A DNA stretch of 32,899 nt from the NCBI GenBank assembly GCA_020848515.1, contig JADLIA010000068.1, positions 1 to 32,899 of the forward strand, written 5' to 3'. Source of the stretch: Rubrivivax sp. (lineage in GTDB: Bacteria; Pseudomonadota; Gammaproteobacteria; Burkholderiales; Burkholderiaceae_C). The notes under the pieces were generated by a model. The model saw only the letters and a list, made by a program, of their open reading frames with translations. It had not been told where the DNA came from and ran no database searches. How positions within the stretch are numbered: the first letter of the stretch is position 1; each line of letters starts with the position of its first letter. Both the position numbers and the translations under genes were made by a program. This document shows positions 1 through 32,899 of this stretch, piece by piece.

Positions 1-584
1 AGTTTGGCGGCGAACTGGACCAGCCGGCGCGCCTGGTGACCGATGGCGGCCTTGACGTCGTCGCTGAACGGCTGGCCCTGGGTGTGGCTGTAGCCGTAGG
101 GGTTGCCGCCGACCTTGAAGATCACCGGGTCGGTGAAGCCGGGCGCCACCACGATGCCGCCCCAGTGCATGATGGTGGCGTAGAAGGACAGCAGGGTGGA
201 TTCCTGACCGCCGTGGGCGTTTTGCGCCGACGTCATGGCCGACACCGCCTTGTTGGCCAGACCACCCTTGGCCCAGACGCCGCCCAGGGTGTCGATGAAG
301 GCGCGCATCTGGCTGGCCATGATGCCAAAGCGCGTCGGCGCGACGATCAGGTAGGCGTTGGCCCACTCCATGTCGGCGGCCGTGGCCTGCGGCAGCTGCG
401 CGGTCTTGTCGGCCTGCGCCTTCCAGGCCGGCTGGCCGGCCACCACGGCTTCGGGGGCGGTTTCGGGCACCTTCAGCAGGCGCACCTCGGCGCCGGCGGC
501 GCGGGCGGCCTCGGCGGCGATTTCAGCCATCTGGTGGTTGGTGCCGTAGGTGGAGTAGTAAACGATGGCCAGACGAACGCTCAT
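1..584 (-). CDS. wrbA: NAD(P)H:quinone oxidoreductase, WrbA family (3' end cut by window)
   Basis: This gene is absent from the ORF track because its stop lies beyond the left edge; I read it from the reverse complement. It starts [16 protein letters not shown], with the flavodoxin-fold FMN phosphate-binding loop (YYSTYGTN) at residues 9-16. It continues with [16 protein letters not shown] near residue 90 and a segment around [14 protein letters not shown], both typical of WrbA. About 194 residues are present of a usual 200 or so, so only a few C-terminal residues are missing. WrbA proteins are cytoplasmic FMN enzymes that reduce quinones by two electrons using NAD(P)H, which limits semiquinone and oxidative stress. 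The start is set by an AGGAG ribosome site seven bases upstream. A LysR regulator is divergent at a distance of about 130 bases, so local control by that regulator is likely but inferred. Confidence 0.93.
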
Positions 585-713
585 GAGGGCTCCTGTGAAA
601 CGGTTTGGAGAGGATCGAGGGGGTGTCAGCCTCCAGTTTATTGGGATTCTTTGGGGCCATAAATACACAAATCCAACTCATACAATTCCATGATTGGAAC
701 AATGGGTGCACCC
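585..713. promoter_or_regulatory. Divergent wrbA / lysR promoter region with palindromes
   Basis: The divergent intergenic region holds a TACAAT -10-like hexamer at 681-686 on the plus strand, an inverted repeat TTCCA-N4-TGGAA at 686-699, and a perfect 14-base palindrome ATGGGTGCACCCAT at 702-715. The last overlaps the preferred start codon of the LysR gene. LysR regulators usually bind dyads in divergent promoters and often repress themselves, so these are candidate operators. The assignment is inference from position and symmetry. Confidence 0.45.
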
Positions 714-1667
714 ATGAACCCCATCAGCCTGCCTGCCAACGACCTGATCCTGTTTGCCCACATCGTGGCGGCGGGCAGTTTCACGCGCGCCGCCGACCGC
801 ACCGGCCTGCCCAAGGCCACCCTGTCGCGTCGCCTGTCCGAGCTGGAAGACGCCCTGGGCGAGCGCCTGCTGCAGCGCAGCACGCGCCGCCTGGCGCTGA
901 CCGAGTTCGGCCAGCACATGCTGGAGCACGCGCAGCGTTTGCTGGAGGAGACGGCCGCCGCCACGGCGCTGGCGCAGCACCGGCAGCTGACGCCGCAGGG
1001 CACGCTGCGGGCCTCGTTTCCGCCCGAGTTCAGCGCGCTGTCGCTGGTGAAGGTGGTGAGCGAGTTCGCGCGCCGCCACCCCGAGGTGCGGCTGGAGCTG
1101 GACCTGTCGGCGCGGCGCGTCGATCTGGTGGCCGAACGCTTCGACCTGGCGGTGCGCGCCGCCACCCAGTTGCCCGACGACAGCACCCTGGTGGCGCGCC
1201 ACATCGTGACGCACGAACACGGCCTGTTCGCCAGCCCGGACTACCTGCGCCGCCATGGCACGCCGGCCACGCCGGCCGAGCTGGAGCGGCACGTCGGGCT
1301 GGCCATGCTGGGCAGCGGCGGCGAGCGCCAGCCCTGGCGCCTGACGCGCGGCAAGGAACGCTGGGAAGGCCTGCCGGCCCAGGTGCACTGCGCCAACTCG
1401 GTGGGGCTGCAACAGGCGCTGGCGGTCCAGGGCCTGGGCATCGTGGGTCTGTCGGCGCTGTTCGTGCGCCAGAGCCGCGACGCCGACTCGCTGCAGCGCG
1501 TGCTGCCCGACTGGTGCCTGCCGCCCACCGGGGTGTGGTGCGTGACGCCGGGGCGGCGCCTGCTGCCCAAGCGCACCAGCGCCTTCATCCAGATCCTGAC
1601 CGAGGTGCTGGCCGAGGGCGGCGCCGCGCCCGCCCCGCTGGCCGCCGGTCACCGACCGCGCCGATGA
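714..1667 (+). CDS. LysR-family transcriptional regulator
   Basis: A one-component DNA-binding regulator with the usual LysR layout. It has an N-terminal winged helix-turn-helix (FTRAADRTGLPKATLSRRLS, then LLQRSTRRLALTEFG) over about the first 65 residues, followed by a substrate-binding domain from about residue 90 to 295. The closest type is the LTTR group that often sits divergent to quinone reductases or oxidoreductases. The ORF track starts at ATG 690, but a -10-like TACAAT ends at 686, so a transcript from it would begin near or after that codon. ATG 702 and ATG 714 are both in frame; 714 places the helix-turn-helix at the usual distance from the N-terminus. No clear ribosome site precedes any of the three. 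It probably controls wrbA and itself; the effector is unknown. Confidence 0.9.
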   Translation: MNPISLPANDLILFAHIVAAGSFTRAADRTGLPKATLSRRLSELEDALGERLLQRSTRRLALTEFGQHMLEHAQRLLEETAAATALAQHRQLTPQGTLRASFPPEFSALSLVKVVSEFARRHPEVRLELDLSARRVDLVAERFDLAVRAATQLPDDSTLVARHIVTHEHGLFASPDYLRRHGTPATPAELERHVGLAMLGSGGERQPWRLTRGKERWEGLPAQVHCANSVGLQQALAVQGLGIVGLSALFVRQSRDADSLQRVLPDWCLPPTGVWCVTPGRRLLPKRTSAFIQILTEVLAEGGAAPAPLAAGHRPRR

Positions 1668-1702
1668 GCGCCGGGCCTGCCGGGCGTGGGGGCGGCGCCG
1701 CG

Positions 1703-1721
1703 CCGCCGGCACCACCGGCGG
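1703..1721. other. Stem-loop between lysR and the hydroxyacid dehydrogenase gene
   Basis: CCGCCGG, a five-base loop CACCA, then CCGGCGG form a perfect 7-bp stem in the 76-base gap. No T-run follows, so it is not a convincing intrinsic terminator. TACACT at 1731-1736 just after it resembles a -10 element for the next gene and would place the transcript start almost on the ATG at 1744. Confidence 0.35.
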
Positions 1722-1743
1722 GGCTGGCCCTACACTCGGTGGC

Positions 1744-2745
1744 ATGAGCGCACCCACCTCACCCCAACGTCCCGCCGTGCTGGTGGCGCGGGCGATCTTT
1801 CCCGACATCGTCGAGCAGCTGTCGCGCCACTTCGAGGTCGAGTCCAACCCCGACGACACCCTGTGGTCGCGCGCCGAGCTGGTGCGCCGCCTGCAGGGCA
1901 AGCAGGGCGTGTTCACCACCGGCGGCGAGCGCATCGACGCCGAGCTGCTGGCCGCCTGCCCGGGGCTGAGGATCTGCGCCAACATGGCGGTGGGCTACAA
2001 CAACTTCGACCTGCCGGCCATGACGGCCGCCGGCGTGCTGGCCACCAACGCGCCGGGGGTGCTGACCGAAACCACCGCCGACATGGGTTTTGCCCTGCTG
2101 ATGGCGGCGGCGCGCCGCGTCACCGAGGGCGAACACTTTCTGCGCGCCGGCGCCTGGGACCGCTGGGCCTACGACATGCTGATCGGGCAGGACGTGCACG
2201 GCAGCACGCTGGGCATCATCGGCATGGGCCGCATCGGCCAGGCGATCGCGCGGCGCGGCGCGCTGGGCTTCGGCATGCGGGTGATCTACCACAACCGCTC
2301 GCGCCTGCCGGCGGCCGACGAAGCCGCCCTGGGCGCGCGCTACGTCAGCAAGCAGGAGCTGCTGCAAAGCGCCGACCACGTGGTGCTGGTGCTGCCCTAC
2401 AGCGCCGCCTCGCACCACACCATCGGCGCTGCCGAGCTGGCGCTGATGAAGCCCAGCGCCACGCTGACCAACATCGCCCGCGGCGGCATCGTCGACGACG
2501 CCGCACTGGCGGCGGCGCTGCGCGAAGGCCGCATCGCCGCCGCCGGGCTGGACGTGTTCGAGGGCGAGCCCAAGGTGCATCCCGATCTGCTGGCCTGCCG
2601 CAACGTGGTGCTGACGCCGCACATCGGCAGCGCCACCGTGCCCACGCGGCGCGCCATGGCCCAGCTGGCGGCCGACAACCTGATCGGCTACCTGGTGCAC
2701 GGCAAGCCGCTGACCCCGCTCAACCCGGAAGTCGCGGCCCTTTGA
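1744..2745 (+). CDS. D-2-hydroxyacid dehydrogenase (glyoxylate/hydroxypyruvate reductase type)
   Basis: A 333-residue cytoplasmic NAD(P)H-dependent oxidoreductase of the D-isomer-specific 2-hydroxyacid dehydrogenase family. The Rossmann motif GMGRIG is at residues 160-165. The catalytic set is visible: Arg246 in NIARGGIVDD, Glu275 in DVFEGEP and His293 in TPHIGSA. The early segment NMAVGYNNFDLPA and the overall length match the glyoxylate reductase / 2-ketogluconate reductase (GhrB/TkrA) group, which reduces glyoxylate, hydroxypyruvate or 2-keto-gluconate. The exact substrate cannot be read from the sequence. No strong ribosome site precedes the ATG, and a -10-like TACACT ends only seven bases before it, so a leaderless transcript is possible. 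It is followed by a 166-base gap before rmuC. Confidence 0.92.
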   Translation: MSAPTSPQRPAVLVARAIFPDIVEQLSRHFEVESNPDDTLWSRAELVRRLQGKQGVFTTGGERIDAELLAACPGLRICANMAVGYNNFDLPAMTAAGVLATNAPGVLTETTADMGFALLMAAARRVTEGEHFLRAGAWDRWAYDMLIGQDVHGSTLGIIGMGRIGQAIARRGALGFGMRVIYHNRSRLPAADEAALGARYVSKQELLQSADHVVLVLPYSAASHHTIGAAELALMKPSATLTNIARGGIVDDAALAAALREGRIAAAGLDVFEGEPKVHPDLLACRNVVLTPHIGSATVPTRRAMAQLAADNLIGYLVHGKPLTPLNPEVAAL

Positions 2746-2845
2746 TACGGATTTGCATTCGAACATGACCCACGACCGCTTGGTCTTCGACGCGCACCGA
2801 GGTCATGGGTGATGGGTCGTTCTGCAAGCGAGCCGGCCTGAAGCT

Positions 2846-2911
2846 TGCGATTGATTTTGGCTGCCGGCGCCCATCAGGCAAGCGCCGGCAGCTATCGATA
2901 TAGTAGCAATC
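2846..2911 (-). repeat. Dispersed ~65-bp repeat, copy 1 (before rmuC)
   Basis: Read on the minus strand it gives ATTGCTACTATATCGATAGC, then TGCCGGCGC, then a second GGGCGCCGGCAG arm. GCTGCCGGCGC at 2860-2870 and GCGCCGGCAGC at 2882-2892 form a perfect 11-bp stem with an 11-base loop. The GCTA end stops four bases before the rmuC ATG. GCTA-N8-ATAGC spacing is identical to the other copies. Confidence 0.85.
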
Positions 2912-4426
2912 ATGGACCTCTCCAACCCTGTCTGGCTGCCCTGGCTGGCGCTGGCCGCACTGTTGCTCAACCTGCTGCTGCTGCTGGCGCTGCTGCTGCG
3001 CCGCCCGCGCCGGCCGGCCGACGTGGCCGCGCGCGACGAAGTGCGGCAGTGGCTGGACCAGCAGGGCGAGCGGCTGGAGCGCGGGCTGCGCCAGGAAATG
3101 GGCGAGGGCGCGCGCAGCGGCCGCCAGGAGCTGGCGCAGGCGCTGGCCAGCTTCCAGAGCGCGGTCACGGCGCAGGGGGCAGAAGCCGTGCGCACCCAGA
3201 ACGCCCAGGTCGACGCACTGGCCATGCAGCTGACCCAGCTGCGCGGCACCCTGGGCGACACCCTGGTCGGGCAGTTGCAGCAACTGGCCCTGACCATGAC
3301 CCAGCAGGCGCAGGAGGCCACACGCACGCAGAACGCGCAGATCGACGCCTTCGCCCAGCAGCTGGCGCACCTGCGTGGCAGCCTGTCGGAGACGCTGACG
3401 CAGCAGCTGCAGCAGCTCAGCGAAGCCAACGCCCGCCGCGTGCAGGAAATGCGCGCCACGCTGGAGCAGCAGATCGGCGCGCTGCAGGCCGCCAACAGCG
3501 CCAAGCTCGACGAGATGCGCCAGACCGTCGACGAAAAGCTGCACGCCACGCTGGAGCAGCGCCTGGGCGAGCGCTTCAAGCAGGTGGCCGAACGGCTGGA
3601 GCAGGTGCACAAGGGCCTGGGCGAGATGCAGACGCTGGCGCAGGGGGTGGGCGACCTCAAGCACCTGCTGGCCAACGTCAAGACGCGCGGCACCTTCGGC
3701 GAGGCGCAGCTGGGGCAACTGCTGGAGCAGGTGTTCGCGCCCGAGCAGTACGCGGCGCAGGTGGCCACGCGCCCCGACACGCGCCACGCGGTCGACTTCG
3801 CCATCCGCCTGCCCGGCCGCGGCGACGACGGCGCGCCGGTGTGGCTGCCGATCGACGCCAAGTTTCCGACCGAGGACTACGAGCGACTGCTCGACGCCCA
3901 GCAGCGCGCCGACGCCGGCGCGGCCGAGGCGGCCGGCAAGGCGCTGGAAGCGCGCATCCGGCTGGAAGCGCGCAGCATCGCCGACAAGTACGTCGAGCCG
4001 CCGCACACCACCGACTTCGCCATCCTGTTCCTGCCCAGCGAGGGCCTGTACGCCGAGGTGCTGCGCCGCCCCGGCCTGATGGAGGCGTTGCAGCGCGAAC
4101 TGCGCGTCACCCTGGCCGGACCGACCACGCTGCTGGCCATGCTCAGCAGCCTGCAGATGGGCTTTCGCACCCTGGCGCTGGAAAAGCGCAGCAGCGAGGT
4201 GTGGCAGGTGCTGGGTGCGGTCAAGACCGAATTCGCCAAGTTCGGCGACGTGCTGGCGCGCGTCAAGTCGCAGACCCAGACCGTGCTCAACACCCTGGAC
4301 GCCGCGCAGACGCGCACCAACGTGATGAACCGCGCGCTGCGCCGCGTCGAGGCCCTGCCCGACGAGCAGGCGCTGCAGCTGCTGCCGGGCGGCGGCGACG
4401 CCCACGGCGCCGGGGGCAATTCTTGA
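2912..4426 (+). CDS. rmuC: DNA recombination protein RmuC
   Basis: A 504-residue RmuC-family protein. Residues 5-30 form one hydrophobic N-terminal membrane helix, rich in leucine and followed by RRPRRP. Residues 40-240 are a long glutamine-rich coiled coil, and the rest is the conserved RmuC domain with a PD-(D/E)XK-like core (KTRGTFGEAQLGQLLEQV, LPIDAKFPTEDYE, FAILFLPSEGLYAEVL). RmuC limits recombination at inverted repeats in E. coli and is thought to be a nuclease-like factor; its biochemistry is less settled. The coiled coil holds two copies of a 44-residue unit (RTQNAQ(V/I)DA...LRG(T/S)L), the copies starting 132 bases apart at 3191 and 3323. The start lies next to a dispersed repeat and has no visible Shine-Dalgarno. 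Confidence 0.93.
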   Translation: MDLSNPVWLPWLALAALLLNLLLLLALLLRRPRRPADVAARDEVRQWLDQQGERLERGLRQEMGEGARSGRQELAQALASFQSAVTAQGAEAVRTQNAQVDALAMQLTQLRGTLGDTLVGQLQQLALTMTQQAQEATRTQNAQIDAFAQQLAHLRGSLSETLTQQLQQLSEANARRVQEMRATLEQQIGALQAANSAKLDEMRQTVDEKLHATLEQRLGERFKQVAERLEQVHKGLGEMQTLAQGVGDLKHLLANVKTRGTFGEAQLGQLLEQVFAPEQYAAQVATRPDTRHAVDFAIRLPGRGDDGAPVWLPIDAKFPTEDYERLLDAQQRADAGAAEAAGKALEARIRLEARSIADKYVEPPHTTDFAILFLPSEGLYAEVLRRPGLMEALQRELRVTLAGPTTLLAMLSSLQMGFRTLALEKRSSEVWQVLGAVKTEFAKFGDVLARVKSQTQTVLNTLDAAQTRTNVMNRALRRVEALPDEQALQLLPGGGDAHGAGGNS

Positions 4427-4490
4427 GCGCTATCACATCAATAGCTGCCGGCGCAGTCTGCGCAAGCTTTGTAGCGGTTTTGAAGGCTGA
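4427..4490 (+). repeat. Dispersed ~65-bp repeat, copy 2 (after rmuC stop)
   Basis: GCTATCACATCAATAGC followed by TGCCGGCGC begins two bases after the rmuC stop codon and runs through CGCAAGCTTTGTAGCGGTTTTG. The spacing GCTA-N8-ATAGC matches the family. The tail TTTTGAAGG may supply the ribosome site of the MFS gene at 4497. The outer arm is more diverged than in copies 1 and 7. Confidence 0.8.
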
Positions 4491-4496
4491 ACCGCG

Positions 4497-5687
4497 ATGG
4501 CCCTGAGCGGCCGCCAGGTGCTGCGCCTGATGCTGGCGCAGGTGTGCGTGCACAGCGCCATGACCGGCACCCGGCTGGCGGCGCCGCTCTTGGCGCTCAA
4601 GCTCGGCTACAGCGCGGCGGCGGTGGGCGTGCTGCTGGCGCTGTTTGCGCTGTCGGCGGTGTTTCTGGCGCTGCCGGCCGGGCGCCTGGCCGATCGCCAG
4701 GGCCTGCACCTGCCGCTGGCGCTGGCGGTGTCGGCGGCCATGCTGGGCGCCGGGCTGGCGGCGGCCTGGCCGGTGTTTGCCGTGCTGTGCGCCTCGGCGC
4801 TGCTGGTGGGGGCGGCGGCCAACGCGGCGCAGATCGCGCTGCAGCGCCACATCGGCCGCCTGGCCAGCGACGCCGCCGAGCGCAAGCTGGCCTTCAGCTG
4901 GATCGCCATCGCACCGGCGGCGGCCAACTTCGCCGGCCCGCTGGTGGCCGGGCTGCTGATCGACCGCGCCGGACCGCAGGCGGGCGATCTGATCGGCTAC
5001 CGCTGGGCCTTCGGGCTGATGGCGGCGCTGCCGCTGCTGTGCTGGGCGCTGCTGCGCGGCACGCCGCGCGCGCCGGTGGTGCCGGCCGCGGCGGGCGAGG
5101 ATCGCGCCTCGGTGTGGGATTTGCTGGGCCACGCCGCCATGCGCCGTCTGCTGCTGGTCAACTGGCTGCAGTCCATGGCCTGGGACGTGCACATGTTCGT
5201 GCTGCCGCTGCTGGGGCACGAGCGCGGGCTGTCGGCGTCGGTGATCGGCGCGCTGCAGGGCGCGTTCGCGGTCGCCGCGGCGCTGGTGCGCATGGCGCTG
5301 CCGCTGCTGGCGCGCCGGCTGGCCGAATGGCAGGTGATCTACGCCTCCACCCTGCTGGCGGCCTGCGCGCTGCTGGCCTACCCGTGGATGCCGGGGCCGC
5401 TGGGCATGGGCGCCTGCTCGATGGTGCTGGGCGTGGCCCTGGGCGCGGTGCAGCCGATGGTGATGAGCCTGCTGCACGAGGTGGCGCCCATCGAGCGCCA
5501 GGGCGAGGCGATGGCGCTGCGCTCGCTGACCATGAACGCCTCCAGCTTCACCATGCCGATGCTGTTCGGCTCCATCGGCGCCGTCATCGGCACCGGCGGT
5601 CTGTTCTGGCTGGTGGCGCTGGTGCTGGCGCTGGGCGCGCGCAGCGTGCCGGCCCTGGGCGGGGCGGCGCGGCCACCGTCGGCCTGA
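4497..5687 (+). CDS. MFS transporter
   Basis: A 396-residue inner-membrane protein with about 12 hydrophobic segments. The major facilitator loop motif between helices 2 and 3 reads PAGRLADRQG at about residues 60-69. The two halves are separated by a polar stretch near residues 185-205 (RGTPRAPVVPAAAGEDR). Such proteins move small solutes by proton-coupled or facilitated transport. Nothing in the sequence fixes the substrate or direction. The start ATG follows GAAGG at a suitable distance. It is convergent with the RidA-family gene, with a 70-base gap that contains the perfect palindrome CGGCGGCGCCGCCG (5731-5744) but no T-run. Confidence 0.88.
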   Translation: MALSGRQVLRLMLAQVCVHSAMTGTRLAAPLLALKLGYSAAAVGVLLALFALSAVFLALPAGRLADRQGLHLPLALAVSAAMLGAGLAAAWPVFAVLCASALLVGAAANAAQIALQRHIGRLASDAAERKLAFSWIAIAPAAANFAGPLVAGLLIDRAGPQAGDLIGYRWAFGLMAALPLLCWALLRGTPRAPVVPAAAGEDRASVWDLLGHAAMRRLLLVNWLQSMAWDVHMFVLPLLGHERGLSASVIGALQGAFAVAAALVRMALPLLARRLAEWQVIYASTLLAACALLAYPWMPGPLGMGACSMVLGVALGAVQPMVMSLLHEVAPIERQGEAMALRSLTMNASSFTMPMLFGSIGAVIGTGGLFWLVALVLALGARSVPALGGAARPPSA

Positions 5688-5757
5688 GACCGAACCACCC
5701 GCCCGGCCCGGCCCACGCCGGCTTCGGGCACGGCGGCGCCGCCGCTGCCGGAACCGA

Positions 5758-6216
5758 TCAGTCGACTTCGGCGATCAGCTCGATCTCGACGCAGGCGCCG
5801 AGCGGGATCTGCGCCACGCCGAAGGCGCTGCGCGCGTGCTTGCCGGCGTCACCGAACACCTGGCCCAGCAGCTCGGAGCAGCCGTTGGTGACCAGGTGCT
5901 GCTCGGTGAAGTCGGGCGTGCTGTTGACCAGGCTCATCACCTTGACGATGCGGCGCACCTTGCCCAGATCGCCCACCGCCGCCTGCAGCGTGCCCATCAG
6001 GTCGATGGCGACTGCGCGCGCGGCCTGCGCCCCTTCGGCGGTGGTCATGCTGGCGCCCAGCTTGCCGACCCAGGGCTGACCGTCCCGGCGCGCGATGTGG
6101 CCGGACAGGAACACCAGCGGGCCGCTGCGCACGAAGGGCACGTAGGCGGCGGCGGGGGTGCTGACGGGCGGCAGGCTGATGCCCAGGGCTTTGAGCTGCT
6201 CGGCGGGATGGGTCAT
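5758..6216 (-). CDS. RidA/YjgF/Rid-family protein
   Basis: A 152-residue protein of the chorismate-mutase-like RidA superfamily, subgroup with the core FLSGHIARRDGQPWVGKLG near the N-terminus and IPLGACVEIELIAEVD at the C-terminus. Classical RidA deaminates reactive enamine/imine intermediates. That group uses an arginine in the C-terminal IPxxxxVEIE region; here the segment is QIPLGACVEIE with no such arginine, so this belongs to a Rid subfamily whose activity is unclear. The ORF track extends to 6348, but the added residues are low complexity. ATG 6216 has GGAG nine bases upstream and gives a family-typical length. It is divergent from comEC across 228 bases. Confidence 0.88.
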   Translation of the reverse strand: MTHPAEQLKALGISLPPVSTPAAAYVPFVRSGPLVFLSGHIARRDGQPWVGKLGASMTTAEGAQAARAVAIDLMGTLQAAVGDLGKVRRIVKVMSLVNSTPDFTEQHLVTNGCSELLGQVFGDAGKHARSAFGVAQIPLGACVEIELIAEVD

Positions 6217-6379
6217 GGTCGGGGTCTCCGGAAGAAGGGGCGGATCACCGAGCGGTGGCAACGGCTCGGACCGCGGGGCGGCCATTGTCGCACCGGCTGG
6301 CGTGGGCGCGGCGCCACGCCGGCGCGGCGTTTGCGGAGATACTGGCACCCAGGCGCTGGCCCGGCGCGCTCGCGGGCTT
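6217..6379. other. ridA-comEC intergenic part, with a stem-loop
   Basis: I see no supported gene here; the ORF that crosses it is the wrong frame of comEC. GGCGTGG at 6299-6305 and CCACGCC at 6314-6320 form a 7-bp stem with loop GCGCGGCG. Both divergent promoters should lie in this stretch and the repeat that follows, but I cannot pick out convincing -35/-10 pairs. Confidence 0.35.
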
Positions 6380-6440
6380 AGGCTCCCAAGCGGCCCTGGC
6401 GCTTATCTGGTCTGCGCCAGAAGCTATCGAAGCCATAGCG
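6380..6440 (-). repeat. Dispersed ~65-bp repeat, copy 3 (before comEC)
   Basis: On the minus strand it reads GCTATGGCTTCGATAGC, then TTCTGGCGC, then AAGCGCCAGGGCC as outer arm. GCTA-N8-ATAGC spacing is kept. The GCTA end lies five bases before the comEC ATG. Confidence 0.75.
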
Positions 6441-6444
6441 TCCG

Positions 6445-8916
6445 ATGCGGTTTTCCGAACCCCCGCCAACCCCTGCCGCGCTCGGGCGCTGGCGCGGCCA
6501 TGCGCTGACGGCGCTGCTGGCGGGCGGCGTGCTGGGCGTGGCGGCGCAGCTGCAGCAGGCGCGCCTGTGGCCGGCCTGGGCCTATGCGCTGACGGGCCTG
6601 CTGGCGCTGCTGCTGGCGGTGGCGGCCTGGCGCCCGCGCCGGGCCGGGGCGCGCGCGCTCGGGCTGTGGCTGCTGGCCGGGGCGCTGGCCGCCGGCGCCA
6701 GCACCGGCTGGCGCGCCGGGCTGCGCCAGGCCGAGCGGCTGGCGCCGGCGCTGGAAGGGCGCGACCTGCGGCTGACCGGCCGCATCGCCGGCCTGCCGCA
6801 GCGCGGCGAAGCCGGCTGGCGCTTTCGCTTCGACGTCGAGCGGGCCAGCCTGGACGGCGCGCCGGTGCGCGTGCCGCCGCGCGTGCAGCTGGGCTGGTAC
6901 GGCTGGGTGGCGACGGCCGACGAAACCGACGCCGAGCGCCCCGTGGCCGCGGCGCTGCGCAGCGGCGACCGCTGGCAGCTGACGGCGCGGCTGAAGGCGC
7001 CGCACGGCAACCTGAACCCGCACGGCTTCGACCTGGAGCTGTGGCTGTGGGAGCAGGGCGTGGGCGCCAGCGGCTACGTGCGCAGCGGCCCGCGCGAGGC
7101 GCCGGCGCGCCGGCTGGAGGAAGGCGGCGCCTCGCTGCCGCGCTGGCGGCAGGCGGTGCGCGACCGCATCCTGGACGGCGCCGACGCCGGCGACGCCACG
7201 GCGCGCCGGCTGGCCGGCATCGTGGCGGCGCTGGTGACGGGCGATCAGAACGCCATCGAGCGCGCCGACTGGGACGTGTTTCGCGCCACCGGCGTGGCGC
7301 ACCTGATGAGCATCTCCGGCCTGCACATCACCATGTTCGCCTGGCTGGCGGCGGCGCTGGTGGGTGCGTTGTGGCGGCGTTCGGCGCGCTGGGGCTGGCC
7401 GGCCGGCCGCAGCCCCTGCCTGTGGCTGCCGGCACCGACGGCGGCACGGCTGGGCGGCCTGCTGCTGGCGACGGCCTATGCGCTGTTCAGCGGCTGGGGC
7501 GTGCCGGCGCAGCGCACGGTGCTGATGCTGGCCGCGCTGACGCTGCTGCACGTCGCCGGCCTGCGCTGGCCCTGGTGGCTGAATGCGCTGGCGGCGGCGG
7601 TGGTGGTGCTGGCGCTGGACCCGTGGGCGCTGATGCAGCCCGGCTTCTGGCTCAGCTTCGTCGCCGTGGCGGTCCTGTTTGCTACCGATTCGAGAGCGGC
7701 CGGCGCACAACAGACGGGCGCCAGAGCCCGATGGCTTGCCTTGCTGCGGGAGCAGGGCGTGGTCACGCTGGCGCTCACGCCGCTGTCGCTGATCCTGTTC
7801 GGTCAGGCTTCGGTGGTGGGCCTGCTGGCCAATCTGCTGGCCATTCCCTGGGTCACGCTGCTGGTCACGCCGCTGGCGCTGCTGGGCGTGCTGTGGGCAC
7901 CGCTGTGGAGCCTGGCCGCCTGGGCGCTGCGGCCGCTGGCGGCGCTGCTGGGCTGGCTGGCGGCCTGGCCCTGGGCCAGCGTGTCGCTGCCGGCGCTGCC
8001 GCTCGTGCTGGGGCTGGCGGCGGTGGCCGGCGGGCTGCTGCTGGCGCTGCGCTGGCCGCCGGCGTGGCGGCTGGCCGGCCTGCCGCTGGTGCTGCCGCTG
8101 GCGCTGTGGCAGCCGGCGCGGCCGGCGCCGGGGCAGTTCGAATTGCTGGCGGCCGACGTCGGGCAGGGCAGCGCGGTCCTCGTGCGCACCGCGCGCCACA
8201 GCCTGCTGTACGACGCCGGGCCGCGCTACTCGCTCGAAAGCGATGCCGGCCATCGCGTGCTGGTGCCGCTGCTGCGCGCCCTGGGCGAGCGCCTGGACAG
8301 CGTGGTGCTGAGCCACCGCGACAGCGACCACACCGGCGGCGCGCGCGCCGTGCTGGCGGCGCAGCCGCAGGCCGAGCTGCGCGCGTCGATCGAAGACGGG
8401 CACGAGCTGCAGGCGCTGCGCCCGGCCACCCGCTGCCAGGCCGGCCAGCGCTGGCAGTGGGACGGCGTGGCCTTCGAGCTGCTGCACCCCGACGCCGCCG
8501 ACCACGCCCGCCCGCTCAAGTCCAACGCCCTCAGCTGCGTGCTGCGCGTGCGCGCGGCCGACGGCGCCGCCGCCTTGCTGACCGGCGACATCGAGCAGGC
8601 GCAGGAGCAGGCGCTGGTGGCGCGCACGCCCGAGCTGCGCGCCGACGTGCTGCTGGCGCCGCACCACGGCAGCCGCGGTTCGTCGTCGGCCGCGCTGCTG
8701 GCGGCGGTGCGCCCGCGCTGGGTGCTGGTGCAGGCCGGCTACCGCAACCGCTTCGGTCACCCGGCAGCCGAGGCGCTGGCGCGCTACGCCGCCGTCGGTG
8801 CGCAGCCGGTCGGCTCGCCGCGCTGCGGCGCCATGCGCTGGCACAGCGCGCAGCCCGGCGCGCTGCGCTGCGAACGCGACACGGCGGCACGCTACTGGCA
8901 TCATCAACCGCCATGA
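6445..8916 (+). CDS. comEC: DNA internalization-related competence protein ComEC/Rec2
   Basis: An 823-residue inner-membrane protein with the three ComEC parts in order. An N-terminal region with membrane helices and a soluble OB-like segment (DUF4131) spans about residues 1-220. The multi-helix Competence domain follows (ATGVAHLMSISGLHITMFAW near residue 290). A C-terminal metallo-beta-lactamase-like domain begins at about residue 560 (AADVGQGSAVLV, VVLSHRDSDHTGG, LLAPHHGSRGSSS). ComEC forms the channel through which single-stranded DNA enters the cytoplasm during natural transformation, and the beta-lactamase-like domain is thought to degrade the other strand. The HxxxDH metal motif is intact (SHRDSDH). 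Length is normal. A copy of the dispersed repeat appears to encode part of a loop near residues 411-430. The stop overlaps the next start (ATGA). Confidence 0.94.
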   Translation: MRFSEPPPTPAALGRWRGHALTALLAGGVLGVAAQLQQARLWPAWAYALTGLLALLLAVAAWRPRRAGARALGLWLLAGALAAGASTGWRAGLRQAERLAPALEGRDLRLTGRIAGLPQRGEAGWRFRFDVERASLDGAPVRVPPRVQLGWYGWVATADETDAERPVAAALRSGDRWQLTARLKAPHGNLNPHGFDLELWLWEQGVGASGYVRSGPREAPARRLEEGGASLPRWRQAVRDRILDGADAGDATARRLAGIVAALVTGDQNAIERADWDVFRATGVAHLMSISGLHITMFAWLAAALVGALWRRSARWGWPAGRSPCLWLPAPTAARLGGLLLATAYALFSGWGVPAQRTVLMLAALTLLHVAGLRWPWWLNALAAAVVVLALDPWALMQPGFWLSFVAVAVLFATDSRAAGAQQTGARARWLALLREQGVVTLALTPLSLILFGQASVVGLLANLLAIPWVTLLVTPLALLGVLWAPLWSLAAWALRPLAALLGWLAAWPWASVSLPALPLVLGLAAVAGGLLLALRWPPAWRLAGLPLVLPLALWQPARPAPGQFELLAADVGQGSAVLVRTARHSLLYDAGPRYSLESDAGHRVLVPLLRALGERLDSVVLSHRDSDHTGGARAVLAAQPQAELRASIEDGHELQALRPATRCQAGQRWQWDGVAFELLHPDAADHARPLKSNALSCVLRVRAADGAAALLTGDIEQAQEQALVARTPELRADVLLAPHHGSRGSSSAALLAAVRPRWVLVQAGYRNRFGHPAAEALARYAAVGAQPVGSPRCGAMRWHSAQPGALRCERDTAARYWHHQPP
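7678..7735 (+). repeat. Diverged repeat copy inside comEC (copy 4)
   Basis: TTTGCTACCGATTCGAGAGC followed by GGCCGGCGC and ACGGGCGCCAGAGCCC aligns without gaps to the intergenic copy at 21998, with about two thirds identity by my count over 52 bases. It is read in frame as FATDSRAAGAQQTGAR within ComEC. The match is weaker than for the other copies, so shared ancestry is likely but not certain. Confidence 0.5.
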
Positions 8917-9404
8917 AGACGCTGCTGATCGTCTACCACAGCCTGACCGGCGGCACGCGCCAGATGGCCGAGGCGGCGGCCCAGGCCGCGCGCCAGGAGG
9001 GCGGCGTGGCGGTGCGCCTGCTGACCGCCGCGCAAGCCGGCCCGCCGGACCTGCTGGCAGCCGACGGCTACCTGTTCGCCACGCCGGAGAACCTGGCGGC
9101 CATGGCCGGGCTGATGAAGGACTTCTTCGACCGCTGCTACTACCCGGTGCTCGAACGCATCCAGGGGCGGCCCTACGCCGCCATGATCTGCGCCGGCAGC
9201 GACGGCGCCGGCGCGCTGCGCCAGCTCGAACGCATCGCCACCGGCTGGCGGCTGAAGCAAGTGGCGCCCGGCCTGATCGTCTGCACCCACGCCCAGACGC
9301 CCGAGCGCATCCTGGCGCCCAAGACCATCGAGCCGCCGGACCTGGCGCGCTGCGCCGAGCTGGGCGCCGGGCTGGCGGCGGGGCTGGGGGCGGGGGTGTT
9401 CTGA
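8913..9404 (+). CDS. Flavodoxin-like / NAD(P)H-dependent FMN reductase family protein
   Basis: A 163-residue protein starting MKTLLIVYHSLTGGTRQMAE, a flavodoxin-type FMN phosphate-binding loop (YHSLTGGTRQ). It continues with ADGYLFATPENLAAMAGLMK and a stretch around YAAMICAGSDGAGA, the second FMN contact region of the flavodoxin fold. It should be a small soluble flavoprotein; its electron partners cannot be told from sequence. The ORF track hides it inside a long run-on frame (6255-9404). The true start is the ATG at 8913, which overlaps the comEC stop as ATGA, so it is probably translated by coupling from the comEC message. It is convergent with mltB, with only 21 bases between the stops. 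It is shorter than WrbA and not a paralogous copy of it. Confidence 0.88.
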   Translation: MKTLLIVYHSLTGGTRQMAEAAAQAARQEGGVAVRLLTAAQAGPPDLLAADGYLFATPENLAAMAGLMKDFFDRCYYPVLERIQGRPYAAMICAGSDGAGALRQLERIATGWRLKQVAPGLIVCTHAQTPERILAPKTIEPPDLARCAELGAGLAAGLGAGVF

Positions 9405-9425
9405 GCGCGGCCGCGCCGGCCCCCG

Positions 9426-10511
9426 CTACGCGCCCAGCGCCGCCGCCACTTCCTGCCCCAGCTCGATCACGGCCATGGCGTAGTAGCTGCTCCAGTTGTA
9501 GCGGGTGATGACGTAGAAGTTTTCGGTGCCGGCCACGTAGCTGGGTTCGGCGGCGCCGTTCTGCAGCTCGATCAGCGCCAGCGGGCCGTCGTGGGCCTGG
9601 CCGGCGGCGTCCAGGCGGGCGCCCAGCTCGGCAAAGCGCGCCGGCCGGAACGAGGGCAGGATGTCGGGCGCCAGCAGGCGGTCCAGGTCGGCCTCGGGCG
9701 CCAGTTGCACCGGGTAATGCGTGGGCTGGCCGGGCTGCCAGCCGTAGCCCTGGAAGTAGTGCGCCACCGAGCCGATGGCGTCGCCTTCGCTGCCCCACAG
9801 GTCGATGTGGCCGTCGGCGTCGAAGTCGATGGCGTAGCGCACCCAGCTGGAGGGCATGAACTGCGGCATGCCCATGGCGCCGGCGTAGCTGCCCAGCGGC
9901 TGCTGCGGGTCCATGCCGCTGCGCTGACACAGCGACAGGTACTGCGCCAGCTCGTCCTGAAAGAACGCCTGACGCGCCGCCGCCCGCGGGTGCTGGGGCG
10001 GGAAGTCGAAGCTGAGCGTGGCCAGCGCGTCGAGCACGCGAAAGCTGCCCATGTTCTGGCCGTAGATGGTTTCCACGCCGATGATGCCGACCACGATCTC
10101 GGGCGGCACGCCGTAGTCCTGCTGGGCGCGCGCCAGCGTCGCGCGGTTGCGCTGCCAGAAGCGGGCGCCGGCGCGGATGCGCGTGGCATCGATGAAGCGG
10201 CTGCGGTAGGCGCGCCAGTTCTTGGCCGTGCCGCGCGCCGGCGGCAGCATCAGGCGCGGCACGTTGGGCAGGTGCTGGGCCTGGCCGATGGTGTCGCGCA
10301 CCCAGTCGGGCGGCAGGTCGCGCCGGGCCGCCATGTCTTCGGCCCAGCGCAGGGCGTCGGGGCGGCTGGCGTAGCTGGACGGGGCGGCCTCGGGCAGGCG
10401 ACGGCGTTTGGGGCCGTTCTGGGCTGCAGCGCTGACGGGGAGTGCGCCAGCAGCTATGCAAATGGTAGCAAGCAGGCGACGTCGATCAAAGGGCAGGCGG
10501 GGTGCGGTCAT
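9426..10511 (-). CDS. mltB: Lytic murein transglycosylase B
   Basis: A 361-residue family-3 lytic transglycosylase. A twin-arginine-like RRR cluster and hydrophobic stretch (LLATICIAAGALPVSAAA, residues 13-30) form a signal peptide. There is no lipobox cysteine at a clear cleavage site, so it is probably periplasmic rather than a lipoprotein. The catalytic glutamate is Glu147 in IIGVETIYGQNMG. Other family motifs are GSYAGAMGMPQFMPSSW, DGHIDLWGSEGDAIGSVAHYF and the C-terminal NFYVITRYNWSSYYAMAV. These enzymes cleave the MurNAc-GlcNAc bond with 1,6-anhydro ring formation. The start overlaps the end of the transglutaminase gene by 26 bases, so it is the last gene of the moxR operon. The signal peptide is encoded largely by a copy of the dispersed repeat. 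Confidence 0.94.
   Translation of the reverse strand: MTAPRLPFDRRRLLATICIAAGALPVSAAAQNGPKRRRLPEAAPSSYASRPDALRWAEDMAARRDLPPDWVRDTIGQAQHLPNVPRLMLPPARGTAKNWRAYRSRFIDATRIRAGARFWQRNRATLARAQQDYGVPPEIVVGIIGVETIYGQNMGSFRVLDALATLSFDFPPQHPRAAARQAFFQDELAQYLSLCQRSGMDPQQPLGSYAGAMGMPQFMPSSWVRYAIDFDADGHIDLWGSEGDAIGSVAHYFQGYGWQPGQPTHYPVQLAPEADLDRLLAPDILPSFRPARFAELGARLDAAGQAHDGPLALIELQNGAAEPSYVAGTENFYVITRYNWSSYYAMAVIELGQEVAAALGA
10414..10473 (-). repeat. Repeat copy inside mltB signal-peptide coding (copy 5)
   Basis: On the minus strand it reads TTGCTACCATTTGCATAGC followed by TGCTGGCGC and, 15 bases later, GCGCTGCAGCCC. The inner core matches the intergenic copy at 21998 almost exactly, and the outer arm aligns at the same spacing. 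It is read in frame as LATICIAAGALPVSAAAQ of MltB. Confidence 0.75.
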
Positions 10512-12546
10512 GGCGGGTGGGGTGGCGCGGCCAGGGCAGGCGGCGCAGTTCGCGTTGCAGTGTAGTCAGCCGGGGCGCCGCCGCCTGCGACGGGGCGTAA
10601 CGCAGGGTTTCCAGGGCCAGCAGCCAGTCGGTGAGCGGCTGGCGCAGGGCCGCGGGCAGCGTGCTGTGCGCCACCTGCTGCGCCAGCGCGCGTGGCGGCG
10701 CCTGCGGCGGCGCATTCAGGCCGGCCTGGGCCAGCAGCCGGCGCGCGCGCGCCAGCAGGCGCAGCCAGGGGTCGTGCTGGCTGCGTTCCCAGCGCGCCCA
10801 GGCCATGCCGAGCAGGGCGGCGGCCACCAGCAGGCCAGCCAGCACCTTGCCCAGGTCGGTCCAGTTGGGGCTGGCAAAGCCCAGCTGGCGCAGCAGGTCG
10901 AGCTGTCGGCTCTGGGTGTAGTTGAGCACCCATTGGTTCCAGCCGTTGTTGGCCGCTTCCCACAGGCTGCGCAGCTGCGCCATCAGGGTCGGGCTGAGGG
11001 TGCCGAGGGCGCCGGCCACCAGGCCTTCCGGGCGGCGCAGCCGCTGCAGCTGGCCGATGCGCGCCGGCTGCACGGCGGCCGTGGGGTCCACGCGCAGCCA
11101 GCCGCGCCCGGGGTCCCAGACTTCGGTCCAGGCGTGGGCGTCGGCGTTGCGCACCACCCAGTAGCCGTCGACACCGTTGAGCTCGCCGCCCTGAAAGCCG
11201 GTGACGATGCGCGCCGGCACCCCGGCGGCGCGCAGCAGCACCACGAAGGCCGAGCTGATGTGCTCGCAAAAACCCGCCTTGGTGTCGAACCAGAACTCGT
11301 CGGCGCTGTGCTGGCCGCTCACGCCGGGCTCCAGCGTGTAGTGGTAGCCGCCGCTGCGCAGGCGCTCCAGCGCCGCCTGCACCAGGGCCAGGGTGTTGCC
11401 GGCGCCGTGCCGGTCGCGCAGCTGCTGGGCCAGCGCCAGCGTGCGCGGGTTGTGGTCGGCCGGCAGGCGCAGCTGCTCGTCCAGATCGCGCCGCGCCTGG
11501 CCGTCGCTGCCGACCAGGCCGTAGTGGAACAGCGGGTAGCTTTCGGCGCGGTAGCGCAGCAGCTCGCTCACCGGGCGCGGGCTGAGCCATTGCAGATCAC
11601 CGGTCAGGCGCGCGCTGCGGCCTTCGGGCAGCTCGGGCGCGCGCGGCGCGACGTCGAGCGTGAGCAGCCAGGGGCGAAGGCTGGGTTCGAGCGTGACCTC
11701 ATAGCGCACCGGTTCGCCCTGCACGCGCAGATCGGACGGCGGCGGCAGGCCCAGGCCTTCGAAGCCGGGGCCGCCGCGCGCCGTCCACTGCCGGCCGTCG
11801 AAGCGGCTCAGCACCGGCCCGCGGAAGTACAGCTGGCCCTGCGGCGGCGGCGGGCCGTCGAACTTCACGCGCAGGGCAATGCCGTCGTCCAGCGCCAGCT
11901 TGGCCACCTGGCCGACCTCCATGGTCGAGGACAGGCCGCTGCGACCGGTCAGGGCGTCGCTGGGCATGCCCCACAGTGGCGCCAGGCGCGGAAAGAACAG
12001 GAACAGCGCCAGCATCACCGGCGTGCCGGCCAGCGCCATGCGCAGCGCCACCGCGGCCGATTCGCGCAGGCTGGGCTCGCCCACCGGACGGTGCGCGTGC
12101 ACCAGCGCCGTCAGCAGGCCCAGCAGGCCGATCAGCATGGCGGTGGCCACCGGCAGCGTCTGCGCGTAGAAGAAGTTGGTCAGCAGCGTGAAGAAGCCGA
12201 GGAAGAACACCACCAGCGCGTCGCGCCGGGCGCGCAGCTCCAGCGTCTTGAGCGCCAGCAGCACCACCACCAGCGTCACCCCGGCGTCGCGCCCCAGCAG
12301 CGTGCGGTGCGAAGTCCAGGTGCCGACCAGGGTCAGCGCCAGCAGCAGCACCAGCCAGGCGCGCCGCGGCAGCGGCCGGCTGCGCAGCGCCAGCAGACCG
12401 CGCCAGGCCAGCACGGCGGCCGCCAGCGCGCTGCACCACAGCGGCAGATGCGGCACCAGCGGCAGGATCAGCCAGCCGATCACGGCCAGCAGAAACAGCG
12501 TGTCGCGCGCTTCGCGTGGCAGGCGGCGGAGGGCGGTGAGCGTCAT
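10486..12546 (-). CDS. TgpA-like transglutaminase-like membrane protein (DUF3488)
   Basis: A 686-residue inner-membrane protein. About six N-terminal hydrophobic helices in the first 190 residues form the DUF3488 region. A periplasmic transglutaminase-like domain follows, then another helix (VLAGLLVAAALLGMAWARW) and a C-terminal DUF4129-like tail. The triad is visible as Cys427 (KAGFCEHISSAF), His471 (ADAHAWTEVW) and Asp487 (LRVDPTAAV), so the domain should be active. TgpA of Pseudomonas is an essential protein of this type; its in vivo substrate is not settled. The ORF track gives 1009 residues by running into the DUF58 gene in another frame. ATG 12546 begins MTLTALRRLPREARDTLFL and lies 26 bases after the DUF58 stop. 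The downstream overlap with mltB suggests a cell-wall role. Confidence 0.92.
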   Translation of the reverse strand: MTLTALRRLPREARDTLFLLAVIGWLILPLVPHLPLWCSALAAAVLAWRGLLALRSRPLPRRAWLVLLLALTLVGTWTSHRTLLGRDAGVTLVVVLLALKTLELRARRDALVVFFLGFFTLLTNFFYAQTLPVATAMLIGLLGLLTALVHAHRPVGEPSLRESAAVALRMALAGTPVMLALFLFFPRLAPLWGMPSDALTGRSGLSSTMEVGQVAKLALDDGIALRVKFDGPPPPQGQLYFRGPVLSRFDGRQWTARGGPGFEGLGLPPPSDLRVQGEPVRYEVTLEPSLRPWLLTLDVAPRAPELPEGRSARLTGDLQWLSPRPVSELLRYRAESYPLFHYGLVGSDGQARRDLDEQLRLPADHNPRTLALAQQLRDRHGAGNTLALVQAALERLRSGGYHYTLEPGVSGQHSADEFWFDTKAGFCEHISSAFVVLLRAAGVPARIVTGFQGGELNGVDGYWVVRNADAHAWTEVWDPGRGWLRVDPTAAVQPARIGQLQRLRRPEGLVAGALGTLSPTLMAQLRSLWEAANNGWNQWVLNYTQSRQLDLLRQLGFASPNWTDLGKVLAGLLVAAALLGMAWARWERSQHDPWLRLLARARRLLAQAGLNAPPQAPPRALAQQVAHSTLPAALRQPLTDWLLALETLRYAPSQAAAPRLTTLQRELRRLPWPRHPTRHDRTPPAL

Positions 12547-12572
12547 CGGGCGGCGGCGTGGGGCGGTGGGGG

Positions 12573-13559
12573 TCAGGCGCTGGCCAGCGCCTGCAGACAG
12601 CGCAGCCGCTGGGCGGCACCGCCGGCCGGGGCGATTTCGCGCCCGGGCAGGCGCAGGCCGTAGTCGAGCTGCTGCGCGTCGGCCGCCAGCACCCAGGCGG
12701 TCAGGCGCGCCAGGCGCGCTTCGGGGTCGAGCGCGCCGGCGCGCGCGTAGTCCAGCCACAGCGTCTGGCGCTGCAGGTGCAGGGTGTCGCGCGACACCGG
12801 CGCTTCGGCGCGGGCGAACTTCTTCCACACGATCAGGCGCGCCGGGTCGCCGCGCTGGTAGGCGCGCACGCCGTCGAATTCGCCACTGGCGCGCGCGCCG
12901 GCCGCCACGCCGCTGCCGGCGCGCGGCTCGCCCGGCGGCAGCGGCGGGGCCTGCGGCTCGGGCGCCGGATACACCAGCACCTGGGCGGCCGGGCGCCACA
13001 CCGTCCAGACGCGGAAGTTGCCGAGCGGAAAGCGGGTCTCGACCGTCAGCGCCGGCACCCGGTGCAGGCCGCGCCGCGCCGGCTGAAAGCTGACCTGCAC
13101 CGTGGCCTGCCCCTGCGCCGGCACGTCGGCCCAGGACCAGTGCGCGCCTTCCAGCAGGGCCACGCCGATGGCGTGGCGGGGCGTGCGGCGGGTGCTGGTC
13201 AGCTTGACGTCCAGCACCGCCAGCGCACCGGCGAACAGTGGCTGCGGCGGCAGCAGTTGCAGGTGCAGGCCGCGCAGCGTGTGGTGGCCGACCACCATGC
13301 CGGCGGCGGCGCTGCCGGCCAGCAGAAAGGTCAGCAGGTAGCCCAGATTGAGCTGGTAGTTGATGGCGGCGATCAGCAGCACGAGCAGCGTGGCGGCCAG
13401 CATCCAGCCGGCGCGCGTGGGCAGGATGTAGACGTTGCGCTGCGTCAGCAGCAGCGTGTCGGTCAGCGGCAGGCGCGACTGCCACCAGGCCCGCAGGCGT
13501 GCGCGCCAGGCCCACCAGGGGACTGCGGGTGCGGATTCAGAAGCCGGGCTGGAGCGCAC
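12573..13559 (-). CDS. DUF58 domain-containing protein (MoxR partner)
   Basis: About 328 residues. Two membrane helices lie near the N-terminus (AGWMLAATLLVLLIAAINYQ and LGYLLTFLLAGSAAAGMVV). A long beta-rich region follows, then the DUF58 signature GEFDGVRAYQRGDPARLIVW. DUF58 proteins accompany MoxR ATPases and resemble a VWA-like fold; they are probable scaffolds or targets of the ATPase. The ORF track extends to 13868, overlapping moxR, and that extension is compositionally implausible. I prefer the GTG at 13559 (VRSSPASESAPAVPWWAW), which puts the first helix at the usual distance. TTG 13595 and ATG 13676 are alternatives, and none has a strong ribosome site. The long gap to moxR (215 bases with this start) is unusual for this gene pair. 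Confidence 0.85.
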   Translation of the reverse strand: MRSSPASESAPAVPWWAWRARLRAWWQSRLPLTDTLLLTQRNVYILPTRAGWMLAATLLVLLIAAINYQLNLGYLLTFLLAGSAAAGMVVGHHTLRGLHLQLLPPQPLFAGALAVLDVKLTSTRRTPRHAIGVALLEGAHWSWADVPAQGQATVQVSFQPARRGLHRVPALTVETRFPLGNFRVWTVWRPAAQVLVYPAPEPQAPPLPPGEPRAGSGVAAGARASGEFDGVRAYQRGDPARLIVWKKFARAEAPVSRDTLHLQRQTLWLDYARAGALDPEARLARLTAWVLAADAQQLDYGLRLPGREIAPAGGAAQRLRCLQALASA

Positions 13560-13774
13560 GTGTCGAGCGGTGGGCGTGAGGGTTCGGGTCGTCAATCCAG
13601 CGTCCGGGCGCAGAGGTTTCGGAAGGGGCGCTGTACATGGATGTGGATGAAAGGGTCTGGCGCACCATGGGCCCATGGCCCGTCTTGGGTAGCCCGCAAG
13701 CGCCGTGGGTGTGGTCTGTCCGGCGTTCCTTGCGAATCCCTGGCGCTTTGCTGCGCATGGAGGTCGGGCGCCGT
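13560..13774. other. Gap between moxR and the DUF58 gene
   Basis: About 215 bases with no supported gene. It holds a perfect 14-base palindrome CCATGGGCCCATGG at 13665-13678. Part may be coding if the DUF58 protein starts at ATG 13676. MoxR and DUF58 genes are usually almost contiguous, so a gap of this size is notable. Confidence 0.4.
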
Positions 13775-14695
<921 letters not shown>

Positions 14696-14748
14696 GCAAG
14701 GAAGGTAACGGATATTCGGTGCCGTATTCTGTGCGCGTGGAGACTGCC
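14696..14748. promoter_or_regulatory. Short divergent region, moxR / HDAC-like gene
   Basis: Fifty-three bases separate the two start codons. The stretch is more AT-rich than its surroundings (CGGATATTCGG, CGTATTCTG). GGAG seven bases before ATG 14749 is the ribosome site of the plus-strand gene. Two divergent promoters must be packed here or overlap the coding ends; I cannot assign hexamers with confidence. Confidence 0.4.
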
Positions 14749-15702
14749 ATGAGTAGAACCGGATATTTCACACACCCCGACTGCCGCAAGCACGACATGG
14801 GCGCCGGCCATCCCGAGTGCCCGCAGCGGCTCGACGCGATCGAGGACCGCCTGCTGATCACCGGCGTGGCCGACGCCCTGGAGCGCCGCGAGGCCACGCC
14901 GGCCGCCATGGGCGATCTGCTGCTGGCGCATGGCCGCCGCCACGTGGCGGCCCTGCGCGGCCTGAACGACATCCTGCTGGAGGAGATGGACGCCGGCGGC
15001 CCCGACCGCTATTCGCTCGATCCCGACACTTCGATGAACCGCTACACCTACCGCGCCGCGCTGTTGTCGGCCGGCGCTGCCATCGACGCGGTGGACGCGG
15101 TGGTGGCGGGCGAGCTGACCAACGCCTTCTGCGCCACCCGCCCGCCCGGCCACCACGCCACGCGCAACCAGGCCATGGGTTTCTGCTTCTTCAGCAACGT
15201 GGCGGTGGCGGCCAAATACGCCTGCGAGCGCCACGGCCTCAAGCGCGTGGCCATCGTGGACTTCGACGTGCACCACGGCAACGGCACCGAAGACATCGTG
15301 GCCGGCGACGAACGCATCCTGATGGTGAGCTTCTTCCAGCACCCGTTCTACCCCGAAGGCGGCGCGCAGAAGCAGGACGCCAACCTGGTCAACTGCCCGG
15401 TGCCGGCCTACACACGCGGCATGGACGTGCGCGAGCTGGTCGAGCTGATGTGGATGCCGCGGCTGGAGCAGTTCCAGCCCGAGCTGGTGTTCATCAGCGC
15501 CGGCTTCGACGCCCACCGCGAGGACGACATGGGCCAGCTCGGCCTGACCGAATCCGACTTCGCCTGGATCACCGAGCGCGTCAAGGGCGTGGCCGAGCGC
15601 TTTGCCCAGGGCCGCATCGTGAGCTGCCTGGAAGGGGGCTACAACCTCAACGCGCTGGCGCGCAGCGTGGAGGCGCACCTGCGCGTGCTGGCCGAGGTGT
15701 GA
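14749..15702 (+). CDS. Histone deacetylase-fold family amidohydrolase
   Basis: A 317-residue zinc hydrolase of the arginase/deacetylase fold. The His pair is at 135-136 (RPPGHHATRN). Zinc ligands are Asp173 and His175 (VDFDVHHGNG) and Asp254 (SAGFDAHRED), and the transition-state tyrosine is Tyr298 (EGGYN). The sequence resembles class II HDAC-like bacterial proteins and acetylpolyamine amidohydrolases; the physiological substrate (acetyl-lysine, acetylpolyamine or other acyl-amide) cannot be read from it. ATG 14749 has GGAG at good spacing. The ORF track start at 14683 lies inside moxR and is rejected. All active-site residues are present, so it should be active. Confidence 0.9.
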   Translation: MSRTGYFTHPDCRKHDMGAGHPECPQRLDAIEDRLLITGVADALERREATPAAMGDLLLAHGRRHVAALRGLNDILLEEMDAGGPDRYSLDPDTSMNRYTYRAALLSAGAAIDAVDAVVAGELTNAFCATRPPGHHATRNQAMGFCFFSNVAVAAKYACERHGLKRVAIVDFDVHHGNGTEDIVAGDERILMVSFFQHPFYPEGGAQKQDANLVNCPVPAYTRGMDVRELVELMWMPRLEQFQPELVFISAGFDAHREDDMGQLGLTESDFAWITERVKGVAERFAQGRIVSCLEGGYNLNALARSVEAHLRVLAEV

Positions 15703-15711
15703 TCCGGAGAT

Positions 15712-15774
15712 GTGAATAGAATCGGCTTCCAGCGGCCGATCGGCAAGCGCCAGCAGCTATCGTATTTGTAGTGC
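15712..15774 (-). repeat. Dispersed ~65-bp repeat, copy 6 (before the crotonase gene)
   Basis: On the minus strand it reads ACTACAAATACGATAGC, then TGCTGGCGC, then CCGCTGGAAGCCGATTC. The spacer of eight bases is kept (ACTA instead of GCTA). Its end lies two bases from ATG 15775, the earliest in-frame start of the next gene. Confidence 0.8.
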
Positions 15775-15822
15775 ATGACGGCGCCGACGGGTCGCCGCCG
15801 GCCACCGGACGGAGCCATCACC

Positions 15823-16632
15823 ATGAGCGCATCTCCAGCCATACCTGCCGAACCCCTGGTGCGCCATCAGCGCGATGCGCGCGGCGTGCACCGGCTGACG
15901 CTGAACCAGCCCAAGTCCTTCAACGTGCTGAGCGAGGCCATGCTGGCCGAGCTGCAGCGGCTGCTCGACCAGATCGGCGCCGACCCGGCCGCGCGCGCGG
16001 TGGTGATCGGTGCCGAAGGCAAGGCCTTCTGTGCCGGCCATGACCTCAAGCAGATGAAGGCCAGTCCGCGGCTGGACTATTACCAGGCGCTGTTTGCCCA
16101 GTGCAGCCGCATGATGCTGTCGATCCTCAGGCTGCCGGTGCCGGTGCTGGCACGCGTGCAGGGCCTGGCCACGGCGGCCGGCTGTCAGCTGGTGGCACAG
16201 TGCGATCTGGCGGTGGCGGCGCAGGGGGCGCGCTTCGGTGTCAACGGCATCGACGTCGGCCTGTTCTGCAGCACGCCCAGCGTGCCGCTGGTGCGCAACA
16301 TCGCGCCCAAGCAGGCCATGGAGATGCTGCTGACCGGCGGCTTCATCGGCGCCGAGGAGGCGCAGGCGCGTGGCCTGGTCAACCGCGTGGTGCCCCCCGA
16401 ACAGCTCGACGAGACGGTGGAGGCGCTGGTCGGCGCCATCCTGGCCAAGCCGCGTGCGGCCATCGCCGCCGGCAAGGAGCTGTTCTATCGCCAGCGCGAG
16501 CTGGGCATCGAGGCCGCTTACCAGCTGGCCGGCCAGACCATGGCCTGCAACATGATGCTGGACGTCACCCAGGAAGGCGTGCAGGCCTTCATCGACAAGC
16601 GGGAACCGGCGTGGCGCAAGACGGCGTGCTGA
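15823..16632 (+). CDS. Enoyl-CoA hydratase/isomerase family protein, ECHDC3-like
   Basis: A 269-residue crotonase-fold protein. The oxyanion-hole segments are present: AFCAGHDLKQM (residues 69-78) and GLATAAGCQLVAQCD (114-128). The string GIDVGLFCSTPSV and the C-terminal AFIDKREPAW match the ECHDC3-like group. The two glutamates that do acid-base catalysis in classical enoyl-CoA hydratase are not seen: the first position is Gln122, and the second falls in NGIDVG without Glu. Hydration of trans-2-enoyl-CoA is therefore doubtful; another acyl-CoA reaction, such as isomerisation or hydrolysis, is possible. ATG 15823 has GGAG nine bases upstream. ATG 15775 adds 16 arginine/proline-rich residues and directly follows a repeat, so it remains an alternative. 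Confidence 0.88.
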   Translation: MSASPAIPAEPLVRHQRDARGVHRLTLNQPKSFNVLSEAMLAELQRLLDQIGADPAARAVVIGAEGKAFCAGHDLKQMKASPRLDYYQALFAQCSRMMLSILRLPVPVLARVQGLATAAGCQLVAQCDLAVAAQGARFGVNGIDVGLFCSTPSVPLVRNIAPKQAMEMLLTGGFIGAEEAQARGLVNRVVPPEQLDETVEALVGAILAKPRAAIAAGKELFYRQRELGIEAAYQLAGQTMACNMMLDVTQEGVQAFIDKREPAWRKTAC

Positions 16633-16661
16633 CCGCGCTGGCGGCCGGTGGGCTGAGCGGC

Positions 16662-17966
16662 ATGCGCCGGCTGCGCATCGACGACTGGAGCGAATGGTGG
16701 GCGGCCGTCACGCGGCCGGTGGTGCTGGGCGAGTTCCTGCTGATGCTGGCCAGCGGCCTGCTGGCCTGGGGCGTCACGGCGCTGCTGCGGCGCCACCGCG
16801 CGCTGCCGGCGCAGGCCCAACCGGGCATTCTGTTGGGGCGCCGTGGCGTGGACGGCGTGCTGTTTCCGATGCTGTGGCTGACCCTGGCCTGGCTGGCGCG
16901 CCTGGTCTGGCTGCGCTGGGAAGCTTCGGCACCGCTGCTGCGCGTGGCGCTGCCGGTGCTGCTGGCGCTGCTGGTGATCCGGGTCGGGGTCAAGGTGCTG
17001 CAGGCGGCGTTTCCGCGCGCGCGCTTCGTGCGCGCGCTGGAGCGCAGCATTTCCTGGCTGGTCTGGGGCCTGTGGGTGCTGTGGCTGAGCGGTTTGCTGC
17101 CGGTGCTGCTGGAAGAGGCCGACCACCTGACCTGGAAGGTCGGCGCGGCCACGCTCAGCCTGCGCAGCCTGCTGGAAGGGGGGCTGAACGTCGTCATCGC
17201 CCTGCTGCTGGCGCTTTGGCTGTCGTCGGCCATCGAGTCGCGCCTGCTGCGCGAGGTCGGCGGCGGCACCCTGTCGATGCGCAAGATGCTCGCCAACGCC
17301 ACGCGCGCGGTGCTGGTGTTCGTGGCGGTGCTGGTGGCGCTGTCGGCGGTGGGCATCGATCTGACCGCGCTGTCGGTGCTGGGCGGAGCCATCGGCGTCG
17401 GCATCGGCCTGGGCTTGCAGCGGCTGGCGGCCAACTACGTGTCGGGCTTCGTGGTGCTGGCCGAGCGCGCACTGCGCATCGGCGACATGGTGCGCGTCGA
17501 CGGTTTCGAAGGACAGATCACCGACATCCGCGCGCGCTACACCGTGATTCGCAGCAGTTCGGGGCGCGAGTCGGTGGTGCCCAACGAACTGATGGTGACG
17601 CAGCGGGTGGAAAACCTGTCACTGGCCGACCGGCGCATCTGGCAGTCGACCACCGTCGGTGTCGGTTACGGCAGCGATGCGCGCCAGGTGCAGCAGTTGC
17701 TGCGCGATGCGGCGCTGACGGTGCCCCGCGTGCTGCGCGAGCCGGCGCCGTCGGCCTCGCTGTCGGCCTTCGGCGCCGATGCGCTGGAGTTCACGGTCGG
17801 CTACTGGATGAGCGAGCCCGAAGCCGGGGTGCTGGGCCTGCGCTCCGAGGTCAACCTGGCGATCCTCGACGCGCTGCGCCGCCACGGCATCGAGATCCCG
17901 TTCCCGCAGCGCGTGCTGCACCATCCGCCGCCTGCGCCGACGCCCGCTGAAAGCAGGGTAGAATGA
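16662..17966 (+). CDS. Mechanosensitive ion channel, MscS family
   Basis: About 434 residues. Several N-terminal membrane helices precede the conserved MscS core: a glycine/alanine pore helix (LGGAIGVGIGLGLQRLAANY) followed by VSGFVVLAERALRIGDMVRV and the beta domain (IRARYTVIRSSSGRESVVPN). The C-terminal cytoplasmic vestibule domain ends with IEIPFPQRVLHH. Such channels open under membrane tension and release solutes during hypo-osmotic shock. The ORF track fuses it to a wrong-frame run-on from 16101. ATG 16662 is preferred; GTG 16626 would overlap the crotonase stop by seven bases and is possible. The two genes are probably co-transcribed, though a functional link is not evident. Confidence 0.9.
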   Translation: MRRLRIDDWSEWWAAVTRPVVLGEFLLMLASGLLAWGVTALLRRHRALPAQAQPGILLGRRGVDGVLFPMLWLTLAWLARLVWLRWEASAPLLRVALPVLLALLVIRVGVKVLQAAFPRARFVRALERSISWLVWGLWVLWLSGLLPVLLEEADHLTWKVGAATLSLRSLLEGGLNVVIALLLALWLSSAIESRLLREVGGGTLSMRKMLANATRAVLVFVAVLVALSAVGIDLTALSVLGGAIGVGIGLGLQRLAANYVSGFVVLAERALRIGDMVRVDGFEGQITDIRARYTVIRSSSGRESVVPNELMVTQRVENLSLADRRIWQSTTVGVGYGSDARQVQQLLRDAALTVPRVLREPAPSASLSAFGADALEFTVGYWMSEPEAGVLGLRSEVNLAILDALRRHGIEIPFPQRVLHHPPPAPTPAESRVE

Positions 17967-18127
17967 AAAAGCACGATCGTTCGATTTTGGTGGATCTGTC
18001 GCTTGAGTGATGTCCGTCAGGCGGCCCGCCACAGGTCGTGAACTAGAATGATTTCGAGTCGCCACGCAGCGGGAAACTGCCGCGCCGGCAAACGTCAAGT
18101 GAACAGCAGCCCAGGAGATCTGTACCC
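17966..18127 (+). promoter_or_regulatory. etfBA upstream region with candidate operator
   Basis: Right at the mscS stop lies an imperfect dyad of about 23 bases centred on the perfect ACGATCGT at 17973-17980, flanked by AAAAAGC and TCGATTTT. Its size and symmetry suit a TetR-type repressor. A -10-like TAGAAT lies at 18044-18049 with no good -35. AGGAG at 18113-18117 is the etfB ribosome site. Regulation by a fatty-acid-type repressor is an inference. Confidence 0.45.
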
Positions 18128-18880
18128 ATGAAAGCACTCGTCGCCGTCAAGCGCGTGGTGGACTACAACGTGAAGGTGCGCGTCAAGAGCGACGGCACCG
18201 GCGTGGACATCGCCAACGTCAAGATGAGCATGAACCCGTTCGACGAAATCGCGGTGGAAGAAGCCGTGCGCCTGAAGGAAAAGGGCGTGGTCAGCGAGAT
18301 CGTCGCCGTCTCCTGCGGCGTCGCCCAGTGCCAGGAAACCCTGCGCACCGCCATGGCCATCGGCGCCGACCGCGCCATCCTGGTCGAAACCGATGCCGAG
18401 CTGCAGCCGCTGGCCGTGGCCAAGCTGCTCAAGGCTTTGGTGGACAAGGAGCAGCCCGGCCTGGTGATCCTGGGCAAGCAGGCGATTGACGACGACGCCA
18501 ACCAGACCGGCCAGATGCTGGCCGCGCTGGCCGAGCTGCCGCAGGCCACCTTTGCCAGCAAGGTCGAGATTGCGGACGGCAAGGCCAGCGTCACGCGCGA
18601 GGTCGACGGCGGCCTGGAAACCCTGGCCCTCACGCTGCCGGCGGTGGTCACCACCGACCTGCGCCTGAACGAGCCGCGCTACGTCACGCTGCCGAACATC
18701 ATGAAGGCCAAGAAAAAGCCGCTCGACACCGTCAAGCCCGAGGACCTGGGCGTGGATGTGGCGCCGCGCCTGAAAACGCTGAAAGTGGCCGAGCCGCCCA
18801 AGCGCGGCGCCGGCATCAAGGTGCCCGACGTCGCCACCCTGGTGGACAAACTGCGCAACGAAGCCAAAGTCATCGGATGA
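18128..18880 (+). CDS. etfB: Electron transfer flavoprotein beta subunit
   Basis: A 250-residue ETF beta subunit. It begins [20 protein letters not shown] and has [21 protein letters not shown], the adenylate-binding region and the family signature around [20 protein letters not shown]. With EtfA it forms the soluble FAD/AMP heterodimer that takes electrons from acyl-CoA dehydrogenases and passes them to ETF:ubiquinone oxidoreductase. Length is normal for the bacterial group I form. It lies 129 bases before etfA and close to an acyl-CoA dehydrogenase gene, as expected for beta-oxidation genes in Burkholderiales. Confidence 0.97.
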
Positions 18881-18891
18881 CCGAATGACCG

Positions 18892-18930
18892 CGCGGCTTC
18901 GCCGCTTCGATGACGCCGCTGGCGCGGCGT
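18892..18930. other. Tandem stem-loops between etfB and etfA
   Basis: GCGGC-TTC-GCCGC (18892-18904) is followed by ACGCCGC-TGGC-GCGGCGT (18913-18930), two perfect stems in the 129-base gap. No T-run follows, so termination is unlikely. They could stabilise the etfB message or adjust the ratio between the subunits. Three GTCAT pentamers follow before the etfA ribosome site. Confidence 0.5.
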
Positions 18931-19009
18931 GACCCTTGAACCCTTGGGCATTGAAGCGCGGCGAAGTCATCCGTCATTTGTCATCGCACCCCATTCCCGG
19001 AGATTTCTC

Positions 19010-19942
19010 ATGACCGCACTCGTCATTGCCGAACACGACAACGCCTCCATCAAGGGCGCCACCCTCAACACCGTCACCGCCGCGGCCGCCTGCGGTGGCG
19101 ACGTGCACGTGCTGGTGGCCGGCCACAACGCCGCTGCCGCCGCCCAGGCCGCCAGCCAGATCGCCGGCGTCGCCAAGGTGCTGCACGCCGACGCCCCAGC
19201 CCTGGCCCACGGCCTGGCCGAAAACCTGGCGGCCCAGGTGCTGGCGGTGGCCGGCAACTACAGCCACATCCTGTTTCCCGCCACCGCCGGCGGCAAGAAC
19301 GCCGCCCCGCGTGTGGCCGCCAGGCTGGACGTGGCGCAGATCAGCGAAGTCACCAAGGTCGACAGTCCCGACACCTTCGAGCGCCCGATCTACGCCGGCA
19401 ACGCCATCGCCACCGTGCAGTCGGCCGACGCCACCAAGGTGATCACCGTGCGTGCCACCGGCTTTGACGCCGCCGCGGCCAGCGGCGGCAGCGCCGCGGT
19501 CGAGAGCGTGGCTGCCGTGGCCGACAGCGGCAAGAGCGGCTTCGTTGGCCAGGAAATCGCCAAGAGCGACCGCCCCGAACTGACTGCCGCCAAGATCGTC
19601 GTCTCCGGCGGTCGCGCCCTGGGCAGCGCCGAGAAGTTCAACGAGGTCATGACCCCGCTGGCTGACAAGCTGGGCGCCGCCATCGGCGCCAGCCGCGCGG
19701 CGGTGGATGCCGGCTATGCGCCCAACGACCTGCAGGTGGGGCAGACCGGCAAGATCGTGGCGCCGCAGCTCTACATCGCCGCCGGCATTTCGGGCGCCAT
19801 CCAGCACCTGGCGGGCATGAAGGACAGCAAGGTCATCGTCGCCATCAACAAGGACGAAGAGGCGCCGATCTTCAGCGTGGCCGACTACGGCCTGGTGGCC
19901 GACCTGTTCGAGGCCGTGCCCGCGCTGACCCAGGCCCTGTGA
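19010..19942 (+). CDS. etfA: Electron transfer flavoprotein alpha subunit
   Basis: A 310-residue ETF alpha subunit. The N-terminal domain runs from [20 protein letters not shown]. The C-terminal FAD domain has [14 protein letters not shown], the segment [20 protein letters not shown] and the signature [19 protein letters not shown], which hold the FAD. ATG 19010 follows CGGAGATTTCTC and is preferred over the ORF-track start at 18929, which adds residues with no family match. It is co-transcribed with etfB. Downstream are 266 non-coding bases with a long imperfect palindrome and a terminator before the acyl-CoA dehydrogenase. Confidence 0.97.
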
Positions 19943-20008
19943 TTGTCCGGCGCGGCACCTGAACGAAGGTGCGCGCTGGTCCACTGAAACATTGAAATGG
20001 GCGGCGAG

Positions 20009-20108
20009 GGACACCCCAGACGGGGGGCGATGCAAGGCGCAAAGCGCTGCAACAGCCGGTGCTGTGGCGAGCATGGGCAACGCCGCAGCGTGCCCGTATC
20101 TGGTGGAC
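20009..20108. repeat. Long imperfect palindrome between etfA and the acyl-CoA dehydrogenase gene
   Basis: About 100 bases fold on themselves. ACCCCAGACGGG on the left faces CCCGTATCTGGTGG on the right, GGGCGATGCAAGGCGC faces GCAACGCCGCAGCGTGCCC, and the centre is a perfect ACAGC-CGGT-GCTGT hairpin. This resembles large structured intergenic repeats I recall from Burkholderiales, but there is only one copy here, so its repeat status is unproven. Confidence 0.5.
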
Positions 20109-20156
20109 AGCACCGTTCCGATTTCAGTGTTTCGGTGGACTGGGATGTCTCGGTTC

Positions 20157-20187
20157 AAGGGCGTCGCATGCGATGCCCTTTTGTTTT
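20157..20187 (+). terminator. Intrinsic terminator or attenuator before the acyl-CoA dehydrogenase gene
   Basis: AAGGGCGTCGCA and TGCGATGCCCTT pair over 12 positions with a single G-U, and TTTTGTTTT follows directly. This is a textbook rho-independent shape. It ends only 21 bases before the dehydrogenase ATG at 20209, leaving no room for a promoter between them. It could end etfBA transcripts, or attenuate a transcript that begins upstream. Confidence 0.8.
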
Positions 20188-20208
20188 GCATGTTTCAGGA
20201 TCCCTGCC

Positions 20209-21996
20209 ATGAGCTACAAGGCCCCCGTCAAAGACCTGCTGTTCAACATCGAGCATCTGGCCCGCATCGACCAGATCGCCGCCATCCCCGGCTTCGAGGA
20301 TGCCGGCCTGGAGACCGCCCAGGCGGTGCTGGAAGAATGCGCGCGCTTCAATGAAGGGGTGGTGGCACCGCTCAACTTCGAGGCCGACAAGGCGCCGTCC
20401 AGCCACTCGGGCACGGCGGTGACCACCAGCGCCGGCTTCAAGGAGGCCTATCGCCAATACATCGAAGGCGGCTGGCAAGGCCTGCAGCACCCGGCGGCCT
20501 TCGGCGGGCAAGGCCTGCCCAAGACCATTGGCGCAGCCTGTGGCGAAGTCCTCAATTCGGCCAACCTGAGCTTCGCCCTGTGCCCACTGCTGACCGACGG
20601 TGCCATCGAGGCGCTGCTCACGGCGGGCAGCGAGGAGCTGAAGGCGACCTACCTGGAGCAGTTGGTGTCCGGCCACTGGACCGGCACCATGAACCTGACC
20701 GAGCCCCAGGCCGGCAGTGACCTGGCGGCGGTGCGCACGCGCGCCGAGCCGCAGCCCGACGGCACCTACCGCATCTTCGGCACCAAGATCTTCATCACCT
20801 ACGGCGAGCACGACATGGCCGAGAACATCGTGCACCTGGTGCTGGCGCGCGTGCAGGGCGCGCCCGAGGGCGTCAAGGGCATCAGCCTGTTCGTGGTGCC
20901 CAAGTTCATGGTCAAGCCCGATGGCAGCCTGGGCGAGCGCAACGACGTGTACTGCGTCAGCATCGAGCACAAGATGGGCATCAAGGCCAGCCCGACGGCG
21001 GTGCTGCAGTTCGGCGACCACGGCGGCGCCGTCGGCTACCTGGTCGGCGAAGAAAACCGCGGCCTCGAATACATGTTCATCATGATGAACGCCGCCCGCT
21101 ATGCGGTCGGTGTGCAGGGCATCGCGATTGCCGAGCGGGCCTACCAGAAGGCGGTGCAGTACGCCGGCGAACGGGTGCAGAGCCGCCCGGTCGATGGCAG
21201 CACGCCGGGCGCCGCCACCATCATCCACCACCCCGACGTGCGCCGCATGCTGATGACCATGCGCGCCCTGACCGAGGGTTGTCGCGCCATGGCCAGCACG
21301 GCGGCAGCGGCCTACGATGCGGCCCACCACCACCCGGATGCCGACGTGCGCCGGCAGAACCAGGTCTTCTATGAATTTCTGGTGCCTCTGGTCAAGGGCT
21401 ACAGCACCGAGATGAGCCTGGAGGCCACCAACCTGGGCGTGCAAGTGCACGGCGGGATGGGCTTCATCGAGGAAACCGGCGCCGCGCAGTACTATCGCGA
21501 TGCCAAGATCCTGACCATCTACGAAGGCACGACCGCCATCCAGGCCAACGACCTGGTGGGCCGCAAGACGGCGCGCGATGGCGGCCAGACCGCCCGGGCG
21601 GTCGCGGCGCAGATCGAAGCCACCGAGCGGCAACTGGCCGGCGGCAGCAGCGATGCCCAGGCCGTGGCGCGCCGGCTGGCGACGGCCCGGCAGGCGTTTC
21701 TGGACGTGGTCGACTTCATGGCCGCCCAGGCGCGCGCCAACCCGAACGCCGCCTACGCCGGCAGCGTGCCCTACCTGATGCTGACCGGCAACCTGGTGGC
21801 CGGCTGGCAACTGGGCCGCGCGCTGATCGCGGCCGAGCAGCAGAAGGCCGCCGGCCACGACGCCGCCTTCATGACGGCCAAGATCGCCACCGCGCGCTTC
21901 TACGCCGACCACATCCTCACGCGCGTGCCGGGGGTGCGCGACGCCATCGTCGAAGGCGCCGACAGCGTGACCGCGCTGGCGCCGGACGCGTTCTGA
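20209..21996 (+). CDS. Acyl-CoA dehydrogenase, large (DmdC/FadE5-like) type
   Basis: A 595-residue flavoprotein of the acyl-CoA dehydrogenase family with the extended N-terminus and extra C-terminal domain of the DmdC/FadE5-like group. Family segments include WTGTMNLTEPQAGSDLAAVRT (FAD/substrate), CVSIEHKMGIKASPTAVLQF and VQVHGGMGFIEETGAAQYYRD. The likely catalytic base is Glu439 in TIYEGTTAIQANDL. It introduces the alpha-beta double bond into an acyl-CoA and passes electrons to EtfAB, encoded just upstream. Chain specificity is not readable; relatives act on acyl-CoAs or on 3-methylmercaptopropionyl-CoA. The ORF track extends back to 20059 through the terminator; ATG 20209 (MSYKAPVKDLLFNIEHL) matches the family start. 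Confidence 0.94.
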   Translation: MSYKAPVKDLLFNIEHLARIDQIAAIPGFEDAGLETAQAVLEECARFNEGVVAPLNFEADKAPSSHSGTAVTTSAGFKEAYRQYIEGGWQGLQHPAAFGGQGLPKTIGAACGEVLNSANLSFALCPLLTDGAIEALLTAGSEELKATYLEQLVSGHWTGTMNLTEPQAGSDLAAVRTRAEPQPDGTYRIFGTKIFITYGEHDMAENIVHLVLARVQGAPEGVKGISLFVVPKFMVKPDGSLGERNDVYCVSIEHKMGIKASPTAVLQFGDHGGAVGYLVGEENRGLEYMFIMMNAARYAVGVQGIAIAERAYQKAVQYAGERVQSRPVDGSTPGAATIIHHPDVRRMLMTMRALTEGCRAMASTAAAAYDAAHHHPDADVRRQNQVFYEFLVPLVKGYSTEMSLEATNLGVQVHGGMGFIEETGAAQYYRDAKILTIYEGTTAIQANDLVGRKTARDGGQTARAVAAQIEATERQLAGGSSDAQAVARRLATARQAFLDVVDFMAAQARANPNAAYAGSVPYLMLTGNLVAGWQLGRALIAAEQQKAAGHDAAFMTAKIATARFYADHILTRVPGVRDAIVEGADSVTALAPDAF

Positions 21997-21997
21997 A

Positions 21998-22062
21998 TTT
22001 GCTACTGAATTCATAGCTGCTGGCGCTTGTAGAACGGGCGCTGGAGGCCATTTTTATATTCC
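21998..22062 (+). repeat. Dispersed ~65-bp repeat, copy 7 (after the acyl-CoA dehydrogenase gene)
   Basis: TTTGCTACTGAATTCATAGC followed by TGCTGGCGCTTGTAGAACGG and GCGCTGGAGGCCATTTTT. I use this as the reference copy because both arms are well kept. GCTA begins four bases after the dehydrogenase stop codon. The inner TGCTGGCGC and outer GCGCTGGAGG arms can partly pair. Confidence 0.88.
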
Positions 22063-22086
22063 ATCTGGTTTCCTGAGAGGATCGCC

Positions 22087-23043
22087 ATGTCCCGTCTGCC
22101 ACCGGTGCTGCAACGCCTGAAGTTCCCCGTCATCGGATCGCCGCTGTTCATCATCAGCAACCCCAAGCTGGTGATCGCGCAATGCACTTCGGGCGTGGTG
22201 GGGTCGATGCCGGCGCTCAATGCGCGCCCGGCGGCGCAGCTGGACGAATGGCTGGCCGAGATCACCGAGGCGCTGGCCGCGTGGGATCGCGCCCACCCGG
22301 ACAACCCGGCCGCGCCCTTTGCCATCAACCAGATCGTGCACAAGAGCAACGACCGGCTGGAGCACGACATGCAGTTGTGCGCCAAGTACAAGGTGCCGAT
22401 CATCATCACCAGCCTGGGCGCGCGCGAGGACGTCAACCACGCCGTGCATGGCTGGGGCGGCGTGGTGCTGCACGACGTCATCAACAACGTGTTTGCCCAC
22501 AAGGCGATCGAAAAGGGCGCCGATGGCCTGATCCCGGTGGCTGCCGGCGCCGGCGGCCACGCCAGCGCCAAGAGCCCGTTCGCCATGGTGCAGGAAATCC
22601 GCGAATGGTTCGACGGCCCGATCGCCCTGTCGGGCGCCATCGCTTCCGGCGGTGCCATCCTGGCGGCGCAGGCCATGGGCGCCGACTTTGCCTACATCGG
22701 CTCGGCCTTCATCGCCACCGAGGAGGCGCGTGCCGTCGATGCCTACAAGCAGATGATCTGCGACTGCGATTCCGACGACATCGTCTACAGCAACTTCTAC
22801 ACCGGGGTGCTGGGCAACTACCTCAAGGGCAGCATCCGCAACGCCGGCATGGACCCGGACAACCTGCCGCAGAGCGACCCCAGCAAGATGAACTTCGGTG
22901 GTGGCGGCGGCGCCAAGGCCTGGAAGGACATCTGGGGTTGCGGCCAGGGCATTGGCGCCATCCGCCAGGTGGTGCCGACCGCAGTGCTGATCGAGCGCTT
23001 CAAGCGTGAGTACCAGCAGGCGCGCGAGCGGCTGGCGCTCTGA
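22087..23043 (+). CDS. Nitronate monooxygenase family protein
   Basis: A 318-residue FMN enzyme with a TIM-barrel fold of the 2-nitropropane dioxygenase / nitronate monooxygenase family. It begins LQRLKFPVIGSPLFIISNPK. The segment GLIPVAAGAGGHASAKSPF carries the family histidine (His158), and IALSGAIASGGAILAAQAMGADFAYIGS forms the FMN phosphate site. Members oxidise alkyl nitronates or propionate-3-nitronate; some relatives act as enoyl reductases, so the true substrate is uncertain. The start has GAGAGG upstream. It probably belongs to the preceding acyl-CoA dehydrogenase unit, and a strong terminator follows. Confidence 0.92.
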   Translation: MSRLPPVLQRLKFPVIGSPLFIISNPKLVIAQCTSGVVGSMPALNARPAAQLDEWLAEITEALAAWDRAHPDNPAAPFAINQIVHKSNDRLEHDMQLCAKYKVPIIITSLGAREDVNHAVHGWGGVVLHDVINNVFAHKAIEKGADGLIPVAAGAGGHASAKSPFAMVQEIREWFDGPIALSGAIASGGAILAAQAMGADFAYIGSAFIATEEARAVDAYKQMICDCDSDDIVYSNFYTGVLGNYLKGSIRNAGMDPDNLPQSDPSKMNFGGGGGAKAWKDIWGCGQGIGAIRQVVPTAVLIERFKREYQQARERLAL

Positions 23044-23073
23044 TCGAACGGCGCACCCTCACAGCCACAGCAG

Positions 23074-23101
23074 AAAGCCCGGTCATGCCGGGCTTTGTTG
23101 T
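23074..23101. terminator. Bidirectional intrinsic terminator
   Basis: AAAGCCCGG, loop TCATG and CCGGGCTTT form a perfect 9-bp stem with T-rich flanks on both sides (TTTGTTG on plus, TTTCTG on minus). It lies between the convergent nitronate monooxygenase and cphA genes and can serve both. Confidence 0.88.
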
Positions 23102-23142
23102 GACGAGGAAGGCCCCTGGGGGCGCCGGGCTGCAGGACAGGG

Positions 23143-25815
23143 TCAGAGACGCAGGCCCAGCGCCACCACGGTGCTGGCCGGCTTGGCGCGCCGCGGCTTG
23201 CGCGCGCTGGCGCCCGGGCGCGGCGCCGCAGGCGAGGGGGCTGCTTCAGCCACGCGCTGCTGGATATGGGCCAGCGCCTCTTCCACCTGGTCGATCAGGA
23301 TCAGGCACAGACCGCCAGGCTGGAGTCGGCCCAGCGCGCGGTCGATGGCCTTGAATTCGCCACGGATTTCCTCCACGTGCCGGGTGCGTGTGGCGCCTTC
23401 CAGACCCTGGCGCAGCAGCGCCAGCACCTCGCCGTCCTGCCGGCCACGCTGGCAGGCGTCCTGGTAGAGGATGACGTCGTCAAAGGCGGCCCCCAGCAGG
23501 CGGGTCTGACCGCGGATGTCTTCGTCGCGGCGATCGCCTGCGCCGCTGATCACCACCGAGCGGCGGCTGGCCGGCATGTTCTGCACGCCGGCCACCAGGG
23601 CAGCGATGGCGTCCGGGTTGTGGCCGTAGTCGGCGATCAGGGTGGCGCCGCGGTAGTCGAACACGTTGAAGCGGCCGGGCACACCGTGCAGGTCGCTGAT
23701 GAAGCTCGCCAGGCCTTTCTGGATGGCGTCCCAGGACACACCCAGCGCCCAGGCCGCCGCCACCGAGGCCATGCAGTTTTCGACCTGGAAGCCGATCTGC
23801 CCCTTGCGGGTCAGCGGCACACGCGACAAGGGCAGGCGGCGCAGGCTGTCGCCTTCGGCGCAGACGATGTCGCCGCGGTCGACGAACACCACCCGCTTGC
23901 CCTGGGCCCGGTGCGTGGCGATGACCGGGTGGTGGCCGTCCAGGGCAAAGTAGGTCACCTGACCGGGGCAGTGCGGCGCCATCGCCACCACCGCCGGGTC
24001 GGCGGCGTTGAGCACCGCGGTGCCGGTGGGCGCGACGTTGAGCACGATCACGCGCTTGAGCACCTTCAGGTCTTCCAGCGTGGTGATGTAGTTCAGGCCC
24101 AGGTGATCGCCGCCGCCCAGGTTGGTGACGATGGCGACGTCGCACTGATCGAAGGCCAGGCCTTCGCGCAGCATGCCGCCGCGCGCGGTTTCCAGCACGG
24201 CGGCATCGACATCGGGGTGGGCCAGCACGTTGCGCGCGCTGCGCGGTCCGGAGCAGTCGCCGGAGTCGATCTGCCGGCCATTGACGTAGACGCCGTCGGT
24301 GTTGGTCATGCCCACCCGCAGACCGCTGGTCTTGAGCAGGTGCGCGGCCAGGCGCACGGTGGTGGTCTTGCCGTTGGTGCCGGTGACGGCGATCACCGGG
24401 ATGCGGCCATTGCCACCGTCAGGGAACATGTGGTCGATCACCGCCTGGCCGACGTCGCGGCCCTTGCCGTAGGACGGGCTCAGGTGCATGCGCAGGCCGG
24501 GCGCGGCGTTGACTTCGACGATGCCGCCGTTCTGCTCTTCCAGTGGCTTGATGACCGTCTCGCACACCACGTCGACGCCGCAGATGTCCAGGCCCACGGT
24601 CTGTGCGGCCTCGATGGCCCGCGCCGCCACCAGGGGGTGGACGCTGTCGGTCACGTCGGTGGCGGTGCCGCCGGTGGACAGGTTGGCGTTGTTGCGCATC
24701 ACCACGCGCTGACCTTTGGTGGGCACGCTGTCGGGCGTCAGGCCCTGGGCCGCCAGGCGAGCCTCGGCGATGGCGTCGATGCGGATCCTGGTCAGCGAGG
24801 TGCCGTGACCTTCGCCACGGCGCGGATCCTTGTTGACTTCGGCCACCAGTTCGCGCACCGTGTGTTCACCGTCACCGACCACCAGCGGCGGCTCGCGGCG
24901 CGCTGCCGCCACCAACTGGTTGCCTACCACCAGCAGCCGGAAATCATGGCCGGGCAGAAAGCGCTCGACCATCACCGTGCCGTACTGGGCCGCGGCCTGG
25001 TAGGCGATGTCGAAGTGCTCGCGATCAAGGATGCCGACGGTCACTCCCTTGCCCTGGTTGCCATCCTGGGGTTTGACCACCACCGGCAGGCCGATCTCCT
25101 GCGCGGCTGCCCAGGCGTCCTGCAGATCGCTGACCGGGCGGCCCAGGGGCACGGGCACGCCGGCGGCGTGCAGCAGCTTTTTGGTCAGGTCCTTGTCCTG
25201 GGCAATCGATTCGGCAATCGCGCTGGTGCCGTCGACTTCGGCCGCCTGGATGCGCCGCTGGCGACTGCCCCAGCCCAGCTGCACCAGACTGCCGCGCGTC
25301 AGCCGCTTGAACGGGATGCCACGCCGCACGGCGGCGTCGACGATGGCGCCGGTCGAAGGGCCCAGGCGCTCGTCTTCGTCGAGTTCGCGCAGTTCGGCCA
25401 GGGCGGCGCCGACATCGAACTGGCCGCCTTCAGCTGCGGCGCGGCACAGCAGCTGGGCCTTGTCGAAGGCCAGGCGGCCCACGGCTTCTTCGGTGTACTG
25501 GACGGCAACCTGGTACGTGCCTTCGATTTCGGTCGGTGTGGTGCGGCTGAACGTGACCGGGCAACCCGCCTGAGCCTGCAGGGCCAGGGTCACCAGCTCC
25601 AGCGCGTGGGCCATGGACAGGGGCGTGCTGGGCGCCGCGGGCTGGTTGACCTGAAGCGTGCCTACATGGGGAAACAGCTCACGCAGGCGTTGTTCGAAGG
25701 TGGGCTGTTGGTGCAGGTCGCGCTCGGCTGCGTCGCAGGTGACCACGGCCTCGATGGCCGTGTGGCGGCTCCACAGGTTGGGGCCGCGCAGCGCGCGAAT
25801 GCGGGTGATTTCCAT
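23143..25815 (-). CDS. cphA: Cyanophycin synthetase CphA
   Basis: An 890-residue two-ligase enzyme that builds cyanophycin, the poly-aspartate backbone with arginine side chains used as a nitrogen and carbon store. The N domain spans about 1-160 (starting MEITRIRALRGPNLWSRHTA). The ATP-grasp domain that adds Asp spans about 210-470 (PVVVKPQDGNQGKGVTV, EVNAAPGLRMHLSPSYG). The Mur-ligase-like part that adds Arg starts with an intact P-loop GTNGKTTT at 479-486, followed by ARGGMLREGLAFDQCDVAIV and a full C-terminal domain (GVPGRFNVFDYRG, ADYGHNPDAIAAL). The HxxEHxxxE motif that makes primers in some cyanobacterial enzymes is not intact here (HALELVTLA), so it is predicted to need primer. It lies 50 bases after CphA' in the same operon. 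Confidence 0.96.
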   Translation of the reverse strand: MEITRIRALRGPNLWSRHTAIEAVVTCDAAERDLHQQPTFEQRLRELFPHVGTLQVNQPAAPSTPLSMAHALELVTLALQAQAGCPVTFSRTTPTEIEGTYQVAVQYTEEAVGRLAFDKAQLLCRAAAEGGQFDVGAALAELRELDEDERLGPSTGAIVDAAVRRGIPFKRLTRGSLVQLGWGSRQRRIQAAEVDGTSAIAESIAQDKDLTKKLLHAAGVPVPLGRPVSDLQDAWAAAQEIGLPVVVKPQDGNQGKGVTVGILDREHFDIAYQAAAQYGTVMVERFLPGHDFRLLVVGNQLVAAARREPPLVVGDGEHTVRELVAEVNKDPRRGEGHGTSLTRIRIDAIAEARLAAQGLTPDSVPTKGQRVVMRNNANLSTGGTATDVTDSVHPLVAARAIEAAQTVGLDICGVDVVCETVIKPLEEQNGGIVEVNAAPGLRMHLSPSYGKGRDVGQAVIDHMFPDGGNGRIPVIAVTGTNGKTTTVRLAAHLLKTSGLRVGMTNTDGVYVNGRQIDSGDCSGPRSARNVLAHPDVDAAVLETARGGMLREGLAFDQCDVAIVTNLGGGDHLGLNYITTLEDLKVLKRVIVLNVAPTGTAVLNAADPAVVAMAPHCPGQVTYFALDGHHPVIATHRAQGKRVVFVDRGDIVCAEGDSLRRLPLSRVPLTRKGQIGFQVENCMASVAAAWALGVSWDAIQKGLASFISDLHGVPGRFNVFDYRGATLIADYGHNPDAIAALVAGVQNMPASRRSVVISGAGDRRDEDIRGQTRLLGAAFDDVILYQDACQRGRQDGEVLALLRQGLEGATRTRHVEEIRGEFKAIDRALGRLQPGGLCLILIDQVEEALAHIQQRVAEAAPSPAAPRPGASARKPRRAKPASTVVALGLRL

Positions 25816-25865
25816 GATGGTCCTGGAAGGAATGGGCTGATCTACGCAACGGCTGAGCCGGTGGC

Positions 25866-28163
25866 TCAGTGGACAGCGCCGGCCGGTGCCGCTTCACAAA
25901 AGTGCAACAAACCGGCACGGATCAGCTCCACCGGCACGCCCAGCGACCAGGCCGTGGCGACGGCCGCCAGCACATGCGGGCGCACGTCGGCCGGCGGTTC
26001 CTGGGCGATGGCGGAAAACTCGGGCGCCGACAGGTTGACCAGCGCAAACTCCTCCGGGCCTTGCGCCAGCACGATGCGATCGCCGCGGGCCAGGGCGACG
26101 CGGCCCTTGCGCGCGCGGTGCGCCTTCAAGGCCGGGCTCTGCGGGTCGAGGCTGTAGAGCAGCACTTCGCCGTCGGCGTAGTCGGCCAGCGCCAGCACTT
26201 CGGCGTCGTCGGCGTTCAGCACCGCCGCCCCTTCGGGCAGCACCACGTCGACCTGGGTGCGCACGATGTTGGGCATCTGGTCGGCCTCGGTGATGTACAG
26301 ATCCTCCAGGCCCTGCGGCCCGGGCATGCACATGACCACACCGACCTGGCAGCGGTCGTAGGGCAGGCCTTCGGTCAGGATGTGGCGCGGCGAGGTTTCG
26401 AACACGGCGGCCTGCACCGTGCGGTTGATGAGCATCCGCTCACCGATGTCGTAGCCCAGCGCACCGCCGCTCGCCAGCCGGCGCTGGCCGAGGAACAGGC
26501 CATCTCGGCAGCCCAGTGCCGTCTGCAGGCCGTGCAACTGCATCAGGGCGGCGGTCAGGCGCGCCGCCAGCGCGCTTTCGCCGTCGCCGATGATGCCGAC
26601 GATCGGAATGCGCCCGCTGGCTCCGGCGGGGAACAGATGGTTGACGATGGCGTCGCCCACCGGCTGGGCGCGGCCGATGGCCGGTTTGAGGTGCATCAGC
26701 AGGCCGGGCCCGGCGTTGACTTCGACGATCGCGCCGCCCTGCGGAATCAGCGGCTGGCCGATGTCTTCGGCCACCAGGTCGATGCCGGCGATGTCCAGCC
26801 CGACCACGCGGGTGGCCATTGCCACCAGCTCGGCCACGTCGGGGTGCACCTGCCCGGTGACGTCGATCGACATGTTGCCGGTGCGCTGCACCTCCGCCGA
26901 TTCGCCGCGCGGCAGCACGCTGTCGATGCCCAGGCCCTGGCGCTCCAGCAGCAGCAGCAGCACCGGGTCGTCGTGGCGCAGGGTTTCCAGCGGCAGATGT
27001 TCTTCGACGCCGCGCCGCGGGTCGGTGTTGACGTGGGCGTCGATGAGCTGGCCGATGCTGGAGCGACCATCTCCGCTGACGCGGATGATTTCGCCACGCG
27101 TGGCCGCCACCACCTTGCCACCGACCACCAGCAGCCGGTGCTCCTGGCCGGGAATGAAGCGCTCGACGATCACTTCGGAGCCTTCCTGTTCGGCGGCGGC
27201 GAAGGCGCGCACGACCTCGTCGCGTGTCTTGAGGTTCAGCGACACGCCGCGCGCATGGTTGCCGTCCGACGGCTTGACGGCCACGGGCAGGCCGATGTCC
27301 TCGGCGGCGTCCCAGGCGTCGTCGGCACTGCTGACGGTGCGGCCCTCGGGCACCGGCACGCCGGCGGCCGCCAGCAGCTGCTTGGTCAGGTCCTTGTCGC
27401 TCGCAATGCCTTCGGCGATGGCGCTGGTGCGGTCGGTTTCGGCGGTCCAGATGCGGTGTTGCGCGGCGCCGTGGCCGAGCTGCACCAGGTTGCCGTCGTT
27501 GAGCCGGATGTTGGGAATGCCGCGTTCCACCGCGGCGTCGACGATGCAGGCCGTGCTGGGCCCCAGGCACTGGCGATCGACCATCTCGGTCAGTCGGGCG
27601 ATGGTGGCGGCGACGTCGTAGGGGCGGTCGTTGATGGCCGCCATCACCAGATCGCGCGCCGAGGTGATGGCCAGCCTGCCGACGGCTTCGTGACGGGTGC
27701 GGATGACCACCTTGTAGACGCCACGCTCGTGCGTCATGCGGGCCTTGCCGAAGCCGGTCTTCATGCCGGCCTGGGTCTGCAGTTCGAGCGCCACGTGCTC
27801 CAGGATGTGGCCCGGCCAGGTGCCGTCGCGCAGGCGCATCAGAAAGCCCCCGCGACGGCCGACGCTGCAGCGGTGCTCGATCAGACCGGGCAGCCAGGCC
27901 GTCAGGCGGTCGTAAAAGCCGGGCAGGGTGTTGGAGGGGAAGTCTTCCAGTTCGCCGATGTCGACGATGGCCTCGATCACCGCGCGGTAGGTCCAGATGT
28001 TGGGGCCGCGCAGATGCGCCATGCGGCGGATGATGATGTCGGCGAACTGGCGATCGGGCGGTGCGGCCGACGCCGGCGCCAGTTCGGCGGCGGCTTGTGG
28101 GGCGCGGACATACAATCCGCCACCGTTTGCCGAGCCGTGTTCGTGTTGATCGATTCGCCTCAT
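25866..28163 (-). CDS. CphA-like paralogue (CphA'), Mur-ligase half degenerate
   Basis: About 765 residues, related to CphA over most of its length. The N domain is close to the cyanobacterial form: LRGPNIWTYR, NTLPGFYDRL and GTWPGHILEHVALELQ with the HxxEHxxxE motif at 119-127. The ATP-grasp half is kept (PVAVKPSDGNHARGVSL, EVNAGPGLLMHLKPA), although the loop matching CphA LSTGGTATDV is shortened. The Mur-ligase P-loop is replaced by GIIGDGES (523-530), and the protein ends where the C-terminal Mur domain would begin. The Arg-adding reaction should be lost. The layout recalls cyanobacterial CphA2, which polymerises beta-Asp-Arg dipeptides with one ATP site. The ORF track starts at 28376 inside the divergent gene. 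ATG 28163 is the longest start that clears it; Met48 (28022) is possible. The reading frame is intact, so it is not a decaying pseudogene. Confidence 0.9.
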   Translation of the reverse strand: MRRIDQHEHGSANGGGLYVRAPQAAAELAPASAAPPDRQFADIIIRRMAHLRGPNIWTYRAVIEAIVDIGELEDFPSNTLPGFYDRLTAWLPGLIEHRCSVGRRGGFLMRLRDGTWPGHILEHVALELQTQAGMKTGFGKARMTHERGVYKVVIRTRHEAVGRLAITSARDLVMAAINDRPYDVAATIARLTEMVDRQCLGPSTACIVDAAVERGIPNIRLNDGNLVQLGHGAAQHRIWTAETDRTSAIAEGIASDKDLTKQLLAAAGVPVPEGRTVSSADDAWDAAEDIGLPVAVKPSDGNHARGVSLNLKTRDEVVRAFAAAEQEGSEVIVERFIPGQEHRLLVVGGKVVAATRGEIIRVSGDGRSSIGQLIDAHVNTDPRRGVEEHLPLETLRHDDPVLLLLLERQGLGIDSVLPRGESAEVQRTGNMSIDVTGQVHPDVAELVAMATRVVGLDIAGIDLVAEDIGQPLIPQGGAIVEVNAGPGLLMHLKPAIGRAQPVGDAIVNHLFPAGASGRIPIVGIIGDGESALAARLTAALMQLHGLQTALGCRDGLFLGQRRLASGGALGYDIGERMLINRTVQAAVFETSPRHILTEGLPYDRCQVGVVMCMPGPQGLEDLYITEADQMPNIVRTQVDVVLPEGAAVLNADDAEVLALADYADGEVLLYSLDPQSPALKAHRARKGRVALARGDRIVLAQGPEEFALVNLSAPEFSAIAQEPPADVRPHVLAAVATAWSLGVPVELIRAGLLHFCEAAPAGAVH

Positions 28164-28212
28164 GGGGCCCTGCGCTCGCTTTCCGTGTTTCGTTGCTGTC
28201 TGAAGGGCTGCC
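28164..28212. promoter_or_regulatory. Divergent region, CphA' / ABC exporter
   Basis: Only 49 bases separate the two start codons. AAGGG at 28203-28207 serves the plus-strand TTG start. A TACAAT -10-like hexamer at 28111-28116 on the plus strand lies inside the start of CphA', so the exporter transcript may begin within the CphA' gene. No clear hexamers are seen for the minus strand. Confidence 0.4.
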
Positions 28213-30561
28213 TTGCCGGAACCCACGTCGTCCGATCCCCGCCTGGCCATGCCGGCGGGTGACCCCGCGCCTGCCATCGAAGAGGCGCCACCCCTGCGAC
28301 CCACAGAAAACGTGCTGGGCTCGCTGGACGTTGACCTGACGCGCCAGCTGCGCTTTGGGCGCGGGGTGATTCTCATTACAGATCAACGGCTTGTCACGCG
28401 GTTTCCGGATGCAACCGGCTGGCAGGCCTGGGACTTGCACCCCGGGCTGTCGCTGGCGCACCACGACCACGCCGGGGTGGGCACGCTGGAGCTGCACGAC
28501 GCGCAGGGAAGGCTGGCGGTCTGGCGCTACACCCTGGGGCACAACCCGGCGGCGCTGCGCCTGCTGGGGCAGTTCGAGCGCGCCCGTGAGGCGCTGGCCG
28601 GCGGCGCGCCGTCGGCCAGCGAGGACGTCGCCCCGGCCGACCAGGCCGAGGATGAAGAGGGCGTGCCCGACCAGCCGCCGTCCACCTGGACCCTGCTGCG
28701 CCTGTGGCGCTTTGCCAGGCCCTACCAGTGGCAGCTGCTGGCCGGTTTCGTGCTGATGCTGGCGGCCACCGCCGCCACCCTGGTGCCGCCCTACCTGACC
28801 ATGCCGCTGATGGACAAGGTGCTGATCCCGTTCCAGAGCGGCCAGCAGATCGACACCGGCTACGTCGCGCTGCTGCTGACCGGCCTGCTGGGGTCGGCCT
28901 TGCTGGCGTGGGGCCTGGGCTGGGCCAAGACCTACATCCTGGCGCTGGTGTCCGAGCGCATCGGTGCCGACCTGCGGACAATCACTTACGAACACCTGCT
29001 CAAACTTTCACTTGAATATTTCGGTGGCCGGCGCACGGGAGACCTGATGGCGCGCATCGGTTCGGAAACCGACCGCATCAACATTTTTCTGTCGCTGCAC
29101 CTGCTGGACTTCGCCACCGACGTGCTGATGATCGCCATGACGGCGGCGATCCTGTTTTCCATCGACCCGACGCTGGCGCTGGTGACCCTGGTGCCGCTGC
29201 CGATCATTGCGTGGCTGATCCACGTGGTGCGCGACCGCCTGCGCACCGGCTTCGAGAAGATCGACCGCGTCTGGTCGGAAGTCACCAACGTGCTGGCCGA
29301 CACCATTCCGGGTATCCGCGTGGTCAAGGCCTTCGCCCAGGAAGACCGCGAAGCGAGTCGCTTTCGCGATGCCAACCGCCACAACCTGGCCGTCAACGAC
29401 CGCCTGAACCGCCTGTGGTCGCTGTTTTCGCCCACCGTCACGTTGCTGACCGAAATCGGGCTGCTGATCGTCTGGGCCGCCGGCATCTGGCTGGTCAGCC
29501 AGCAGCGCGTCACGGTGGGGGTGCTGACGGCGTTTCTGGCTTACATCGGGCGCTTCTACACCCGGCTCGATTCGATGAGCCGCATCGTCTCGGTGACGCA
29601 GAAGGCGGCCTCGGCCACCAAGCGCATCTTTGAAATCCTCGACCATGTCTCCAGCGTGCCGGAGCCGAAAAACCCCGTGCCGCTGCCACGCGTGCAGGGC
29701 CGCATCGACATCCGCAGTGCGGCGCTGCGCTACGGCAACCGCTCGGTGCTGCGCGGCCTGGACCTGCACATCGAACCGGGTCAGATGATCGGCCTGGTGG
29801 GCCACAGCGGCTCCGGCAAGAGCACGCTGGTGAACCTGATCTGCCGCTTCTATGACGTGAGCGAGGGCGCCATCGAAGTCGATGGCGTGGACCTGCGGCA
29901 GGTGCGGGTGGCCGACTGGCGCCGCCACATCGGCCTGGTGCTGCAGGAGCCCTACCTGTTTTTCGGCACCATCGCCGAGAACATCGCCTACGGCAAGCCC
30001 GACGCCACGCGCGAGGAGATCGTGGCCGCCGCGCGCGCCGCCCACGCGCACGAGTTCATCCTGCGGCTGCCGCAGGGCTACGACTCGCTGGTGGGCGAGC
30101 GCGGCCAGGGGCTGTCGGGCGGCGAGCGCCAGCGCATCAGCATCGCCCGCGCGCTGCTGATCGACCCCAAGATCCTGATCCTGGATGAGGCCACGGCCTC
30201 GGTCGACACCGAAACCGAACGCGAGATCCAGAAGGCGCTGGACAACCTGGTGCGTGGGCGCACGACGATTGCCATCGCGCACCGCCTGTCCACGCTGCGC
30301 AAGGCCGACCGGCTGGTGGTGATGGACAAGGGCGTGAAGGTCGAGGAGGGCACGCACGAAGTGCTGCTGGGGCGCCGCGGCGCCTACTGGCGCCTGTACG
30401 AGGCGCAGGCGCGGCAGGAGAAGGCCGAGCGCGAGCGCATGCTGGTGGTCGACGATGCCGTGCTGGCCGGTGAGCCGACGGCGGTGCCCGCCATTGCCAC
30501 GCCGACGCACCGCGGCGACGTCAGCACGGCCGAGGCCCGGCGCCAGGAGTCCCAGCCATGA
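28213..30561 (+). CDS. ABC exporter associated with cyanophycin genes, with an N-terminal extra domain
   Basis: A 782-residue fused half-transporter of the ABCB/exporter type in the inner membrane. Residues about 30-130 form an extra soluble domain (GRGVILITDQRLVTRF, HAGVGTLELHDAQGRLAVW) that reads like a small beta-sandwich of bacterial PH type. Six membrane helices follow from about 165 to 440. The ATPase domain has Walker A GHSGSGKST, signature LSGGERQ (634-640), Walker B ILILDEAT and H-loop AHRLS, all intact. I recall that such proteins are named cyanophycin metabolism-associated ABC transporters from gene context; substrate and direction are unknown. TTG 28213 has AAGGG at good spacing; ATG 28249 has no ribosome site. 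It overlaps the DUF1854 gene by ATGA. Confidence 0.92.
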   Translation: MPEPTSSDPRLAMPAGDPAPAIEEAPPLRPTENVLGSLDVDLTRQLRFGRGVILITDQRLVTRFPDATGWQAWDLHPGLSLAHHDHAGVGTLELHDAQGRLAVWRYTLGHNPAALRLLGQFERAREALAGGAPSASEDVAPADQAEDEEGVPDQPPSTWTLLRLWRFARPYQWQLLAGFVLMLAATAATLVPPYLTMPLMDKVLIPFQSGQQIDTGYVALLLTGLLGSALLAWGLGWAKTYILALVSERIGADLRTITYEHLLKLSLEYFGGRRTGDLMARIGSETDRINIFLSLHLLDFATDVLMIAMTAAILFSIDPTLALVTLVPLPIIAWLIHVVRDRLRTGFEKIDRVWSEVTNVLADTIPGIRVVKAFAQEDREASRFRDANRHNLAVNDRLNRLWSLFSPTVTLLTEIGLLIVWAAGIWLVSQQRVTVGVLTAFLAYIGRFYTRLDSMSRIVSVTQKAASATKRIFEILDHVSSVPEPKNPVPLPRVQGRIDIRSAALRYGNRSVLRGLDLHIEPGQMIGLVGHSGSGKSTLVNLICRFYDVSEGAIEVDGVDLRQVRVADWRRHIGLVLQEPYLFFGTIAENIAYGKPDATREEIVAAARAAHAHEFILRLPQGYDSLVGERGQGLSGGERQRISIARALLIDPKILILDEATASVDTETEREIQKALDNLVRGRTTIAIAHRLSTLRKADRLVVMDKGVKVEEGTHEVLLGRRGAYWRLYEAQARQEKAERERMLVVDDAVLAGEPTAVPAIATPTHRGDVSTAEARRQESQP

Positions 30562-31028
30562 GCGCGCCCGACTTCGATCTGCAGCGCGACGCCTTCGGTC
30601 GCCTGGTGCTGACCGACGCCCAGGGGCATGCGCATGTCGGCGTGGCGGCCGTGCGGGCGTTTCCGATCGGTGCGCCCGACGAAGGGATCAGCCTGGTCGA
30701 TGGCGACGGTCATGAACTGGCCTGGGTGCCGCGGCTCGGCGCATTGGACGAGGACCGTCGCGCCCTGCTGGTCGAGGCGCTGGAGCAGCGCGAGTTCATG
30801 CCGCGTCTGCTGCGCGTGAGGGGCGTGAGCAGTTTCGTGACGCCGAGCACCTGGGAGGTCGACACCGACCGCGGTCCGACCCGCTTCGTGCTCAAGGGTG
30901 AGGAAGACATCCGCCGTCTCGGGCCCGGCCTGCTGATCGTCAACGACGCCCATGGCGTGCAGTACCTGATCCAGGATCTGATGGCCATGGACCGCCACAG
31001 CCGGAAGTTGCTCGACCGCTTCCTCTGA
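30558..31028 (+). CDS. DUF1854 family protein associated with cyanophycin genes
   Basis: A 156-residue soluble protein of the DUF1854 family. It begins MSAPDFDLQRDAFGRLVLTD and holds GVAAVRAFPIGAPDEGISLV, a central VSSFVTPSTWEVDTDRGPTRF and the C-terminal LLIVNDAHGVQYLIQDLMAMD. No signal peptide, membrane helix or known catalytic motif is seen. The start overlaps the exporter stop (ATGA), so the two are translationally coupled and probably form a complex. Family members occur beside cyanophycin synthetase genes, but no function has been shown to my knowledge. It could be a regulatory or coupling subunit of the exporter; that is inference. Confidence 0.9.
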   Translation: MSAPDFDLQRDAFGRLVLTDAQGHAHVGVAAVRAFPIGAPDEGISLVDGDGHELAWVPRLGALDEDRRALLVEALEQREFMPRLLRVRGVSSFVTPSTWEVDTDRGPTRFVLKGEEDIRRLGPGLLIVNDAHGVQYLIQDLMAMDRHSRKLLDRFL

Positions 31029-31094
31029 GCGCTACAACAAATATAGCTGCTCGCGCTTGCCAGGCATGGGCCAGAGGTCGTTTTGACTTGAAAT
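31029..31094 (+). repeat. Dispersed ~65-bp repeat, copy 8 (after DUF1854)
   Basis: GCTACAACAAATATAGC followed by TGCTCGCGCTTGCCAGGCAT and CCAGAGGTCGTTTTGACTTG. GCTA begins two bases after the DUF1854 stop codon and the eight-base spacer is kept. The outer arm is more diverged. The remaining bases up to the dnaJ stop (31095-31154) hold no gene; GGCGCC-GGTCA-GGCGCC overlaps the dnaJ stop as a short stem. Confidence 0.82.
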
Positions 31095-31154
31095 CGTTGG
31101 GGCGGCAGCGGTGTTGCGACGTCCTTGAGCGGGGCGGTCGCGCCGGGGCGCCGG

Positions 31155-32282
31155 TCAGGCGCCGAAGAAGCTCTTGAGGCGGTCGGTCCAGCTTTCGGTG
31201 CCGGGTGAGTGCTTGGCGCCGCCTTTTCGCAGCGATTCGTCGAACTCCTTCAGCAGCTTGCGCTGGTGCTCGGTCAGCTTGACCGGCGTTTCGATGCTGA
31301 TGTGGCAGTACAGGTCGCCCGGGTAGGACGAGCGCACGCCCTTGATACCCTTGCCGCGCAGACGAAACTGCTTGCCCGCCTGCGTGCCTTCGGGAATGTC
31401 GATCGCCGCCTTGCCGCTGAGCGTGGGCACCTCGATCTCGCCGCCCAGTGCCGCGGTGGCGAAACCGATCGGCACCACGCAGTGCAGGTCGTCGCCGTCG
31501 CGCTCGAAGATGTCGTGTTTCTTCAGGCGGATCTCGATGAACAGATCGCCCGGCGGCCCGCCGTTGCTGCCCGGCTCACCGTTGCCGGCCGAGCGGATGC
31601 GCATGCCGTCGTCGATGCCGGCGGGGATCTTCACCTCCAGGGTCTTCTGGTTCTTGACCTTGCCCTGGCCGTGGCAGCTGGTGCAGGGGTCCTTGATGAC
31701 CTTGCCTGTGCCGCGGCAGTGCGGGCAGGTCTGCTGCACACTGAAAAAACCCTGGCGCATCTGCACCACGCCCTGGCCGTGGCAGGTGGTGCAGGTGCTG
31801 GCGCTGGTGCCGGGCTTGGCGCCGGAGCCGTGGCAGGTGTCGCAGTCGTCCCAGCTCGGGATGCGGATCTGCGCTTCCTTGCCGGCGGCAGCCTCTTCCA
31901 GCGTGATGTCCATCGCGTAGCTGAGATCGGCGCCGCGGTACACCTGCCGGCCACCGCGCGCGCCACCGCGGCCGCCACCGAAGATGTCGCCGAAGATGTC
32001 GCCAAAGGTCTCGGCAAAGCCGCCGAAGCCTTCTGCTCCGCCGCGCATGTTGGGGTCCACCCCCGCATGGCCGTACTGGTCGTAGGCGGCCTTCTTCTGC
32101 GGGTCGGACAGCATTTCGTAGGCTTCCTTGGCCTCCTTGAACTTGGCCTCGGCGCTCTTGGCGTCACCCTGATTGCGGTCCGGGTGGTACTTCATCGCCA
32201 GCTTGCGATAAGCCTTCTTGATCTCGTCCTCGGACGCGTTCTTGGGAACACCCAGGACTTCGTAGTAATCGCGCTTGGCCAT
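31155..32282 (-). CDS. dnaJ: Chaperone protein DnaJ
   Basis: A 375-residue type I (class A) Hsp40 co-chaperone. The J domain is at 1-70 with the HPD motif ([10 protein letters not shown]). A Gly/Phe-rich linker follows ([21 protein letters not shown]). Four zinc motifs [24 protein letters not shown] and CTSCHGQG come next, and then the C-terminal substrate-binding and dimerisation region. It delivers unfolded clients to DnaK and stimulates its ATPase. [11 protein letters not shown] at 32282 is the family start; the ORF-track ATG at 32297 adds only five residues. It lies 119 bases after dnaK, in the usual dnaK-dnaJ order. Confidence 0.97.
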
Positions 32283-32312
32283 CTGCGTTCTTTCCATCTC
32301 TCAAGCAACAAC

Positions 32313-32386
32313 GCCGCGCAGGGTGGTGTCTGTTGCCAGACCTCCTCTGCGCGGCGGGCGCGCGCCGGCCTTTGCGCTGGCCGGCG
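32313..32386 (-). other. Two stem-loops between dnaK and dnaJ
   Basis: GCCGCGCAG (32313-32321) pairs with CTGCGCGGC (32347-32355), with an inner GTCTG-TTGC-CAGAC hairpin. CGCCGGCC (32363-32370) pairs with GGCCGGCG (32379-32386). No T-run follows on the minus strand. They may stabilise the dnaK message or partly reduce readthrough into dnaJ, but this is inferred from structure only. Confidence 0.55.
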
Positions 32387-32401
32387 GCGCGTTCATGGGC
32401 G

Positions 32402-32899
32402 TCAGTCCTTCTTGACTTCCTTGACCTCGGCGTCGACCACGTTGTCGTCGGCGGCCGCGCCGGCTTGCGCGCCTTCCGGGGCAGCGCCGGCGGCCTGGGC
32501 GGCGGCTGCGGCGTCGGCATACATCTTCTCGCCCAGCTTCTGGCTGGCCGTCATGAGGGCCTCGGTCTTGCTTTCGATGTCGGCCTTGTCGTCGCCCTTG
32601 ACGGCTTCTTCCAGGGCCTTGATGGCGGTCTCGATCTTGTCCTTCTCGCCGGCGTCGAGCTTGTCGCCGTGCTCACCGAGCGACTTGCGCACGCTGTGCA
32701 CCATGGCGTCGCCCTGGTTGCGCGCCTGTACCAGCTCGACTTTCTTGTGGTCTTCGGCGGCATTCAGCTCGGCGTCCTTGACCATCTGCTGGATCTCGGA
32801 CTCGGACAGGCCCGAGTTGGCCTTGATGGTGATCTTGTTTTCCTTGCCCGTGCCCTTGTCCTTGGCGCTGACGTGCAGGATGCCGTTGGCGTCGATGTC
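32402..32899 (-). CDS. dnaK: Molecular chaperone DnaK, C-terminal part (5' end cut by window)
   Basis: The last 165 codons of Hsp70. Reading enters at [20 protein letters not shown], the end of the substrate-binding beta domain. It continues through [23 protein letters not shown] into the helical lid and ends in an alanine-rich disordered tail with the conserved acidic end [15 protein letters not shown]. The ATPase domain lies beyond the right edge. The ORF track shows only an internal start at 32785. It heads the dnaK-dnaJ unit, which in betaproteobacteria is usually under sigma-32 control; the promoter is not in the window. Confidence 0.97.

Follow-up and report, generated by a model that had tools for sequence, protein, structure and literature searches.

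Two adjacent genes in a 32,899-nt stretch of Rubrivivax sp. DNA (hereafter, the window) appear to share out the three active sites of the cyanophycin synthetase CphA1. Our comparison of many such loci suggests that cphA′ and cphA are a duplicated, subfunctionalized CphA1, in which CphA′ would trim young chains to primers and CphA would elongate them; we consider this reading probable. Tandem cphA genes are themselves known. What appears to be new here is that the three active sites of CphA1 are divided over two genes, with priming assigned to CphA′. The pair and its neighbors lie in the window as follows.

25866..28376, minus strand: cphA′, longest ORF of 836 aa, with CphA1 homology from about residue 116, i.e., from 28034 down
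23143..25815, minus strand: cphA, 890 aa, NF010623 match of 1234 bits, N site lost, G and M sites intact
28213..30561, plus strand: cyanophycin metabolism-associated ABC transporter, NF052233, 1352 bits (cut-off 880)
30558..31028, plus strand: cyanophycin metabolism-associated DUF1854 protein, NF052234, 227 bits (cut-off 150)

The cphA′ product matches NF010623 with 950 bits and consists of an N domain with its site, a G domain without the Asp pocket, and a truncated M domain. The Pfam Cyanophycin_syn N domain scores 126 bits in the window's CphA′ and 39 in its CphA, and the Pfam Mur-ligase M and C domains are matched only in CphA, with none in CphA′. Beside cphA′, in divergent orientation, stand the NF052233 transporter and NF052234 DUF1854 genes (28213-31028, plus strand).

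The evidence starts with the N domain. In SuCphA1, residues C59, H79, and H83 bind metal, with E82 as the general base; Sharon et al. 2022 showed that cyanophycin is cleaved at this site, chiefly into four-unit pieces that become primers (PMC9262961). The corresponding segments in the window are these.

27783..27875, minus strand: predicted N-domain endo-cyanophycinase site of CphA′, HRCSVGRRGGFLMRLRDGTWPGHILEHVALE, with H57, C59, F67, R70, H79, E82, H83, and E87 (SuCphA1 numbers)
27783..27809, minus strand: HILEHVALE in CphA′, from the translation, on a confidently modeled helix (model residues 79-93)
25582..25608, minus strand: HALELVTLA in CphA, from the translation, what is left of the N-site helix; upstream of it, the Cys loop is shorter and is disordered in the model

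The CphA′ site has the pattern H-x-C-x7-F-x2-R-x8-H-x2-E-H-x3-E (27783-27875, minus strand), with translated codons for H57 at 27873-27875 and for C59 at 27867-27869. Its Cx19HxxEH motif is not a product of chance, because it arose in only 5 of 20000 shuffles of the CphA′ sequence, because the site matches SuCphA1 column for column in the alignment, and because it is invariant in 112/112 loci. The CphA N domain aligns with a shortened metal loop and lacks both the Cys and the second His. Elsewhere in the groove, CphA′ departs from SuCphA1 at E90 (T or N), at S60 (G in many sequences), and at R100 (K or Q); in SuCphA1, R100A is harmless.

The original prediction had placed HILEHVALE in CphA′ at 27783-27809 and HALELVTLA in CphA at 25582-25608, and translation of the minus strand recovers both exactly there. 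Its numbering of HILEHVALE as residues 119-127 holds if CphA′ starts at Met 28163, but the longest ORF starts at 28376. It also described HxxEHxxxE as a zinc motif of some cyanobacterial CphA1 enzymes. That motif is indeed kept in CphA′ and present in those enzymes, but the published form is Cx19HxxEH, so that the third metal ligand, a Cys, had been missed, and the site extends to ∼83% of CphA1 (nr70) in all phyla (PMC9262961). With SuCphA1 as the reference, alignment of the two N domains gives the full site to CphA′ and leaves CphA without it. The observation on the CphA′ N domain is confirmed, and it is larger than first stated.

Loci came from three sources: the window's family, further families of its order, and a named collection of genomes (Nitrosomonas europaea, Delftia acidovorans, Acidovorax, Comamonas, Massilia, Pseudoduganella, Corticibacter, and a Baikal gammaproteobacterium MAG); genomes may recur in both collections. 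In the family-level genome search, a full CphA was almost always accompanied by a second match of ∼720 residues directly upstream. The final set holds 112 distinct tandem loci with both genes covered, mostly from Burkholderiales sensu GTDB. Nine further entries (L092-L100) end before the CphA′ N domain, and the same genomes were entered as whole loci instead. Because all of these pairs descend from one or few duplications, they are not 112 independent events. At 112/112 loci cphA′ comes first and on the same strand as cphA, with a median gap of 42 nt. All eight N-site residues are kept in 112/112 paired CphA′ and are also invariant in families across the order, and Cx19HxxEH occurs in 0/113 CphA-type sequences. 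A seeming CphA with the motif, at L054, was rejected as a chance spacing outside the site.

As controls we took 58 CphA1 sequences from outside the paired clades, from Bacteroidota, Cyanobacteriota, Actinomycetota, Bacillota, Acidobacteriota, and other Pseudomonadota. The N site sits in the same protein as the G and M sites in 52 of them; it is absent from 6/58, one of which is merely cut off at its N terminus. Three loci of the window's order that have a single CphA1 of an unrelated type (L107, L111, and L112) keep the N site. Besides its tandem pair (L104), genome G205 carries two more, divergent CphA copies whose N sites are altered (YVFRREHG and QA-REEPE); these two copies adjoin each other on opposite strands. 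The second “cphA” of Tetrasphaera/Terrabacter was rejected as another CphA′, since it is encoded on the opposite strand and consists of a Mur ligase alone (L175 and L178). The opposite-strand, Mur-ligase-only neighbor found in the actinomycetotal loci L175, L178, and L201 is probably the Tetrasphaera “second cphA copy” of PMC10687191.

The G and M domains are distributed the other way around, as the following positions indicate.

27093..27095, minus strand: CphA′ Gly at the R323 position (Asp side-chain binding), from the alignment
26868..26876, minus strand: place of the G-domain loop missing in CphA′ (SuCphA1 395-398, N[LM]STGG; contains S396), from the alignment
26697..26699, minus strand: CphA′ Leu at the R458 position (Asp alpha-carboxylate binding), from the alignment
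26571..26591, minus strand: degenerate M-domain P-loop IGDGESA in CphA′ (CphA1 has TGTNGKT); CphA′ has no C-terminal Mur-ligase lobe either
24361..24381, minus strand: intact M-domain P-loop GTNGKTT in CphA, from the alignment
25054..25056, minus strand: CphA Gln at the H267 position; Q267 also occurs in one-protein CphA1s with all sites

In characterized enzymes, mutating R323, N394, or R458 impairs activity and S396W abolishes it (PMC9427784). Position 323 is G in 109/112 CphA′ and R in 113/113 CphA, and position 458 is L in 110/112 CphA′ and R in 113/113 CphA. The STGG loop is found in every CphA and in 0/112 CphA′, residues 395-398 being deleted in the 59 family-level CphA′. Adames and colleagues are said to have noted that the CphA′ of Cupriavidus necator H16 is missing a loop (the J-loop). 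The M P-loop of CphA′ is degenerate in nearly all loci and the C-terminal lobe is gone in most; at D585 and H586 the window's CphA′ has Q and G. Held against a complete CphA1, this protein shows R323G, the deletion of 395-398, and R458L, and its M P-loop, DH motif, and C lobe are gone. In its G domain (25869-28049, minus strand), the ATP-grasp ATP/Mg and acyl-phosphate residues are invariant despite the loss of the Asp pocket. Two residues of the CphA′ M fragment, R603 and D607, are invariant in 112/112 although the M ATPase is gone; in SuCphA1, residues 603 and 607 of the M domain lie beside the N groove, where they contact the polymer at the N site.

The window's CphA has all of the G-pocket and M-site residues except H267, which is Q. 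Among the 113 CphA the G pocket is intact, and the M P-loop and D585/H586 are intact in nearly all; H267 is replaced by Q in 110/113 CphA and kept in 106/112 CphA′. The idea that Q267 marks a dead G site in CphA, with CphA′ adding Asp in its stead, was rejected, as Q267 is present in complete one-protein CphA1s and the Asp pocket of CphA′ is lost.

CphA′ had been called ligase-crippled, which is right for the Asp pocket and the M site, both clearly lost, but not for the ATP site of the G domain, which is kept. Its ATP and Mg residues K220, K261, R309, D431, E450, and N452 are invariant in 112/112, a signature that leaves room for ATP binding, or for a different acceptor, in the CphA′ G domain. 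Conceivably, CphA′ acts mainly through this domain, as an ATP-grasp ligase whose remodeled acceptor pocket would take a substrate different from Asp (for example a dipeptide, the CphA2 substrate, or a cap), the N site being accessory. In its favor stand the six invariant residues and the H267 of 106 sequences, alongside the lost R323, 395-398 loop, and R458. However, a cyanobacterial CphA2-like protein (L244, Lyngbya genome) has no N motif and retains both R323 and the loop (NLSAGG), the reverse of CphA′, and in the window's genus constraint on CphA′ is stronger in the N domain than in the G domain. We regard a primarily ligating CphA′ as improbable.

Structure models agree with the assignment of the N site to CphA′. 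The CphA′ model (727 residues, pLDDT 92, pTM 0.89) has H81, E84, H85, and E89 in a single helix (79-93) and C61 in a loop modeled with confidence, an arrangement shared with SuCphA1. Among PDB entries it matches 7txv best, SuCphA1 E82Q with cyanophycin (TM 0.87 by query length), and there is no solved CphA′-type structure among its PDB matches. The N domain is modeled confidently, and its predicted fold resembles that of the primer-making SuCphA1. In the CphA model, the segment in place of the Cys loop (57-62) falls below pLDDT 50. Pseudoenzyme partners are common in other systems, and with two of its three active sites damaged, CphA′ could be pictured as a non-catalytic scaffold or regulator of CphA that keeps its N residues for structural zinc or chain binding. 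Yet the general base E82 is invariant in 112/112, and a purely structural zinc site would not need it; such a role is very unlikely.

The history of the pair is also consistent with a division of labor. In a G-domain tree, computed by a short search with the deletion loop left out and rooted for drawing only, all CphA′ fall in one clade (SH-aLRT 97) that groups with the tandem CphA (97). L177, a one-protein CphA1 that stands at the base of the CphA branch, is the nearest such relative; it retains all three sites, and its genome carries no CphA′. An apparent gap in the L177 N site was an alignment artefact, the raw sequence having EHRCSIGERGGFFERLRTGTWMGHVLEHVTLE. At four loci (L101, L102, L105, and L106) CphA′ retains an intact M P-loop and DH motif with the Asp pocket already gone, and these are apparent intermediates of the split. 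Because M is intact in these four pocketless CphA′, the core of the split is N site versus Asp-adding G site, and CphA′ lost its M site later, perhaps several times. An Akkermansiaceae MAG (Verrucomicrobiota; genome of L220; loci L234, L237, and L239) has a CphA without the N site and a CphA′ with it, on separate contigs. The same MAG has a second, decayed CphA′ whose own N site is broken.

Selection mirrors this division. Since dN/dS across 3344 distant pairs was near saturation, those values were set aside and same-genus values were used. For the N, G, and M domains, comparison of three genomes from the window's genus gives dN/dS of 0.09-0.14, 0.17-0.26, and 0.25-0.30 in CphA′ and 0.16-0.23, 0.11-0.13, and 0.09-0.17 in CphA. 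Constraint within this genus is strongest on the N domain in CphA′ and weakest on the N domain in CphA. Mean pairwise identity over all loci is 62, 66, and 48% for N, G, and M of CphA′ and 58, 72, and 70% for CphA; at this range the CphA′ N domain is far better kept than the CphA′ M domain. These data bear on the view that CphA is a primer-dependent CphA1, like that of Tatumella morbirosei (TmCphA1), which uses left-over chains, and that CphA′ is decaying. A primer-dependent CphA1 acting alone has been reported (Tatumella; PMC9262961), and the six control sequences without the N site, one through its cut-off N terminus, could be counted with it. But CphA′ is retained, purifying selection on it is strongest on the N domain, and its site is invariant across families of the order. 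We give decay next to no credence.

Published biochemistry shows what a divided enzyme could do. TmCphA1 has none of the four site residues and needs primer, and it becomes primer-independent in trans with SuCphA1 whose G and M sites are dead or with the N domain alone; heterodimers of N-minus/G+M+ with N+/G-M- SuCphA1 also function (PMC9262961). The trans-complementation by SuCphA1 makes a split over two proteins biochemically possible. A primer maker is helpful, not essential, because primer-dependent enzymes still yield polymer in E. coli (PMC9262961 Table 1).

The same N-site chemistry might serve degradation, CphA′ being an endo-cyanophycinase that mobilizes stored polymer and was split off for separate regulation. 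By counts that cover TIGR02069 only, a cyanophycinase scores above cut-off in only 14/58 pair-bearing family genomes (44/58 have none), and none was found in the window's MAG (G000), which is 77% complete; a 2016 paper likewise states that cyanophycinase genes had not been detected in Betaproteobacteria (PMC5178258). The position of cphA′, a median of 42 nt upstream of cphA, points instead to co-expression with synthesis, and N-domain cleavage is slow and yields mainly 4-mers, which fits priming (PMC9262961). A degradative role is therefore unlikely in our estimation.

We favor subfunctionalization of CphA1 because the sites have been lost in complementary fashion over 112 loci, and because gene order, spacing, clade, and fold all agree with it. 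In the proposed scheme, the zinc-dependent N site of CphA′ would bind young cyanophycin and cut it to pieces of about four units, and CphA would elongate these pieces, its G site adding Asp and its M site Arg. The scheme supposes that CphA′ binds zinc and cleaves, that CphA takes the products as primers, and that both proteins work together or in one hetero-oligomer. The original prediction of a division of priming and elongation is thus supported as a hypothesis, by comparison, through the 112 loci, the mirrored constraint, the model, and the published trans-complementation. Against it stand the intact G-domain ATP site of CphA′, which priming alone would not need, the groove residues that depart from SuCphA1, the polymer that primer-dependent enzymes still yield in E. 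coli, and the reported lack of cyanophycin in Cupriavidus necator H16. A bolder version, which we hold to be rather unlikely, is an obligate CphA′/CphA hetero-oligomer in which CphA′ would trim chains held by CphA and its ATP-grasp site would perform a further ligation (making the initial short primer, for example, or capping chains); the pair would then be an initiator-elongator machine of two subunits that builds a non-ribosomal polyamide.

A division of this kind would matter in several ways. First, the full primer motif is missing from ∼17% of CphA1 (nr70), which have been taken to be primer-dependent (PMC9262961); in the Burkholderiales share of these, the N site would not have been lost but moved to the neighboring gene. 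Second, the split would explain why a seemingly crippled second synthetase is retained, and it suggests that results from one gene expressed by itself may mislead. Third, cyanophycin production would gain a natural means of tuning elongation independently of primer supply. Finally, it would be a clean example of duplicated genes losing complementary active sites, one in which living intermediates remain.

Earlier work had already recorded tandem cphA/cphA′ genes (Fuser and Steinbuchel 2007, as cited in PMC10687191), and adjacent cphA genes also appear in PMC5178258 and in Adames 2013 (as cited in PMC11362209 and PMC8560796). The earlier remark that the division had not been seen described holds for the open literature searched: there we found no report giving a primer site or priming role to one tandem copy. 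The Cupriavidus necator H16 CphA/CphA′ pair (Adames 2013) consists of two adjacent cphA homologues, as in the window; it was studied before the N site was known, and the open literature searched assigns it no priming role. According to the citations of that work in PMC11362209 and PMC8560796, no cyanophycin was found in C. necator H16, either as wild type or when expressing its two genes.

It is useful to contrast the pair with enzymes of known structure. CphA2 (7ta5, 8fxh, and 8fxi) is shorter and without a working M ATPase, as is CphA′. Unlike CphA′, it has no N site, and one relative (L244) keeps R323 and the Asp-side loop. An identification of CphA′ with CphA2 was rejected, as CphA′ has the N motif and no G loop, the reverse of L244. 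Tatumella morbirosei CphA1 (7lgn) is without the N site, like the window's CphA; it was reported to act alone and to need added primer, and it is not known to have a CphA′. SuCphA1 (Synechocystis sp. UTEX2470; 7lg5, 7txu, and 7txv) has the same fold, and CphA′ shares its N-site residues and CphA its G-pocket and M-site residues. In SuCphA1, however, the three sites lie in one protein; in the window they are spread over two genes. The closest parallel in site distribution is the engineered SuCphA1 heterodimer N-G+M+/N+G-M- (PMC9262961), which was made by mutation, whereas the arrangement described here is natural.

Follow-up and report, generated by a model that had tools for sequence, protein, structure and literature searches.

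The tandem cphA' and cphA genes of the Burkholderiales encode two cyanophycin synthetase homologues with complementary active sites: common to all CphA' proteins is the loss of the aspartate pocket together with a kept N-domain peptidase site, and the partner CphA proteins show the reciprocal loss. From this pattern we propose, with a probability of about two in three, that CphA' is a primer-making peptidase for a primer-dependent CphA. A wider statement has in our view an even chance of being right: in a widespread lineage of cyanophycin producers, a template-independent polymerase with three sites would have been divided, CphA being left as the elongase and CphA' as a dedicated primer-making peptidase that would also replace a seemingly missing cyanophycinase.

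In the window, the whole 32,899-nucleotide stretch of Rubrivivax sp. DNA that was analysed, cphA' (25866..28163, minus strand) encodes an N domain, an ATP-grasp G domain and the remnant of a Mur-like M core, without the C-terminal Mur domain. It occupies a single open frame (28376..25866, minus strand) with no internal stops, in agreement with an earlier note on this DNA that had described the frame as intact. The frame offers three start candidates, ATG 28022 (718 aa), ATG 28163 (765 aa) and ATG 28376, of which ATG 28163, also the choice of the earlier note, is the probable start and takes in a first strand, IIIRR, ahead of LRGPN. The partner gene cphA (23143..25815, minus strand) lies 50 bases downstream and encodes intact G and M domains and an N domain that has lost its peptidase site. 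Divergent from cphA' are genes for a cyanophycin metabolism-associated ABC transporter (28213..30561, plus strand; NCBIfam NF052233) and a cyanophycin metabolism-associated DUF1854 protein (30558..31028, plus strand; NCBIfam NF052234). The transporter is MsbA-like, and its gene start adjoins cphA' in 82 of 88 loci.

The window CphA' aligns with NCBIfam NF010623 over model positions 2-716 of 871 and falls below the equivalog cut-off of TIGR02068 (672 versus 850 bits). Pfam matches both Mur_ligase_M and Mur_ligase_C in the window CphA, the latter from residue 714, and neither was found in the window CphA', whose end aligns with CphA residues 705-709. This agrees with the earlier placement of the stop point at the start of the last Mur domain of CphA, although the terminal letters are IRAGLLHFCEAAPAGAVH and not LRAGLL as first read. 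The reported loss of the Mur P-loop also stands: CphA' has GIIGDGES, within the degenerate motif GIIGDGESA (26571..26597, minus strand), in place of GTNGKTTT in CphA (24358-24381, minus strand). The catalytic D-H pair (D585/H586 in SuCphA1) is likewise gone, the sequence there being PGPQGLE. With P-loop, catalytic DH and C-terminal Mur domain all missing, no active site can be recognised in the arginine-adding half, which is predicted to be inactive, as the earlier note had argued.

Published active sites were mapped, in SuCphA1 numbering, onto an extracted set of 88 CphA' and 87 partner CphA proteins. Residues H57, C59, R70, H79, E82 and H83 form the N-domain endo-cyanophycinase site, which has been shown to make primers (PMC9262961), and Arg323, Ser396 and Arg458 recognise Asp (PMC9427784). 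All six peptidase-site residues are present in 88 of 88 CphA'; none of the 87 partners has a complete N-domain site, and His57, Cys59 and Arg70 are each kept in 0/87. Conversely, the three Asp-recognising residues are lost in every CphA' (88/88) and present in every partner (87/87), as are the M-site residues K499, D585 and H586 (87/87 partners). A further residue of the Asp pocket, Asn394, is ambiguous in the alignment and so was not scored as lost in CphA', where the N of GNM/GNV may correspond to it.

The window proteins illustrate both halves of this exchange. The kept Cx19HxxEH motif of CphA' (HRC ... HILEH; 27795..27875, minus strand; motif as defined in PMC9262961) reads C52...H72ILEH76 in P0001 numbering. 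Arg309 is present in EHRLLV and the pocket residue Arg323 is replaced by Gly in TRGEII (27084..27143, minus strand), and the G-omega large loop is shortened to RTGNM-----SID (26862..26888, minus strand), with five residues gone including Ser396 (roles in PMC9427784). In EVNAGPGLLMH (26691..26723, minus strand) the EVN of the metal site is present and Arg458 has become Leu. In CphA, the lost N-domain site (QVNQPAAPSTPLSMAHALEL; 25594..25653, minus strand) is without His57, Cys59, Arg70 and His83, and the Asp-pocket loop NLSTGG (24667-24684), Arg458 (24484-24498) and the Mur P-loop are intact on the same strand.

Unpaired CphA1 keep all sites, both in 18 of 18 proteins from Proteobacteria and Deinococcus, taken from members of this order, from the wider class and from named plasmids, and in the 19 of 19 cyanobacterial ones in the tree. 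Exceptions without the N site are two extra copies in one genome (G055), one Chryseobacterium plasmid protein and a second cyanobacterial copy (L228). The G055 copies (L133; G055:C1:5338500-5346500) are divergent CphA1 with a degenerate N site and lie beside a cyanophycinase; their genome carries a cphA'-cphA pair as well. L228 (genome G526) is a second CphA1 without the N-domain peptidase motif.

In the G domain, Burkholderiales CphA' keep Lys220, Lys261, Arg309, Glu450, Asn452 and mostly His267 (in the window within the ATP loop DGNHARG; 27246..27269, minus strand), which suggests that the domain still binds ATP or carries out some other ligation. As a separate observation, position 267 is Gln in 80 of 87 partner CphA (window 25045-25068) and mostly His in CphA'; other CphA1 have a catalytically important His267, and Ala at this position inactivates SuCphA1. 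An AlphaFold model of CphA', based on the window proteins and cyanobacterial CphA1, had a mean pLDDT of 80 and a pTM of 0.71, and for it Foldseek returned CphA1 as the best match (7txv, E 2.5e-68) and CphA2 as a weaker one (7ta5, 4.9e-39). Residues 52-58, the loop around the metal-binding Cys, were predicted with low confidence, and the geometry of the site was therefore not judged from the model.

Among 250 sampled genomes of the Burkholderiales, 100 gave matches at E<=1e-30 and about 88 of those have CphA', with 47-63% identity to the window protein. The gene is nearly always directly upstream of cphA in this sample, and one apparently unpaired CphA' (G029) has the start of a CphA at the end of its contig. 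CphA'-CphA pairs also occur in a family (f137) of the same class outside the order. Sampling across the phylum revealed no CphA' in other classes; the single match beyond the class (G690) is CphA1-like and has the Asp loop, so it was rejected as a CphA'.

A FastTree tree built with the trait columns removed placed 87 CphA'; CphA2 were left out of the tree and compared by residues and fold. Clade support was 100 for CphA', 100 for the paired CphA and 99 for both together. Loss of the Asp site maps as a single change on the CphA' stem. Loss of the N site takes two changes, one on the stem of the paired CphA and the other in the group of the G055 copies and the Chryseobacterium protein. CphA' and CphA seem to descend from an ordinary cyanophycin synthetase with three sites, which was duplicated once and whose sites were then divided between the copies. 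The truncation has a different history, since 10 of the 87 CphA' are full length with P-loop and DH, and 14 truncated ones still match the P-loop consensus, which rules out loss of the P-loop and C-terminus as the defining feature of CphA'. As the full-length forms are scattered and include the first branch, the CphA' ancestor most likely had an M domain that was lost later. The number of independent C-terminal losses varies with branch support, from 10 on the best tree with regain disallowed, through 5-7 with weak branches collapsed, to 1 when only support >=95 is kept, so that repetition of this later, patchy loss is likely, though unproven.

The window CphA' is monophyletic with the other CphA', as well as lying upstream of CphA, and it groups with a protein from genome G229 inside a supported clade of 23. 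Intact homologues in close relatives had been named in the earlier note as a sign of recent decay; full-length forms do exist elsewhere in the order, but this clade of closest relatives is truncated throughout. Pairwise dN/dS values in CphA' were 0.02-0.22 for the N domain, 0.03-0.16 for the G domain and 0.04-0.29 for the M domain, and in most pairs of truncated proteins constraint was weakest on the M remnant. In partner CphA, the N domain evolves faster than the G domain in several pairs. These relatives and the dN/dS values rule out recent decay. Chance or error likewise does not explain the window protein, given that 77 of the 87 CphA' in the tree share its architecture and that dN/dS is well below 1; CphA', found in about one third of the sampled Burkholderiales genomes, is thus a conserved form. 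Domain conservation differs between groups: in the Burkholderiales the G and N domains are conserved to a similar degree (0.67 versus 0.65), and in family f137 the N domain is the most conserved (0.73 versus 0.58 and 0.60). The f137 proteins have lost His267 in 12 of 12 cases and kept Cx19HxxEH in 12 of 12, and in one of them (L257) about 60 residues of the G domain are missing in frame, a series suggesting that the N domain is the part CphA' cannot dispense with.

Genomes with the pair also seldom have a recognisable cyanophycinase. A cyanophycinase above the TIGR02069 cut-off was found in 5 of 69 pair genomes versus 11 of 11 genomes with unpaired CphA1 (Fisher p 4e-10, uncorrected for ancestry; the contrast follows clades). 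One of the five is G055, whose best cyanophycinase adjoins the extra CphA copies. The contrast agrees with the published scarcity of cyanophycinase in cphA-bearing beta-proteobacteria, of which only 2.8% of 903 genomes have a recognisable one (PMC10206079), and with Sideroxydans, which has two adjacent cphA homologues and is without cyanophycinase (PMC5178258). CphA' could be responsible for at least the initial, endo-acting step of breakdown.

In the division of labour that we propose, CphA would carry out elongation, its G domain adding Asp and its M domain adding Arg, and should need primers because its N-domain metallopeptidase site is lost. CphA' would cut long cyanophycin into short chains that CphA then extends. 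It would no longer add Asp, and addition of Arg would also be gone in most species, including that of the window. Polymer binding, and often ATP binding, has probably been retained in the G domain of CphA', and the M remnant is a probable support for the N domain; on its own, the N domain is insoluble because a hydrophobic loop packs on the M domain (PMC9262961), so that a catalytically dead M core may act as its platform. With cutting and building assigned to separate proteins, expression could set the ratio between them. In pair genomes, mostly without a recognisable cyanophycinase, CphA' may in addition begin mobilisation of the store. The role as primer maker is favoured by an experiment in trans, in which SuCphA1 inactivated at both its G site and its M site rendered the primer-dependent TmCphA1 primer-independent by means of its N domain (PMC9262961). 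Against a peptidase-only reading count the conserved G domain and kept ATP residues of Burkholderiales CphA', and for the ten full-length proteins a pure cutter role is incomplete since their M site is apparently intact.

The earlier note had likened CphA' to the reduced CphA2 of nitrogen-fixing cyanobacteria, and a convergent CphA2, whose G domain would use ATP to join beta-Asp-Arg dipeptides to the chain end, could account for an M half that is inactive and truncated, for purifying selection on the ATP site together with Arg309 and, in most proteins, His267, and for the removal of the Asp loop, which could free space for a bulkier nucleophile. However, nine CphA2 from a scan of cyanobacterial genomes show the reverse of CphA', since they are without the N-domain motif kept in all CphA' and retain the Arg323 and NLS[SA]GG lost in all of them. 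The predicted fold is closer to CphA1 than to CphA2 (Foldseek E 1e-68 versus 1e-39), the G domain decays in f137 though CphA' persists, and dipeptides presuppose a cyanophycinase that is missing from most pair genomes. The comparison as first drawn is not supported, and we regard a dipeptide ligase as rather unlikely. The evidence agrees with the second option of that note, a helper subunit for CphA, and this option is compatible with primer making, for which we likewise infer a physical interaction of the two proteins. As a full alternative, in which CphA' would have a structural or regulatory part in a hetero-oligomer with CphA and its N motif would serve metal binding or folding instead of cleavage, it draws on the strict linkage and co-occurrence and on the conservation of every remaining domain, the M remnant included. 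We consider this unlikely, because the invariant residues of CphA' extend beyond the metal ligands to catalytic Glu82 and the substrate-site residues His57 and Arg70, and these same residues vary freely in CphA.

That CphA' might be mainly a degradative cyanophycinase, and not a primer maker, would suit the scarcity of recognisable cyanophycinase, both as published (PMC10206079; PMC5178258) and as repeated in the genomes sampled here. In SuCphA1, however, cleavage by the N domain is slower than polymerisation by the enzyme and releases oligomers instead of dipeptides (PMC9262961), and degradation would leave unexplained why every partner CphA lost its own N site; we therefore see this as very unlikely. 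The missing P-loop, catalytic DH and C-terminal domain could finally be read as marks of a decaying pseudogene, a reading whose probability is negligible in view of a frame that is open in almost every homologue, of conserved linkage, of dN/dS values of 0.02-0.29 and of six peptidase-site residues that are invariant in 88 of 88.

By position and family, CphA' is the same gene as the second cphA of Ralstonia eutropha and other beta-proteobacteria. The R. eutropha CphA' was reportedly described by Adames et al. in 2013 as missing much of a 'J-loop'. The gene pair is already known, with two cphA homologues recorded in R. eutropha (PMC11362209) and an adjacent pair in Sideroxydans (PMC5178258), and our literature search found no proposal that divides primer-making and elongating activities between CphA' and CphA. 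CphA' shares fold, domain order and N-domain peptidase residues with CphA1 (SuCphA1, TeCphA1), about 80% of which have the Cx19HxxEH motif, but it is without the Asp pocket and mostly without the M active site, and its partner is without the N-domain site. Like CphA', CphA2 is reduced, has an inactive M domain and shares its genome with a CphA1; unlike CphA', it keeps the G-omega loop. The primer-dependent TmCphA1 resembles the partner CphA in having no N-domain motif, whereas a linked CphA' partner is not described for it in the literature examined. Unpaired CphA1 that adjoin a separate cyanophycinase and isoaspartyl dipeptidase, for example on Mesorhizobium and Deinococcus plasmids, are homologous synthetases with all three sites in one protein. 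Two further kinds of protein were observed: tandem pairs of distant CphA-like ATP-grasp proteins of 580-836 aa that share about 32% identity with the G domain of CphA (L124, G208:C28; L125, G026:C4; L123, G139:C1), and a Mur-ligase family protein of about 580-720 aa where complete, which resembles only the CphA M domain (L127, L129-L132, L224-L227, L272) and in several genomes adjoins unpaired CphA1.

It was suggested in 2022 that CphA1 without the N site primes from leftover strands; for the paired lineage, a linked primer maker would be the simpler reading. Work from 2022 also pointed out that expression levels cannot adjust cutting against building when one enzyme has both activities. A natural split would permit that balance and could help polymer production. 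It would also suggest why a lone beta-proteobacterial CphA may perform poorly, and it offers in CphA' a candidate for the cyanophycinase missing from the genomes of PMC10206079 and PMC5178258. The proposal gives the second beta-proteobacterial cphA gene a specific, testable role.
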